NCBI RefSeq assembly: GCF_000299335.2
Contig: NZ_CP004387.1
Location: 1,984,001-2,048,000, forward strand
Length of the DNA: 64,000 nucleotides
From: Isoalcanivorax pacificus W11-5
GTDB taxonomy: Bacteria; Pseudomonadota; Gammaproteobacteria; Pseudomonadales; Alcanivoracaceae
Direction of reading: 5' to 3'
The position numbers and the translations under genes are program-made. Of this stretch, positions 1-64,000 are shown piece after piece (position 1 is the stretch's first letter; the number at the start of each line of letters is the position of its first letter). The notes beneath the pieces are model-generated. The model searched no databases. It was not told the origin of the DNA and saw nothing but the letters and a program-made list of their open reading frames with translations.

Positions 1-136
1 GGCCGGCCAGCGTGTCCGGATCGAGCAGGTCGAGGCCGGTGGCGGCCCCACGGGCCACCAGTGGCTTGCGCTGCCAGTGGTCACGCAGAAAGTCCGCCGC
101 CGGCAGCGGCAGAGTGAAGCGCGGCAGTGCAGCCAT
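1..136 (-). CDS. roxA: Ribosomal protein uL16 arginine hydroxylase (JmjC/cupin oxygenase), N-terminal part only
   Basis: Only the first 45 codons lie in the window; the gene runs off the left edge. Starting at the ATG at 136-134 the frame reads MAALPRFTLPLPAADFLRDHW and then a QRKPLVARGA-type stretch and LDPDTLAG. This matches the start of E. coli YcfD (the phe-His-Trp 'FLxxHWQxxPxV' segment and a 'SPDELAGLA' segment). The family is an Fe(II)/2-oxoglutarate oxygenase that hydroxylates an arginine of ribosomal protein L16; the catalytic His/Asp residues are outside the window. It starts 2 bases after the purB stop codon, so it is very probably co-transcribed with purB, as a cupin gene is in pseudomonads. 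The identification rests on a short N-terminal segment. Confidence 0.72.
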   Translation of the reverse strand, partial: MAALPRFTLPLPAADFLRDHWQRKPLVARGAATGLDLLDPDTLAG

Positions 137-138
137 GC

Positions 139-1599
<1,461 letters not shown>

Positions 1600-1616
1600 T
1601 TAAAAAAGCAGCTTAA

Positions 1617-2255
1617 CTAATTGATATTAATAAAGTGCTCGGCAGCAGAAAGCAGCCGTTGCCGGCGCAACAGCAGGTGCCAGCGACGCCCGCCGGCCTG
1701 GTGCCAGAGAAACGCCGCGCGCACACCGGCCAGGAACAGCGCGCGGATGCGTGCGGCATTGTCCTCGTTGCGCAGGTGGTTTGGCTCGCCCTGTACTTTG
1801 ATACGGAATTTCAGTGTGCCCAGGGTATCCACGTAAATGCCGGCCAGGCGATGGCAGAACTCGGTGCTGGCCAGATCGCCGAAATGGCTGCGCTGGGCAT
1901 CCAGTGCCTCCAGCCGGTTGCGCAGCACGCTCATCAGGCTGCTGTCGCGGCGCAGCCGGCCGGACAGGTGCATCAGTGCCAGGGCATAGCCCACAGTGCG
2001 GGCGTTGGCGGGCGTCTTGTCCTGGCTGCCGGAGAGTGCATCGCGCAGCAACACCAGGCCAGGTCGCAGGGCGGTGACCGACGGGAACACGTCCGCATAG
2101 GAGGCCGGCGCCAGATTCATGGCGCCTTCGATCAGCACCCGGGCCTGATCTTCCGGGCACTGGCCGGTGCTGGCGACGCGGTCGGCCAGGGCGGCGGACT
2201 GGAAGATGGCGCCCAGGGCCATGACTTGATGCAGGTCGGCGTCAGAATGGCTCAT
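1617..2255 (-). CDS. hflD: HflD family lysogenization regulator
   Basis: The 212-residue protein aligns by eye with HflD (YcfC), a mainly helical membrane-associated protein. In E. coli it binds lambda CII and affects lysogeny; its normal cellular role is unknown. Family landmarks seen are the N-terminal '[21 protein letters not shown]', '[16 protein letters not shown]' and the C-terminal '[30 protein letters not shown]'. No signal peptide or transmembrane segment is evident. Its start overlaps the mnmA stop by 4 bases (ATGA), so translation is probably coupled. The order mnmA-hflD-purB is the same as in E. coli. Confidence 0.95.
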
Positions 2256-3361
2256 GCGGTCGTCTCGATCACAGCGCCGCCCAGGCAGCGTGGCCCATCA
2301 TAAAAGACCACGGACTGGCCCGGCGTCACGGCGCGTTGTGGTGTGTCGAAATGCACCCGGACCCGGCCATCCGCCAGCGGCTCAAGGGTGCAGTGCTGGT
2401 CCGGTTGACGGTATCGGGTCTTGGCCGTCAGTGTCGCCGGCATCGCCGGTGGCGCGCCACTGATCCAGTGCACCGGGCCGCTGTCCAGGCGGCGGCTGTG
2501 CAGCAGGGGATGGTCGTGGCCCTGTACGGCGATCAGCACGTTGCGCGTCAGGTCCTTGGCCGCCACATACCAGGGCGATTCGTCAGCGTCGGCGCGCCCG
2601 CCGATGCCCAGCCCCTGGCGCTGGCCGAGGGTGTAGTACATCAACCCGCTGTGCTCGCCGATGCGGTGGCCGTGGTCGTCCTCGATCACGCCCGGCTGCG
2701 CCGGCAGGTAGCGTTGCAGGAAATCCTTGAAGCGGCGCTCGCCGATAAAGCAGATGCCGGTGGAATCCTTTTTCTTGTGGTTGGCAAAGCCGCACTCGGC
2801 GGCGATGCGGCGCACTTCCGGCTTGGCGATATGCCCGAGCGGGAACAGGGTGCGGCTGAACTGCTCGCCGCCGACGGCGTGCAGGAAGTAGGTCTGGTCT
2901 TTGTTGGTGTCGACGGCGCGCAGCAGCTCCGCCGGTGCGACGCTGTGGTTGGCCTGAGCGTAATGGCCGGTGGCGATGCCGTCGGCGCCGAGGGTCAGGG
3001 CATGGTCCAGGAAGGCGCGGAACTTTACTTCCTTATTACAGAGGATGTCCGGGTTCGGCGTGCGGCCGGCGCGGTATTCGGCCAGGAAGTGCTCGAACAC
3101 CCGGTCCCAGTACTCGCTGGCGAAGTTGGCGGTGTGCAGCTCGATATCCAGCACGCCGGCCACCTGCATGGCATCCAGCAGGTCCTCGCGGGCGGTGCAG
3201 TATTCGGTGCCGTCGTCCTCGTTCCAGTTCTTCATGAACAGGCCCTCCACCTGGTAGCCGGCCTGCTTGAGCAGGTAGGCGGCCACGGAGGAATCCACGC
3301 CGCCGGACATGCCGACGATGATGCGGGTTTCCTCGGGGGGCTTGTTCAGGGGCAGCGTCAT
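2252..3361 (-). CDS. mnmA: tRNA-specific 2-thiouridylase MnmA
   Basis: MnmA activates and thiolates U34 of tRNA-Lys, -Glu and -Gln (mnm5s2U). The protein has 369 residues. The PP-loop ATP-binding motif [10 protein letters not shown] is near residue 20, the first catalytic cysteine is in the '[13 protein letters not shown]' segment, and the second is in '[10 protein letters not shown]'. The open frame reaches 3487, but the start at 3361 ([17 protein letters not shown]) fits the family. Sulfur normally reaches MnmA through the TusBCD/TusE relay, and tusBCD are in this window at 21.7-22.7 kb. It overlaps hflD by 4 bases and is divergent from moaC beyond nudJ. Confidence 0.98.
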
Positions 3362-3407
3362 GCGCGGGTCCGCTCTCTGTGGTGGTGAGGCAAAAGGTGG
3401 GGGCAAC

Positions 3408-3875
3408 TCAGCCCTTTTGCAACGGCCAGGGGTGCTCGTAGATGGCCTCCAGCGGCAGCCGGCGGCCGCTGAGATAATCGTCGACACAGCGCTGCACCAG
3501 CGGGCTGCGATGGTCTGCCCGGCAGGCGTTCAGCTCATCCAGGCTCAGCCACACGGCGGCCTCAATGCCGGTGTCCAGCTTCTGGCCCGGGTCGTGCTTC
3601 AGCGGTTCGGCGATAAAGCAGTAACGGTGGTAAACCCCCGCACCCCGGTAGGGCTGGTACACGTACAGGCCGAGCAGGCCGGTGATGCGCACCTGCCAGG
3701 CGGTTTCTTCCAGGGTCTCGCGAAACGCGGCCTGCACCAGCTGTTCGCCGGCCTCGACATGCCCGGCAGGCTGGTTCAGCACGCTGCGGCCATCGGCCTG
3801 TTCGCGCACCAGCAGGAAACGGCCATCCTGTTCCACCAGCGTGGCCACGGTAATATGTGGCTGGAAACTGTTCAT
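3408..3875 (-). CDS. nudJ: Nudix hydrolase NudJ-like (phosphatase)
   Basis: The 155-residue protein has a Nudix box, G-H-V-E-A-G-E followed seven residues later by R-E-T-L-E-E-T-A-W; this is the canonical Gx5Ex7REUxEExGU with Ala in place of the second Gly. E. coli NudJ (YmfB) is 153 residues, hydrolyses nucleoside di/triphosphates and HMP-PP, and lies directly upstream of mnmA, as here. The start chosen is [16 protein letters not shown] at 3875, although the frame stays open to 4202 through the divergent moaC gene. Substrate preference cannot be told from sequence. Confidence 0.9.
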
Positions 3876-3953
3876 GCTCTTATCCGTGCGGTCGGCAAGG
3901 CGCGCATGGTACAACAGCCACCCGTTTTCCAACAGTTTGCCGCCGGAGGCCCC

Positions 3954-4463
3954 GTGTCCGATCCCGCTGATTCTCCACGCCTGAGCCATCTGGATGACCA
4001 GGGCCGTGCCGCCATGGTGGATGTCACCGACAAGCCGGACACGGACCGCGCTGCCGTGGCGCTGGCGCGGGTGCGGATGCAGCCGGCCACTCTGGCGATG
4101 ATCCTCGCCGGCGGGCACCCGAAAGGGGACGTGTTCGCGGTGGCGAGGCTGGCGGGTATCCAGGCGGCAAAGAAGACCTGGGACCTGATCCCGCTGTGTC
4201 ATCCGCTGTTACTGACGTCAGTGAAGGTGACGCTGAGTGCACCGGCAGAGGATTGCGTCGAGATCGAGGCGCGTTGCCGGGTAAAAGGCCCGACCGGGGT
4301 AGAGATGGAGGCGCTGACCGCAGCGTCCGTGGCGGCATTGACGCTATATGATATGTGCAAGGCCGTGGACCGGGGCATGGTGATTGAAGCGGTCTGCCTG
4401 CAGGAGAAAGCCGGCGGCCGCAGTGGCCACTACCGGCGCGAGGAAGGAGAACAGGGAGCATGA
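3954..4463 (+). CDS. moaC: Cyclic pyranopterin monophosphate synthase MoaC
   Basis: With MoaA, MoaC converts GTP into cyclic pyranopterin monophosphate, the first step of molybdenum cofactor synthesis. The signature segments [29 protein letters not shown], and [20 protein letters not shown] are all present and include the active-site Lys and His residues. The start is taken as GTG at 3954 with GGAGG four bases upstream; this gives 169 residues, slightly longer than E. coli MoaC (161). The reading frame is open upstream to 3309, but that part overlaps nudJ and is not family sequence. The moaC stop overlaps the moaD start (ATGA). moaA and moaB are not in the window. Confidence 0.95.
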
Positions 4464-4711
4464 TTACGGTGCGTTTTTTTGCCGGTGTGCGTGAGGCGTT
4501 GCAGACCGATGCGCTGCAATGGCCGCACCGGCCTGACCTGACGGTGGCGGCGCTGCGCACCCAACTGGCCGACCTTGACCCGCTCTGGTCGGCGCAGCTT
4601 GGCAGTGCACGCCTGCTGATGTGTGCGGTGAACGAAGTCATGGCCTCGCCGGAGACGGCACTGAACGACGGCGACGTGGTGGCCTTCTTCCCGCCGGTCA
4701 CCGGAGGGTGA
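4460..4711 (+). CDS. moaD: Molybdopterin synthase sulfur carrier subunit
   Basis: This is an 83-residue beta-grasp (ubiquitin-like) protein. It ends in VTGG, the terminal Gly-Gly that is adenylated by MoeB and thiocarboxylated to donate sulfur in the MoaD-MoaE complex. '[13 protein letters not shown]' at the start and '[26 protein letters not shown]' at the end are typical. It overlaps moaC by 4 bases and is followed by moaE 2 bases after its stop, so the three form one translationally coupled unit. Confidence 0.95.
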
Positions 4712-4713
4712 GC

Positions 4714-5178
4714 ATGTTCTCTGTCCGTATCCAGCCGTCGCCGCTGGTGGCGGCAGACGCGCAGGCGTGGCTGGCGGCTGCGCCGGGTGCCGGCGCGGTG
4801 GTGCTGTTCTCGGGCCTGGTGCGTGATGAAGGTGATCAGGTACAGACGCTGACGCTGGAGCATTATCCCGGCATGAGCGAACGCAGGCTCCGCGAGCTGT
4901 GTGAGCAGGTGGCCGCCCGCTGGCCGCTGGCCCGGGTGCTGGCCTGGCACCGCGTTGGAGTGATGACGCCGGCCGAAACCATCGTGCTGGTGGGCGTGGC
5001 GGCAGCCCATCGCCGCGAGGCATTCGAAGCGTGCGACTGCCTGATGGACCGCGTGAAGACGGAAGTGCCGTTATGGAAGAAACTTAGCGGCCCCGGCGGG
5101 GACGGCTGGGTCGAGGCGCGCGACCGGGACCGCGAGGCCGCTGCGCGCTGGCACCCGCCTGTGGAAGATAAACGCTGA
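4714..5178 (+). CDS. moaE: Molybdopterin synthase catalytic subunit
   Basis: MoaE (154 residues; E. coli 150) inserts two dithiolene sulfurs from MoaD thiocarboxylate into precursor Z. The active-site lysines are in [12 protein letters not shown] near residues 115-122, and [14 protein letters not shown] and LEHYPGM are family motifs. The open frame begins upstream at 4621 inside moaD, but ATG 4714 follows GGAGG and matches the family. The last 95 bases overlap the convergent rluE gene, so the C-terminal tail of MoaE and the basic tail of RluE are encoded on opposite strands of the same DNA. Confidence 0.95.
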
Positions 5179-5707
5179 GTTCACGCCATTGCCCCGGTGC
5201 CAGGCCGTCCAGCGTCCAGTCACCGATCTGCCAGCGCACCAGGCGCAGGGTGGGGTGGCCGACCGCTGCGGTCATGCGCCGCACCTGCCGGTTGCGTCCC
5301 TCGGTGATCACCAGTTTCAGCCAGCAATCGGGAATATGGCGGCGCTCGCGCACCGGCGGCTGCCGTGGCCAGAGCGCGGGCGGCTCGATCAGCGTGGCCT
5401 GCGCGGGCCGCGTTCGACCATCGTTCAATTGAATCCCGTCGCGCAGTTGCTGAAGCTTCGCATCGTCCGGGATGCCCTCCACCTGCACCAGATACGTCTT
5501 CGGCAAGTGGAAGCGGGGCGAGCTGATCCGCGCCTGCAGGGGGCCGTCATCGGTGAGTAACAGCAGCCCTTCAGAGTCCCAGTCCAACCGTCCTGCGGGG
5601 TATACCCCGGCCACCGGGACATGGTCCGCCAGCGTGCTGCGGCCGGCGTCATCGGTGAACTGCGAAAGGACCCGATACGGTTTGTTCAGGAGTAGCAGGC
5701 GCGCCAT
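5084..5707 (-). CDS. rluE: 23S rRNA pseudouridine2457 synthase-like protein RluE
   Basis: RluE isomerises U2457 of 23S rRNA. The 207-residue protein carries the RsuA/RluB/E/F family motif [14 protein letters not shown], whose first Asp is the catalytic nucleophile, plus '[12 protein letters not shown]' and '[23 protein letters not shown]'. There is no N-terminal S4 domain, as expected for RluE rather than RluB or RluF. In E. coli rluE sits beside icd and nudJ, as here. The last ~25 residues are Arg/Pro/Gly-rich (ending RPSRPRRGR) and are encoded antisense to moaE, so the tail may be an extension by read-through rather than a selected domain. Confidence 0.9.
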
Positions 5708-5814
5708 GGGAGCCTCGTTGCATTGCCATGCTGGCCGTCGCGCCCACCGGAGGTATAGGCAAAGCCTTTTGTTACGACGGCCATTGAAAAGGTCAGGAAA
5801 CTGTGCCGCGCCGA

Positions 5815-5823
5815 TGCTATAAT
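5815..5823 (+). promoter_or_regulatory. Extended -10 promoter of icd
   Basis: TGCTATAAT is a perfect extended -10 element (TGn plus TATAAT), 48 bases before the icd ATG. No good -35 hexamer is found at the right distance (AGGAAA region), which is acceptable for an extended -10 promoter. A purine-rich ribosome site (AGAGGGAG, about 5855-5862) precedes the start codon. Confidence 0.65.
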
Positions 5824-5870
5824 CGCGCCACCCAAGAAATTGTACGGTTTTTTCCAGAGGGAGTAGTTAG

Positions 5871-7133
5871 ATGGGATACCAAAAGATCGTGGTTCCCGCA
5901 GACGGCGACAAAATCACCGTAAATGCGGACCTATCCCTTAATGTCCCCAACCATCCCGTCATTCCTTATATCGAGGGCGACGGTATTGGTGTGGACATCA
6001 CGCCGGTCATGATCGACGTGGTCAATGCAGCAATAGAAAAAGCTTACGGCACCAAACGCGCTATCACCTGGATGGAGATCTATGCCGGCGAAAAAGCCAC
6101 CCGCGTCTACGGACCGGATGTGTGGCTGCCGGAAGAAACCCTTGAAGCCATGCGGGAATTCACCGTCGGCATCAAGGGCCCGCTGACCACCCCCGTCGGT
6201 GGCGGCATCCGTTCCCTCAACGTGGCCCTGCGCCAGGAACTCGACCTTTACACCTGTATGCGCCCTGTGCGCTGGTTCCCCGGCGTACCCAGCCCGGTTA
6301 CCCACCCCGAACTCACCGACATGATCATCTTCCGGGAGAACTCTGAGGATATCTACGCCGGTATCGAATGGGCCGCCGACAGCCCGGAAGCGACCAAGCT
6401 GATCCGCTTCCTGCGTGAAGAAATGGGCGTCACCCAGATCCGCTTCCCGGAAGGTTGCGGTATCGGCATCAAGCCGGTGTCCCGCGAGGGGACACAGCGG
6501 CTGGTGCGCAAGGCGATCCAGTACGCGATCGACAACGACAAGGATTCCGTCACCCTGGTGCACAAAGGCAACATCATGAAGTACACCGAGGGTGCCTTCA
6601 AAGACTGGGGCTATGAACTCGCCCGCGACCGTTTCGGCGCCGAGCTGCTGGATGGCGGCCCGTGGCTGACCCTGAAGAACCCGCGCACCGGTCGCGAGAT
6701 CGTCATCAAGGACGTGATCGCCGACGCCTTCCTGCAGCAGATCCTGATGCGTCCCGCCGAGTACAGCGTGATTGCCACGCTGAACCTCAACGGTGACTAC
6801 ATTTCCGACGCGCTGGCAGCGGAAGTGGGCGGCATCGGTATCGCCCCGGGCGCCAACATCGGCGGCTCCGTGGCGCTGTTCGAGGCCACCCATGGCACTG
6901 CGCCGAAGTATGCCGGCCAGGACAAGGTGAACCCGGGGTCGCTGATCCTGTCTGCCGAGATGATGCTGCGTCACCTGAAATGGGACGAAGCGGCGGACCT
7001 GATCATCAAAGGCATGGAAGGCGCCATCGCCGCGAAGACCGTGACCTACGACTTCGAGCGACTGATGCCGGACGCCAAGCTGCTCAAATGCTCCCAGTTC
7101 GGTCAGGCTGTCATCAGCCACATGGAGCGTTGA
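5871..7133 (+). CDS. icd: NADP-dependent isocitrate dehydrogenase
   Basis: Oxidatively decarboxylates isocitrate to 2-oxoglutarate in the TCA cycle. The 420-residue length matches the E. coli-type dimeric enzyme (416). The phosphorylatable substrate-binding serine is in [14 protein letters not shown], the metal-binding aspartates are in '[20 protein letters not shown]', and the NADP-binding region is [16 protein letters not shown]. It is a single-gene transcript with an extended -10 promoter upstream and a long hairpin downstream. Its convergent neighbour cspD has its own terminator. Confidence 0.98.
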
Positions 7134-7223
7134 CACGCCCCTGGCCCGGCCGCAACGCCGGGTCGACCCGGGGCGGCGTCGCCGTCCCGTCCCGCATGAT
7201 GCAATGGATGCAGGCAGGCACAA

Positions 7224-7263
7224 TGAGAGACGCCCTCCGGCCAGGCCGGCGGGTGTTGTCTCA
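7224..7263 (+). terminator. Long GC-rich stem-loop downstream of icd
   Basis: Arms TGAGA, ACGCCC, CCGGCC pair with GGCCGG, GGGTGT, TCTCA, interrupted by small mismatches, with a one-base apex (A at 7243). This gives about 17 base pairs including one G-T wobble. No T-run follows, so it may be a transcript-end stabiliser or a Rho-dependent end rather than a classical intrinsic terminator. Confidence 0.45.
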
Positions 7264-7290
7264 TGTCACAGGTTGTTCACAGTTGGACAT

Positions 7291-7315
7291 AACAAAACAG
7301 CCCGTCAGGGCTGTT
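7291..7315 (-). terminator. Intrinsic terminator of cspD
   Basis: On the minus strand ACAGCCC-TGAC-GGGCTGT is followed by TTTTGTT. The stem has seven perfect pairs, and it begins 15 bases after the cspD stop codon. The arms are at 7297-7303 and 7308-7314. Confidence 0.8.
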
Positions 7316-7329
7316 GTGTCATCAGAGGA

Positions 7330-7602
7330 TCAATGCTCGGTGACAGGGGTACCCGCCCTGGCCACTGCATCCACCATCCCGCCGTCCGCGTCGCCGTTGT
7401 CAGCGGGGCGCAAGTTCACGGCGTGATAACCCTTATTGGCCTGTTGCAGCTCATACTCCACCGGCTGGCCGGCTTTCAGGCTGCGGTAACCATCCATCTG
7501 AATGTAAGAATAATGAACGAACAGGTCCTCGCCGCCAGCGTCCGGCCGAATGAAGCCGTAGCCCTTGGCATTGTTGAACCACTTGACCTTTCCCGTAGCC
7601 AT
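7330..7602 (-). CDS. cspD: Cold-shock domain protein, CspD-like
   Basis: The 90-residue protein is a single OB-fold cold-shock domain with RNP1 (KGYGFI) and RNP2 (DLFVHY) followed by a short acidic tail (DNGDADGG). It starts MATGKVKWFNNAKGYGF. CspD proteins bind single-stranded nucleic acid; in E. coli CspD blocks replication in stationary phase and is encoded next to clpS-clpA, divergently, as here. The tail after residue 67 is longer than that of CspA-type proteins, in keeping with CspD. Confidence 0.92.
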   Translation of the reverse strand: MATGKVKWFNNAKGYGFIRPDAGGEDLFVHYSYIQMDGYRSLKAGQPVEYELQQANKGYHAVNLRPADNGDADGGMVDAVARAGTPVTEH

Positions 7603-7919
7603 GGTGCTTCCCTCATGCCTTTCCGATGGCTGAAATGCTTGTTGTTATGATCCCGACCAGCGCGTGTGTGGGGTAGAATGAACCCCGTGTCCCGGCTGGT
7701 GTCGTACAACTTTTAATCAAGCCCTGCGGAGTGTCAAGCCCTGCCTGGGTCGAGTGCGGGTCTGCCATCGCGGTGATGTCGCGGCTTGCCGGATCACATC
7801 GCGTCCCCCGGTCTGTGCAGGCAGCTGTTTTGCCTGCAAGGATTGAAAAAGCCCCGATGATTCACCATATCTTGATTGCCTGTGGTGCATCACAGGTATA
7901 CAAACGATCAGAGAGCAGC
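7603..7919. other. Divergent cspD-clpS intergenic region
   Basis: These 317 bases contain no convincing gene. They must hold the outward promoters of cspD and clpS. The clpS-proximal part has a near-perfect 18-bp palindrome (7879-7896) next to a TATACA -10-like hexamer (7897-7902). The cspD side includes a ribosome site just upstream of its start. The clpS reading frame stays open back to 7731, but that stretch is not family sequence. Confidence 0.6.
7879..7896. promoter_or_regulatory. 18-bp palindrome upstream of clpS (candidate operator)
   Basis: CCTGTGGTG/CATCACAGG is a two-fold symmetric site with one mismatch pair. It directly abuts the TATACA hexamer at 7897-7902, 24 bases before the clpS ATG. 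A repressor bound here would block that promoter. I do not recognise the cognate regulator. Confidence 0.4.
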
Positions 7920-8288
7920 ATGAATTTGCACATTACCCGTCAGTCTGGATCGTCACCGAAGGAGCCACCCGGCGCGCCTTCGCAACCGGATCGCCATGGC
8001 GATCTGGCGGTGGAAGAAGCGAAACCGAAGCTGAAACCACCGGCGATGTACAAGGTGTTGATGCTCAACGATGACTACACGCCGATGGATTTTGTGGTAG
8101 AGGTACTGGAGGTCTTTTTTGCCATGGACCGCGAAAAGGCCACACGCATCATGCTGACCGTCCACACCGAAGGCAGGGCCGTCTGCGGAGTCTTCACCCG
8201 CGACGTGGCCGAAACCAAGGCAGCACAGGTGGTGGACTACGCCCGCGAGAACCAGCACCCGCTGATGTGCCAGGTTGAACAGGCGTAA
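7920..8288 (+). CDS. clpS: ATP-dependent Clp protease adaptor ClpS
   Basis: ClpS is the bacterial N-recognin: it binds N-terminal Leu, Phe, Tyr or Trp and delivers substrates to ClpAP. The 122-residue protein has the conserved core [19 protein letters not shown] (the N-D-D residues line the N-degron pocket), the HTEG motif '[11 protein letters not shown]' and the C-terminal 'A..H.HPLMC' segment. The first ~40 residues are a flexible extension, as usual for the family. ATG 7920 is chosen over upstream in-frame starts because GAGAGCAG precedes it and the family begins here. It is followed 120 bases later by clpA. Confidence 0.96.
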
Positions 8289-8408
8289 GCTGAAAAGGTC
8301 CAATGTCCGTGAGGAGCGGGCCGGACAGGTCGCGACAGGGGGAACACGGAACACATCCTTGAATGACCCGTCCCGGTACGCATCGCACGTTGCCAAGTGA
8401 GGTGAGCC

Positions 8409-10676
<2,268 letters not shown>

Positions 10677-10697
10677 GGTTGTGGCAGAGTACGAGCA

Positions 10698-10721
10698 GGG
10701 GGCCTTCGGGCTCCCTTTTTT
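10698..10721 (+). terminator. Intrinsic terminator of clpA
   Basis: GGGGGCC-TTCG-GGCTCCC (arms 10698-10704 and 10709-10715; one G-T wobble and a stable TTCG loop) is followed by six T residues, starting 22 bases after the clpA stop. Confidence 0.88.
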
Positions 10722-10742
10722 GTGGTTCATTGATAAGGAAGG

Positions 10743-10770
10743 GTCGGACGTCGGACGTCTGACGTCGGAC
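10743..10770. repeat. Tandem heptamer cluster, 4 copies of GTCGGAC
   Basis: There are four head-to-tail heptamers: GTCGGAC, GTCGGAC, GTCTGAC, GTCGGAC. Each junction creates the palindrome GACGTC. The cluster is the reverse complement in kind of the one at 10900-10934, so the two could pair as a stem of up to 28 bp around a 129-bp loop. Confidence 0.85.
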
Positions 10771-10868
10771 GCCAAAAGCGCTTGATTCTGAGGAGGGCAG
10801 CACTGCCCTGGCGCGCGATGTTTGCTTGATCCTGTTCCAGGCTGATTGCCCCCGAAGAGGGGGAATCG

Positions 10869-10898
10869 CTTTGGCTTTGGCTTTGGCTTTGGCTTTGG
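10869..10898. repeat. Tandem hexamer tract, 5 copies of CTTTGG
   Basis: There are five perfect head-to-tail copies of CTTTGG, ending directly at the next heptamer cluster. A perfect microsatellite of this kind is prone to slippage, and its copy number may vary between strains. Confidence 0.85.
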
Positions 10899-10899
10899 C

Positions 10900-10934
10900 G
10901 TCAGACGTCCGACGTCCGACGTCCGACGTCAGAC
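10900..10934. repeat. Tandem heptamer cluster, 5 copies of GTCCGAC/GTCAGAC
   Basis: The heptamers are GTCAGAC, then three copies of GTCCGAC, then GTCAGAC. They are the reverse complements of the GTCGGAC and GTCTGAC units at 10743-10770, giving an inverted pair of tandem arrays. The array itself is bounded by the variant unit on both sides. Confidence 0.85.
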
Positions 10935-11098
10935 CTACGCCCCTGACATCACTCCTTCCCCGCTAACCCGCGATACACCTTTCTTGTTCCGATGACGCAG
11001 ACGCAGGCATACGCCAGCAAGGCCGGTGCCGGAACAAAGAGGGAGTCGGTAAGGCGGATACCACCCGGAGCACAAGGCATGCCCCGGGCAGGAAAGGA

Positions 11099-11317
11099 TT
11101 ATTTCATGCGGAAGGTAATGCGACCTTTGCTGAGGTCGTAAGGTGACATTTCCACCTTGACCCGGTCGCCGGTGAGGATGCGGATGTAATGCTTGCGCAT
11201 CTTGCCCGATATGTGGGCGATAATCTCGTGACCATTATCCAGCTTCACGCGGAACATGGTATTGGGCAGGGTGTCGACCACCACGCCTTCGAGTTCAATC
11301 TGCTCTTCTTTCGCCAT
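11099..11317 (-). CDS. infA: Translation initiation factor IF-1
   Basis: The 72-residue protein is a complete IF-1: [19 protein letters not shown], then [27 protein letters not shown] and the C-terminal KGRITFRMK. It binds the 30S A site and helps IF-2 and IF-3 in initiation. The longer open frame (to 11713) is a shadow of bpt. In gammaproteobacteria infA commonly sits between clpA and aat/bpt, as here; it lies 130 bases downstream of bpt on the same strand. Confidence 0.97.
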
Positions 11318-11447
11318 GCAATCAGTAGCCCAGGGGGTGCTCAGCTTCAAGGAAGGCGCAATTGTGCCGGAAACCGGCGGGGGCTGCAAAGCCTTTCCCC
11401 GCGGCAGGGCGAAGGGCAGGAAGTGTGCCGCGTCCGGTGCCGGGGAA

Positions 11448-12164
11448 TCAATCCAGAGGGCAGTCCTGCCACTGCTCATCGAGCAGCAATTCCAGCGGCT
11501 GAAAGTCCTGCTTGTAGCGCATCTTCCGGCAGCGCCGGATCCAGTAACCCAGGTAGACGTAGGGCAGGCCACGCTCGCGGCAGAACTCGATCTGCCAGAG
11601 TACCGCCAGCGAGCCGGGGCTGAGATCGCTGCGGGCCGGGTCATAGAAGGTATAGACCGCCGACAGGCCATCGGAGAGCAGGTCGACCACCGCCACCGCC
11701 AGCAACTGGCCAAGCGGGTCGCGGAAACAGCAGAAGCGGGTGTCGCTCCAGCTGGACATCAGGAAGCTGGCAAACTGCTCCTGGGTTGGCGGGAACATGT
11801 CGCCATCACCATGCCGGCGCTCGATATAACGGCTGTACAACTGGTACAGCTCATTCGTGAACAGTGGCCGGATCATTTCCACACGCACGGCGGCATTGCG
11901 AGCCAGCACCCGGCGTTGATTGCGTCGCGGAGTGAAATCGGCCACGCGCACCCGGGCCGGGATGCAGGCAGTACAGGCATTGCAATGCGGACGGTAGAGA
12001 TAGTCGCCGCTGCGGCGGAAGCCGATGCGGGTCAGGTCGCCGTACAGCTCCGGCGTAATGCGGGCTTTCGGGTCGACAAACAGCGTGGTCGCCTGATGTT
12101 CCTCCAGGTAGCTGCAGGCGTGGGCCGGCGTGCTGAAGAAGCGGAGTGTGGCGAGGTTGCTCAT
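11448..12164 (-). CDS. bpt: Aspartate/glutamate leucyltransferase (arginyltransferase family)
   Basis: Bpt transfers Leu from leucyl-tRNA to N-terminal Asp or Glu, creating a ClpS-recognised N-degron. The 238-residue protein has the N-terminal cysteine cluster [13 protein letters not shown] typical of the ATE/Bpt family and the C-terminal acyltransferase core '[20 protein letters not shown]'. It is 30 bases downstream of aat on the same strand. Some databases call it ate; in bacteria of this group the Leu-specific Bpt activity is the characterised one. Confidence 0.93.
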
Positions 12165-12194
12165 AGGTCCCGTGGCATTGCTGGCTCAGGAGAA

Positions 12195-12992
12195 TCAGTT
12201 CGGACCGGCGTGCGCGGTGGGGTGCAGGACACGCTGGCCGGCCAACGTTGTTTCCAGTCTATAACGTCGCGCGTATTCCGCAAGAGCCGTCGGGGTGTGC
12301 GGCCAGGACCAGTCATTCTGTACGTCGACACGTTCACGCAGCGCCTGTTCGAACTGCGCGCGCGGGACGCTGTGGGCGCCCAGTGACATCAGGTGCGACG
12401 TTTCCATCTGGCAATCGACCAGATCAATGCCGTGTGCGGGTTGCAGCAGGCACAGCAGGGCCAGCGCCGCCTTGGAGGCATTCGCGGCGACGCTGAACAT
12501 GGACTCGCCGAAGAACATGCGTCCAATGTGAATGCCGTACAGGCCGCCAACCAGTTCATCTGCCTGCCACACCTCGATGCTGTGGGCATGGCCCAGCCGG
12601 TGCAGTTGCGCGTAGGCGACCCGCATGTCGTCAGTAATCCAGGTGCCGGCCTGGCCATCGCGGGGCGCCAGGGCACAGGCCTGGACCACCCTGGTAAATG
12701 CCTGGTCGATGGAGAAGCGGAAGTGATCGCGGCGCAGTAACTTGCGCAGACTGGTGCTGTAGTGAAACTCGGCGGGCGCGAGGATCAGCCTGGGGCTGGG
12801 CGACCACCACAGGATCGGCTGGTCATCGCTGAACCAGGGAAAGATGCCGGCGCGGTAGGCTCTGAGCAATGTCGCGGGCCGCAAGTCGGAACCGATCGCG
12901 AGCAGGCCGTTCGGATCGTCCAGCGCGTGCCGGGTATCAGGAAAGGGCGCCCCCGGCGCAAGCCAGGGGAGCGCTCCGACATCGTTCTTCAA
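12195..12992 (-). CDS. aat: Leucyl/phenylalanyl-tRNA--protein transferase
   Basis: Aat adds Leu or Phe to proteins with N-terminal Arg or Lys, making them ClpS/ClpAP substrates. The 265-residue protein has the family core 'FPDTRHALDDPNGLLAIGSDL', 'GIFPWFSDDQPILWWSPSPR', 'HSIEVWQADELVGGLYGI' and 'MFFGESMFS', with 'LVDCQMETSHLMSLGA'. It is a little longer at the C-terminus than E. coli Aat (234). It starts 6 bases after the trxB stop, so trxB-aat-bpt-infA look like one transcript. Confidence 0.97.
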   Translation of the reverse strand: MKNDVGALPWLAPGAPFPDTRHALDDPNGLLAIGSDLRPATLLRAYRAGIFPWFSDDQPILWWSPSPRLILAPAEFHYSTSLRKLLRRDHFRFSIDQAFTRVVQACALAPRDGQAGTWITDDMRVAYAQLHRLGHAHSIEVWQADELVGGLYGIHIGRMFFGESMFSVAANASKAALALLCLLQPAHGIDLVDCQMETSHLMSLGAHSVPRAQFEQALRERVDVQNDWSWPHTPTALAEYARRYRLETTLAGQRVLHPTAHAGPN

Positions 12993-12998
12993 GTGGCC

Positions 12999-14319
<1,321 letters not shown>

Positions 14320-16638
14320 GTGAGCAATTCCAAGGTTCAGACAGAAACGCCCGGCTGGGCACGCCATCTGCGGCGCGGGCTGCTGGAAGGCATGATCATC
14401 AGCCTGCTGGCGCTGTCACTGTATCTGTTGCTGGCACTGGTGACCTACCACCCGGCTGATCCGGGCTGGTCCTATGTGTCTGATGTGCGCCAGGTCAGCA
14501 ATGCCGGCGGCCGTTTCGGGGCCTTCGCCGCTGATCTGCTGTTTTTCCTGTTCGGCTATCTGGCGTTCCTGTTCCCGGTGCTGGTGGCCTTCTGGGGTAT
14601 CCGCGTATTGCGTGAGCGCCACGCCGGACTGGCCGGGAACTGGCCGATGTTCAGCCTGAGGCTGGTGGGTTTTGTCCTGACCATGATGGCGGGCACCGGG
14701 CTGGCGTACATGCATTTCGCCGGCAATGGCAGCACGCTGCCGGAAGATGCCGGCGGCATTCTCGGCCAGGTCGTCGGCACCGGCTCGCTGCACGCGTTCA
14801 ATTACACCGGCGGCAATCTGGTACTGATCACGCTGTTTCTGATCGGCATGACCATCTTCACCGACCTCTCCTGGATACGCCTGGCCGAGCGCCTCGGCGC
14901 CGGCGTGATGGCGCTGGCGCAGAAAATGCTGAAGTGGTTTGCCGCAGCGCGTGAGCGCCGTGAGGACCAGCGCCATGCGAAAGTGGTCGTGGCCCAGCGT
15001 CGCGAAGTGGTGGAAGTGGCGAAGCAGAAGGCGGCGACCCGTGTACCGCCCAAAATTGCAGCGCCGGTCAAGAAAGTCGAAACCAGCGCCCGTGCCGAGA
15101 AGGAAAAGCAGCAGCCGCTGTTTACCACCCAGGTAAGCGGCACGCTGCCAGCGATTGGCTTGCTGGATATGGTGGATGAAAACGGCCGTGGCGGTTTCTC
15201 CGACGAGGCGCTGGACGCCATGTCACGGCTGCTGGAAATCAAGCTGCGTGATTTCAATATCGAAGCGGAAGTGGTGGCGGTCCAGCCCGGACCGGTGATC
15301 ACCCGCTTTGAAATCCAGCCGGCGGCGGGCATCAAGGTCAGCCGCATCACCAATCTGGCCAAGGACCTGGCCCGCTCGCTGGCGGTGATTTCCGTGCGCG
15401 TGGTGGAAGTGATTCCCGGCAAGACCACCGTGGGCATCGAGATCCCGAACGAAGAACGGGAAATGATCCGCTTCACCGAGGCGGTGGCCAGCAAGGCCTT
15501 TGATGATTCACCGTCGCCGCTGACACTGGCGCTGGGCAAGGACATCAGTGGCCGCCCGGTGGTGGCGGACCTGGCGCGCATGCCGCACCTGCTGGTGGCC
15601 GGCACCACCGGCTCCGGTAAATCCGTGGGCCTGAACGCCATGCTGCTGTCGATCCTGTTCAAATCAGCGCCGGATGATGTGCGGCTGATCATGATCGACC
15701 CGAAAATGCTGGAGCTGGCGGTGTACGACGGCATTCCGCATCTGCTGACGCCGGTGGTGACGGATATGAAAGAAGCCGCCAGCGCGTTGCGCTGGGGCGT
15801 GGCCGAAATGGAGCGCCGCTATCGCCTGATGGCGTCCCTGGGCGTGCGCAACCTGGCCGGTTTCAACCGCAAGGTGCTGGACGCCGAAAAGCAGGGCAAG
15901 CCATTAAAAGACCCGTTGTGGAAACCGAACGACCCGATGGATCTGACGGAAGAGGCGCCACTGCTGGAGAAGCTGCCTTATATCGTCATCGTGGTGGACG
16001 AATTTGCCGACATGATGATGATCGTCGGCAAGAAGGTGGAAGAACTGATTGCGCGTATCGCGCAGAAGGCGCGGGCCGCCGGGATTCACCTGATCCTGGC
16101 CACGCAGCGTCCGTCCGTGGATGTGATCACCGGCCTGATCAAGGCCAACGTGCCGTCGCGGATGGCATTCCAGGTGTCCTCGAAAATCGATTCCCGCACC
16201 GTGCTCGACCAGGGCGGCGCTGAACAGTTGCTGGGCCATGGCGACATGCTTTATTTGCCGGTGGGCGTGAGCGTGCCGGAACGTGTGCACGGCGCCTTTG
16301 TCTCAGATGAGGAAGTGCACCGTGTCTGCGACGACTGGCGCAAACGGGGCGAGCCAAACTACCTGCCGGAGATTCTCGAAGGCGGCGAGGGCGGCGGCGC
16401 CTTCGGCGGCATGGACGGCGGCGGTGACGACGACGCCGAACAGGACCCGCTCTACGACGAAGCAGTGGCCCATGTCATCGAAAGCCGCCGCGCCTCCATT
16501 TCTGCCGTGCAGCGCAAGCTGAAGATCGGCTACAACCGCGCCGCCCGCCTGGTGGAAGCGATGGAAATGGCGGGCGTGGTCAGTGCGGCAGGCCATAACG
16601 GCCAGCGTGAAGTGATTGTGCCCGGCGGGTCAGACTGA
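14320..16638 (+). CDS. ftsK: DNA translocase FtsK
   Basis: FtsK couples cell division to chromosome dimer resolution. This 772-residue form has four or five N-terminal membrane helices (residues ~25-190), a short charged linker (~200-270, K/R/A/P-rich) and the motor domain with Walker [13 protein letters not shown] near residue 430, Walker B '[12 protein letters not shown]' and '[18 protein letters not shown]'. The C-terminal gamma winged-helix domain ([26 protein letters not shown]) reads KOPS and contacts XerD. The linker is much shorter than in E. coli FtsK. The GTG at 14320 is the chosen start; an in-frame TTG at 14272 would add 16 residues. Confidence 0.95.
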
Positions 16639-16669
16639 GCGCCGCCGGATTATGCAAGCAGGAGCTGCA

Positions 16670-17284
16670 ATGAAGAAATGGTATCTGTTAGTGGTGCTGG
16701 CGTTGTCGCCGGCAGCCTGGGCCGGAGCGACGGAAGACCTGGTGTCACGGCTGGCCGGAGTGCGCTCCATGAGCTGCGATTTCGAGCAACTGGTGCTGGA
16801 TCGCGGCGGCTCCCGGTTGCAGGAAGCGAAAGGGGAAATGCAGGTGTCCCGCCCGCGCCAGTTCCGCTGGCATGCGGATTCTCCCTATGAACAACTGGTG
16901 GTCTCCAACGGCGATGTGGTCTGGATTTACGATGTCGATCTGGATCAGGTCATCGAGCGGGCGCTGGGCGACCAGGTGGGCAATACGCCCGCGCTGCTGT
17001 TCAGCGGCAACCCGGAAGAAGTCGCGAATGAATTCACCATCGAGGAAGCCGATCGCCATCGTGGCAGGGTGACCTATCGCCTGCGTCCGAAAGGCGAGGA
17101 GCCGTTGTTCAGTCTGCTGGAAGTCACCTTCGAGGGTGACACTCCGCGCGGCATGCGGCTGGAGGATGCGCTGGGTCAGCAAACCACCATCGACTTCAGC
17201 AATGTGCGCCTGAACACTGCGCTGGACAGCAGCCTGTTCGAGTTCGAGCCGCCGGAAGGGGCCGACGTTGTCAGCGAACTATGA
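16670..17284 (+). CDS. lolA: Outer-membrane lipoprotein carrier protein LolA
   Basis: LolA is the periplasmic chaperone that takes lipoproteins from LolCDE to LolB. The 204-residue protein has a Sec signal peptide (MKKWYLLVVLALSPAAWAGA, with cleavage after AWA) and the family segments 'SMSCDFEQLV', 'RPRQFRWHADSPYEQLVVSNGDVVWIYDVDLDQV' and 'TTIDFSNVRLN'. The start at 16670 has AGGAGC upstream; the frame is open further but without signal-peptide logic. It lies 31 bases after ftsK and overlaps rarA by 4 bases, the ftsK-lolA-rarA order usual in this class. Confidence 0.95.
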   Translation: MKKWYLLVVLALSPAAWAGATEDLVSRLAGVRSMSCDFEQLVLDRGGSRLQEAKGEMQVSRPRQFRWHADSPYEQLVVSNGDVVWIYDVDLDQVIERALGDQVGNTPALLFSGNPEEVANEFTIEEADRHRGRVTYRLRPKGEEPLFSLLEVTFEGDTPRGMRLEDALGQQTTIDFSNVRLNTALDSSLFEFEPPEGADVVSEL

Positions 17285-18606
17285 GTGACCTGTTCAGCGG
17301 TCCGGGGCAGGACAGCCGCCATCAGCCGCTGGCGGCCCGCCTGCGACCGGCCTCGCTGGAAGAGTATGTCGGCCAGCAACATCTGGTGGGCCCCGGCAAG
17401 CCGCTGCGCCGGGCCCTGGACCAGGGCCAGTTGCATTCGATGATCCTCTGGGGCCCGCCCGGTACCGGCAAGACGACCCTGGCGCTGATCCTGGCCCACC
17501 ATGTCCAGGCCGCCTTCGTCACCATGTCCGCCGTGCTGGCCGGAGTGAAGGATATTCGTGCCGAAGTCGAGCGTGCGCGCGACCGGCTGGCGATGGGGCG
17601 CCGGACAGTCCTGTTCGTGGACGAAGTGCACCGCTTCAACAAGTCGCAACAGGACGCGTTCCTGCCACACGTGGAGGACGGCACCCTCATCTTCATCGGT
17701 GCCACCACCGAAAATCCCTCGTTTGAACTGAATAACGCGTTGCTGTCGCGGGCGCGGGTCTATCGGCTGCAATCGCTGCAGCGCGATGACCTGGCGCAAC
17801 TGCTTGACCGGGCCCTGGCCACCGAGCCACTGGACGGGCTGCGAATGGGCGAGGGCGCCCGCACACTGTTGCTGGATCAGGTGGACGGTGATGCCCGCCG
17901 TTTGCTGAACCTGCTGGAAATTGCCGCTGACCTGGCCCGGGGGGAAGACGGCGAGATCACCGAGCCGCTGCTCAAGGAGCTGTTCCGCGACAGCCTGCGC
18001 CGCTTCGACAAGGGCGGCGATATCTTCTACGACCAGATCAGCGCGCTGCACAAATCCGTGCGCGGTTCCGACCCGGATGCCGCGCTGTACTGGTTTGCCC
18101 GCATGCTCGACGGCGGCGCCGACCCGCTGTATATCGCCCGCCGCGTGGTGCGCATGGCCAGCGAGGATATCGGCAACGCCGACCCGCGTGCGCTGCGGCT
18201 GGCGCTGGATGCCTGGGAGGTCCAGGAGCGGCTCGGTTCGCCGGAAGGCGAGCTGGCCATTGCCCAGGCGCTGGTCTATCTGGCCGTGGCCGCGAAAAGC
18301 AACGCGGTCTATAACGCCTACAACCAGGCACGCCGCTTCGTCGCCGAACACCCCACGGACGAAGTGCCGCTGCACCTGCGCAATGCCCCCACCAAGCTGA
18401 TGAAAGCCGAGGGTTACGGCGACGACTATCGCTATGCCCACGATTTTCCCGACGCCTATGTACCGGGCGAAAGTTACTTTCCGACCTCCATCCCGCGCCC
18501 GGCGTTCTACCAGCCGGTACCCCGTGGTCTGGAAATCCGCATGGCCGAAAAACTGGCCAGCCTGCGCGAGAAGGACCGCCAGAGCGACTGGCAGCGCGAG
18601 GACTGA
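17281..18606 (+). CDS. rarA: Replication-associated recombination protein A
   Basis: RarA (MgsA) is a AAA+ ATPase related to clamp loaders and acts at stalled replication forks. The 441-residue protein has 'PLAARLRPASLEEYVGQQHLVG', Walker A GPPGTGKTTLALIL, Walker B 'VLFVDEVHRFNKSQQDAFLP', sensor 1 'FIGATTENPSFELN' and the C-terminal tetramerisation region including 'YNQARRFVAEHPTDEVPLHLRNAPTKLMKAEGYGDDYRYAHDFPDAY'-like family sequence. It overlaps lolA by 4 bases. Confidence 0.97.
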   Translation: MSDLFSGPGQDSRHQPLAARLRPASLEEYVGQQHLVGPGKPLRRALDQGQLHSMILWGPPGTGKTTLALILAHHVQAAFVTMSAVLAGVKDIRAEVERARDRLAMGRRTVLFVDEVHRFNKSQQDAFLPHVEDGTLIFIGATTENPSFELNNALLSRARVYRLQSLQRDDLAQLLDRALATEPLDGLRMGEGARTLLLDQVDGDARRLLNLLEIAADLARGEDGEITEPLLKELFRDSLRRFDKGGDIFYDQISALHKSVRGSDPDAALYWFARMLDGGADPLYIARRVVRMASEDIGNADPRALRLALDAWEVQERLGSPEGELAIAQALVYLAVAAKSNAVYNAYNQARRFVAEHPTDEVPLHLRNAPTKLMKAEGYGDDYRYAHDFPDAYVPGESYFPTSIPRPAFYQPVPRGLEIRMAEKLASLREKDRQSDWQRED

Positions 18607-18611
18607 CTGCT

Positions 18612-18897
18612 AGGGGACCTCTGAATAACTCCCCGGTGGTTCTGGCTTTCCGGGCGACGCCTGATCAAGGCGCGACTTCGAAGGCGTAGCGGGCTACGTC
18701 GAGAAGTCGCAACGCGGAGCAGGTGCCGCCCGGAAAGCCCCGAAGGGCGGGCGCTACAGCACGCATTAGCCGCGCCTGTGCCCCGAATGGGGTATTGCGT
18801 CGCTTGGCAAGGGCGATGCCATTGCCGGCGCGCCGCGCCTTGCTACTGCATGCTGTAGCGCCCGCAGAACCACCGGGGAGTTATTCAGAGGTCCCCT
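18612..18897. mobile_element. 286-bp MITE-like non-coding element with perfect 33-bp terminal inverted repeats
   Basis: The outer arms 18612-18644 and 18865-18897 are perfect inverted repeats (beginning AGGGGACCTCTGAATAACTC). Inside are three more perfect or near-perfect dyads: 18644-18656 with 18727-18739 (GGCTTTCCGGGCG), 18672-18679 with 18703-18710 (GCGACTTC) around an inner CGTAGC/GCTACG, and 18747-18761 with 18851-18865 (GCGGGCGCTACAGCA). The whole can fold as a cloverleaf-like three-way junction. There is no ORF of note. The flanks read CTAG on the left and CTGG on the right if the repeat is trimmed to GGGACC..GGTCCC, a possible decayed 4-bp target duplication. It resembles a non-autonomous derivative of an IS; the parent family is not proven. 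Confidence 0.75.
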
Positions 18898-18930
18898 GGC
18901 ACTCGCATCCCGGCGCCGACTTCCCGATAA

Positions 18931-20262
<1,332 letters not shown>

Positions 20263-20263
20263 T

Positions 20264-21649
20264 ATGCAGTATCTGCCGGTATCCTGGCGGGTCGATGGAC
20301 AGTGGGTGCTGCTGGTGGGCGGGGGCGAGATCGCCCTGCGCAAGGCGCGCCTGCTGGCGCGCGCCGGTGCCCGCCTGCGGGTCGTGGCGCCGGAGATCGA
20401 GCCGGCACTGGCGGAACTGGTGGACCAGACCGGCGGTGAACGTCTGGCCTCGGTGTTCGAGGCCGCACAACTGGACGGCGTGCAACTGGCGCTTGCGGCC
20501 ACCGACAGCGACAGCGTCAATCGCGCCGTGTCAGAGGCTGCACAGGCACGGGGCATACCGGTCAATGTGGTCGACAATCCGTCTCTGTGTACCTTTATTT
20601 TTCCCGCTATCGTCGACCGCGATCCGCTGCTGGTGAGCATCAGTTCCGGCGGCGCGTCGCCGGTGCTGGCGCGCTGGCTGCGCAGCCGCATTGAATCCTG
20701 GCTGCCGGCCCGCTGGGGGGAGCTGGCCAGCCTGATGGGCAGCCGCCGCAAGGCGCTGGCCGAGAAACTGCCGGCGGTGTCGGCGCGCCGGCTGTTCTGG
20801 GAAAATGTACTGGACGGCCCGGTGGTGGAACAGAGCCTTGCCGGGCGTTCGCAAGAGGCCGGGGCACTATTGGACAAGGCCATTGAACAGGCCGATGCCG
20901 CCACGCTGTCCGAAGGTGAGGTCTATCTGGTCGGCGCCGGCCCCGGCGACCCGGACCTGCTGACGTTCCGGGCGCTGCGCCTGTTGCAGAAAGCCGACGT
21001 GGTGCTCTACGACCGGCTGGTGTCACCGGGCGTGCTGGAACTGGCGCGCCGTGATGCAGAGCTGGTCTACGTGGGCAAAAAGCGTTCCGAACATGTGATT
21101 CCCCAGAACGAGATCAACGAACTGCTGGTGCAATACGCCCGGCAAGGCAAGAAAGTCTGCCGCCTGAAAGGCGGTGACCCGTTCATCTTCGGCCGGGGCG
21201 GTGAGGAAATCGAGCGGGTAGTGGCCGAAGGCATCCGCTTCCAGGTGGTGCCCGGCATCACTGCAGCCTCCGGCTGCGCCGCCTATGCCGGCATTCCACT
21301 GACCCATCGGGACCATGCCCAGTCAGTGCGCTTTGTCACCGGGCACCGCAAGGAAAACGGCGAGTTGAATCTGCCCTGGGCGGCGCTGACCACGCCAAAC
21401 GAAACCCTGGTGTTCTACATGGGGCTGGTAAGCCTGCCGGATATCAGCCGTGGCCTGATTGCCGCCGGCAAGTCGCCGCAGACGCCGGCAGCGCTGGTGT
21501 CCCAAGGCACCACGGCGGATCAGCAGGTCGTGACCGGCACGCTGGAAAACCTGCCTGCCCTCGCGGCGCAGGCGCAACTGCCGGCGCCCACCTTGCTGAT
21601 CATCGGTGATGTGGTAGCGCTGCACGCGCAACTGAACTGGTTCGGCTGA
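20264..21649 (+). CDS. cysG: Siroheme synthase (trifunctional CysG)
   Basis: The 461-residue fusion makes siroheme from uroporphyrinogen III. The N-terminal CysG-B module (residues 1-~210) has the NAD-binding [18 protein letters not shown] and acts as precorrin-2 dehydrogenase and ferrochelatase. The C-terminal CysG-A module is a SAM-dependent uroporphyrinogen-III methyltransferase with [20 protein letters not shown], 'VVLYDRLV', '[17 protein letters not shown]' and '[22 protein letters not shown]'. It starts 1 base after serS, as in pseudomonads, and converges on tusB. Confidence 0.97.
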
Positions 21650-21655
21650 CGCGGG

Positions 21656-21931
21656 TTACGGCCACCAGCTCAGGCAGCGTGGGTGGGATTCGGTGAGCGC
21701 GATCAGCGTGGCCCAGTCGATGGCCGCCATGCCATCCGCAGCCAGTACGGTCTCATCCTGCAGCACGTAGCACCGGGTGCCGGTGAACGTCGCACAGGCG
21801 GCGGCGTTACCTGCGATAAACACGCCAGCTTCGAGCAGTACCACCTCATCGTTCTCCCCCAGGCACGCGGCCACCTGCGCGAGCAAGTCGGTACGCGAGG
21901 GCGAAAAGGCCACCAGATGCAACGTGCTCAT
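21656..21931 (-). CDS. tusB: Sulfurtransferase complex subunit TusB (DsrH family)
   Basis: The 91-residue small protein MSTLHLVAFSPSRTDLLAQV matches the TusB/DsrH family, part of the TusBCD hexamer that passes persulfide sulfur to TusE for MnmA-dependent tRNA 2-thiolation. The start is set at ATG 21931, two bases after the tusC stop; an in-frame GTG at 21940 is also possible. It is the last gene of the minus-strand yccA-tusD-tusC-tusB unit and is convergent with cysG. The conserved cysteine of DsrH is not clearly placed in the middle of this sequence; TusD carries the catalytic Cys. Confidence 0.85.
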   Translation of the reverse strand: MSTLHLVAFSPSRTDLLAQVAACLGENDEVVLLEAGVFIAGNAAACATFTGTRCYVLQDETVLAADGMAAIDWATLIALTESHPRCLSWWP

Positions 21932-21933
21932 CT

Positions 21934-22263
21934 TCACCACCCCCAGGCGTGGCTGGCCTGTGCCAGCAGCGCGGGCAGGGCATCGTCGTTCACTGCAGTG
22001 ACTGGCACGAACGGCGTCACCGTTTCCAGCGCACTGTGTGGCGCCGCGCAGGTGATGCCGTAATCGGATAACGCATTCAGCAACTCGGTGATATCGCGAC
22101 GGCCGGTGGCCGGCCCGTGGCCGATCAGGTGCTGGATGGCCTCACCCAGAAACAGCAACGTCACGGATTGCCCGAAGGCGGCCAGCGTCAGCGCCATGTC
22201 CAACAGTTCGGCCAGGCTGTCGTCCTGATGGGGTGGTGTGCGGCAAATCAGCAGGGGAGACAT
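21934..22263 (-). CDS. tusC: Sulfurtransferase complex subunit TusC (DsrF family)
   Basis: This 109-residue DsrE/F-like fold protein reads 'LLICRTPPHQDDSLAELLDMALTLAAFGQSVTLLFLGEAIQHL', typical of TusC/DsrF. It forms the TusBCD complex. It begins one base after tusD ends and ends two bases before tusB, so the set is translationally coupled. Confidence 0.88.
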   Translation of the reverse strand: MSPLLICRTPPHQDDSLAELLDMALTLAAFGQSVTLLFLGEAIQHLIGHGPATGRRDITELLNALSDYGITCAAPHSALETVTPFVPVTAVNDDALPALLAQASHAWGW

Positions 22264-22264
22264 G

Positions 22265-22654
22265 TCAGCGTCCGAAACTCATGACCCGGTCGCTCACGGC
22301 CACCGCCTCGGCCCACTGGCCCAGGCCGGAGAGAACGAATTCGGGGGCCAGGTTGTCACCCTCCAGTTCAAGCCGGGCGGCTTCGTCGGCATCAACGATA
22401 CCGCGCCGCAGGGCGGCACCGATGCAGACCACGGCGTCGAGTTGATGATCACGAATGAAGGCACGCCACTGGGCACAGATATCCACTTCGCCCGCGCTCA
22501 CGCTGGTGAGCCGGTTGGCGAGCAGTACGCCCTGGCGATAGAAGAAAATACGGAAGAGGGTGTGGCCCCGCGCCAGCACCGCCTCGGCGGCGCGCAGCGC
22601 GGTGGTGGCCGCCTGGCTGTCAGGCCCGGCGGTCACCAGCAGGCTGTACTGCAT
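22265..22654 (-). CDS. tusD: Sulfurtransferase TusD (DsrE family)
   Basis: The 129-residue protein begins MQYSLLVTAGPDSQAATTALRAAEAVLARGH and has the active-site cysteine in LDAVVCIGAALRRGI (E. coli TusD Cys78 region). TusD accepts sulfur from TusA and passes it to TusE. Its ATG overlaps the stop codon of the upstream BI-1 gene (TGATG). Confidence 0.93.
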   Translation of the reverse strand: MQYSLLVTAGPDSQAATTALRAAEAVLARGHTLFRIFFYRQGVLLANRLTSVSAGEVDICAQWRAFIRDHQLDAVVCIGAALRRGIVDADEAARLELEGDNLAPEFVLSGLGQWAEAVAVSDRVMSFGR

Positions 22655-23340
22655 CAGTCATCGCCACCCAGGGCGGTAAGCAGGTGCAGCAGGCTGAGGA
22701 ACAGGTTGTACAGGGAGATAAACAGCGTCACGGTGGCGCGGATGTAGTTGGTCTCACCGCCATGGATGATGGCGCTGGTCTGCCACAGGATCAGCAGCGA
22801 CGACAGCAGGGCGAACATCCCGGATACGGCCAGCGACAGCATCGGCAGGTTAAAGAACAGGCCGACCAGCCCGCAGACGAAGGCCACGATCAGGCCCACC
22901 ATCAGGAAGCTGCCCATGAAGGAGAAATCCTTCCGGGTCACCAGTGCGATGGCCGACATCACGATGAACACCGTCGCTGTCATGCCGAGCGCCAGCGTCA
23001 CGGTTTCCATGCCACCGGGCACGCTGGCGTAGGCATTGATGATCGGGCCGGTGGTGAAACCCAGCCAGCCAGTAATGGCGAACACGGTGAGGATGCCCCA
23101 GCCGCTGTTCTGCAGCTTGGCGTTGGCGAACAGCAGTGCGAAGTACACGCCGATCACGATAAACGGGTTGATGAAACCGATATTGGACGCCATGGCGAAC
23201 CAGGCTGCCGCGGCAGACACCGCCAGCGACATGGCCAACAGGCCGTAAGTGTTGCGCAGTACGCTGGCAGCCTGCTCGCCGCCGACAATCGGGCCGGCAG
23301 TAGCGGAGGTGGGCGCAGCGTAACGGTAATCCTTATCCAT
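22654..23340 (-). CDS. yccA: Bax inhibitor-1 family membrane protein (YccA-like)
   Basis: The 228-residue protein has seven predicted membrane helices and the BI-1 family sequence: 'NTYGLLAMSLAVSAAAAWFAM', 'GILTVFAITGWLGFTTGPIIN', 'FSFMGSFLMVGLIVAFVCGLVGLFF' and a C-terminal 'ATVTLFISLYNLFLSLLHLL'. E. coli YccA is a substrate and inhibitor of the FtsH protease; other members are pH-sensitive Ca2+ leak channels. In E. coli yccA is beside tusE, and here it heads the tusDCB operon, so the sulfur-relay association is conserved although tusE itself is not adjacent. Confidence 0.92.
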   Translation of the reverse strand: MDKDYRYAAPTSATAGPIVGGEQAASVLRNTYGLLAMSLAVSAAAAWFAMASNIGFINPFIVIGVYFALLFANAKLQNSGWGILTVFAITGWLGFTTGPIINAYASVPGGMETVTLALGMTATVFIVMSAIALVTRKDFSFMGSFLMVGLIVAFVCGLVGLFFNLPMLSLAVSGMFALLSSLLILWQTSAIIHGGETNYIRATVTLFISLYNLFLSLLHLLTALGGDD

Positions 23341-23522
23341 AGGTCGGGTTCCCCAAAATGCACATCAGTTCCCGGATAATAGAAGCGGGCGCCCTAAAAT
23401 CCAAGGCATTCCGGCATCATAGTGTCAGTTTGTGACACTGGGTGACATGGGCGTCCATATCGGGCGCTGGCAGTGGCGAGGTTTTCCAGGCTGGGATAAA
23501 GCGATGACAGGCACAATGGAAG

Positions 23523-23612
23523 TGGCGGAGAGGGTGGGATTCGAACCCACGGAGGACGTTAATCCTCGACGGTTTTCAAGACCGTTGCATTCAACCGCTC
23601 TGCCACCTCTCC
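23523..23612 (-). tRNA. tRNA-Ser (anticodon UGA)
   Basis: The minus strand reads GGAGAGG at the 5' end and pairs with CCTCTCC before discriminator G and an encoded CCA. The anticodon stem is ACGGT/ACCGT with loop CTTGAAA, giving anticodon TGA. A long variable arm typical of class II tRNA-Ser and the T-arm GTGGG-TTCGAAT-CCCAC are present. The total is 90 nt including CCA. A sigma70 promoter lies just upstream. Confidence 0.97.
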
Positions 23613-23646
23613 GGGAAGCTTCGCTGCGGCAAGCGAATGAGCAGGC

Positions 23647-23674
23647 ATGATAAACAGGTGAGCAGGACAGTCAA
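23647..23674 (-). promoter_or_regulatory. sigma70 promoter of tRNA-Ser
   Basis: The minus strand reads TTGACT (-35, 23674-23669), a 16-base spacer, and TATCAT (-10, 23652-23647). The expected start lies some 30 bases before the mature tRNA 5' end at 23612. Confidence 0.65.
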
Positions 23675-23805
23675 CCAGAAAAGGCGCCCGCGACGTTCGC
23701 GGAACACCAGAGGGGGGTTGTTGCGTTGCGGGCGTGCCGTGTAACCCTTGCATCGCCATGTGCTCTCTGGCCATATGCGGACAATCATCCACGTGAGGGA
23801 GCACC

Positions 23806-24642
23806 ATGCATCCTGTCTCAGCTTTTGCCGCCATCAGCCTGCTTGCCCTGACGGCCTGTGCGCCGCCACAGGACAAGGCCGACGAACGCCGTCCCACCAT
23901 CGAAGTGCTCGGCCGCGCCTTCGTGGAGCAGGCCCCCAACCGCGCCCGCTTCAATGTCGAGTTTGAGGAAAAGAACGAACACAGTGCAGCGGCATCCGCC
24001 GCCGTGGTGGAGCGCGCCAACCGCGCCGCCGAGGCGATCCGGCTGGCCAGCGATGGCGAGGTGCGCATTACCTCCAATCTGGATGTACGGCCTTATTACC
24101 GGCAGGTGACACGCCGCCTGAATGAGTTCAACGAGCAACTGGTGGAGAACGTGCATCCGGATGCGCTGCTGGGGTATGTGGCCCGTGTCAGTGTCAATGT
24201 GGAAGTGCTGGACCCGGAACAGGCCGCCGCTGCCCGCGGGGCGGCATTGGCGGCCGGGCCGGTACAGTCGTCGGCGCTGGGGTTTTATCTTGAACCGACC
24301 GCCGAAGGGCAGCGAGCGGCCTATGAAGCGGCGGTCGAGGACGCCCGGCAGCGTGCCGAACTGGCCGCGCAGGCGGGCGGCGCCACGCTCGGGGCGCTGC
24401 AGTGGTTGCAGGAAGGGCAGGGGCCGTGTCTTGGCACGCCGGCGGCCGAGACCGGTTATCGGGGTGGGGCGGTGGCGTTTTCCCGCGCGACGGCGGAAGT
24501 CGCCGCCGCACCGCTGCCGCCACGGGATGCGTCGCCACAGCAACTGGCGGCCGCCGCCGAGCAGTTCGCCCTGGCGGCGGATTTGCAGCCGCAGCGGATC
24601 GAAGGCCGTGTCTGTGCGCTCTACACCCTGAAAGCGGACTAA
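23806..24642 (+). CDS. SIMPL-domain (DUF541-type) lipoprotein
   Basis: The 278-residue protein has a lipoprotein signal peptide (MHPVSAFAAISLLALTAC; lipobox LTAC, Cys18). The rest looks like the SIMPL/DUF541 family (E. coli YggE, Campylobacter Omp28 relatives): an early 'IEVLGRAFVEQAPNRARFNVEFEEKN' strand pair, 'ARAEAI'-like helices, a central 'ALLGYVARVSVNVEVLD' and 'AYEAAVEDARQRAELAAQAGGATLGALQWLQEG'. The family is periplasmic or outer-membrane-linked and has been tied to oxidative-stress tolerance, but its biochemical function is unknown. It is upstream of, and probably not coupled to, the crcB pair 37 bases later. Confidence 0.78.
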   Translation: MHPVSAFAAISLLALTACAPPQDKADERRPTIEVLGRAFVEQAPNRARFNVEFEEKNEHSAAASAAVVERANRAAEAIRLASDGEVRITSNLDVRPYYRQVTRRLNEFNEQLVENVHPDALLGYVARVSVNVEVLDPEQAAAARGAALAAGPVQSSALGFYLEPTAEGQRAAYEAAVEDARQRAELAAQAGGATLGALQWLQEGQGPCLGTPAAETGYRGGAVAFSRATAEVAAAPLPPRDASPQQLAAAAEQFALAADLQPQRIEGRVCALYTLKAD

Positions 24643-24679
24643 CCGGAAAGCGGCTAACATTCCGGCCGATGTGGACCCG

Positions 24680-25111
24680 ATGGACGCGCTGATGACCGCT
24701 ACGCAGTTCCCCGCCATATTGCCGAGCCTGACCGGGCTCGGCCTGGTGGCCCTCGGCGGTGCCGCCGGTGCCGTGGCCCGTTATCACATGGCAGCAGCCA
24801 TCGAGCGCCGCCTGGGCACGGCGATGCCGTGGGGCACGCTCGTCGTGAACCTCAGTGCGGCGCTGCTCGCAGGCGGGCTGCTGGCGTTGTTCAACCTTGG
24901 CCGCCTGCCGGTACCCGCTGGCTGGTTGTTGCTGATTGCCGGGTTGCTGGGCAGCTATTCGACGGTGTCGTCATTCAGTATCCAGACGCTGGTGCTGGCC
25001 CGGCAGCACGGCTACCCGCTGCGGGCGTTGCTGTATGTACTGCTGTCGGTGACGGGGTGCCTGGTGCTGGTGACGGGTGGGTACCTGTTGGGAGTCTGGT
25101 GCTGTGGCTGA
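24680..25111 (+). CDS. crcB1: Fluoride channel Fluc/CrcB, first subunit
   Basis: The ~143-residue protein has four membrane helices and the CrcB signatures 'GGAAGAVARYHM' (conserved Arg), 'WGTLVVNLSAAL' (pore Asn) and 'GSYSTVSSFSIQTL'. The usual TTFSTF phenylalanine box here reads STVSSF, so the first of the two fluoride-coordinating Phe residues is Val96. The start is uncertain: GTG 24671, ATG 24680 or ATG 24692 are all in frame, and none has a strong ribosome site. Its stop overlaps the second crcB gene. Fluc channels are antiparallel dimers that expel fluoride; paired genes usually encode a heterodimer. Confidence 0.88.
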   Translation: MDALMTATQFPAILPSLTGLGLVALGGAAGAVARYHMAAAIERRLGTAMPWGTLVVNLSAALLAGGLLALFNLGRLPVPAGWLLLIAGLLGSYSTVSSFSIQTLVLARQHGYPLRALLYVLLSVTGCLVLVTGGYLLGVWCCG

Positions 25112-25529
25112 GATACCGCGCCCGCCGGTACCCGGTATCGCCCTGACGCTGATGGTGGCACTCGGTGGCATGCTGGGCGCCAGTGCCCGCTGGGGGCTGG
25201 GTGTGTGGCTGCACGGCGGCGGCTGGCCCTGGGGGACGCTGACCGCCAATGTGCTGGGGTCGTTCCTGATCGGCCTGGTGGCGGCGCTGACCCTGCCGGG
25301 CGGCCGTTGGCGACTGCCACCGGCCTGGCAGCAGTTCTGGGTCACCGGGGTTTTCGGTGGCTTTACCACCTTCTCGTTTTTCAGCCTGGAAGTGCTGGCC
25401 ATGTTCCAGGCGCAGGCCTGGGGGCTGGCCGGCGGCTATGTGCTGGCGTCGGTATTGGCGTGGCTGCTTGCTGTGGCCACCGGCTATACCGTCGGCCAGC
25501 GCTTCAATCCCCGTGATGGCACGCTGTGA
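25104..25529 (+). CDS. crcB2: Fluoride channel Fluc/CrcB, second subunit
   Basis: The 141-residue protein has four membrane helices and an intact CrcB set: 'GGMLGASARWGLG', 'WPWGTLTANVLGSFLIG' (pore Asn) and 'GGFTTFSFFSLEVL' (both Phe of the fluoride pathway present). GTG 25104 is the chosen start; it overlaps the crcB1 stop by 8 bases and has GGGAG about 9 bases upstream, so the pair is translationally coupled. No fluoride riboswitch was recognised upstream of the pair. Confidence 0.9.
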   Translation: MAEIPRPPVPGIALTLMVALGGMLGASARWGLGVWLHGGGWPWGTLTANVLGSFLIGLVAALTLPGGRWRLPPAWQQFWVTGVFGGFTTFSFFSLEVLAMFQAQAWGLAGGYVLASVLAWLLAVATGYTVGQRFNPRDGTL

Positions 25530-25658
25530 CCCCGCTTCTAATCCCCTTCGGGCGGCTGTAATCTGTAGCCAGCCGCCGCGTGGTGCGTTGTCCGGTATGG
25601 CTTACCAGGCACCCGCAAGCGTGAATCACGTCAGGGATGACAATAAACGGAGACAACA

Positions 25659-26303
25659 ATGATCAAGGTTATGGTGGTCGATGATCATGACCTCGTGCGC
25701 ACCGGTATTGCGCGCATGCTGGGGGATGTCGAGGGTATCCGCGTGCTGGCGCAGGCGGACAGTGGTGAAGAAGCCGTGCGTCTGGCCCGCGACCTGGAGC
25801 CGGATGTGGTGCTGATGGACGTCAAGATGCCTGGCATGGGAGGCCTGGAAGCGACCCGCAAGATGGTGCGCGCCAATGACGGCATTCGTGTGATTGCCGT
25901 GACCGTGTGCGAGGAAGAGCCGTTCCCGTCCCGGTTGCTCAAGGCCGGTGCGGTGGGCTACATCACCAAGGGCGCCGACATCGAGGAAATGGTCCGTGCC
26001 ATTCGGGTAGTGAATGCCGGGCAGCGTTATATCAGCCCGCACATAGCCCAGGCCATGGCCCTGAAACCCTACACGCCGGAGGCGACCCCGTTCGAGCTGC
26101 TGTCCGAGCGTGAGCTGCAGATCATGATGATGATCGTCAACTGCCACAAGGTGCAGGACATTTCCGACAAGCTTTGCCTGTCACCGAAAACCGTCAACAC
26201 CTATCGCTATCGCATCTTCGACAAATTGAGCATCACCAGTGACGTGGAGATGACCTTGCTCGCTGTGCGGCATGGTATGCTCGACACCGAACTGGCGGTC
26301 TGA
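25659..26303 (+). CDS. uvrY: Response regulator UvrY/GacA
   Basis: The 214-residue NarL/FixJ regulator has a receiver domain (residues 1-~125; acidic pair D8/D9, phosphoacceptor D54 in VVLMDVKMPGMGG, K in YITKGA) and a LuxR-type HTH (LSERELQIMMMIV, KTVNTYRYRIFDKL). In gammaproteobacteria GacA/UvrY activates small RNAs that titrate CsrA/RsmA in response to the BarA/GacS kinase. Its position directly upstream of uvrC and pgsA is the diagnostic gacA context. GGAG (about 25648) precedes the ATG. It is not linked to the hybrid kinase operon at 29.8 kb. Confidence 0.94.
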   Translation: MIKVMVVDDHDLVRTGIARMLGDVEGIRVLAQADSGEEAVRLARDLEPDVVLMDVKMPGMGGLEATRKMVRANDGIRVIAVTVCEEEPFPSRLLKAGAVGYITKGADIEEMVRAIRVVNAGQRYISPHIAQAMALKPYTPEATPFELLSERELQIMMMIVNCHKVQDISDKLCLSPKTVNTYRYRIFDKLSITSDVEMTLLAVRHGMLDTELAV

Positions 26304-26366
26304 CAGCGCTGCTGGCCGGTCGCCGGCGTCCGTTCCGTTTTCATGACACAGTCTGGCTGAAAGACC

Positions 26367-28190
26367 TTGGCGACCGAGTTCGATTCCGCGACATTCCTCC
26401 GACATTGCAGCCGCAAGCCAGGCGTGTACCGCATGCTGGATGCGGACGGCAAGGTGCTGTACGTGGGCAAGGCCCGCGACCTGAAAGCGCGCCTGAACAG
26501 TTACTTCCAGAAACGCGTTGATGCGGTAAAAACCCGCGCCCTGGTGGCGCGGGTGGCCGGCGTCCAGACCACCGTCACCAGCGATGAAACCGAAGCGTTG
26601 CTGCTGGAACAGGCGCTGATCAAGGAATTGCGGCCGCCGTATAACGTGTTGCTGCGCGATGACAAATCCTATCCCTACATTCGCATCAGCGTGGAGCAGA
26701 CGTTTCCGCGCGTGGGGTTCCATCGCGGCAAGCGCAAGGAGGGCACACGCTATTTTGGTCCGTACCCGAGCGCCGGCAGCGTCCGCGAAGCCCTGAATGT
26801 CGTGGAGAAGGTATTCCGCCTGCGCAATTGCCGTGACAGTTTTTTCCGCAACCGCACGCGCCCCTGCCTGCAATACCAGATCAAGCGCTGCACTGCGCCC
26901 TGTGTCGGGCTGGTCAGCGAGGAGGATTATCGTCGCCAGGTAGCGCTGGCCATTGATTTCCTCGACGGCCGCGATGCCCAGGTCACCAGCGGGCTGGAGC
27001 AGCGCATGGCCGCTGCGGCCGAGGCGCTGGATTTTGAGCGGGCGGCGGAATTGCGTGATCAGATCGCGGCCATCCGGCTGGTGCAGCAGAAGCAGTATGT
27101 GGATACCGACCGGGGCGACGTGGACGTGATCGCCGTGCTGGCCCGCCATGGCCTGGCGGTGGTGGAAATCCTGGTAGTGCGCCAGGGCAGGGTGCTGGGT
27201 CATCACAGTCACTTTCCACGCGTGCGCGCGGACGATGATGAAGAGGAAATCCTCGAGGCATTCCTGTCGCAATATTACCTGGGTGACAGCGGCGATCTGG
27301 CGCTGCCCGCCGAGGTGATTGTCGACCGCCCGGTGGAGAGCCTGGGCGCGCTGGCCGACGCGCTACGCGCTGCGAAAGGGCGCAAGGTCCGTTTTGCGAG
27401 TGCGGTGCGTGGCGAACGCCTGGCGTGGCTGCGCATGGCGCGGGAAAACGCCGAGCAGACCATCATCACCCAGCTCACCAGCCGCGATAACATGGCCCAG
27501 CGCTACGCGGCGCTGGCCGAATTACTGGCCATGCCCGCGCCCCCGGCGCGCATTGAGTGCTTCGACATCAGCCACACGGGGGGCGAGCAGGCAGTGGCGT
27601 CCTGTGTCGTGTTCGGGGCGGAAGGGGCGATCAAGGGCGATTATCGCCGCTTCAATGTGGCGCCGGCGCAGGGCGGTGATGATTACGCCGCGCTGGCCGA
27701 GGCGGTGACGCGCCGCTATCAGCGCGTGACGCGTGAAGGCAAGGCGTTGCCGGAGCTGCTGCTGATTGATGGCGGCAAGGGACAGGTGAAAAGCGTGATG
27801 ACCGCCCTGGAAAGCATCGGCCTGGGTCATATGTACGTGCTCGGTATCAGCAAGGGGCCGTCACGCAAGGCCGGGCTGGAAGTGCTGCATCGCAGCGACG
27901 GGCGTGAACTGACACCGCCGGCGGACAGCCCGGCCTTGCATCTGTTGCAGCAAGTGCGGGATGAGGCGCACCGCTTTGCGATCACCGGCCACCGGGCCCG
28001 GCGCGGCAAGGCACGCAACGCCTCCGTGCTGGAGGAAATACCCGGTATCGGCCCGCGCCGCCGGCAGCAATTGCTGCATCATTTCGGCGGCCTGCAGCAG
28101 CTGCGCAATGCATCGGTCGAGTCCCTGGCGGGGGCGCCGGGCATCAGCCGCAGCATGGCCGAATCCATCTACGCCTGGCTGCACGAATGA
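26367..28190 (+). CDS. uvrC: UvrABC system protein C
   Basis: UvrC makes the two incisions of nucleotide excision repair. The 607-residue protein has an N-terminal GIY-YIG nuclease domain ('PGVYRMLDADGKVLYVGKARDLKARLNSYF'), a cysteine cluster 'CLQYQIKRCTAPCVG', a UvrB-binding UVR motif ('ALDFERAAELRDQIAAI'), the RNase H-like endonuclease ('ECFDISHTGGEQAVASCVVF', 'LLIDGGKGQ') and a C-terminal double helix-hairpin-helix (IPGIGPRRRQQLLHHFGGL). The start is TTG 26367: an in-frame stop lies three codons upstream and the family N-terminus begins exactly here. Confidence 0.97.
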   Translation: MATEFDSATFLRHCSRKPGVYRMLDADGKVLYVGKARDLKARLNSYFQKRVDAVKTRALVARVAGVQTTVTSDETEALLLEQALIKELRPPYNVLLRDDKSYPYIRISVEQTFPRVGFHRGKRKEGTRYFGPYPSAGSVREALNVVEKVFRLRNCRDSFFRNRTRPCLQYQIKRCTAPCVGLVSEEDYRRQVALAIDFLDGRDAQVTSGLEQRMAAAAEALDFERAAELRDQIAAIRLVQQKQYVDTDRGDVDVIAVLARHGLAVVEILVVRQGRVLGHHSHFPRVRADDDEEEILEAFLSQYYLGDSGDLALPAEVIVDRPVESLGALADALRAAKGRKVRFASAVRGERLAWLRMARENAEQTIITQLTSRDNMAQRYAALAELLAMPAPPARIECFDISHTGGEQAVASCVVFGAEGAIKGDYRRFNVAPAQGGDDYAALAEAVTRRYQRVTREGKALPELLLIDGGKGQVKSVMTALESIGLGHMYVLGISKGPSRKAGLEVLHRSDGRELTPPADSPALHLLQQVRDEAHRFAITGHRARRGKARNASVLEEIPGIGPRRRQQLLHHFGGLQQLRNASVESLAGAPGISRSMAESIYAWLHE

Positions 28191-28324
28191 CGCTCCGGAT
28201 GGCCAGCCGTGATTGCCCGGGCATATTGCTGCATAATGGCGCGCTGCCCACAGGGGCATTCCTGGCCTGCCAGCCGGCACGCGGGAAGTACGCCCAATTC
28301 TGATCAGAGATGAGCCCGTAATGC

Positions 28325-28936
28325 ATGCCGGATAAACACAACGTGCCACCAAGCCTGAATCTGCCGAATCTGATGACCCTGGCGCGGCTGCTGTCGATTC
28401 CGGTGTTCGTCGGTGCCTTCTACCTGCCGCTGAGCTGGAGCGGCTGGCTGGCGGCAGGCATTTTCCTGGTGGCGGGCATCACCGACTGGCTGGATGGCTA
28501 TCTGGCCCGCCGCATGCAGCTCACCAGCCGCTTCGGGGCCTTTCTGGACCCGGTGGCGGACAAGCTCATGGTGGCTGCCGCGCTGGTGCTGCTGGTGCAG
28601 AACCACGGCACTGCCTGGATGGCGATCCCCGCACTGGTGATCATTTCCCGTGAAATCGCAGTCTCGGCGTTGCGGGAGTGGATGGCGGAAATCGGCCAGC
28701 GGGCGAGGGTGGCCGTGAGCTGGGTCGGCAAGGTGAAAACCGTGGTGCAGATCATTGCCATCACCGCGCTGCTGGTGCAGACGCCCGGCAAGACCAAGGC
28801 GGGCGATCTGCTGATGACCTGGGACCTGTGGGTGTCCTACACGCTGCTGTATGTGGCGACGGTGCTGACGCTGATGTCGATGATGAGTTACCTGCGCGCG
28901 GCCTGGCCGGAGTTGTGGCCGCGCCGAAAAGGCTAA
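28325..28936 (+). CDS. pgsA: CDP-diacylglycerol--glycerol-3-phosphate 3-phosphatidyltransferase
   Basis: PgsA makes phosphatidylglycerol phosphate, the committed step to PG and cardiolipin. The 203-residue membrane protein has the CDP-alcohol phosphotransferase motif D-G-x2-A-R-x8-G-x3-D-x3-D in 'DWLDGYLARRMQLTSRFGAFLDPVADK' and about five membrane helices. It starts 134 bases after uvrC. The order uvrY-uvrC-pgsA-tRNA is the E. coli order. Confidence 0.96.
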   Translation: MPDKHNVPPSLNLPNLMTLARLLSIPVFVGAFYLPLSWSGWLAAGIFLVAGITDWLDGYLARRMQLTSRFGAFLDPVADKLMVAAALVLLVQNHGTAWMAIPALVIISREIAVSALREWMAEIGQRARVAVSWVGKVKTVVQIIAITALLVQTPGKTKAGDLLMTWDLWVSYTLLYVATVLTLMSMMSYLRAAWPELWPRRKG

Positions 28937-29003
28937 AAAGACGCCAGTTTTCAGCGTTGGCGCTCAAAGATTCGGCACTTGAACGGCGAAACGGAATGTT
29001 GGC

Positions 29004-29031
29004 TTGACAGGGTGACGACCTGCGGTAGAAT
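29004..29031 (+). promoter_or_regulatory. sigma70 promoter of the tRNA-Gly transcript
   Basis: Consensus TTGACA (29004-29009), a 16-base spacer and TAGAAT (29026-29031). It is about 80 bases before tRNA-Gly. A GC-rich stretch (CCTCGCCGC) follows the -10, compatible with a stringent discriminator. Confidence 0.8.
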
Positions 29032-29111
29032 CCTCGCCGCTGTCAGGGCATTGCCATACAGGCGATTTCCGGGCGATGATGGACCTCCGTTATCGGCAGC
29101 AAACACAATAT

Positions 29112-29187
29112 GCGGGAATAGCTCAGTTGGTAGAGCGCAACCTTGCCAAGGTTGAGGTCGCGAGTTCGAACCTCGTTTCCCGCTCCA
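29112..29187 (+). tRNA. tRNA-Gly (anticodon GCC)
   Basis: A 76-nt cloverleaf with encoded CCA: acceptor GCGGGAA/TTCCCGC, D arm GCTC-AGTTGGTA-GAGC, anticodon loop TTGCCAA (GCC), and T arm CGAG-GTTCGAACC-type sequence. It is first of the Gly-Cys-Leu tRNA set downstream of pgsA, as in E. coli glyW-cysT-leuZ. Confidence 0.97.
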
Positions 29188-29229
29188 GATTCAGACCAGG
29201 CCCGTTCCAGGCGGGACGGGCCGGTCAGA

Positions 29230-29258
29230 AACCTCGGCCCAACCGGGGTTTTTGTTTT
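29230..29258 (+). terminator. Terminator-like hairpin between tRNA-Gly and tRNA-Cys
   Basis: AACCTCGG-CCCAA-CCGGGGTT (arms 29230-29237 and 29243-29250, one T-G wobble) is followed by TTTGTTTT. This fits an intrinsic terminator or a partial attenuator and would separate tRNA-Gly from the two downstream tRNAs. Confidence 0.55.
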
Positions 29259-29306
29259 CCGGGGCAGTGCTTTTTCGGCACCGATTTTCCGGTAATCCAG
29301 TTTCAC

Positions 29307-29380
29307 GGCGCGGTGGCAGAGTGGTTATGCAGCGGACTGCAACTCCGTATACGCCGGTTCGATTCCGACCCGCGCCTCCA
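29307..29380 (+). tRNA. tRNA-Cys (anticodon GCA)
   Basis: 74 nt with encoded CCA. Acceptor GGCGCGG/CCGCGCC, anticodon stem CGGA/TCCG with loop CTGCAAC (GCA), and T loop GGTTCGATTCC. Confidence 0.97.
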
Positions 29381-29439
29381 TATCTTTAAAGCAGTCCTCA
29401 AGCAGTTTCCGGACCGGCCATCCGGACCGGTCTCACCCT

Positions 29440-29526
29440 GCCCGGGTGGCGAAATTGGTAGACGCATGGGACTTAAAATCCCTTGTCCTTCGGGGCGTGC
29501 GGGTTCGAGTCCCGCCCCGGGCACCA
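29440..29526 (+). tRNA. tRNA-Leu (anticodon UAA)
   Basis: An 87-nt class II tRNA with encoded CCA. Acceptor GCCCGGG/CCCGGGC, anticodon stem GGGA/TCCC with loop CTTAAAA (TAA), a long variable arm (TTGTCCTTCGGGGCGTG) and T arm GCGGG-TTCGAGT-CCCGC. Confidence 0.97.
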
Positions 29527-29571
29527 GATTCCTGATCTGCCCGCGAAATGCCAACTCCGTCACAATCCCCA

Positions 29572-29593
29572 TGATGCCATCATAATGGCATCA
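29572..29593. repeat. Perfect 9-bp inverted repeat between tRNA-Leu and the signalling operon
   Basis: TGATGCCAT-CATA-ATGGCATCA. It lies 46 bases after tRNA-Leu and about 195 bases before the hybrid-kinase start. No T-run follows, so it could be an operator or RNA hairpin rather than a terminator. Confidence 0.5.
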
Positions 29594-29787
29594 CAAAATC
29601 CTTATAAATCAGCAGCCTGAAAGCGATTTTTCAAGCATCTTCTTTATTGTCTCGCCTTGATTGTATCTGCTAGCCTACGACATTCGGCTGACCATGATGT
29701 CATCCGCCAGAACAACTATTTCAACCGCCCCCAAGGCGGTGACTACGGGAACGGCCTGCCGCACGGCACGTTGTTGAGGGGACCCTG

Positions 29788-32700
29788 ATGAACTGGTTTA
29801 CCAATCTGTCCATCCGACTGAAGATCCTGTCGGTGGCCGCGATGGGCATTCTGGCGTTTCTGGCCTATTTCGTTTACGGCTTTTATAACAACGAAGCCAA
29901 CATTCGCCAGATCTCCACCATCGAGCAAACGGACGTTCCGGTGCTCGAGAATATCAACGAAAGCAATCTCGCCTACGCGGCCGTGCGCGAAGCCTTTATC
30001 CAGGCCCTGAATCAGGAAAATGATGAACTGTTCGTCGAGGCCCACAGCCTGGCCTGGCGCTACAAAGAAGCACTCAGCCGCATCGCGGATATCAACCCCA
30101 CCGTCCATGACGATGTCGAGGCATTGATCGAGCTGGTCGACAGCTATCTGGCCGAAGCCGACGCCCTGGCACAACTGACCATGAGCCACACGGCGTCGCC
30201 GCAGGCCATCGAAAGCCAGCGCCAGCGTGTACTGACATTGCAGTCGCAGTATGAAGCCCGGCAGCGCGCTTTTGAGCAGGGACGCTACGAGGCATTCCGC
30301 AACAAGCTCAGTGTGTCGCGCGAAGACAGCCGCAATATGCAGTATGTCGGGCTGGGCATCAGCATCCTGACGTTTGTGCTGCTGAGCCTGATTGCCTGGC
30401 GCGTGACCCGCAGTATTACCAAGGGGCTGCGTTACGCCGTGGTGGCCGCCGACGATATCGCCCAGGGCAACTGGGATGCAGATATCCAGGTGCGCAGCCG
30501 CGATGAAACCGGGCGGCTGCTGTATGCCATCCGGCGCATGCGTGACGCGCTGAAGACAGCGCGCGATGAAGACCGGCGCAGTGAGCGCCTGAAAAGCCAG
30601 TTGGCTGAATTCAACGACACCATGCGCGGCGACATGACGCTGCAGCAATTGGGCAACAACGTGCTCAATTATATGGTGCCGGCCATGCACGCCCAGGTCG
30701 GTGCCTTTTATATGTTTGATGACCAGAGTGGCACGCTGCGTCTGAACAGTTCTCACGCCATGGAGCGTCGCAAGCACCTGGCAGGTGATTTCAGTCTGGG
30801 TGAGGGGCTGGTGGGTCAGTGCGCGCTGGAGCAGAAACAGATTCTGCTCAGCCGTGTGCCGGAGGATTATCTCAGCGTGACGTCGGCGACGGGGTCGGCT
30901 ACACCACGCAATGTGATCGTGACGCCGATCGTGCATGAGGATGAGCTCAAGGGCGTGATCGAAGTGGCCGCCTTCCGCGAGTTCGATGAGGACGATCTCA
31001 ACTTCCTGCAACAGGCAGTGCGTGCGCTGGCGATTTCTGTGCACACCGCGCAAAGCCGCGTGCGGCTGGCACAGATGCTGGAACAGACCCGGCTGCAGGC
31101 GCAGGAGCTGGAGCAGCAGAAACGTGAGCTGGGACAGGTCAATGCAGATCTGGAGCAGCAGGCGATGGATCTCTCTGCCTCCGAGTCGCGCCTGCAACAG
31201 CAGCAGGAAGAGCTGAAAGCCATCAACGAGGAACTGGAAGCCCAGACCCAGGCGCTGCGCGCCTCGGAAGAAAGCCTCCAGGCCCAGCAGGAAGAATTGC
31301 GTGTCACCAACGAGGAGCTGGAAGCCCAGGCGCGGCTGATGTCCGAGCAGAAGGCCGAGGTGACGAAGAAGAACCGCGAGCTGGAGCTGCTGCGGCAGGA
31401 GCTGGAAGAAAAAGTACGCGAACTGGAAATGTCCTCGCGCTACAAGTCCGAGTTCCTGTCCACCATGTCGCACGAGTTGCGCACGCCGCTGAACAGCATC
31501 CTGATCCTGTCCAATGCGCTGAGCGAGAACAAGCGCGGCAACCTGGATGAAAAACAGGTGGAGCATGCCTCGGTGATCTACTCGGCGGGCACAGACCTGC
31601 TGTCACTGATCAACGACATCCTCGATATTTCCAAGATCGAGGAAGGCAAGATGGAGCTGGTCATCGACGATATCAGCCCGCAGGAATTGTCCGAGCATTT
31701 CCGCCGCAACTTCTCCCACGTGGCCGAGAACCGCGGGCTGTCGTTCCATGTCCAGGTCGAGGACAACATGCCGGCGCATTTCTTCACCGACCGTCAGCGG
31801 CTGGAGCAGGTGCTCAAGAACATGCTGTCCAATGCGCTCAAGTTCACCGAGCAGGGCAGCGTGACGCTGAAACTGGACGTGCCGGCCGAGGACGAGCGGC
31901 TGCCGTCGCGGCATCTGGTGAAAGGCGAGACGATGCGTTTCTCGGTGATCGACACCGGCATCGGTATCGCGCCGGACAAGCAGCAGCTGATCTTCGAGGC
32001 GTTCCAGCAGGCCGATGGCACCACCAGCCGCAAATACGGCGGCACTGGCCTGGGGCTGACCATTTCGCGTGAGCTGGCACGGCTGCTCGGCGGTGAAATT
32101 GCCATTCACAGCGATGGCGAAGGGCAGGGCTCCACCTTCATGCTGTACCTGCCCATCGGCAGTGAAGATACCGTCGAGGTTGAAGCAGAACCCGAGCAGG
32201 CGCCGTCACCGCTGGGGGCGATGCTGGCCGAGATCGTGCAGCCGCTGCCGGAAGATGGTTTCCTGGTGCGTGAAAAGAGCGTACTGATCATCGAGGATGA
32301 TACCGACTTCGCCAACGTGCTGGTCGACCTGGCGGCAGACTATGGCCTGGAAGGGCACGTGTGTGCCGACGGGGAAAGCGGGCTGGAATACGCCCGCCAC
32401 TACCGCCCCAGCGCCATCATCCTCGATATCGGCCTGCCGGGCATGGATGGCTGGGAAGTGATGGAGCGGCTCAAGGCCGATCCACGCAGCAAGGATATTC
32501 CGGTGCATTTCCTGTCCGGCAAGGACGAACGGAAAAAGGCGCTGGACCTGGGTGCCATTGATTTCCTGACCAAGCCGGTCAACAAGGACCAGATACTGGG
32601 TGCATTCGCCAAGATCGAGACGGCCATTTCCAAGAATGTGCGCCGGCTGCTGGTGGTTGAGGACAGTGAAATCCAGCACGAGGGCATCCGCGAGCTGTTT

Positions 32701-33444
32701 GACCAGAAAGGTGTGGAAATCACCGCGGCTACCAACGGCACCGATGCGCTGCAAGCGCTGCGCAATCAGGTGTTCGACTGCATGATCCTTGACCTGACAT
32801 TGCCGGACATGAGCGGTTTCGAGTTGCTGGAAACGATCCACAACAGCGCTGATTACGACAGCGTCCCGGTGATCATCTATACCGGCAAGGACCTGACCCG
32901 CGAGGAAGAGGCGCAACTGCGCAAGTATGCCGACCGCATCATCCTCAAGACCGAGCGTTCCTCCGAACGGCTGCTCAATGAAGCCTCGCTGTTCCTGCAC
33001 TGGCTGGAATCCACATTGCCCGGGCATTCGCGCAATGCCGCGCAGGCAGTCGAGCATCGCGATGACGTGTTCGAGGACAAGCGCCTGCTGCTGGTGGATG
33101 ATGACATGCGCAATATCTATGCACTGTCCGCGCAACTGGAAGAACTGGGCTTTGACATCACCATCGCCAATAACGGCCGGGAGGCGTTGGAAGCCCTGGA
33201 TGAGGCACCGGACATGGACATCGTGCTGATGGACATCATGATGCCGGAAATGGACGGCTATCAGGCGATGGGCGAGATCCGCAAGCAGGATCGCTTCGGC
33301 CGGCTGCCGATCCTGGCGCTCACCGCCAAGGCCATGAAGGACGACCGCGCCAAGTGCATTGACGCGGGCGCGAACGACTACTGCTCGAAACCGATCGACA
33401 TGGCCAAGCTGACGTCCCTGATGCGGGTGTGGTTGCACAAATGA
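29788..33444 (+). CDS. Hybrid sensor histidine kinase (4HB sensor-HAMP-GAF-coiled coil-HisKA-HATPase-REC x3)
   Basis: The 1218-residue protein has TM1 at ~13-31, a purely helical extracytoplasmic domain (~32-188) like the four-helix-bundle sensors of chemoreceptors, TM2 at ~190-208 and HAMP at ~210-262. A GAF-like domain follows (~280-420). Then comes a long Glu/Gln-rich coiled coil (~425-555) that includes two 28-residue repeats at 464-491 and 492-519. The kinase core has H562 (SHELRTPLNS), the N box with N682, G1 D722 (DTGIGIAP) and G2 (GGTGLGL). Three receivers follow with phosphoacceptor Asp at about 880 (ILDIGLPGMDG), 1002 (ILDLTLPDMSG) and 1149 (LMDIMMPEMDG); the second has KTE instead of the usual Lys-Pro. 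Its stop overlaps the cheR start by 4 bases. The signal sensed is unknown. Confidence 0.93.
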   Translation: MNWFTNLSIRLKILSVAAMGILAFLAYFVYGFYNNEANIRQISTIEQTDVPVLENINESNLAYAAVREAFIQALNQENDELFVEAHSLAWRYKEALSRIADINPTVHDDVEALIELVDSYLAEADALAQLTMSHTASPQAIESQRQRVLTLQSQYEARQRAFEQGRYEAFRNKLSVSREDSRNMQYVGLGISILTFVLLSLIAWRVTRSITKGLRYAVVAADDIAQGNWDADIQVRSRDETGRLLYAIRRMRDALKTARDEDRRSERLKSQLAEFNDTMRGDMTLQQLGNNVLNYMVPAMHAQVGAFYMFDDQSGTLRLNSSHAMERRKHLAGDFSLGEGLVGQCALEQKQILLSRVPEDYLSVTSATGSATPRNVIVTPIVHEDELKGVIEVAAFREFDEDDLNFLQQAVRALAISVHTAQSRVRLAQMLEQTRLQAQELEQQKRELGQVNADLEQQAMDLSASESRLQQQQEELKAINEELEAQTQALRASEESLQAQQEELRVTNEELEAQARLMSEQKAEVTKKNRELELLRQELEEKVRELEMSSRYKSEFLSTMSHELRTPLNSILILSNALSENKRGNLDEKQVEHASVIYSAGTDLLSLINDILDISKIEEGKMELVIDDISPQELSEHFRRNFSHVAENRGLSFHVQVEDNMPAHFFTDRQRLEQVLKNMLSNALKFTEQGSVTLKLDVPAEDERLPSRHLVKGETMRFSVIDTGIGIAPDKQQLIFEAFQQADGTTSRKYGGTGLGLTISRELARLLGGEIAIHSDGEGQGSTFMLYLPIGSEDTVEVEAEPEQAPSPLGAMLAEIVQPLPEDGFLVREKSVLIIEDDTDFANVLVDLAADYGLEGHVCADGESGLEYARHYRPSAIILDIGLPGMDGWEVMERLKADPRSKDIPVHFLSGKDERKKALDLGAIDFLTKPVNKDQILGAFAKIETAISKNVRRLLVVEDSEIQHEGIRELFDQKGVEITAATNGTDALQALRNQVFDCMILDLTLPDMSGFELLETIHNSADYDSVPVIIYTGKDLTREEEAQLRKYADRIILKTERSSERLLNEASLFLHWLESTLPGHSRNAAQAVEHRDDVFEDKRLLLVDDDMRNIYALSAQLEELGFDITIANNGREALEALDEAPDMDIVLMDIMMPEMDGYQAMGEIRKQDRFGRLPILALTAKAMKDDRAKCIDAGANDYCSKPIDMAKLTSLMRVWLHK

Positions 33445-34349
33445 GCGAAGAACCGGTAGCGCCTTACCAGGCCCGGCCCACCGAACCACCGGTGCAGGTG
33501 ACCGATGAGCAGGTGAACATCGAGGATATCGAGATACGGTTGCTGCTGGAGGCGATCTACCAGCTTTACGGGTACGACTTCCGCAGCTACAGCAAGGCGT
33601 CATTGCGGCGCCGCGTCATGCACAGGCTGGGCATGTCCGGGCTACCCTCGATCATGGCGATGACCGACCGGGTGCTGCGCGACCAGGCGTTTTTCGTCAC
33701 GTTGCTGAATGACCTGACGGTGAACGTCACCGAGATGTTCCGTGACCCGGAATTCTATCGCGCCTTCCGCGAGGAGGTGGTGCCGGTACTGAAGACGTTT
33801 CCGTTCATCAAGATCTGGCATGCCGGGTGTGCTACCGGCGAAGAAATCTACAGCATGGCGATCCTGCTCGAGGAAGAGGGGCTGTTCGACCGCGCCATGC
33901 TGTATGCCACGGACATCGACAAGAATGTCCTGGCGGCGGCGAAGAAGGGCATCTATTCCTACGCTGCCATCAAGGTTTACAGCGACAACTATCGTCGCGC
34001 GGGGGGCAAGGCATCCCTGGCGGATTACTACACCGCCAAGTACGACGGCGTGATCATGGATCAGCGCCTGAAACGCAATATCGTCTTCGCCGACCACGAC
34101 CTGGCCACTGACCAGGTGTTTGGTGAAATGAACGTGATTGTCTGCCGCAATGTCCTGATCTACTTTGACCGGGACCTGCAGCAGCGCGTTTTCAGGCTGT
34201 TCCGCGATAGCCTGGATATGGGCGGTTATCTGTGCCTGGGCACCAAGGAAAGCCTGCGGTTTTCCGGGTGTGAAGAGCATTTTGAGCCGGTGGTGGGGGA
34301 TCTGCGCATCTTCCGCAAGCGGCAGTTGATGAAAAGAGATACGCGATGA
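33441..34349 (+). CDS. cheR: CheR-type protein-glutamate methyltransferase
   Basis: The 302-residue protein has the CheR all-alpha N-terminal domain (~20-90; 'YGYDFRSYSKASLRRRVMHRL') and SAM-binding methyltransferase domain with 'NVTEMFRDPEFYRAF', the SAM motif IWHAGCATGEEIYSMA and 'VIVCRNVLIYFD'. CheR proteins methylate glutamates on signalling coiled coils, usually of chemoreceptors. No chemoreceptor, CheA or CheW is nearby. ATG 33441 overlaps the kinase stop codon and the gene overlaps the next receiver gene by 4 bases, so all are coupled. Confidence 0.93.
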   Translation: MSEEPVAPYQARPTEPPVQVTDEQVNIEDIEIRLLLEAIYQLYGYDFRSYSKASLRRRVMHRLGMSGLPSIMAMTDRVLRDQAFFVTLLNDLTVNVTEMFRDPEFYRAFREEVVPVLKTFPFIKIWHAGCATGEEIYSMAILLEEEGLFDRAMLYATDIDKNVLAAAKKGIYSYAAIKVYSDNYRRAGGKASLADYYTAKYDGVIMDQRLKRNIVFADHDLATDQVFGEMNVIVCRNVLIYFDRDLQQRVFRLFRDSLDMGGYLCLGTKESLRFSGCEEHFEPVVGDLRIFRKRQLMKRDTR

Positions 34350-34813
34350 TTGAGCAAAGCATACTGATGGTGGACGACCAGCCCGCGAACCTGGTCTCCC
34401 TGGACGCCATCCTGGAAGCGCCCGAGCGTCGTCTGCTCAAGGCGCACTCAGGCCCCGAGGCGCTGAAAATTCTGCTCAAGGAAGATATCTCGCTGGTACT
34501 GCTGGACGTGCAGATGCCGGGCATGGACGGTTTCGAGGTGGCCGAGCTGATGCGGCAGCGGAAGGACACGCAGACCATCCCGATCATCTTTGTCACTGCC
34601 ATCAGCAAAGAGCAGAAGTACGTATTCCAGGGTTACCAGGCCGGTGCGGTCGACTACCTGTTCAAACCGCTCGACCCGCTGATCCTGCAGAGCAAGGTCA
34701 ATTTTTTCCTGCAGCTGGACCGGCAACGGCGTGAGTTGCAGGCAAAGCTCAAGGAGGCGCAGGCCTATCGGGCTGCGTACGAGGCAGAAAAACAACGCGG
34801 CCAGAAAAACTGA
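34346..34813 (+). CDS. Single-domain response regulator
   Basis: The 155-residue protein has one receiver domain (~1-125; VDD, D in VLLDVQMPGMDG, T in FVTA, K in FKPLD) and a short charged helical tail (RQRRELQAKLKEAQAYRAAYEAEKQRGQKN region) that may dimerise. Much of the receiver is identical in blocks to the receiver of the REC-PAS-PilZ protein two genes downstream (SLVLLDVQMP, MDGFEVAELMRQ, PIIFVTAISKEQKYVF), so the two are recent paralogues. It has no output domain and probably acts in phosphotransfer or by protein contact. Confidence 0.9.
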   Translation: MIEQSILMVDDQPANLVSLDAILEAPERRLLKAHSGPEALKILLKEDISLVLLDVQMPGMDGFEVAELMRQRKDTQTIPIIFVTAISKEQKYVFQGYQAGAVDYLFKPLDPLILQSKVNFFLQLDRQRRELQAKLKEAQAYRAAYEAEKQRGQKN

Positions 34814-34917
34814 CAGCATCGATGGCCGCACGGATGCAACACGGCATGGAGCAGCTCAGGCGTCGCGTTGGGAGGCACACCCGGCGGGGGCAGCGGCGCA
34901 CTGAATAGAGAAGGTTT

Positions 34918-35502
34918 ATGTCCCGACAACGCATCAAGGCAGTGGTAATGGGCGCGTCCTGGGGCGGGCTTGAGGCTTATACAGCCGTGCTGGGACGGCT
35001 GCCGGCAACGCTGCCGGTGCCGGTACTGCTGGTACAGCATCAGCATCCGACGGCCGGTGACAAACTGCCCTGGTTGCTGGACACCCGTACCGCCATGCGG
35101 GTGATGTCGGCACAGGACAAGACCATACTGGAGCCAGGCTGTGTCTATGTCGCACCGCCCGGTTATCACATGCTGGTGGATAGTGATCACACGGTATGTT
35201 ATTCACTGGCAGCGCCGGTGAATTATTCACGGCCATCGATCGACGAGCTTTTTTATTCCGCCGGCCATGTCTACGGCAACGGCTTGCTCGCGGTTATCCT
35301 GACCGGCGCCAATGAAGACGGTGCGGCAGGCATAAAATACATAAAACAACGCGGGGGAATCACCGTGGCGCAGTCGCCACTGACGGCAGAAGCCCAGGTC
35401 ATGCCCCAGTCGGCAATTGATACGGGCTGTGTCGACTGGGTGCGTGACCTGCCCGACATCGGTGATTTCGTGGTGGAACAGGTTTTCGGGTTGCAGGAAT
35501 GA
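34918..35502 (+). CDS. cheB: CheB-type protein-glutamate methylesterase (catalytic domain only)
   Basis: The 194-residue protein is a stand-alone CheB_methylest domain with the catalytic triad motifs: Ser in GASWGGLEAY, His in LVQHQHP, and Asp in ILTGANEDGAAG. The usual N-terminal receiver domain is absent, so activation must come from elsewhere, perhaps from the separate receiver proteins encoded on both sides. It ends in a 4-base overlap with the REC-PAS-PilZ gene. There is a 104-base gap upstream with GAGAAGG before the ATG. Confidence 0.93.
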   Translation: MSRQRIKAVVMGASWGGLEAYTAVLGRLPATLPVPVLLVQHQHPTAGDKLPWLLDTRTAMRVMSAQDKTILEPGCVYVAPPGYHMLVDSDHTVCYSLAAPVNYSRPSIDELFYSAGHVYGNGLLAVILTGANEDGAAGIKYIKQRGGITVAQSPLTAEAQVMPQSAIDTGCVDWVRDLPDIGDFVVEQVFGLQE

Positions 35503-36641
35503 TCAGGCAGAACATTCTGGTAGTAGACGATCACAAGGAAAACCTTATTGCCATCGAGGCGATTCTCGAAGCCCCGAGCCGGCAACTGGTCATGGCGTCC
35601 AGTGGCAACGAGGCGTTGCAGCTGGCACTCAAGCACGATTTTTCGCTGGTGCTGCTGGACGTGCAGATGCCCGACATGGACGGCTTCGAAGTGGCCGAGC
35701 TGATGCGGCAGAATCGCCGCACGCGCACGTTGCCGATCATCTTTGTCACCGCCATCAGCAAGGAACAGAAATACGTCTTCAAGGGCTACGAATGTGGCGC
35801 CGTGGACTATCTGTTCAAGCCGCTGGACAAGCAGGTGCTGGAAGCCAAAGTCAACGTGTTTCTTGACCTGGACCTGCAGAAACGCAAACTGCAGCAGGCC
35901 GTGGTCCAGATGAAGCGGCTCAAGGACGAGAACGAGCGGCTGTTGCAGGCCCTCGGCGAAGGCATCCTCGGGACCGACGCTGATGGGCTTATATCATTCT
36001 GCAATGATGCCGCGGCTACACTGCTCGCCTGTGACCGCGATGCCCTGATCGGCCAGCCGATACAGGCGCTGCTGTGCCAGGATATGCAGGCCACGCCGTT
36101 CGACTGGTCGTCGTCGGCGTTGCTGGCCGGTTGCCGGGCGGGGCGCTGCTGGCGCAATGAGGCCAGCCTGTACGCCCGGCGTGATGGCGATCTGGTGGCG
36201 CTGGAGATGACCGCCACACCGATCAATCCGCCCGATGAGGCATTCAGTGGTTGCGTCATCCTGTTCCGCGAGCAGACCGGCTTTGACCTTTCCGTGCAGG
36301 AACGCCAGGCGCGGGAAGCACGCCGTTATCCGCGCAAGAAAGTGTTTCGCGAGATGGTGTTGTTCGATCGTACGACTGGTGGCAATGTAGGGCGCCTGTT
36401 GAACATCAGCGTTGACGGATTCAAGCTGAGCAGCCGCAAGGCGATCAAGGAAGGGCAGCGCCTGGCCCTGAGCATGGTCCTGCCGGAACAGATCAACGGA
36501 TTGAACACTCTGAGCTTTGACGCCAGGGCGATCTGGTGCCAGCCCGCCGGTACGGGTGAGGATTACCAGACCGGATTCCAGTTTCTGGATATGCACGACG
36601 CCGGACGCGGTATCATCGAGGCCCTGATGGAAAAGATATGA
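35499..36641 (+). CDS. Response regulator with PAS and PilZ domains (REC-PAS-PilZ)
   Basis: The 380-residue protein is a fusion. A receiver domain (~1-125; D in LLDVQMPDMDG, K in FKPLD) is followed by a helical linker (~126-150), a PAS-like domain (~140-255, 'GILGTDADGLISFCNDAAATLLACDRDALIGQ') and a C-terminal PilZ domain. The PilZ c-di-GMP motifs are intact: RxxxR at R275-R279 (RRYPR) and NxSxxG at 302-307 (NISVDG). It therefore joins phosphorelay input with likely c-di-GMP binding. The start overlaps cheB by 4 bases. It is the last gene of the five-gene operon. Confidence 0.9.
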   Translation: MIRQNILVVDDHKENLIAIEAILEAPSRQLVMASSGNEALQLALKHDFSLVLLDVQMPDMDGFEVAELMRQNRRTRTLPIIFVTAISKEQKYVFKGYECGAVDYLFKPLDKQVLEAKVNVFLDLDLQKRKLQQAVVQMKRLKDENERLLQALGEGILGTDADGLISFCNDAAATLLACDRDALIGQPIQALLCQDMQATPFDWSSSALLAGCRAGRCWRNEASLYARRDGDLVALEMTATPINPPDEAFSGCVILFREQTGFDLSVQERQAREARRYPRKKVFREMVLFDRTTGGNVGRLLNISVDGFKLSSRKAIKEGQRLALSMVLPEQINGLNTLSFDARAIWCQPAGTGEDYQTGFQFLDMHDAGRGIIEALMEKI

Positions 36642-36757
36642 TGACTCGGTGCCATCCTGGCTCAGGTGGCATCGTCCGGGTATTGTTGCAGCCCCAGGGC
36701 AAGGCAGTAGCCGAATAAGAACGAGCCCGAAGCCTGAAATGGAGAATGCTGGTCGCC

Positions 36758-38281
36758 ATGTCTGAGGTCGATATCCAGGAAGAAGAGGTTGCGGAAGACA
36801 TTCTGCCCGCTGTCGCTTCCCGCGAGGTGCTGCCCTACAGTTTTGCCCGCCGTCACCGCATCCTGTTGCGGGGCCAGAATGGCGAGCGTGAGCTGTGTTG
36901 CGTCCCGCCGGTGGACATCCACGTGCTGGCCGAAGTGCGCCGCTGGCTCGGTGATCTGCCGAAACTTACCACCCTGGACGAGGGTGGCCTGGCCAGTGCC
37001 ATGGCCATTACCTATGAACAGCAGCGCGGCGCCGCCGCCGAAGCGGCTGACAGCCTGGAGGGCATGGACCTGGCCAGCCTGGCCGATGCCCTGCCGGAAA
37101 CCTCCGATCTGCTGGAGCAGGAAGATGACGCGCCGATCATCCGGCTGATCAACGCGCTGCTGCAGGAAGCGATTCGCGAAAACGCCTCCGATATCCATAT
37201 CGAGACCTTTGAACGCCGCCTGCTGGTGCGTATGCGCGTGGATGGCGTGCTGCGCGAAGTGCTGGCACCACGGCGCGAGCTGGCGCCGCTGCTGGTGTCC
37301 CGGATCAAGGTAATGGCGCGGCTGGACATCGCCGAAAAACGGATTCCCCAGGACGGCCGTATCTCGCTGCGCGTGGGCGGCCGGGACGTGGACGTGCGGG
37401 TGTCCACCATGCCGTCCAGCAATGGTGAGCGGGTGGTAATGCGTCTGCTCGACAAGCAGGCAGGGCGCCTGCAACTGGGCCACCTGGGCATGGGCGACGT
37501 GTGCTACCAGGAGATGATGGCGCAGATCCACAAGCCGCACGGCATCATCCTGGTGACCGGGCCGACCGGCTCCGGTAAAACCACCACCCTGTACGCCAGC
37601 CTGACCGAACTGAACGATTCCTCGCGCAATATCCTCACTGTGGAAGACCCGGTCGAATACCAGCTCGAAGGTATTGGCCAGACCCAGGTGAACAACAAGG
37701 TCGACATGACCTTCGCCCGTGGCCTGCGCGCCATCCTGCGTCAGGATCCGGACGTGGTGATGATCGGCGAGATCCGTGACCTGGAGACCGCCGAGATCGC
37801 GGTCCAGGCCTCGCTCACCGGCCACCTGGTGCTCTCGACCCTGCACACCAACACCGCCGTGGGCGCCGTGACCCGTCTGCAGGACATGGGCATCGAGCCG
37901 TTCCTGTTGTCATCGAGCCTGCTTGGCGTAATGGCCCAGCGTCTGGTGCGCGTGCTGTGCCCCGAGTGCCGTGAAGCCTACCAGGCCACGCCGAGCGAAC
38001 TGGCGCTGATGGGGCGCCCGGAAGGCGAAGCCCTGACACTGTACCGGCCAAAGGGTTGCGAACACTGCAACCAGTCCGGTTATCGCGGCCGGACCGGTAT
38101 CTATGAACTGGTGGTGGTGGATGACGACATGCGCGAGATGATCCACGAGCGCGCCAGCGAACAGGCGCTGGAGCGCCACGCGCGCAAGCGCACGCCGGGC
38201 ATTCGCGATGATGGCTGGCGCAAGGTGATGGCGGGTGAATCCACCATCGAAGAAGTACTGCGTGTCACCAGGGAAAGCTGA
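36758..38281 (+). CDS. gspE: Type II secretion system ATPase GspE
   Basis: The ~507-residue secretion ATPase is in the PulE/GspE family: an N-terminal GspL-binding domain, then the ATPase core with '[26 protein letters not shown]', Walker [16 protein letters not shown], the Asp box '[21 protein letters not shown]', Walker B '[14 protein letters not shown]' and the zinc-binding CPEC...CEHC. It powers pseudopilus growth and substrate export. ATG 36758 ([11 protein letters not shown]) is preferred; ATG 36746 is in frame but only one base behind GGAG. gspF starts on the last base of its stop. Confidence 0.95.
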
Positions 38282-39504
38282 TGCCGGCGTTTGAATACCG
38301 CTCGCTGGATGCCGGCGGCAAGATCAAGAAAGGGATGGTGGAGGCCGACAGCGCCCGCCAGGTGCGCCAGCAGCTGCGCAACAAGGGCTGGGTACCCATC
38401 GAAGTCCGTGAAACCAGGGACCAGAAGGGGAAGGGGACGCTGTTCTCCGGCCTGTCCCGCTCCGGCAAGCTGAATACCGCCGAGCAGGCACTGATTACCC
38501 GGCAACTGGCCACCCTGATCCGTTCCGGACTGCCCATTGAGCAGGCATTGTCCGCCGTGGCCCGCCAGGCCGGCCGCCCTCATGTGGAGCGCATCGTGCT
38601 GGCCGTGCGGGCCAAGGTGACCGAGGGCTACAGCCTGGCCCGGTCAATGGGCGAATTTCCGCGTGCCTTCCCGGAAATGTACCGGGCCACCGTGGCGGCG
38701 GGGGAATCCTCCGGGCATCTGGAACAGGTGCTGGAACAGCTCTCTGAATATCTCGAAAACCGGCACGACACCGGCCGCTCGGTGATGCAGTCGCTGATCT
38801 ATCCGATTTTCATCATGATCTTCTCGATCCTCATCATCGTCATGATGATGACCTTCGTGGTGCCGCGCATGGTGGAGGTGTTCGCCCGCAACGAGCAGAC
38901 CCTGCCGATGCTGACGCGGGTCATGATCACGGTCAGCGACCTGTTTCGTGACTGGCTGTGGCTGGCCGTGCTGCTGATTGTGGTCGGTATCTTCGCCTTC
39001 GTCAGGGCCATGCGCGCACCCTCATTCCGCATGCGTGTTCACACCCGCCTGGCACGCATGCCGCTGATCGGCAAACTCATCTGTACCTCGGACAGTTCGC
39101 GGCTGGCGAGCACCCTCGGCATCCTGTCCCGCAGCGGCGTGCCGCTGGTGGAAGCCCTGGCCATTTCCAGCCAGGTGGTCGGCAACCTGGCCATCCGTGA
39201 GGCGGTCAACCAGGCCGCCGCGCGGGTACGGGAAGGGGGCAACCTGAGCCGGGCACTGGAGACCAGCGGCTACTTTCCGCCGATGCTGGTGCAGATGATC
39301 GCCAGCGGTGAGGCCAGCGGTGAACTGGACCGGATGCTGACCCGCGCAGCCGAATACCAGGAACGGGAAATGAGCGGTGTGGTCAATACCGTGGTGAGCC
39401 TGCTCGGGCCGGCCATGCTGCTGATGATGGCCGGGCTGGTGGTGCTGATCGTGATGGCGATGATGCTGCCGATCCTGCAGATGAACAAACTGTTCGGCAT
39501 CTGA
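38281..39504 (+). CDS. gspF: Type II secretion inner-membrane platform protein GspF
   Basis: The 407-residue polytopic protein has three membrane helices (~165-190, ~220-240, ~375-395) and two GspF repeats ('ITRQLATLIRSGLPIEQAL' and 'ASTLGILSRSGVPLVEALA'). It forms the platform that couples GspE to the pseudopilus. It begins [18 protein letters not shown] and overlaps gspE by 1 base. Confidence 0.96.
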   Translation: MPAFEYRSLDAGGKIKKGMVEADSARQVRQQLRNKGWVPIEVRETRDQKGKGTLFSGLSRSGKLNTAEQALITRQLATLIRSGLPIEQALSAVARQAGRPHVERIVLAVRAKVTEGYSLARSMGEFPRAFPEMYRATVAAGESSGHLEQVLEQLSEYLENRHDTGRSVMQSLIYPIFIMIFSILIIVMMMTFVVPRMVEVFARNEQTLPMLTRVMITVSDLFRDWLWLAVLLIVVGIFAFVRAMRAPSFRMRVHTRLARMPLIGKLICTSDSSRLASTLGILSRSGVPLVEALAISSQVVGNLAIREAVNQAAARVREGGNLSRALETSGYFPPMLVQMIASGEASGELDRMLTRAAEYQEREMSGVVNTVVSLLGPAMLLMMAGLVVLIVMAMMLPILQMNKLFGI

Positions 39505-39552
39505 TGCCGGGACGCTGATAACAGACTGACAAGAGAAACTGTGGAGACGACG

Positions 39553-39990
39553 ATGAGGAAGGTCGCACGGCAGGGGGCCCAGCGGGGTCTGACGCTGATC
39601 GAGATCATGGTGGTGGTGGCGATTATCGGCATGCTGGCCGCGATGATTGTGCCGAACGTGATCGGGCAGGGAGAACAGGCCAAGGTGGACCTGGCCAAGA
39701 GCAATATGGCGAGCATTGCCTCGGCACTGGACATGTTCCGCCTGCACAACAGCCGCTACCCGACCACCGAGGAAGGGCTGCGCGCGCTGGTGGAACGCCC
39801 GAGTTCGGCACGGAGCTGGCCGGAAGGGGGTTACCTCCCGCGCCTGCCGCAGGACCCGTGGGGCAGCCAGTACGTTTATATCAGCCCGGGCAGTTCGGGT
39901 GCCTATGATCTGATCTCCCTCGGCGCAGACGGCGTGGAAGGCGGTGAGGGTGTGAATGCCGATCTCAACTATCGCGAACTGCAGCGGTAA
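39553..39990 (+). CDS. gspG: Major pseudopilin GspG
   Basis: The 145-residue prepilin has a cleavage site QRG|LTLIEIMVVVAIIGMLAAM with the conserved Glu5, then typical GspG sequence 'GQGEQAKVDLAKSNMASIASALDMFRLHNSRYPTTEEGLRALVERP' and 'DPWGSQYVYISPG'. It builds the secretion pseudopilus. ATG 39553 has GGAG six bases upstream; an in-frame GTG at 39541 is less likely. It overlaps gspH by 35 bases. Confidence 0.95.
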   Translation: MRKVARQGAQRGLTLIEIMVVVAIIGMLAAMIVPNVIGQGEQAKVDLAKSNMASIASALDMFRLHNSRYPTTEEGLRALVERPSSARSWPEGGYLPRLPQDPWGSQYVYISPGSSGAYDLISLGADGVEGGEGVNADLNYRELQR

Positions 39991-40579
39991 GGCGGCGCTC
40001 CGGCAGCGTGGCTTCACCCTGGTCGAGATACTGGTGGTGGTCACGCTGGTGGCGGTGTTCGCCGCAGTGCTGATCCCCAACCTGCATATTGGCAGCGAGC
40101 GGGAGCTGGATCAGGGCGCCGTGCGGTTGCAGGAACTGCTTGTGGCAGTCGGTGAACAGAGTGTGTTCAGCGGCGAGTTGCTCGGTGTCCGGCTGAAAGA
40201 AGACCGGATCGAGGCGATGCGGTTTGATCCGGAAGCACAGAAGTTCGTCCCCTTTGGCGGGGATTCCCGCGCCGGTCTGGGCAGCTGGGATCTCGGCGAT
40301 GACCTGCGGTTGAGCTGGGAACTGGAGAAGGTCGAGCAGGATGGCGGCAGCAGCCCGTTTACCGCCGGCTTCGGGCTGGTGGAAGCTGCCGAGGCACGGC
40401 TCACCGCCGGTGAGAAAGATGATGACAAGGACAGCCGCCCGCAATTGTTTTTCTTCCCCAGCGGCGAAGCCACCCCGGCGCACTTCAAACTGGAACTGAT
40501 CGGCTCCGACCGCATGCCGGTGGAGCTGGAACTGGATGCGTTGTCACGGGCCACGCTGATCAAGGACGAAGAAGAATGA
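39956..40579 (+). CDS. gspH: Minor pseudopilin GspH
   Basis: The 207-residue prepilin-like protein has its cleavage site at RQRG|FTLVEILVVVTLV with Glu5. The body is longer than most GspH (~170) and includes an acidic segment (GEKDDDKDSRP) near residue 155. GspH is a minor pseudopilin. The 35-base overlap with gspG is unusually long. The stop overlaps gspI by 4 bases. Confidence 0.88.
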   Translation: MPISTIANCSGKAALRQRGFTLVEILVVVTLVAVFAAVLIPNLHIGSERELDQGAVRLQELLVAVGEQSVFSGELLGVRLKEDRIEAMRFDPEAQKFVPFGGDSRAGLGSWDLGDDLRLSWELEKVEQDGGSSPFTAGFGLVEAAEARLTAGEKDDDKDSRPQLFFFPSGEATPAHFKLELIGSDRMPVELELDALSRATLIKDEEE

Positions 40580-41028
40580 AGCAGCGCGGGTTCACGCTGC
40601 TGGAAGTACTGGTGGCGCTGGGGGTATTGGTGTTTGGCGTGATGGCGCTGATGCAGAGCATGAGCACTGCCGCCGTGAACACCGTGATGCTGGATGAGCG
40701 CACCCAGGCCTACATGGTTGCCAGCGACAAGCTGGTGGAGATGCAGGTCTACCAGCAATGGCCGGAAAACGGCACCCAGGATGAAAAACTCGAGCCGCCC
40801 GAGGACGACGAGCACGGTCGCACCTGGCAGATCCGGACCATCATCAGCAATGGCCCTTATCCCGATACCCGTCGCGTGGACATCGAAGTCGGCCCGGAAA
40901 GCCGTCTCGGTGGCGATCGTCAGGTGATCTATATCCTGACCAGCCTGCTCGGCCGGCCCGCTCCGGAAACCACCGCCACGGGCGACGATCCCGGCAGTGG
41001 CGGTGAAGGTGGCGGAGGGGAAAGCTGA
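40576..41028 (+). CDS. gspI: Minor pseudopilin GspI
   Basis: The 150-residue protein begins MKQRG|FTLLEVLVALGVLVFGVMAL (cleavage after Gly5, Glu5 of the mature form). 'DERTQAYMVASDKLVEMQV' is GspI-like. The C-terminus is a Gly/Ser/Glu-rich low-complexity tail (GDDPGSGGEGGGGES) not typical of the family. GspI starts the tip complex with GspJ and GspK. It ends on the gspJ ATG. Confidence 0.93.
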   Translation: MKQRGFTLLEVLVALGVLVFGVMALMQSMSTAAVNTVMLDERTQAYMVASDKLVEMQVYQQWPENGTQDEKLEPPEDDEHGRTWQIRTIISNGPYPDTRRVDIEVGPESRLGGDRQVIYILTSLLGRPAPETTATGDDPGSGGEGGGGES

Positions 41029-41663
41029 TGCGCCGTCAGGCCGGTTTCACCCTGCTTGAAGTCATCATCGCCATCGCCATTTTCGCGCTGATGTACGTGA
41101 TTGCGCAGGCTTCTTTCAGCGAATCCCTGAACAGCCGCGCGATGCTGGCCGAGCACGCCACCCGGCAGGAAACCAAACAGCGTGCGCTGATTTTCCTGGC
41201 CCAGGATATCGAGCAACTGATTGCGCGTCCGGTACGCGACCCGTTCGGTGATCCGCAACCGGCGGTACGCGGCACACTGGAATACTTTGAATTTACCCGA
41301 CTGGGGTGGGCCAACCCGTTCGATCTGCGCGACCGCAGCCAGATGCAGCGCGTCGCCTACCTGCTGGATGAAGAGCAGCGGCTGGTACGCCGCCATTGGC
41401 CGGCGCTGGACGTCAACGTGGGCACCGAGCCGACCGATACCGTGATGCTGGAAGAGGTGGAGACACTGCAATTCCGGTATCTGGGCCAGGGCCCGGAAGG
41501 GGACTGGCAATGGCGCGAGCTGTGGCCGGATGTGGATCTCGAACAGACCCCGCCGCTGTTCCAGGCGCTGCCGAAAAGCATCGAGATGGAAATCCGCATG
41601 GAGGACGGCAGCCGCCTGCATCGCTATTTCCGTACCGTGCTCAATCCCTGGAGCCAGACATGA
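41028..41663 (+). CDS. gspJ: Minor pseudopilin GspJ
   Basis: The 211-residue protein begins MRRQAG|FTLLEVIIAIAIFALMYVI and has 'RALIFLAQDIEQLIARPVRDPFGD', a GspJ hallmark, and 'FTRLGWANPFDLRDRSQMQRVAYLLDEE'. It is a tip pseudopilin. It overlaps gspI by 1 base and gspK by 4 bases. Confidence 0.94.
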   Translation: MRRQAGFTLLEVIIAIAIFALMYVIAQASFSESLNSRAMLAEHATRQETKQRALIFLAQDIEQLIARPVRDPFGDPQPAVRGTLEYFEFTRLGWANPFDLRDRSQMQRVAYLLDEEQRLVRRHWPALDVNVGTEPTDTVMLEEVETLQFRYLGQGPEGDWQWRELWPDVDLEQTPPLFQALPKSIEMEIRMEDGSRLHRYFRTVLNPWSQT

Positions 41664-42721
41664 GGGGCGCGCGGCAGCGGGGCATGGCGCTGATGGTGGT
41701 GATGATGATGGTGGCCCTGATGGCCGTCGTCGCCACCGAAGTCATGTTCCGTCAGGACCGTTTCCGTGCCCGCACGGAAAACCTGACCGACTGGGACAAG
41801 CGCTACCAGTACGCCATCGCCGCCGAGACCGTGGCGATCCAGGCGTTGATCGATGACCTGGAAGATGACCGTCTTAACAATGCGCTGCTGGATGACTGCA
41901 TCGAGGAAACCTGGGCCGTGAGCCTGCCGCCGACTCCTTACGAGGATGCCGTGCTCAGCGCCACCGTGCAGGACCTGCAGGGCCGCTTCAACCTGAACTG
42001 GCTGATCGCCCAGCAGGGCAACGAATTCGTCCGTGACGAACTCTGGCGCGAGCGGCTGGCCGCACTGCTGGGCAACACACTGGTTGATCCCGGCAAGGCC
42101 CAGGTGTTATCACACGAACTGGCTGACTGGCTGGACAGCAACAATATCGTTGACGGGGTGGAAGGCGCGGAAGACGCCGAATACCGCTGGCGCCGCACAC
42201 CCAATGGCCCGGTGGCACACGAATCCGAGATGCGCGCGCTGCGCAGCATGACGGCCGCCGACATTCCGTCGGCGGCGTTCTGGAGCCTGTTCACGGCGTT
42301 GCCGCCGGGCACCAAACTGAACGTCAACACCGCCTCGCTGCCGGTGCTGGATGCCCTGTTCGCCGATACCGTGGGCGAAGCGGGCACCCAGCAGATCAAG
42401 ACGCTGCGCGAGGAGGCGGCCATCACCTCGATTGACGAGCTGATGGCGCAGGCGCCGTTCGCGGCACTGGAAGAGCAGCAGCGCACACAGATCGCCGAGC
42501 GGCTGGACGTGCGCTCGAGCTATTTCCAGGTGATGGTGGATGTACAGCACAACGACCAGCGCAGTCGGCTGGTGACGCGATTGCAGCGGCTCGAACAGGG
42601 CCCGACCGAGGTCTTCAGCCGGCAACTGGTGCCGATCCTGGGACCGCTCGAACCGCCCTGCAATCCTTTCTACAATGAGGCCACGACACAACAGACAACC
42701 GGTGCCGACAATGAAGGATGA
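41660..42721 (+). CDS. gspK: Minor pseudopilin GspK
   Basis: The 353-residue protein begins MRGARQRG|MALMVVMMMVALMAVV. It lacks the Glu5 of other pseudopilins, as expected for GspK, and carries the large alpha-domain with 'NLNWLIAQQGNEFVRDELWRERL' and 'NVNTASLPVLDALF'. GspK caps the pseudopilus. The frame is open upstream to 41396 but within gspJ. It overlaps gspL by 11 bases. Confidence 0.94.
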   Translation: MRGARQRGMALMVVMMMVALMAVVATEVMFRQDRFRARTENLTDWDKRYQYAIAAETVAIQALIDDLEDDRLNNALLDDCIEETWAVSLPPTPYEDAVLSATVQDLQGRFNLNWLIAQQGNEFVRDELWRERLAALLGNTLVDPGKAQVLSHELADWLDSNNIVDGVEGAEDAEYRWRRTPNGPVAHESEMRALRSMTAADIPSAAFWSLFTALPPGTKLNVNTASLPVLDALFADTVGEAGTQQIKTLREEAAITSIDELMAQAPFAALEEQQRTQIAERLDVRSSYFQVMVDVQHNDQRSRLVTRLQRLEQGPTEVFSRQLVPILGPLEPPCNPFYNEATTQQTTGADNEG

Positions 42722-43862
42722 CAGCACAATAATTTACCTGCCTGCCGGCACCCTGCGCGTGGAAAGCCCCGACGCAGTGACGGTCGCCTGGCATGTGCCC
42801 GGCGAAGGGATCAGCCGCGGTACCCTGAGCGACGCACTGGCGACGCTCAGTGGCCCGGTGCGCGCCGTGCTTTCCTCGGGGGATGTCCTGCTCACCAATG
42901 TGGAACTGAGCAAACGCCAGGCGCGGCACATGCAGAAAGTGCTGCCGTTCCTGCTGGAAGAATCCCTGCTCACCACCACCGATGACATGTGGTACGCCCA
43001 CGGCAAGCCGGTGGACGGCGCCTACCCGGTGCTGGCGTGTGAACGCGACGGGCTGGAGCAACTGCTCGACTGGTTCGCGTCGGCCGGGGACATCACCCTG
43101 CTGGGCGCCTGGGTCGACGCGGACCTGCTGCGTGGCCACGCCCCCTGCGTGGCGCGGCTGGACAATGACCTGCTGTGCATTCCTGCGCCGGGCCAGGCCC
43201 TGGTGCTGCCCGCGACGGAGCTGGAGCAGATACCCGTACTGCTGGGCATCGATACGGCCGAGTTCACGCGCATTGATCATCTCGAGGCACTGTTCAGCGC
43301 TTTTGCGGAAGGGCTGCAGGGGGACGTGATTGCCCTGCTGCACAGCGACCTCCGGCCGGCGGTGGAACACAGTGGCTGGCGTCAGATGATGCAACCCTGG
43401 TGGCCGGTGACCCGGCTTGCCGCCGGTGTACTGATGTGTGTCTGGGTGCTGCTGCTGGTGCAGCAATGGCAATACAACCGTGCGGCCGAGGCGCAAGCGG
43501 CCGAAGCGGTGGCGCTGTATCAGGAACTGTTTCCCGGCAGTTCGCGGCCACAGCTGCTGCAGCGGGAGTTCCGCACGCAACTGGAACGCCTCGGTGGCGG
43601 CGGTGCCGGCGCCGGCTTCCTGACGTTGATGGCGCCGGTGGGTGACATCATCGGTGGCGCCACCGACCAGGGCGTGACGCCGCGCCGGGTGCAGTTCGAT
43701 GAACGGGAAAACACATTGCTGGTGGACATTACGGCGAAGGATTTTTCTGTGCTGGAAAGCCTGCGCGAGAAAATGCAGTCGGCCGGCCTCAGCGCCGAAA
43801 TCGGCACCGCGCGCAGTGAAGCCAGCGGGGTGACGGCACGTATGCGGGTAGGGCAGGGCTGA
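42711..43862 (+). CDS. gspL: Type II secretion protein GspL
   Basis: The 383-residue bitopic protein has an actin-like cytoplasmic domain (~1-225), one membrane helix (~230-250, 'LAAGVLMCVWVLLLV') and a periplasmic ferredoxin-like domain. GspL recruits GspE to the platform. The start MKDDSTIIYLPAGTLR (42711) lies inside the gspK end. gspM follows after 2 bases. Confidence 0.9.
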   Translation: MKDDSTIIYLPAGTLRVESPDAVTVAWHVPGEGISRGTLSDALATLSGPVRAVLSSGDVLLTNVELSKRQARHMQKVLPFLLEESLLTTTDDMWYAHGKPVDGAYPVLACERDGLEQLLDWFASAGDITLLGAWVDADLLRGHAPCVARLDNDLLCIPAPGQALVLPATELEQIPVLLGIDTAEFTRIDHLEALFSAFAEGLQGDVIALLHSDLRPAVEHSGWRQMMQPWWPVTRLAAGVLMCVWVLLLVQQWQYNRAAEAQAAEAVALYQELFPGSSRPQLLQREFRTQLERLGGGGAGAGFLTLMAPVGDIIGGATDQGVTPRRVQFDERENTLLVDITAKDFSVLESLREKMQSAGLSAEIGTARSEASGVTARMRVGQG

Positions 43863-43864
43863 TC

Positions 43865-44395
43865 ATGAACGAACAGATTCGGGAAGCACGCGAACAGACA
43901 CTCAAGGCACTCGAACCGGCCCGCCAATGGTATGCCACGCTGCAGTACCGCGAGCAGGTGGCGGTGGCGGTTCTCGGCGCCGCGCTGGTACTGATGCTGA
44001 TCTATCTGCTGATGTGGAAGCCGGTGCTGGATGCGCGCCAGGCGGCGGTACAGCGCTACCTGTCACAGGCCCAGGTGGTGGACTGGATGCAGGACAACGC
44101 CGAGGTGGTGCGCGCTGCCCGCAGCGGACAGCGCAACACACCGACCATGCAGGGCGACTGGATCAGCGTGATCAACGCCAGCGCGTCACGCGCCGGGCTG
44201 ACACTGCGCGGCTTTACGCCGGAGGGCAACGACGCTGCCCGCGTGCAGCTCGAGCAGCAGCCATTCGCCCCGGTGATCACCTGGCTGCAGACCCTGCAGC
44301 AGGAGCAGGGCGTGCGGGCCGCCGCCGTGGAAATCTCCACCGGCCAGACGCCGGGTACCGTCAACGTGCGGGCGACGCTGCGACGGGGGAGCTGA
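43865..44395 (+). CDS. gspM: Type II secretion protein GspM
   Basis: The 176-residue protein has a short cytoplasmic N-terminus, one membrane helix (~33-52, 'VAVAVLGAALVLMLIYLLMW') and a periplasmic ferredoxin-like domain. It partners GspL. Its TGA overlaps the ATG of the following gene. No gspN, gspC, gspD or gspO is adjacent. Confidence 0.9.
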   Translation: MNEQIREAREQTLKALEPARQWYATLQYREQVAVAVLGAALVLMLIYLLMWKPVLDARQAAVQRYLSQAQVVDWMQDNAEVVRAARSGQRNTPTMQGDWISVINASASRAGLTLRGFTPEGNDAARVQLEQQPFAPVITWLQTLQQEQGVRAAAVEISTGQTPGTVNVRATLRRGS

Positions 44396-45828
44396 TGCCG
44401 CACACCGGCACACGCCGATTGTCAGGTGATAGCCGCATGCCATCAGGTGTGCGGCTTTTGCTTATGTTGCTGCTGGCCGGCCCGCTGCTGCCGGTGCAGG
44501 CCGCACCGGATGTGCGTGGCGTCAGTGACCTGCGCATTCTGGAACTGCATGCCAATACACTGAAGCTGCCGGACGCCACGCCGGCCGCAGAACTGTCCGT
44601 GGTGGTCTGGCGCGACGGCGCTTTCCAGCCCGTGGTGTTCCAGATCGATCCGGTCGGCGACGCGGACATGGTCTGGTTCGAGGAAGGGGAACTGGACCGT
44701 GATGCGCCGGCAGCGCTTTTCACTGGCGACGACCGGTTGCTGCTGCGATTGCGTGATGCCGGTGTTCAGGCGCCAGCGGACGCTGCACCGGCGCAGGGCC
44801 GCATCCTCAGCGAACTGGCCGTGACCGGCAGTGATGATGAGCGGCGTTATTTCTACATCGCCCGTTCCGACCCGCGCCGGGATGACAGCTGGTTTGTACA
44901 CCACGACCTGCGCACCGGCACGACCATTACCGACAGCTACCAGCTGGTGGTGGACCCGGACAACGAACTGAACTGGCAATACCTGGGGTATGACGGCTAT
45001 CGCGGCGAAGGCTCGATCATCGATACGCTGAAAATGCGCATGGCCGCCGGGTTCCTGAACCGCCATGCCAGGGTGACGCTGGACAACACCAACCTGCGGC
45101 CGACCCTCACTGGCTATAAATCCGGCCCGCTGCGCACCGTGATGCACCTGGAAACCCGTGTCGTGCTGGCCGGTATCCCGGTGATGAAACTGCACGTGCA
45201 GGCGTACCGCTATCCGGATCACTACGAGGCGCACACCTACGCCCGGGTGCCAGGCCTGTACCGGCGCACGCTGCGGGCACCGGAAGTGTCCGTGACCATC
45301 GACGGCAACGCGCAGTACGGCGCCACCGTGCAGACTGCCCGCAGCGGGCCGTTGCGCGGGCTGGTGGACGGACGCATCGACGACGAGGAGCGCCAGATGA
45401 TCGAGCGCGGCCTGAGTTCGGACGAAAGCTGGATCCTGTTTGACTCCGGCAAGCAGTTCATCCTGCTGGCCGAACTGGACGTGCCGGACAATCTCAGCGG
45501 TATCCCGCTGGCCCTGGTCTATCAGGACGATCCGCATCTGGCGGTGGAACCGGAGCAGTTTCCCGGGCAGCTGCCAAACCTGGGCTATGCCCTGCGAGGC
45601 TGGCCGGAGGAACAGGAGATGCGTTTCGCGGTGCGCATGCTGTTCGGCAGCGACCTGCACGGCATGGCCCCGGAAGATTACGCCGACGCCCGTACCCTGA
45701 CGCCGGCGCTGCAGGTCACTCCGTGGCCGCGCTCAGTGCCGGCAGCGGCAATTCCTCAAGCCCTTCCTGAAGCGGCAGGCGAAGCGCGCCTTCCAGCTGC
45801 GCCCGACTCCACCAGAACGACGGATTGA
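44395..45828 (+). CDS. Exported protein of unknown function downstream of the T2SS genes
   Basis: I do not recognise this 477-residue protein. A signal peptide is clear when read from the internal ATG at 44437 (MPSGVRLLLMLLLAGPLLPVQA), while ATG 44395 overlaps the gspM stop and adds 14 residues. The mature part looks beta-rich, with 'DDSWFVHHDLRTGTTITDSYQLVV', 'GFLNRHARVTLDNTNLRPTLTGYKSGPLRTVMHLETRVV' and 'ESWILFDSGKQFILLAEL'. No catalytic motif or cysteines are obvious. Translational coupling to gspM suggests a role in or with the secretion system, perhaps as an outer-envelope component or a substrate. The last 37 codons overlap the convergent hydrolase and are low-complexity Pro/Ala/Arg. 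Confidence 0.75.
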   Translation: MPHTGTRRLSGDSRMPSGVRLLLMLLLAGPLLPVQAAPDVRGVSDLRILELHANTLKLPDATPAAELSVVVWRDGAFQPVVFQIDPVGDADMVWFEEGELDRDAPAALFTGDDRLLLRLRDAGVQAPADAAPAQGRILSELAVTGSDDERRYFYIARSDPRRDDSWFVHHDLRTGTTITDSYQLVVDPDNELNWQYLGYDGYRGEGSIIDTLKMRMAAGFLNRHARVTLDNTNLRPTLTGYKSGPLRTVMHLETRVVLAGIPVMKLHVQAYRYPDHYEAHTYARVPGLYRRTLRAPEVSVTIDGNAQYGATVQTARSGPLRGLVDGRIDDEERQMIERGLSSDESWILFDSGKQFILLAELDVPDNLSGIPLALVYQDDPHLAVEPEQFPGQLPNLGYALRGWPEEQEMRFAVRMLFGSDLHGMAPEDYADARTLTPALQVTPWPRSVPAAAIPQALPEAAGEARLPAAPDSTRTTD

Positions 45829-47392
45829 AGGCGTACTGCCAGCTGTAGCCGTACACCACCAGCCCGACCCGGTCACCGGCCTTCAGCGGCACGGATACCG
45901 GCGGCAGGCTTTCGCGGTACAGGCCCTTGGCCGGCAGCGGTGTCAGTTGCTCGCTGGCAACCTGTACGCGGCGCTTGCCGGCATGCTGTACGCCGATCCC
46001 GACGAACACACGGGTGCTGACGCGGCTGGCAGAGCCGCTCAGCCGCAGGTCGATCTCGGGTGTGCCCAGCAGCAGCTCATCATCGCGCTCGGCGACATAC
46101 ACCGGCACAAAACGTGGCCGGCCACCGCCACCGTTCGGGCGCAGCTGGCGCAGGTCACGGCCGGGCCAGAAACCGCGGAAGATATCCGAGCCGACATCGA
46201 ACGGCACCATCAGCCATTCAAACAGGCCGGCGAAAGGAATGTTGACCGCGCCACTGCTGAGCGGGAAGGCGTCCGTTTGTGTCGGCAGGCCACCCAGCTG
46301 CATGCCGGTGTCGTAGTCCAGGGCGGCACAGAAAGCGGGTACGGTGGTATCCCCGTCGCGCAGTTTTTCGTCCCACCAGCTCACGATCATGTCCACCAGC
46401 GGGCGTTCTTCGCCGTTGCAGGTGAGGGTGTCTTCGGTATTGAACAACGGCTTGCCGGACCAGCGTTGCGTCGGCCAGGGCAGGATATGCCCGCCCTGTA
46501 TCGCCAGCAGCCGCGCCTCACGACCGCCGGCTTCGAAACAGGCCTGATTGGCCTGCGCATGTTCAATGCCGAACAGTGAATCGCGGAATCCCTGGATCAA
46601 CAGCGCATCGGCCTGCGGATACTGGCCCTGCTCACAGAAGCTCACCGGGCTGTGGGCGCGCAGCATACGCCGTGCGTCCGGCGCCAGAGTGCCACCGAAA
46701 GCACTGCGGAACGGTTTTTTCACCGCCATGCCGAAATCGAAACCACTGGAAAAGGTGCCAAGGGTAAACAGGTGCGCGCCCCACTGGCTGCGCACATGGT
46801 CGTGGGGTGCGAAGCCATCGGCGAGGTCATACCAGGTGGCGATCGGCACCAGTGCGGCAAGCCGGTCGTCACGGATACTGCCGAGAATCTGCGCGCCGCC
46901 GCCGTAGGATTCGCCGATCATCCCCAGCGCCGGACGGCCGTCCGCGAGGGTGCGAATGGCGGGCAGGTGCGCCAGCGTCCAGTCGATCACGCTGCTGACA
47001 TCGCGCACTTCATGATCCGGGCTCATCATGTGCACCTTGCCGTCACTGCCGCCGAAACCGCGCTGGTCGTAGAACACCACCCAGTAACCCTGGCGCCAGG
47101 CGGCGATGGCCGCCTGGCCGGTGAGCATGGTCTTGCCGTAGATCGAAAACGGCCGTTTGGCGCGGAAGCCGCCGAAGCCGTGGGTGGCAATGATCACCGG
47201 CGCGGTGTCGCCGCTGGCCAGTGCCGGCTGATAGACTGTCGCGGTCAGCATCAGGCCGTCATGGGTGGGAATCTCCACCTGATAACGGTGCGCCTCCAGT
47301 GGCTGGCTGACGGGGCCGGGCGGCACGGAGGGGAGGGTGGTGGCGCAGCCACCGAGCAGCATCACAACCAGCAGGGCCAGTGCATAGCGCAT
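45716..47392 (-). CDS. CocE/NonD-type alpha/beta hydrolase lipoprotein
   Basis: The 558-residue protein is a predicted lipoprotein (MRYALALLVVMLLGGCA; lipobox LGGC). An X-Pro dipeptidyl-peptidase-like alpha/beta hydrolase domain follows, with 'ATHGFGGFRAKRPFS', 'VVFYDQRGFGGSDG', the nucleophile elbow GMIGESYGGG, and a C-terminal beta-jelly-roll region of the CocE/NonD class ('FVPVYVAERDDELLLGTPEIDLRLSG', 'YSWQYAFNPSFWW'). Substrate is unknown; it could be an esterase or peptidase at the outer membrane. It is convergent with the unknown exported gene and overlaps it by 113 bases. It is divergent from the DUF1461 gene. Confidence 0.82.
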   Translation of the reverse strand: MRYALALLVVMLLGGCATTLPSVPPGPVSQPLEAHRYQVEIPTHDGLMLTATVYQPALASGDTAPVIIATHGFGGFRAKRPFSIYGKTMLTGQAAIAAWRQGYWVVFYDQRGFGGSDGKVHMMSPDHEVRDVSSVIDWTLAHLPAIRTLADGRPALGMIGESYGGGAQILGSIRDDRLAALVPIATWYDLADGFAPHDHVRSQWGAHLFTLGTFSSGFDFGMAVKKPFRSAFGGTLAPDARRMLRAHSPVSFCEQGQYPQADALLIQGFRDSLFGIEHAQANQACFEAGGREARLLAIQGGHILPWPTQRWSGKPLFNTEDTLTCNGEERPLVDMIVSWWDEKLRDGDTTVPAFCAALDYDTGMQLGGLPTQTDAFPLSSGAVNIPFAGLFEWLMVPFDVGSDIFRGFWPGRDLRQLRPNGGGGRPRFVPVYVAERDDELLLGTPEIDLRLSGSASRVSTRVFVGIGVQHAGKRRVQVASEQLTPLPAKGLYRESLPPVSVPLKAGDRVGLVVYGYSWQYAFNPSFWWSRAQLEGALRLPLQEGLEELPLPALSAATE

Positions 47393-47480
47393 GGCGGTGA
47401 ATCCTCTTGTTATTGTGTATGGTGTTTGTCGTTATTCAAAAAAAGTGCCGCGCTTGCGGACAACAACCTGAGCAGTTTCC

Positions 47481-48233
47481 ATGGGTGGACAACACACTGA
47501 ACGTCTTCAGCAGACCGGGCGCGGCCTGATCTGGCTCGGCTATAGCCTGTGCTGCGTCTGGCTGGCGCTGGCGCTGGCCTGGTGGCTCTACGCGCGCATC
47601 GATTACAGCTATCCACTCTGGTACGACGTGCTCGATATCGACCGGCATATTGCGGAATACGCACCGCACAATGCGCGCAAACCCGGTTTCGCACAATTGC
47701 CGCCCGAGCAGCATTATCAGGCATTTGCGCAAATCAGCCGCGCCGTCCACGACAACGGCAAGGGGCTGGGCGAAATCGTTTACCGCGGCCCCGGCGGCCG
47801 CGACATCAGGTTGCTGGACCGCGATGAACGCGTGCACCTGGAAGACGTCGCACGGTTGCTGAGGCTGGGCGGTTACAGCGCATTGATCGCGTTGCTGGGC
47901 TGGTTGCCGCTGGCTATGGCGCTGGCTCGTACCGGGCTGCCGGGCTGGCGGGCACGGCTGGCCGGCGCGGCGCTGACGGCGACACCGATTGGCCTGTGGT
48001 TGCTGGTCAGCGGGCCGAAAGCCGTGTTCTATCAACTGCACATCTGGATGTTCCCGCCGGAGAACCCCTGGTTTTTTTACTGGGAAGAATCTTTGATGAG
48101 CACACTGATGAAAGCACCCTATCTGTTCGGCGGTATCGCCGTGGTGCTGGCGGTGGTCGCCGCACTGGTGACGCCGTTGTGGTATGTCGCCGGCCGGGCG
48201 CTCGCCCGCCGGATCGGGGGAGCGAACGCTTGA
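47481..48233 (+). CDS. DUF1461-like integral membrane protein
   Basis: The 250-residue protein has about five membrane helices (~16-38, ~125-147, ~155-180, ~215-240) and the pattern of the DUF1461/TIGR01906 family, including 'YHDR'-like loops and an aromatic 'HIWMFPPENPWFFYWEESLM' segment. The family has no established function. Its stop overlaps the TTG start of the next gene (CTTGA), so the two products are made together. Confidence 0.7.
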   Translation: MGGQHTERLQQTGRGLIWLGYSLCCVWLALALAWWLYARIDYSYPLWYDVLDIDRHIAEYAPHNARKPGFAQLPPEQHYQAFAQISRAVHDNGKGLGEIVYRGPGGRDIRLLDRDERVHLEDVARLLRLGGYSALIALLGWLPLAMALARTGLPGWRARLAGAALTATPIGLWLLVSGPKAVFYQLHIWMFPPENPWFFYWEESLMSTLMKAPYLFGGIAVVLAVVAALVTPLWYVAGRALARRIGGANA

Positions 48234-50215
48234 CCGCATTGATCGAACCGTTGCTGCCGGCGGCTGATGCAGCCGCCGAGCGCGTACAGCAGTGGGCGGC
48301 CATGGGCCTGCCGGTGCCACCAAGCTGGCGTGTCCGGGGCGATGCCGTCCGCAGCATGGGCGCCGGCGAACTGGCCGATGCGCTGGCTGCCGCCGCCGGC
48401 GGAAATGATGAGCGCTATTGGGTGCTGCACCAGGGACCGGCCACACCGGGTTCGCAGCGCGAATCGCTGCTGAACCTGGATTCTGACCGAGCGCTGGCCG
48501 CCGCGCTGCTGCAATTGTTTCACCGGCCGGACGCACCGGCGCAGGTCATTGTCCAGTCGCTGCCGGCACGGCAGGCCGCCGGGGTGCTGTTCACCCGGCA
48601 TCCGGTACGGCAGGACCTGGAGCATATCGTCGTCGAGGGTGTGGTCGAACACGCCGGCAGTGACCCTGCACGGCTGATCCTGCACCGCGACGGGCACGTG
48701 GCCTTCAGCAGCCAGGATGATCCTCTGGGGCAGTGCGTGGGCGCACCGCCGTTCACCCAGCTTGCAGACCATCTGCGCAGCCGGTTCGATCGGCCGCAGG
48801 CCGGTGAGTGGATCTACGACGGCCGGCAACTGTGGCTGGTGCAGACGCTGCCGGTGGGCTCATTGCCACGGCCGGATGAGGCCTGGAGCCGGCGCGCCGG
48901 CTTCGGCCTGTGGCAGCAGGCTGTCTCGCCGCTGTGGTACACGCTGGCAGGCCGCTGGCTGAAGACCGCGTTCTGGCGCCCGCTCGGCGAGCGGCTGGGC
49001 TGGCGCGAGCTGGGCAATATCGAGCCGTACCGGCGCCAGCACAGCCATATCTATTCCAACAGCCGGTTCTTCCAGCGCCTGCTGGACGAAGGCCGTCCAG
49101 AGATGAATGAAGCCATGCCGCCGGCCTGGCGTCCTGTCACGCCGCCGGCGCCACGCGGGCGGCACTGGCGCCGTGACGGGCTGCGGCCCTGGCTCGCAGG
49201 CCGGCAACTGCGCAACCTGAGCAACCAGCTGCAGCGCCTGGGCACCAGCGATCCGGCGCTGGCGGACCTCGAAGGGCAATGGCGCCGGCTGATGCAACTG
49301 GATCGCCTTGGCGAAGCGCTGGCGGCCATCGAGGGCTGGCTGGCCTACTGCCAGGCGCCGGACGCACACGGCGGGGATGCCGCAGCGCGTCTGGGCCACC
49401 TGTTGCCACCCGCACACCGTGACGCACTGATCGCGCTGGGCGAGGGCAGCGCCTTGCCGGACGGAGCCGGGCTCGGGGCAGATCCGGTTATGCCACGTTT
49501 CGGCGAACAGCCCCCGGAGCTGGCCCGGCTGCTGGACGTGCCGGCCGACCGGTTGGCGCGGCTGAGCGCACTGTCCCGCAGCATGCCGGGCCTCGCCGCC
49601 CAGGCTGCCGGGCTGCGCGAACAGCTCGGCAGCGCCCTGCGGCGCCTGCTGCTGGGCATGGGGCAGGTACTGGTAGCCCGCGGGCGCCTGGTGCGCGACG
49701 AAGACATTTTCTTTGTCTATTTCGACGAGTTGTGGCTGCTCTGGCAGGAGCAGGGCAGCCGCCGGCCCGACGCCGAGACGCTGGGCTCGCGCAAGGTGCG
49801 CTTTCTCACGGACGCCTACCAGGGAGCGCCGGACTGGATCATCGACCAGATCGCCTATGGCGCGCGGCTGGACCAGCGCGAGCGCCCGGTCCTCAATGGC
49901 CGCGCCCTGGTGCCGGGCAAGGCCAGCGGCCCGGCCCGCCTGGTGCACTCCGGCTGGGCCCTGTCGCAGGTGCAGCCGGGTGACGTGCTGGTGCTGGATC
50001 AGTGCGACAGCGGCTGGTTGCCGTGGCTGTGCCTGGCCAGCGGGCTGGTGCTGTGTGGCCACGATCCGGACCAGCCGGCGGCACTGCTGGCGCGCCTGCT
50101 GGGGATTCCCTGCATCATCGGCGTTGACGACGCCATGCATTGCCTGGTCAGCGACAGCCTGCTGCAGCTGGACAGCGCTGCCGGCGTGATTACCCGGGCA
50201 GGGCCTACGACCTAA
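48230..50215 (+). CDS. PEP-utilising-enzyme-like protein, probable pseudoenzyme
   Basis: The 661-residue protein has an N-terminal region like the PEP synthase/PPDK nucleotide-binding domain ('QSLPARQAAGVLFTRHPVRQDLEHIVVEGV'). A mostly helical, Trp/Arg-rich central region follows. The C-terminus is a PEP-utiliser swivelling domain ('GKASGPARLVHSGWALSQVQPGDVLVLDQCDSGWLPWL', then 'AALLARLLGIPCIIGVDDAM'). The catalytic SH of the family motif (S-H-A-A-I-V-A-R-E) reads Q615-P616, so the phosphohistidine is absent. The start is TTG 48230 overlapping the DUF1461 stop, with GGGGGAG upstream. It is shorter than PpsA (~790). The biochemical role is unknown. Confidence 0.75.
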   Translation: MTALIEPLLPAADAAAERVQQWAAMGLPVPPSWRVRGDAVRSMGAGELADALAAAAGGNDERYWVLHQGPATPGSQRESLLNLDSDRALAAALLQLFHRPDAPAQVIVQSLPARQAAGVLFTRHPVRQDLEHIVVEGVVEHAGSDPARLILHRDGHVAFSSQDDPLGQCVGAPPFTQLADHLRSRFDRPQAGEWIYDGRQLWLVQTLPVGSLPRPDEAWSRRAGFGLWQQAVSPLWYTLAGRWLKTAFWRPLGERLGWRELGNIEPYRRQHSHIYSNSRFFQRLLDEGRPEMNEAMPPAWRPVTPPAPRGRHWRRDGLRPWLAGRQLRNLSNQLQRLGTSDPALADLEGQWRRLMQLDRLGEALAAIEGWLAYCQAPDAHGGDAAARLGHLLPPAHRDALIALGEGSALPDGAGLGADPVMPRFGEQPPELARLLDVPADRLARLSALSRSMPGLAAQAAGLREQLGSALRRLLLGMGQVLVARGRLVRDEDIFFVYFDELWLLWQEQGSRRPDAETLGSRKVRFLTDAYQGAPDWIIDQIAYGARLDQRERPVLNGRALVPGKASGPARLVHSGWALSQVQPGDVLVLDQCDSGWLPWLCLASGLVLCGHDPDQPAALLARLLGIPCIIGVDDAMHCLVSDSLLQLDSAAGVITRAGPTT

Positions 50216-50280
50216 GGCGGGACGCGCGGACATCCGTGCTCCCGTACACTGGGCCGGATGTCTGCCTGCCGGAGAAACCC

Positions 50281-51123
50281 GTGCCCGCCCGTATCCTGTT
50301 GCTGACCTGTCTGGCCATGCTGGCCTTTGCCGGTAACTCTCTGCTGGCCCGGCTGGCCCTGCGCGAAACCGGCATCGATGCCGCCAGTTTTACCAGTGTC
50401 CGCCTGCTGGCAGGTGCGGTGACGCTGTGCCTGCTGCTGTGGCTGCAACAACCAAGACGCCCCGGCGGCAGTTATCCCGGCGCGCTGGCGCTGTTCGCCT
50501 ACGCGGCGTTTTTTTCCTTCGCTTATCGCCAGCTTGATACCGGTATCGGCGCCTTGCTGCTGTTCGGTGCGGTGCAGTTGAGCATGCTGTTGTATGGCCT
50601 GTGGCGCGGCGAGCGGCTGTCGCTGCAGGGCACATGCGGCATGCTGCTGGCGCTGGCCGGGCTGGTGGCGCTGCTGCTGCCGGGCGGAACTGCCGCCCCG
50701 CTGATGGCGGCGCTGATGATGGTGGCGGCCGGTGTCGCCTGGGGAGCCTACTCCGTGCTGGGCCGGGGTGTGGCAGATCCGCTGGCGGCGACAGCGGGCA
50801 ACTTCCTGCGCGCGGCACCCATGGCGCTGGCATTGAGCCTGTTACTGATTGGCCAGGCCAGCCCGGACCTGGAAGGGATGGGCTATGCGGTGCTGTCCGG
50901 TGCCCTGACTTCCGGCGTCGGCTACGCCATCTGGTACAGCGCGCTGGGCGGGCTGGGCGCGCTGCAGGCCGCCACGGTACAGCTCAGTGTGCCGGTACTG
51001 GCCGCGCTGGCCGGCGCGCTGGTGCTGGCGGAGCCATTCACGCCACGGCTGGTGCTGTCAGCCGTGGCGGTGCTCGGTGGGGTGGCGCTGGTGCTGGCCG
51101 CGAAACGGGCTCAGTCGTTGTAG
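50281..51123 (+). CDS. EamA/DMT-family transporter
   Basis: The 280-residue protein has ten predicted membrane helices in two EamA repeats (~5-130 and ~145-278), the second ending '[24 protein letters not shown]'. The start is GTG 50281 with GGAG about 10 bases upstream. Family members export amino acids or metabolites; substrate is not predictable. Its 3' end overlaps metH by 13 bases (convergent). Confidence 0.88.
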
Positions 51124-54100
51124 CCCAGCAGGTGCGGAATGCTGCGCTCGATGTCTTTCACCGTGTGGCCGGTCCGCTTGGCATAGTCCTCGATCTGGTC
51201 GCGGCCGATCTTGCCGGTGCCGAAGTAGCGCGCGTCCGGGTGCGCGAAATACCAGCCGGATACTGACGACGCCGGGTACATGGCGTAGCTTTCGGTCAGC
51301 GTCATGCCGGCGTTGGCCTCCGGGTTCAGCAGTTGCCACAGCAAGGCTTTTTCCGTGTGGTCCGGGCAGGCCGGATAACCCGGCGCCGGACGGATGCCTC
51401 GATACCGCTCGCGGATCATGTCGTCATTGCTGAGGTTTTCATCGCGCCCGTAACCCCAGAATTCTTTCCGCACCCGCTCGTGCATGCGTTCCGCGAAGGC
51501 TTCCGCCAGGCGGTCGGCGAGGGCTTTCAGCATGATGCTGCTGTAGTCGTCGTGGTCCGCTTCGAAACGGGCCAGGTGCGGTTCGATACCGATACCGGTG
51601 GTGACCGCAAAGGCACCGAGCCAGTCCTGCACGCCGCTGTCGCGCGGGGCGATATAGTCGCTCAGGCACAGGTTCGGCTTGTCGGCGCGGGCGCCGCTGT
51701 CGCCGCGATCCGTCTGCTGGCGCAGGTGATGCAGCGTGAGGAACGGCGCGGCATCGCCATGGGCCTGGAACAGCTCGATATCGTCGCCGATGTTGGCGGC
51801 AGGCCAGAAGCCGATGACAGCGCGGGCGGTGAGCCATTTTTCCTTGACGATCTGCTCCAGCATGGCGCGTGCATCGCGATACAGGCGCTGCGCTTCCACA
51901 CCAACAACCTCGTCTTCAAGGATGTCGGGGAATTTGCCTGCCAGTTCCCAGCTGCGGAAGAATGGCGTCCAGTCAATGCGGTGCACCAGGTCTTCCAGCG
52001 GGTAGTCGTCGAACACGCGGGTGCCGGTAAAATCCGGTGCGGGCGGTGTGTACTGGCTCCAGTCGGGCAGGAAGGCATTCGCCCGTGCATCCTCCAGGCT
52101 GGCCAGCTTGCGCTGGTTCTGCTGGCTGGCGCGCCGTTCGCGCAGCACGCGGTATTCCTCACGAATGCCGGCAACATAATCATCGCGTTGCGTGTCACTC
52201 AGAAGCTGGCTGGCCACACCCACGGCACGCGAGGCGTCTGCGACGTGAATCACCGGGCCATGGTATTGCGGCTCGATCTTCACGGCAGTATGGATGCGGC
52301 TGGTGGTGGCGCCGCCGATCATCAATGGCAGCTCGAAGCCGAGCCGTTCCATCTCGCTGGCGACCTGTACCATTTCATCCAGCGAGGGAGTGATCAGGCC
52401 GGACAGGCCAATGATGTCGGCCTTGTGCTCGCGGGCGGCGTCGAGGATTTTCTCGCAGGGCACCATCACACCCAGGTCAATTACCTCGTAACCGTTGCAC
52501 TGCAGCACCACGCCGACGATATTTTTGCCGATATCGTGCACATCGCCTTTCACTGTGGCCATGATGATACGGCCGTTGGATTCATCCTGGGTGCCGAGTT
52601 CTTCGCGCTCTTTTTCCATGAACGGCAGCAGGTAGGCCACCGCCTTTTTCATCACACGGGCGGATTTCACCACCTGCGGCAGGAACATCTTGCCGGCCCC
52701 GAACAGGTCGCCGACCACGTTCATACCATCCATCAAGGGGCCTTCGATAACGTGCAGCGGGCGCACGGATTCCAGACGCGCCGCTTCGGTGTCTTCCTCG
52801 ATATAATCGGCCACGCCCTTGACCAGGGCGTGTTGCAGACGCTGTTTCACCGGCCATTCGCGCCAGCTCAGGTCTTCCTGCCGGCCGCCACCGCCGCTGG
52901 CGCTGTCGCGGTACTTTTCTGCCAGTGCCAGCAGGATGTCGGTGCCGTCCTCACGGCGGTTGAGCACCACATCTTCCACCGCCTGTTTCAGTTCGGCGGG
53001 AATGTCCTCATAGATCGCCAGCTGCCCGGCGTTGACGATGCCCATGTCCATGCCGGCGCGGATGGCGTGGTACAGGAACACGGCGTGGATGGCCTCGCGC
53101 ACCGGCTCATTGCCCCGGAACGAGAACGACACGTTGGAGACGCCGCCGGACACCTGGGCGTGGGGCAGGGTGGTCTTGATGTCGTGCACGGCTTCAATGA
53201 AATCCACCGCGTAGTTGTTGTGTTCCTCAATGCCGGTGGCAATGGCAAAGATATTCGGATCGAAGATGATGTCTTCGGCCGGGAAGCCCACTTTGTCTAC
53301 CAGCAGGCGATAGGCGCGGGTGCAGATCTCGGTCTTGCGCTCGCGGGTATCCGCCTGGCCGACTTCATCGAACGCCATCACGATCACAGCGGCGCCGTAG
53401 CGGCGCACCAGCCGGGCCTGCTCGATGAATTTTTCCTCGCCTTCCTTCATCGAGATCGAGTTGACGATGCCCTTGCCCTGAATGCATTTCAGGCCCGCCT
53501 CGATCACCTCCCACTTGGAGGAGTCGATCATGATCGGCACCTTGGCGATTTCCGGCTCGGCGGCGACCAGATTCAGGAAGCGCACCATGGCATCCACGGA
53601 CTCGAGCATGCCCTCGTCCATGTTGATGTCGATCATCTGCGCGCCGGCTTCCACCTGTTGCCGTGCAACTTCCAGCGCGGTGTCGTAGTCGCCTTCCTTG
53701 ATCAGCCGCAGGAAGCGCTTCGAACCGGTCACGTTGGTGCGCTCGCCGATATTGATGAACAGCGAGTCTTCGGTGATGTTCAGCGGCTCCAGGCCCGCCA
53801 GACGGCAGGCGGGAGCGACATCAGGCAGCGCGCGCGGTGTGCAGTCGGCCACGGCTTCGGCGATGGCGCGGATATGCGCCGGTGTCGTACCGCAGCAACC
53901 GCCAATCAGGTTCAGGAAGCCTTTCTGGGCCCAGTCGCGGATTTCCTTCGCCATCACGTCCGGTGACTGGTCGTATTCGCCCATCTCGTTCGGCAGGCCG
54001 GCATTCGGGTGCGCGGACACGTATCCCTCGCTGATGCGCGACAGTTCGGACATGTAGGGCCGCAGTTCCTGCGCGCCAAGGGCGCAGTTCAGGCCGATGG

Positions 54101-54839
54101 TGATCGGCCGGGCATGACGCAGGGAGTTGTAGAACGCCTCGGTGGTCTGGCCGGTGAGGGTACGGCCCGAGGCATCGGTGATGGTGCCGGAGATCATCAC
54201 CGGCACGTCGACGCCCTCACGCGCTTTCCAGGTTTCCACGGCGAACACGGCAGCCTTGGCGTTGAGCGTGTCGAACACCGTCTCGATCAGCAGCAGCTGG
54301 GCGCCGCCTTCGATCAGACCATCAATGGATTCGAGATAGGCCTCCACCAGTTGATCGAAACTGACATTGCGGAACCCGGGGTCGTTCACGTCAGGGCTGA
54401 TGCTGGCCGTGCGGTTGGTGGGGCCGAGCACCCCGGCCACAAAACGCGGCCGGGACGGATCACGGGCGGTGAATTCATCCGCTGCCTGGCGGGCCAGCCG
54501 TGCCGAGGCGACATTGATCTCACGCGCGATCGCCTGCATGTCGTAGTCGGCCATGGCGATGCGGGTGGCGTTGAAGGAGTTGGTCTCGAGGATGTCCGCG
54601 CCGGCGGCGAGGTATTCGCGATGAATGTCCAGGATCGCGTCCGGCTGGGTCAGGCAGAGCAGGTCGTTGTTGCCCTTGAGGTCACTCGGCCAGTCCTGAA
54701 AACGCTCGCCCCGGTAGGCCGCTTCATCGAAACGGCGTGCCTGGATCATGGTGCCCATGCCGCCATCCAGGATCAGGATTCGGCGGCGGAACTGCTCCTC
54801 CAGGGCCTGACGCAGGCTCTGATCCGGGCGGTGGGACAT
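51111..54839 (-). CDS. metH: Cobalamin-dependent methionine synthase
   Basis: The 1242-residue enzyme methylates homocysteine with methylcobalamin. The four modules are in order. The Hcy/Zn module (~1-350) has '[11 protein letters not shown]' and '[12 protein letters not shown]' zinc cysteines. The pterin-binding module (~360-630) has '[16 protein letters not shown]' and '[11 protein letters not shown]'. The B12 module (~650-900) has [19 protein letters not shown], whose His ligates cobalt. The SAM-binding activation domain (~925-1242) has '[14 protein letters not shown]'. The length matches E. coli MetH (1227). No cobalamin riboswitch was recognised in the ~200 bases upstream. Confidence 0.98.
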
Positions 54840-55047
54840 GTGCTGGCTCCATGACGTGATGAAATCGGGCTGGCATTATAGCGAGCCGGGACGCGATTGC
54901 CCAAAGATGACGGCCATTGACCGTTGGCCGGGCACCCATTGTCACCTGTGGCAGTTTTGTAAAATATGGAAACCCCCCGGAAACCTGCGGCTGCCGAGGC
55001 AGCGGGGCTCTGGCATACTGCTGGTTTTTTACCGGAGGGAGCCAGAA

Positions 55048-55869
55048 ATGGAAGATATCACCGCGCTGGTCACGGAGTTTGTCGAGCGCTACGCCGCACT
55101 GTATGCCTACAACCTGGTCATGGCCATCATCATTCTGGTGGTGGGGCTGTGGCTGGTGAAACGCATTGCCGCTGTGCTGGAAAATGCCTTCAAGCGCAAA
55201 CTGGACGTGACTGTAGCCAGTTTTCTGGCCCGTATTCTGCACGTTGCCCTGATTGTCTTCGTCCTGATCGCCGCGCTGGACCGCCTTGGCGTGCAGACCA
55301 CCTCGCTGATCGCCATCTTCGGCGCCGCCGGCCTGGCCGTCGGCCTGGCATTGAAGGATTCACTTGGCAATTTCGCTGCTGGCGTGATGCTGCTGGTATT
55401 TCGCCCGTTCCGTGTCGGCGATTATGTCGAAGCCGGCGGCACAGCGGGCACCGTGCAGGAAATCCGCATTTTCGCGACGCTGATGAATACCCCGGACAAC
55501 AAGGTCATCACCGTGCCCAACGGGGCGGTCATGAGCAGCAATATCACCAATTACTCGACCATGCCGACCCGCCGCGTGGACATGGTGTTCGGTGTCAGCT
55601 ACGAGGCTGACCTGCGCCAGGTGAAAGAGGTGATCCATGCGGTGCTGGGCAAGGACGAGCGCGTCCTCAAGGAGCCTGCGCCCACGGTCGCCGTATCGGA
55701 ACTGGCCGACAGCTCGGTCAACCTGATTGTGCGCCCCTGGGTGAAGACGCCGGATTACTGGGGTGTTTACTGGGACACGATGGAAGCCATGAAGATCCGC
55801 TTCGATGAAGAAGGGATCAGCATTCCATTCCCGCAGATGGACATTCATTTCGACAAGCCGGAAAAATAA
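55048..55869 (+). CDS. mscS: Small-conductance mechanosensitive channel MscS
   Basis: The 273-residue protein has three N-terminal helices (TM1 ~20-42, TM2 ~65-85, TM3 pore ~90-125 with 'IFGAAGLAVGLALKDSLGNFAAGVMLLVFRPFRVGDYVE') and the cytoplasmic vestibule domain. E. coli MscS is 286 residues. It is an emergency valve under hypo-osmotic shock. ATG 55048 follows GGAGGGAGCC; the longer frame begins at 54838 inside metH's start region. A TTGTCA (54939-54944) and TAAAAT (54960-54965) pair may be the promoter, though with a short 15-base spacer. Confidence 0.93.
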   Translation: MEDITALVTEFVERYAALYAYNLVMAIIILVVGLWLVKRIAAVLENAFKRKLDVTVASFLARILHVALIVFVLIAALDRLGVQTTSLIAIFGAAGLAVGLALKDSLGNFAAGVMLLVFRPFRVGDYVEAGGTAGTVQEIRIFATLMNTPDNKVITVPNGAVMSSNITNYSTMPTRRVDMVFGVSYEADLRQVKEVIHAVLGKDERVLKEPAPTVAVSELADSSVNLIVRPWVKTPDYWGVYWDTMEAMKIRFDEEGISIPFPQMDIHFDKPEK

Positions 55870-55889
55870 ACGAAACAGGAGTTTCATTG

Positions 55890-56657
55890 ATGCACAAGAC
55901 TCTTCTCGCGGTCGCCTGCGCCGCTGTGATTGCCCCGGGGCTGGCCAGTGCACAGGATGCGGCCGATCAGGACGTGCAACAGGTGTGGAGCGGCGACGCC
56001 GAACTGGCCTATCTGATGAAGAGCGGCAATACCCGCTCGCAGACACTGACCGCCAAGGGCAATGCCGAGCGTGATGGCATCGACTGGCGTCATATTGCCA
56101 AACTGGAAGCCTCCAACGCCAAGCAGCGCAACAACGATACCCGCGAGGACGAACGTACCGCCGAGCGGTACTTCGGCTCCTACAAGCTGGACCGCAAGCT
56201 GGATGAAGCGAACTATATCTTCAACGTGCTGACCGCCGAGAAGGACCGCTTTACCGGCTACGATTACGAAGCCAGCTACGCGCTCGGTTATGGTCGCCGC
56301 CTCCTCGACAGCGAACGCCAGCGGCTGGATATCGAAGCCGGTCCCGGTTATCGCTGGCGCCAGTATGAGGAAGGCCAGCAACCTGCCGGCGAGAGCCGCA
56401 AGGAAGAGGATGCGATCCTGCGTCTCGGCCTGCGTTATCGCCTGGCGTTGTCGGAAACCGCCGAATTCAACGAAGACCTGACCTCGGAAATCGGCGAAGA
56501 CAGCACCGTCACCCGGGCCACCACCAGCCTGAGCACGCGCATTACCGGGGCCTTCTCACTGCGTGTCAGCCATGTGCTGCGGCATACTACCGACCCGGCG
56601 CCGGACGCCAAAAAGACTGATCAGGAAATCACGGTAGGGGTGGTGTACAAGTTCTAG
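55890..56657 (+). CDS. DUF481-family outer-membrane beta-barrel protein (YdiY-like)
   Basis: The 255-residue protein has a signal peptide (MHKTLLAVACAAVIAPGLASA) and DUF481 sequence: 'GDAELAYLMKSGNTRSQTLTAKGNAERDG', 'YKLDRKLDEANYIFNVLTAEKDRFTGYDYEASYALGYGRRLLDSE', and a C-terminus ending in aromatic F typical of outer-membrane barrels (VVYKF). Function is unknown (acid-inducible in E. coli). It starts 20 bases after mscS, so the two are probably co-transcribed. Confidence 0.88.
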   Translation: MHKTLLAVACAAVIAPGLASAQDAADQDVQQVWSGDAELAYLMKSGNTRSQTLTAKGNAERDGIDWRHIAKLEASNAKQRNNDTREDERTAERYFGSYKLDRKLDEANYIFNVLTAEKDRFTGYDYEASYALGYGRRLLDSERQRLDIEAGPGYRWRQYEEGQQPAGESRKEEDAILRLGLRYRLALSETAEFNEDLTSEIGEDSTVTRATTSLSTRITGAFSLRVSHVLRHTTDPAPDAKKTDQEITVGVVYKF

Positions 56658-56716
56658 GGCGCTGCGCGCCCGGCGGCGAGCCGGCCAAAGCCCCTCAGGC
56701 CCGCAACTCGCAGACA

Positions 56717-56764
56717 GCCACCCACAAAAAAGGAGAGCCTCGGCTCTCCTTTTTTGTGGGTGGC
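56717..56764. terminator. Bidirectional intrinsic terminator
   Basis: A perfect 23-bp inverted repeat (arms 56717-56739 and 56742-56764) runs from GCCACCCAC through an A-run to GGAGAGCC and back with a T-run, with an apex of two to four bases. A-tract and T-tract flank the GC stem on both strands, so it serves both the DUF481 gene (plus) and pntB (minus). Confidence 0.93.
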
Positions 56765-56771
56765 TTGAAAA

Positions 56772-58151
56772 TCAGCCTTCTTTGAGGGCAGTAGTAATGT
56801 CCAGAATTGCCTGCTTGCCATCGCCGAACAACATCAGCGTGTTGTCCTTGGCGAACAGCGGGTTGGGCAGGCCGGCAAAGCCCGGGCTCAGGGAGCGTTT
56901 GACCACCACCACGGTGCGTGCCTTGTCCACGTTCAGGATCGGCATGCCGTAGATCGGGCTGCCTTTGTCCTCACGGGCCATCGGGTTGGTCACGTCGTTG
57001 GCACCGATCACGATGACCACGTCGGTCTGTTCGAAGGTCGGGTTGATGGTGTCCATGTCCTTGAGCTTGTCGTAGGACACTTCGGCCTCGGCCAGCAGCA
57101 CGTTCATGTGGCCCGGCATACGACCTGCCACCGGGTGAATCGCGTACTCCACTTCGGCGCCACGCGCTTCGATGGTATCGGCCAGATCGCGCACGGCGTG
57201 CTGGGCCTGTGCCATGGCCAGGCCAAAGCCGGGCACAATCACCACGCGCTGGGCGGTTTCCAGAATCATCGCCACTTCGTCCGGCGATGAGGACTTGACC
57301 TTGCCCTGGTAGATTTCGTCCGCATCGATGGCTTCGCCACCTTCGGCCATCACGCCGAACAGCACGTTGGTCAGCGAACGGTTCATCGCCTTGCACATGA
57401 TCTGTGTCAGGATCAGACCGGACGCACCGACCAGCGAACCGGTGATGATCAGGGCGCTGTTGCCCATGACGAAACCGGCGGCGGAGGCCGCGATACCGGA
57501 GTAGGAGTTCAGCAGCGCGATCACCACCGGCATGTCGGCACCACCGATCGGCAGCACCAGCAACAGGCCGAGCAGGGCAGCGGCAATTACCAGGCCCCAG
57601 AACACCATGTCGTTGCCGGGGTTGATGACCAGATAGACGATCGCCGCCAGGGAGCCGAGCAGCAGCAGCAAGTTGACGAACTTCATGCCCGGGAAGCCAA
57701 TCGAGCCGCCGTCAAGCAGTTCCTGCAGCTTGGCGAAGGCCACCAGCGAGCCGGTCAGCGTCACGGTACCGATCAGCACGGCCAGGCCAGTGGCGCCCAG
57801 TGCGATGGTGCCGCTGGCGCCCTGGAAATACTCGGCAGCAGCCAGTGCCACAGACGCACCGCCACCAAACCCGTTCAGCAGCGCAATCAATTGCGGCATG
57901 GAAGTCATCTGGACCTTGATCGCCAGCACGGCACCAATGGCACCGCCGATCAGCAGGCCGGCAATGATCACTTCATAGGACACAATGCTGTGATGCAGCA
58001 GCGTGATGACAGCAGCGATACCCATGCCGGCCGCAGCCAGCAGGTTGCCGCGCACGGCGGTTTTCGGTTTGGTCAGGCCCTTGATGCCGAGCACGAACAA
58101 TACCGATGCCACGAGATAGGCAATATCAATCCAGTTTTGCGAGATCTGCAT
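56772..58151 (-). CDS. pntB: NAD(P) transhydrogenase subunit beta
   Basis: The 459-residue protein has nine N-terminal membrane helices and the C-terminal NADP(H)-binding domain III ('VVIVPGFGLAMAQAQHAVRDLADTIEARGAEVEYAIHPVAGRMPGHMNVLLAEA', 'VVIVIGANDVTNPMA', 'IYGMPILNVDKA'). It couples hydride transfer between NADH and NADP+ to proton entry. It is 3 bases downstream of pntAb and ends at the shared bidirectional terminator. Confidence 0.97.
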   Translation of the reverse strand: MQISQNWIDIAYLVASVLFVLGIKGLTKPKTAVRGNLLAAAGMGIAAVITLLHHSIVSYEVIIAGLLIGGAIGAVLAIKVQMTSMPQLIALLNGFGGGASVALAAAEYFQGASGTIALGATGLAVLIGTVTLTGSLVAFAKLQELLDGGSIGFPGMKFVNLLLLLGSLAAIVYLVINPGNDMVFWGLVIAAALLGLLLVLPIGGADMPVVIALLNSYSGIAASAAGFVMGNSALIITGSLVGASGLILTQIMCKAMNRSLTNVLFGVMAEGGEAIDADEIYQGKVKSSSPDEVAMILETAQRVVIVPGFGLAMAQAQHAVRDLADTIEARGAEVEYAIHPVAGRMPGHMNVLLAEAEVSYDKLKDMDTINPTFEQTDVVIVIGANDVTNPMAREDKGSPIYGMPILNVDKARTVVVVKRSLSPGFAGLPNPLFAKDNTLMLFGDGKQAILDITTALKEG

Positions 58152-58154
58152 GGC

Positions 58155-58430
58155 TTACTTCCTCTTGAACATCGCCAGCATGCGATTGGTGACCATAAAG
58201 CCACCGATCACATTGATGGTCGCCAGCACGACCGCAATAAAGCCGAGCACGTTGATCAGCAGGCCGGCACCGTGGCCAGCAGCGAGCAGGGCGCCAACCA
58301 GGGTAATGCCGGAAATCGCATTGGTACCGGACATCAGCGGGGTATGCAGCGTCGGCGGAACCTTGGTGATCAGTTCAACACCGAGAAAGATCGCCAGCAC
58401 AAACAGCGTCAGTTGAGATACGAAATCCAT
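58155..58430 (-). CDS. pntAb: NAD(P) transhydrogenase subunit alpha, membrane part (PntAb)
   Basis: The 91-residue protein has three helices (~5-25, ~37-57, ~63-83; 'VELITKVPPTLHTPLMSGTNAISG'), equivalent to the C-terminal domain II-alpha part of E. coli PntA. Having it as a separate gene between pntAa and pntB is the three-subunit layout found in Rhodospirillum and many proteobacteria. Its ATG overlaps the pntAa stop by 1 base. Confidence 0.95.
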   Translation of the reverse strand: MDFVSQLTLFVLAIFLGVELITKVPPTLHTPLMSGTNAISGITLVGALLAAGHGAGLLINVLGFIAVVLATINVIGGFMVTNRMLAMFKRK

Positions 58431-59641
58431 TATTTCTGCTCCTCTGCAGCAGCTTCCGGCGCAGCCAGCGCCGGCAGGCCCAGCAGGTCACGCATGCGCG
58501 CCTGCGGCACATCGCCTTTGTCGGCCACAACGGTTTCCCGCACAATCTCGTCCTCGAAATCCAGTTCGATGCCGCCTTCCTTGTTGATCAGCAGATTGAG
58601 CAGGTTTTCCATGTTCTTGCCGAACATCTGGCTGGCATGGAATGCCAGGGTGGACGGCACATTGACCGGCCCGACGATGGTGACGCCGTGCCTGACCACG
58701 GTCTTGCCGGCTTCGGTGACTTCACAGTTGCCGCCACGTTCTGCGGCCAGGTCGACGATCACAGAGCCCGGCTTCATGGCCTTGACCATGTCTTCGGTGA
58801 CCAGGATCGGCGACTTGGCGCCCGGTACGGCGGCGGTGGTGATGACCACGTCCATGCGCGAGACAACCTCGGTCATCAATTCACGCTGGCGCTTGAGGAA
58901 GTCCTCGCCCTGGGCCTTGGCGTAGCCGCCAGTGCCTTCGGCAGCGCCGGTATCCAGGTCCAGTTCCACCGGCTTGGCGCCCACGGACAGGATCTGCTCA
59001 CGTGCAGCGGCGCGTACGTCGTAGGCTTCAACGATGGAGCCCAGGCGCTTGGCGGTGGCGCAGGCCTGCAGGCCGGCCACACCGGCGCCCATGACCAGCA
59101 CCCGCGACGCATTCAGCGTACCGGCGGCGGTCATGTTCATCGGGAACATGCGGTTGGCTTCATTGGCAGCGAGCAGTACGCACTTGTAGCCGGCCAGCAT
59201 GGCCATGGAAGACAGCACGTCCATGGCCTGGGCCCGGGTAATGCGCGGCACCAGTTCCAGCGCAATGCCGGTGACCTTCTTTTCCGCCAGGGTAGAGGCG
59301 AACTTCGGGTTGGCGAGCGGGTCCATCATGCCGATGACGATCTGGCCATCGCGCAGCAGCGCCATGTCCTCGTCACCGTTGTCCCGGTTGCTGCCGGGTG
59401 TCTGGACCTGCAATACCACGTCGGCCTTGCTGAAAATCGTGGCGCGATCGGTGAGCGTGGCGCCGGCCTCCTGGTAGTCTGCATCTGTGTAGCCGGCGGC
59501 AAGGCCCGCTTCACGTTCAACAAGCAGTTCGATCTTGTGTTTTTTCAGCAGTGCAGCAACATTGGCCGGAACCAGTGCTACACGCGTCTCGCCGGGACAA
59601 ATTTCCCTGGGTACACCGATGATCACCTGCGTTACCCCCAT
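58430..59641 (-). CDS. pntAa: NAD(P) transhydrogenase subunit alpha, NAD-binding part (PntAa)
   Basis: The 403-residue domain I protein binds NAD(H): 'IIGVPREICPGETRVALVP', the Rossmann motif 'RVLVMGAGVAGLQACATAKRLGSIVEAYDVR', and the mobile loop region 'PVNVPSTLAFHASQMFGKNMENL'. The ORF starts at ATG 59641; family comparison makes GTG 59626 (MIIGVPRE) also possible. It heads the pntAa-pntAb-pntB operon. Confidence 0.95.
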   Translation of the reverse strand: MGVTQVIIGVPREICPGETRVALVPANVAALLKKHKIELLVEREAGLAAGYTDADYQEAGATLTDRATIFSKADVVLQVQTPGSNRDNGDEDMALLRDGQIVIGMMDPLANPKFASTLAEKKVTGIALELVPRITRAQAMDVLSSMAMLAGYKCVLLAANEANRMFPMNMTAAGTLNASRVLVMGAGVAGLQACATAKRLGSIVEAYDVRAAAREQILSVGAKPVELDLDTGAAEGTGGYAKAQGEDFLKRQRELMTEVVSRMDVVITTAAVPGAKSPILVTEDMVKAMKPGSVIVDLAAERGGNCEVTEAGKTVVRHGVTIVGPVNVPSTLAFHASQMFGKNMENLLNLLINKEGGIELDFEDEIVRETVVADKGDVPQARMRDLLGLPALAAPEAAAEEQK

Positions 59642-59977
59642 TTACGTGGTTCGCTGGATTTGGGATGCCTGCCGCATGACAAGGCAGGCGCTTCTACACT
59701 GTTAAATAACCTGGCAACAAGGCGGATCATCCTGATCCGGTTTGTCGCACGCCCCGGAAAAAGCAGTGGAGTTGTTTGAATTTCCTCATCTTCCCGGGGC
59801 GTTATCGCTTCGGCATGGTGACATGCCTGGCGATCATTAACCCGTTCCTGACACAGAACCGGCCGGTTCCAGAGGGACCGGCCGGCGGGCAGGGTGCTAC
59901 CTTATTGCGACATTGGTCGTATGGCAAACATCTCTCGGGCTGATCGCTCCCAAGCGGTCAATTAATGACCAAAACGG
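59642..59977. other. Upstream region of pntAa, rich in inverted repeats
   Basis: No gene is supported in these 336 bases between pntAa and the downstream end of the ABC1 kinase gene (both minus). Four dyads were read: GCCTGCC/GGCAGGC (59667-59673, 59683-59689), CGGATCA/TGATCCG (59723-59729, 59733-59739), CCGGCCGGT/ACCGGCCGG with a bulge (59859-59885), and AATGACC/GGTCATT (59964-59970, 59976-59982) overlapping the kinase stop. The pntAa promoter must lie here, but I could not place it with confidence. Confidence 0.6.
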
Positions 59978-61411
59978 TCATTGCCTGCCTGCTGACTCAG
60001 TATTTTTTCTGGCTACCAGGGCTCGGTCGGCCTCCTCATGCATGTGAAGAAAGGGCTCCAGGATCGTATTGCCGCGCACCTCGGCCTCGATCACATGCAG
60101 GAAGGTATAGGCCCCCAGCAGCTTTCTGGCCAGGAAAATGAACTCTTTCGGCGGTACGTCGAAGTGCCGCGACAGGGCATTGCGGCTGGCGCGGGCGACA
60201 ATGCGCGACGGCAGGTCACTGTTGCCCCACAGGTATTCGCCCTGTTCGTTGAGCACTTCCGGCGGCGGCGGGTGGCGATCCGGGTCCTGCAGTACCTCGA
60301 TGGCCTCGAAGCACAGCGCGGAGAATTCATCCAGCACCTTGCGCGGCGTGCCATTGCCGAGAAACCCCAGGGCGTTCAGTGCATCCATCAGGCGAGCCCG
60401 ATCGTGGTGCCAGGCAGCACGGATCATTTCCCGGCCCGGGCCCAGCACCTCATCGTCGAAATCGCGGATGGCGCCGAAATCCAGCAATACGATCTGGTCC
60501 TGCTCCGGGCTGTCGCCCACCCGCAGCAGGTAATTGCCGAAATTCGGGTCGGTCTGCATCTTGTTCCACTCGAACACTTCATGGCAGCACAGCTCCATGA
60601 TCGCGCGGCCGATAAAGTTCCGGCGCGTCTGCGACAGCTCGAGCACCGCCGGGTCGCTGACACTGACACCGTGTTCGAAGGACAGGCACAGAATATTGTG
60701 GGTGGAGTAGGTGGCGAATACCTCTGGCACCACAAAGCGCGCGTCGTCCTTGAGCAGATCACGGAAAAACCGGGTGGTGTAGGCCTCGAGATCGTAATCG
60801 ACCTCGCGGCTGAGCATGGCCCTGACCTCATCCAGCCATTGATTAAACTGGTCGGTCATGGGCACCATACGACTCAGCCGCAGCAATTGAACGACTGCGC
60901 GCAGGTCAGAATCAATGGCGTCAGCCACACCGGGATACTGGATTTTCAGCACCAGTTCCGCGCCATCGGACTTGCGCACTGCGCGGTGGACCTGGCCGAG
61001 GGATGCGGCACCGATGGGTTCGCGGTCGATATCCAGCTCGCTGAGCTTGATGTCCCCCAGCTCTTTCCTCAGATGCCGCTCAATCGCAGGCCACTCCAGT
61101 GCCGTGGTGCTGTTCTCCAGCGTGTGCAGTGCGGCAGTGACTTCTTCCGGCAGGAAATGCTCGCCGAACAGCGCCATCATCTGGCCGATTTTGACGACCG
61201 ATCCTTTCAGTTTGCCCAGTTCATGCACCAGTTCCTGGGCCTGGCTGGACAGAATCGCCTTGCGGCGGTCTGCGCGCTGCTCCCGGGGTGTCAGGAAAGT
61301 GCCGGCCGTCAGCGTTGCGTAACGTGCGCCGGCGAGAATACCTGCCCGCGCCAGGGAAAAACGTCGTTCAAAGGCGCCTGTCTTGACGCGCTTTACCGTT
61401 TTACGAGTCAT
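59978..61411 (-). CDS. ABC1/ADCK/UbiB-family atypical kinase
   Basis: The 477-residue protein has the ABC1 family motifs: the KxGQ segment 'KLKGSVVKIGQMMALFGEHFLPEEV', the Ala-rich loop 'PIGAASLGQVHRA', the Lys of 'LVLKIQYPGV', 'MQTDPNFGNYLLR' (catalytic loop) and 'VLLDFGA' (metal-binding DFG). Such proteins are atypical kinases/ATPases tied to ubiquinone or lipid metabolism, but this one lacks the C-terminal membrane helices of UbiB and so is a paralogue. The start at 61411 (MTRKTVKRVKTG) is chosen; the frame continues upstream to 61585 without family sequence. It is divergent from the hydrolase gene. Confidence 0.88.
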   Translation of the reverse strand: MTRKTVKRVKTGAFERRFSLARAGILAGARYATLTAGTFLTPREQRADRRKAILSSQAQELVHELGKLKGSVVKIGQMMALFGEHFLPEEVTAALHTLENSTTALEWPAIERHLRKELGDIKLSELDIDREPIGAASLGQVHRAVRKSDGAELVLKIQYPGVADAIDSDLRAVVQLLRLSRMVPMTDQFNQWLDEVRAMLSREVDYDLEAYTTRFFRDLLKDDARFVVPEVFATYSTHNILCLSFEHGVSVSDPAVLELSQTRRNFIGRAIMELCCHEVFEWNKMQTDPNFGNYLLRVGDSPEQDQIVLLDFGAIRDFDDEVLGPGREMIRAAWHHDRARLMDALNALGFLGNGTPRKVLDEFSALCFEAIEVLQDPDRHPPPPEVLNEQGEYLWGNSDLPSRIVARASRNALSRHFDVPPKEFIFLARKLLGAYTFLHVIEAEVRGNTILEPFLHMHEEADRALVARKNTESAGRQ

Positions 61412-61655
61412 CGGAATGCAGTGCTCCGGGTCCGGAATGGGTTCAGCGGCGCCGATTCTAGCGTACTTTGCCGCCGGCTGCCGAAGCGGGTGGACGGGGG
61501 CGGCCGGGGCGCGGCGGTCAGTAAAGCACACCCTTTGCGGCACACAATACGAATAAGCACTGATGACAGCGGCGGCAAAAGGCACGCATGATCACCGCGG
61601 GCCAGAGGATTTGGGGGCAGTGTCCAGAAGGAATTGTCAGGGAGACAGGTGGGCG

Positions 61656-62465
61656 ATGAACGAAACATGGGTGTTACTGCGCGGGCTGGTACGCGAAGCC
61701 CGGCACTGGGAGGGGTTTCCCGACATGCTGCGGGCCAGCAGGCCGGGCGCCAGGGTGGAGACGCTGGATCTGCCGGGGAACGGTGACCAGTACCTCAGCG
61801 ACAGCCCGACCTCGGTCAGCGACATGGTGGACGCACTGCGCGAACAACTGGGCTCGCGCGGCCTGAAGCCGCCGTACCATGTCATGGCGCTGTCGCTGGG
61901 TGGCATGGTGGCACTGAACTGGTTACAGCGTTTCCCGGACGAGGTGGCGGCGGCGGTGCTGATCAACACCAGCGCATCAGGCTTCAACCCGTTCTGGCAG
62001 CGGCTGCGGCCAGTGAACTACGGACCACTGCTGCGTTTTGCCCTGTACGGGCGTGATATCTATGCGCGCGAACACACCATTCTGCGGCTGACCACCAATA
62101 TGGTGCCCTCAGCGGAGATGTCCGCCGTGGCCAGCCGCTGGGCCGCCTATGCCGCAAGCCACCCGACCAGCCGCCGGAATGCGCTGCGCCAGCTCTGGGC
62201 AGCGATCCGCTTCCGTGCACCGACGCAGTTGCCGGCCACCACGCCCGTGCTGCTGGTCAACGGTGCCGCCGACACGCTGGTGCATCCGCTGTGCTCCGTG
62301 ACCCTGGCCGGCGCCTGGCGATGTCCGCTGCGGGTGCACCCGCATGCCGGGCATGACCTGCCGCTGGATGCACCCCGCTGGCTGGCAGAAACCGCGCTGA
62401 ACTGGGTGGATAGCCTGGCCAGCAGTCGCAGTGCCGTTGCTGCCGACCCCGTGCCGGCGAACTGA
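61656..62465 (+). CDS. Alpha/beta hydrolase
   Basis: The 269-residue protein is a classic alpha/beta hydrolase: 'WVLLRGLVREARHWEGFPDML', 'LDLPGNGDQYLSDSPTSVSDMVDALREQ', the nucleophile elbow 'MALSLGGMVAL' (Ser), Asp in 'LLVNGAADTLVHP' and His in 'HPHAGHDLPLDAPRW'. Thioesterase, lipase or haloperoxidase-like activity is possible. ATG 61656 has AGGTGGGCG/GGGAG upstream. The next gene, MpaB-like, is 127 bases away on the same strand. Confidence 0.88.
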   Translation: MNETWVLLRGLVREARHWEGFPDMLRASRPGARVETLDLPGNGDQYLSDSPTSVSDMVDALREQLGSRGLKPPYHVMALSLGGMVALNWLQRFPDEVAAAVLINTSASGFNPFWQRLRPVNYGPLLRFALYGRDIYAREHTILRLTTNMVPSAEMSAVASRWAAYAASHPTSRRNALRQLWAAIRFRAPTQLPATTPVLLVNGAADTLVHPLCSVTLAGAWRCPLRVHPHAGHDLPLDAPRWLAETALNWVDSLASSRSAVAADPVPAN

Positions 62466-62592
62466 GCCTGTCACCACCCCTCGCTATACAACCTGCAGAT
62501 ATCCGTTACTCTGCGCGCCGGTGTCCTTGACCGGTTGCCGGGCGCTGTTTAGATTCGTCAGAACTCATGGGTTCTGAACGAGGAAGCGGGGC

Positions 62593-63735
62593 ATGGCAAC
62601 GCCAGCGGAACTGAAACGACATCTCGCGGGGCCAGCGTCCCCGAGCGAAGCGATCTGGTTTGATCGCTATTCCCACGAACGCCTGCAGGCCTGGCGGCAG
62701 GTACAGGACCCGGAAGCCGATGCCTGCACCGCGCTAATGCGCTACCAGCGGCCTACCGGGTTGCTGGAAGAGGTGGAGCAGCGCGCTCGCAGCGAGGGCG
62801 GGGTGTTCCGCGATTTCATTGAGCATTGCTATCGAGTGCCCGACTGGGTGGATTTTGAGCAGATGGAGCTTGGGCGCCGGGTCTATCGCCGCTATGCCTC
62901 GCTGCAGGGGCTGGTGTTGATGTGCTCCAGCCTGGTGGAAGGCTACGCCCACAACAAGCCGGCCCAGGTGCTGGTGGCCACCGGCCGGCTGCAGAAGGAT
63001 GTCTCGCGGCGTATCTACGAAACCGGGCAGATGCTGCACAATCTGGTCGGTGAGGACGGGCTGCGGCCCGGCGGTGTTGGCCATCGCACTTTGTTGGAAG
63101 TCAGGCTGCTGCACTCCGCGGTGCGCCAGTTTCTGCAGAACAATCCGCGTTTTGATGCACAGCGCTATGATCTGCCGATCAATCAGGAAGACATGGCTGG
63201 CACCATCCTGGAATTCGATTTCATGGTGGTACGCGGGCTGAAACGCCTGGGCCTGAGAATTTCCCGCCGCGAACATGCCTCGATGCATTATATGTGGCGC
63301 TACGCCGGGCACGTGCTGGGCGTGCGGGAGGCACTGCTGACCACGACGGTGGAGGAGCAGGAAATTCTCGCGCTGCAACTCACGTCACACCTGTACGACC
63401 CCACACCGGACAGCGAGCGGCTGGCCAAGGCGTTGCTGCGCGACATGGCCGGCAAACCGCCATTCAATCTGTCCTACGATGTGCTGCTCGCGTTCAGCCG
63501 TTACCTGATCGGCGATGCGGTGGCGGATGACCTGAATATTCACAGCAGCGTGCCGGCCGCGATGGCGGTCAGGCTGGTGCGCACGGCTGTCAGCGCGGTG
63601 AGTGCCAGTCACCGGTTTGTACCGGATACCTTGCTGCGCCGCATCGAGGACATGAACTTTGCGCTCGGCCGGCGTACGCTGAAGGCGGGGCTGGGAGGTG
63701 ACCCGGCACGCTGGGGGTTCAAGGCCATGGCCTGA
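62593..63735 (+). CDS. MpaB/Lcp-like oxygenase (DUF2236)
   Basis: The 380-residue protein resembles the DUF2236 family that includes MpaB and the haem-containing latex-clearing protein Lcp. Family-like segments are 'RTLLEVRLLHSAVRQFL' (Arg, Glu and the probable haem-ligand His) and 'HYMWRYAGHVLGV'. There is no signal peptide, so it is cytoplasmic, unlike secreted Lcp. Bacterial DUF2236 proteins are mostly uncharacterised; an oxidative function on an isoprenoid or lipid is an inference. GAGGAAGCGGGGC precedes the ATG. It ends before a strong bidirectional terminator. Confidence 0.8.
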   Translation: MATPAELKRHLAGPASPSEAIWFDRYSHERLQAWRQVQDPEADACTALMRYQRPTGLLEEVEQRARSEGGVFRDFIEHCYRVPDWVDFEQMELGRRVYRRYASLQGLVLMCSSLVEGYAHNKPAQVLVATGRLQKDVSRRIYETGQMLHNLVGEDGLRPGGVGHRTLLEVRLLHSAVRQFLQNNPRFDAQRYDLPINQEDMAGTILEFDFMVVRGLKRLGLRISRREHASMHYMWRYAGHVLGVREALLTTTVEEQEILALQLTSHLYDPTPDSERLAKALLRDMAGKPPFNLSYDVLLAFSRYLIGDAVADDLNIHSSVPAAMAVRLVRTAVSAVSASHRFVPDTLLRRIEDMNFALGRRTLKAGLGGDPARWGFKAMA

Positions 63736-63750
63736 CGACAAACACGACAA

Positions 63751-63775
63751 AAAAAACGGGCCGAAGCCCGTTTTT
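63751..63775. terminator. Bidirectional intrinsic terminator
   Basis: AAAAACGGGC-CGAA-GCCCGTTTTT (arms 63752-63761 and 63766-63775). A and T runs on both sides make it functional in both directions, between the MpaB-like gene (plus) and the gene entering from the right edge (minus). Confidence 0.92.
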
Positions 63776-63790
63776 CTTGTGCGTACGACA

Positions 63791-64000
63791 TTATTCCTGA
63801 GCGGTCTTGCCTTCGCTGTTGGCCACCTGCCGGTTTTGCAGCAGCCGCACCAGATCGGCCAGTACTGCGCCGGTTTCCTGCAGATAGGGGTCTGGCTTGT
63901 CGCTGTCACCCATTTCATTTTCCGGATCAAGGGAACGCTGCTCGTCCAGAGCCCTCAAGGCTGCCATGTCTTTCAGGGGCTCTTCACCGACCGCCTTGCG
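63791..64000 (-). CDS. prc: C-terminal end of a probable tail-specific (Prc-type) protease
   Basis: The last 70 codons read RKAVGEEPLKDMAALRALDEQ and then an acidic segment, 'DPYLQETGAVLADLVRLLQNRQVANSEGKTAQE' ending at TAA (63791). This resembles the C-terminus of carboxy-terminal processing peptidases, which end in a short 'D(P)xLxEsAxIlxDyI' helix. Catalytic Ser/Lys and PDZ domains lie outside the window. The gene runs off the right edge, so the call is tentative. Confidence 0.5.
   Translation of the reverse strand, partial: RKAVGEEPLKDMAALRALDEQRSLDPENEMGDSDKPDPYLQETGAVLADLVRLLQNRQVANSEGKTAQE

Follow-up and report, generated by a model that had tools for sequence, protein, structure and literature searches.

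CheR and CheB encoded with a GAF hybrid histidine kinase: its heptad Glu-Glu coiled coil as the candidate substrate

Which protein do CheR and CheB modify when they are encoded together with a hybrid histidine kinase? This question is raised by an operon within the window, the stretch of 64,000 nucleotides that was analysed as a whole. Positions 29788-36641 are filled by five plus-strand ORFs with 4-nt overlaps at three of the four gene junctions and a 104-nt spacer upstream of cheB. ORF analysis and Pfam confirm that hybrid kinase, CheR, lone receiver, CheB and REC-PAS-PilZ form one tight operon, as had been predicted, and neither the ORF list nor the Pfam domain search revealed a CheA, CheW or MCP in it. 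The features are:

29788..33444, + strand: hybrid histidine kinase, 1218 aa, sensor-HAMP-GAF-coiled coil-HisKA-HATPase-REC-REC-REC (Pfam)
29788..30402, + strand: N-terminal all-helical sensor with two hydrophobic segments (sequence, AlphaFold2 model)
30403..30555, + strand: HAMP, residues 206-256 (Pfam)
30634..31038, + strand: GAF, residues 283-417 (Pfam)
31207..31320, + strand: candidate methyl-accepting coiled coil (Glu-Glu pairs at 474, 481, 502, 509)
31471..31473, + strand: presumed phospho-accepting His562 of the H-box (Pfam, sequence)
33441..34349, + strand: CheR methyltransferase with CheR_N, 302 aa (Pfam; R101, G133, E135, D158, N237 and Y241 present)
34346..34813, + strand: lone receiver, 155 aa (Pfam)
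34918..35502, + strand: CheB methylesterase domain, no receiver, 194 aa (Pfam: CheB_methylest alone)
35499..36641, + strand: REC-PAS-PilZ output protein, 380 aa (Pfam)

The N-terminus of the kinase was expected to resemble a receptor. Two hydrophobic stretches, read from the sequence, flank an all-helical sensor, modelled as helices 9-76, 79-102, 104-133 and 138-225 (block pLDDT 84-94 beyond residue 10), and HAMP follows. The sensor matched no Pfam family above the cut-off (weak matches only, S1 at E 0.25). CHASE3, present in the Pseudomonas kinases L099 and L123, was found by Pfam neither in the window kinase nor in L055 or L061. The kinase core comprises HisKA (553-620) and HATPase (668-790) with three receivers behind it, and Pfam detected no MCPsignal domain (PF00015) in the protein. 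The anticipated Glu-Glu pairs are indeed present on the coiled coil: all four share a single heptad register with seven-residue spacing within the tandems, and this exceeds what composition would give, as only 5 of 20000 shuffles match the tandem pattern. The AlphaFold2 model leaves the pairs unresolved (pLDDT <50 at 476-478 and 480-497).

Both enzymes appear intact. CheR, taken to start at an ATG (an alternative GTG lies 12 nt upstream), retains the six checked residues, which we take to be those for SAM binding and the active site. In CheB, S14, H41 and D134 are invariant across 8 aligned sequences and presumably form the Ser-His-Asp triad. An N-terminal regulatory receiver was not found in the CheB ORF, either by inspection or by Pfam, so the usual phospho-feedback is absent. 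A comparison of this CheB with viral contigs yielded no relative. The lone receiver and the receiver domain of REC-PAS-PilZ share 69% identity. In REC-PAS-PilZ, RRYPR (275-279, by inspection of the sequence) and NISVDG (302-307) match the PilZ motif for c-di-GMP, and the protein seems capable of binding this nucleotide. Six related operons (L049, L050, L051, L073, L105, L115) have GGDEF outputs.

The enzymes of the operon could serve chemoreceptors encoded elsewhere, since the Alcanivoracaceae-like genome contains six MCP matches, one of them partial and none inside the 64-kb window. The absence of chemotaxis partners hence holds for the operon and does not extend to the genome, which has three CheR and three CheB in total. 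However, the two further CheR/CheB pairs lie near MCP matches at 3.28 and 4.00 Mb, and the genome's own che and Pil-Chp-like clusters were rejected as clients of the operon's enzymes, each having its own pair. A wider view was gained from 80 loci selected by CheB from many phyla. In 61 of them CheR is found no further than 2.5 kb from a kinase whose core is followed by receivers, a count that omits downstream REC-HK-REC proteins and rises to 69/80 when they are included. Among 50 genomes of these loci with a close CheB, 11 have no MCP; the CheW domain is found in 0 of these 11, CheR in all of them, and in three (G277, G301, G304) the operon CheR is the sole CheR match. The co-occurrence of kinase and CheR/CheB in the absence of MCPs, for which the original prediction had proposed a genome search, is thus real, and the notion that MCPs elsewhere always accompany such enzymes fails. 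For Pseudomonas putida, a chemotaxis role of CfcB/CfcC is given as excluded in a passage of PMC4951495 that cites earlier work. As a general rule, service to chemoreceptors is already contradicted, and for the present operon it is most improbable.

A tandem pattern, EE[LIMV]x4EE[LIMV], was fixed after the linked kinases and before any unlinked relative had been viewed, and was never altered. In loci with CheR it is present in 61 of 63 GAF kinases and in none of 167 CheR/CheB ORFs. Other proteins, such as one of the operon's receiver proteins or a coiled-coil protein that is unlinked, might also be the substrate, and some operons with a CheR but no recognised CheB (L336, L285, L334) would fit this; but none of the 145 receiver-first ORFs close to a CheR has the pattern, and we regard such a substrate as very unlikely. 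Of 25 CheB-CheR fusion ORFs, 23 carry the same pattern in cis after CheR, and the remaining two stop at CheR. In the genome's own MCPs (six ORFs scanned, some of them cut), L004 shows three acidic/amide pairs at seven-residue spacing and L002 one seven-residue tandem, and the other four show none.

Do the Glu-Glu pairs follow CheR? Test kinases were chosen by their kinase core and not by CheR. The first sample took the best match from 80 of 113 matching genomes in list order; from 24 cyanobacterial matches 20 were fetched, 2 were already in the set and 2 were left out. A kinase counts as 'linked' in these two samples if its own strand encodes a CheR no more than 4 kb away; the limit is 3 kb to a CheR or CheB in an additional set of relatives and 2 kb to a CheR in the CheB-selected set. 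Because they lack a coiled coil of this kind, 14 HAMP-only kinases (~950 aa) and two PAS kinases (L332, L202) are not counted. Owing to a coil that is too short, L284, L312 and L330 were dropped from the dereplication, two-tandem and pooled counts, and L375 from the pooled ones; two kinase ORFs came from L342 and, at the cut-off, none from L307.

In the sample from the window's phylum, 33 of 37 CheR-linked kinases have the tandem pattern versus 6 of 28 unlinked ones (Pagel test, p = 0.012), and at least two tandems occur in 26/37 versus 2/25. The cyanobacterial sample behaves alike (8/8 linked, 3/12 unlinked), and pooling with the additional relatives, coiled-coil kinases only, results in 45/49 versus 11/44 (Pagel p = 0.0005). 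The repeat might simply have been inherited in lineages that bear CheR/CheB, with no functional link. The unlinked kinases are mostly found within a few clades, a structure that makes the statistics less strong: p is 0.004 when sequences are dereplicated at 80% core identity and 0.07 at 70%. Both Pagel tests speak against mere inheritance, however, as do the replication in a second phylum and the cyanobacterial kinases whose coiled coils resemble each other closely and yet diverge at the Glu-Glu pair. Of 12 independent linked/unlinked pairs, moreover, five differ, all in the expected direction. We consider inheritance alone to be quite unlikely.

Six of the 12 pairs have the pattern in both partners, and there the genome of the unlinked partner has an operon-type CheR elsewhere; such a CheR is also present in the genome for two of the five discordant pairs (L278, L200). 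Among unlinked kinases, the pattern is present in 7 of the 11 whose genome has an operon-type CheR elsewhere and in 12 of the 33 whose genome lacks one (Fisher p = 0.16), and four from one clade (L267, L270, L272, L280) keep one tandem in genomes without operon-type CheR. Taken alone, the presence of such a CheR at another site of the genome does not predict the pattern. Conversely, no tandem is seen despite a linked intact CheR in L336, L341 and L344, nor in L094 and L108 of the CheB-selected set. No pair occurs in L241, a GAF kinase that does not belong to the subfamily and whose neighbouring CheR, 1.2 kb away, is a more distant one.

One linked kinase without the pattern, L277, adjoins a CheR that has lost five of the six checked residues, while 105 of the 107 CheR sequences in the alignment, among them the window's, retain all six. 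This single case bears on whether the coiled coil is rather a docking or scaffold surface for CheR/CheB, whose substrate would be something else. Docking would produce the same correlation of pattern and CheR and would suit the coiled coil behind CheR in the fusions; absence of the pattern beside a CheR with so few of these residues, however, fits catalysis better. The pairs at seven-residue spacing in two of the six own MCP ORFs, and the fact that the enzymes belong to glutamate methyltransferase and methylesterase families, likewise argue against docking, which we hold to be unlikely.

We therefore favour, with a probability of roughly 70%, that CheR and CheB reversibly methylate the Glu-Glu coiled coil and thereby tune the kinase. 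Our confidence is slightly lowered because the CheR beside L277 keeps one of the six residues and because the comparison for CheR in trans is not significant. The coiled coil was originally proposed as the best substrate candidate, and the genomic part of that proposal (pairs that track CheR, independence from MCPs) has held; methylation itself is a prediction. CheR would methylate glutamates of the pairs 474/475, 481/482, 502/503 and 509/510, and the receiver-less CheB would demethylate them. Since this coiled coil joins HAMP-GAF to the kinase core, neutralisation of charge may alter its packing, by analogy with chemoreceptors, and could set the gain or the resting activity of the kinase. Phosphate would pass from the kinase to its own receivers and on to the lone receiver and REC-PAS-PilZ; this output, like any feedback that deserves the term 'adaptation', is inferred. 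In a broader form, we lean somewhat towards the idea that CheR and CheB outside chemoreceptors are dedicated writers and erasers of heptad Glu-Glu coiled coils, in trans in GAF hybrid kinases and in cis in the fusions. If this is true, GAF hybrid kinases are a second class of methyl-accepting signalling proteins in many phyla, including genomes free of chemoreceptors, and a phosphorelay can gain or lose tuning of the receptor type. Reversible receptor methylation would then extend from chemotaxis arrays to kinases that feed c-di-GMP or phosphorelay outputs. The open-access titles and abstract openings searched contain no CheR methylation of a histidine kinase, and in the portions of literature searched we found no substrate assigned for this large class of CheR/CheB, for which a specific and testable one is proposed here.

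The type of system is already described. That CheR/CheB are encoded with histidine kinases in other bacteria is borne out by its best-studied relative, cfcABCDE of P. putida (PP_3761 onward; the CfcA/CfcR c-di-GMP system), as presented in parts of PMC4951495. There, too, CheR and CheB come after a GAF hybrid kinase and are not part of a chemotaxis cluster, as in the window operon with its lack of MCP, CheA and CheW, and the output is linked to c-di-GMP. Pseudomonas loci such as L099 and L123 are arranged like cfc and share the Glu-Glu coiled coil with the window kinase, and the H-box His of L123 is residue 496, matching the position reported for CfcA. The differences concern the sensor, which is CHASE3 in CfcA and matches no Pfam family in the window kinase; the lone receiver between CheR and CheB, which sets the window operon apart from the Pseudomonas loci; and the gene after CheB, which encodes REC-HK there and REC-PAS-PilZ here. 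The kinase of a cfc-type operon would be expected to activate a diguanylate cyclase response regulator; the output protein encoded in the window operon is REC-PAS-PilZ. The literature portions searched state no substrate for CfcB/CfcC. According to an unpublished statement of the authors in PMC4951495, the overproduction phenotype persisted in mutants of cfc genes except cfcA; strong output in P. putida therefore does not require CheR/CheB. The Wsp pathway likewise couples a CheR/CheB pair to a phosphorelay with c-di-GMP output, but has homologues of MCP, CheA and CheW (PMC8919034, in part), none of which is present in the window operon. With MCPs the kinase shares a helical sensor, HAMP and a coiled coil bearing acidic pairs at seven-residue spacing, as seen in two of the six own MCP ORFs; in contrast to them it has no MCPsignal domain and is itself a kinase. 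Finally, CheB-CheR fusions contain both enzymes and, after CheR, the tandem Glu-Glu pattern, and they differ in that enzymes and coiled coil are joined in one chain, whereas the window operon provides them as separate proteins.

The coiled coil of the hybrid kinase is probably (about 0.7, judging by sequence comparison) methylated by CheR and demethylated by CheB. The five genes predicted for the operon were all confirmed by ORF analysis and domain search. The features concerned are the following:

29112-29526, tRNA-Gly, tRNA-Cys and tRNA-Leu genes, directly upstream of the operon
29788-36641, forward strand, operon of hybrid kinase, CheR, lone receiver, CheB and REC-PAS-PilZ
34346-34813, forward strand, lone receiver
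35499-35890, forward strand, receiver of REC-PAS-PilZ
35499-39504, REC-PAS-PilZ gene, 104 nt, then gspE-gspF (type II secretion cluster)

Overlaps of 4 nt are found at the kinase/CheR, CheR/receiver and CheB/REC-PAS-PilZ junctions, and a gap of 104 nt lies between the receiver gene and cheB. The kinase had been described as receptor-like, and a helical sensor (structure model) followed by HAMP is indeed present, continued by GAF, a long coiled coil, the kinase core and three receivers. In CheR and CheB the checked residues, whose roles we presume, are kept in alignments. CheB has no receiver domain, and its nearest relatives among the matches listed are eight proteins of Alcanivoracaceae with 54-65% identity. 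The lone receiver shows 69% identity to that of REC-PAS-PilZ, whereas identity to the kinase receivers is 23-35%; a duplication is likely. Since all 11 related loci checked have gspE downstream in the same orientation (adjoining in L055-L062 and L266, 1.7-2.1 kb off in L048 and L071), a connection of the operon with secretion is suggested.

The coiled coil had been noted as rich in Glu-Glu pairs, and in operon kinases a repeat near QQEELxxxNEELEE precedes the H-box. The tandem pattern EE[LIMV]x4EE[LIMV] occurs in 60 of 62 operon kinases (55 from 80 CheB-selected loci, six from further loci and that of the window); the kinases of L094 and L108 in the CheB-selected set are without it. Few columns ahead of the kinase core are invariant (M1, E392, L476, E482, L483, L490) in an alignment of 26 kinases, 25 of them 26-60% identical to the window kinase. 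If the leucines occupy heptad position d, the pairs would lie at b and c on the exposed face; the AlphaFold2 model is unsure here (pLDDT below 50 at 476-478 and 480-497). Acidic/amide pairs of this kind are methylation sites in chemoreceptors. Among six MCP ORFs scanned in the window genome, some of them cut, L004 has EQ, QE and EE pairs at 7-residue spacing, L002 one tandem at this spacing and the other four none.

A scan of species genomes in which eight aligned CheBs served as the query gave a longer list, from which 80 loci were kept. The anticipated co-occurrence was found in 61 of them, where a kinase with receivers behind lies at most 2.5 kb from CheR. The remaining 19 comprise three with a receiver fragment only (contig end), two with another GAF protein and 14 with no kinase in reach, three of which also lack CheR; some of the 14 end at a contig edge, but L069, L100 and L128 do not. 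Going by record titles, we take the 80 loci to represent Pseudomonadota, Bacteroidota, Desulfobacterota, Cyanobacteria, Chloroflexota, Nitrospirota, Verrucomicrobiota, Armatimonadota and Bacillota. REC-HK is frequent among the outputs of related operons, and six of ten receiver proteins scanned, picked mostly as non-REC-HK, carry GGDEF or GGDEF-EAL; the output of the window operon is PilZ.

Within loci containing CheR, the tandem pattern was detected in 61 of 63 GAF kinases, in 0/167 CheR/CheB ORFs, in 0/145 receiver-first ORFs and in 6/20 other ORFs, these six being GAF proteins or kinase fragments/variants (L070, L083, L094, L106, L107, L119). None of 90 further kinase entries, taken from 11 genomes with a few ORFs entered twice, shows it, and a GAF kinase outside the subfamily, near a more distant CheR (L241), has no pair. 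Of 25 CheB-CheR fusion ORFs, picked without regard to the pattern, 23 carry it after the CheR domain (L040, L135-L139, L141, L146-L148, L353-L359, L363, L367, L368, L370-L372), and the other two stop at CheR. These stretches may be the fusions' own substrate.

Kinases were also gathered by the kinase core alone, ignoring CheR. In the sample from the window's phylum (113 of 398 genomes matched, the best match of 80 fetched), the fixed pattern is present in 33 of 37 linked kinases, defined by a CheR on the same strand no more than 4 kb away, versus 6 of 28 unlinked ones (Fisher 3e-8; Pagel p = 0.012). Many unlinked kinases have an otherwise preserved coil but read, for example, QQRELQQTNDQLEQKA. 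A cyanobacterial sample, fetched later as replicate, gave 8/8 linked versus 3/12 unlinked, and near-alike kinases split at the pair, with QQEELQQTNEELEEK beside CheR (L376, L380) and QQEELQQTNAELEEK without (L377, L385, L387, L388). Pooling both samples with further relatives (62 + 19 + 12 kinases, all with coiled coil; for the further relatives, linked means CheR or CheB within 3 kb) resulted in 45/49 versus 11/44 (Pagel p = 0.0005). Twelve independent linked/unlinked pairs comprise five discordant as expected, none reversed, six both with the pattern and one with neither. Caution is required, as clade structure weakens the association: after dereplication by core identity, done for the first sample only, p was 0.004 at 80% and 0.07 at 70%.

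Eleven unlinked kinases retain the pattern. An operon-type CheR is encoded elsewhere in the genome for seven (L288, L299, L194, L196, L381, L384, L391) and absent for L267, L270, L272 and L280, which form one clade. A CheR in trans does not suffice to predict the pattern, because 12 of 33 pattern-less unlinked kinases (e.g. L316, L278, L377, L385, L387, L388) also have such a CheR in their genome (Fisher p = 0.16 among unlinked kinases). Conversely, four linked kinases lack the pattern. Beside that of L277 lies a CheR (L277:4122-5087) in which, of six active-site residues checked, only the E is left and the other five are lost (AVELGD in place of RGEDNY); all six are present in 105 of the 107 CheR rows aligned, among them that of the window, and L334 differs by a single conservative change. 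L336, L341 and L344 combine an intact CheR with partial pairs in the kinase.

That CheR and CheB need not accompany MCPs held true in 11 of 50 genomes of the 80-locus set, the other 39 having MCPs. CheR is present in all 11 and adjoins the kinase (split over two ORFs in L083; the contig of L095 holds kinase receivers only). A search for the CheW domain, which CheA also carries, gave 0/11. Three MCP-free genomes, two of Longitalea and one of Niastella (7.3-8.5 Mb), are named as isolates, and eight are labelled MAG, in which a missing MCP could reflect incompleteness. The operon CheR is the sole CheR match in three MAGs (G277, G301, G304). The window genome has six MCP matches, three CheB and three CheR, the other two CheR/CheB pairs being close to MCP matches at 3.28 and 4.00 Mb.

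In chemotaxis, the CheB receiver closes the feedback loop; the lone receiver beside the receiver-less CheB is only a candidate stand-in. Among the matches listed in searches of open-licence PMC literature, titles and abstract openings contained no report of kinase methylation. The closest described relative is cfcABCDE of Pseudomonas putida, a c-di-GMP system. CfcA is a CHASE3/GAF hybrid kinase without which CfcR does not act as a diguanylate cyclase, CheR and CheB are encoded by cfcB and cfcC with a chemotaxis role excluded in P. putida, and mutants in other cfc genes retained the phenotype, unpublished there (PMC4951495, PMC6849547). Compared with the cfc operon, the window operon is a variant of that type, differing in its own sensor and output.
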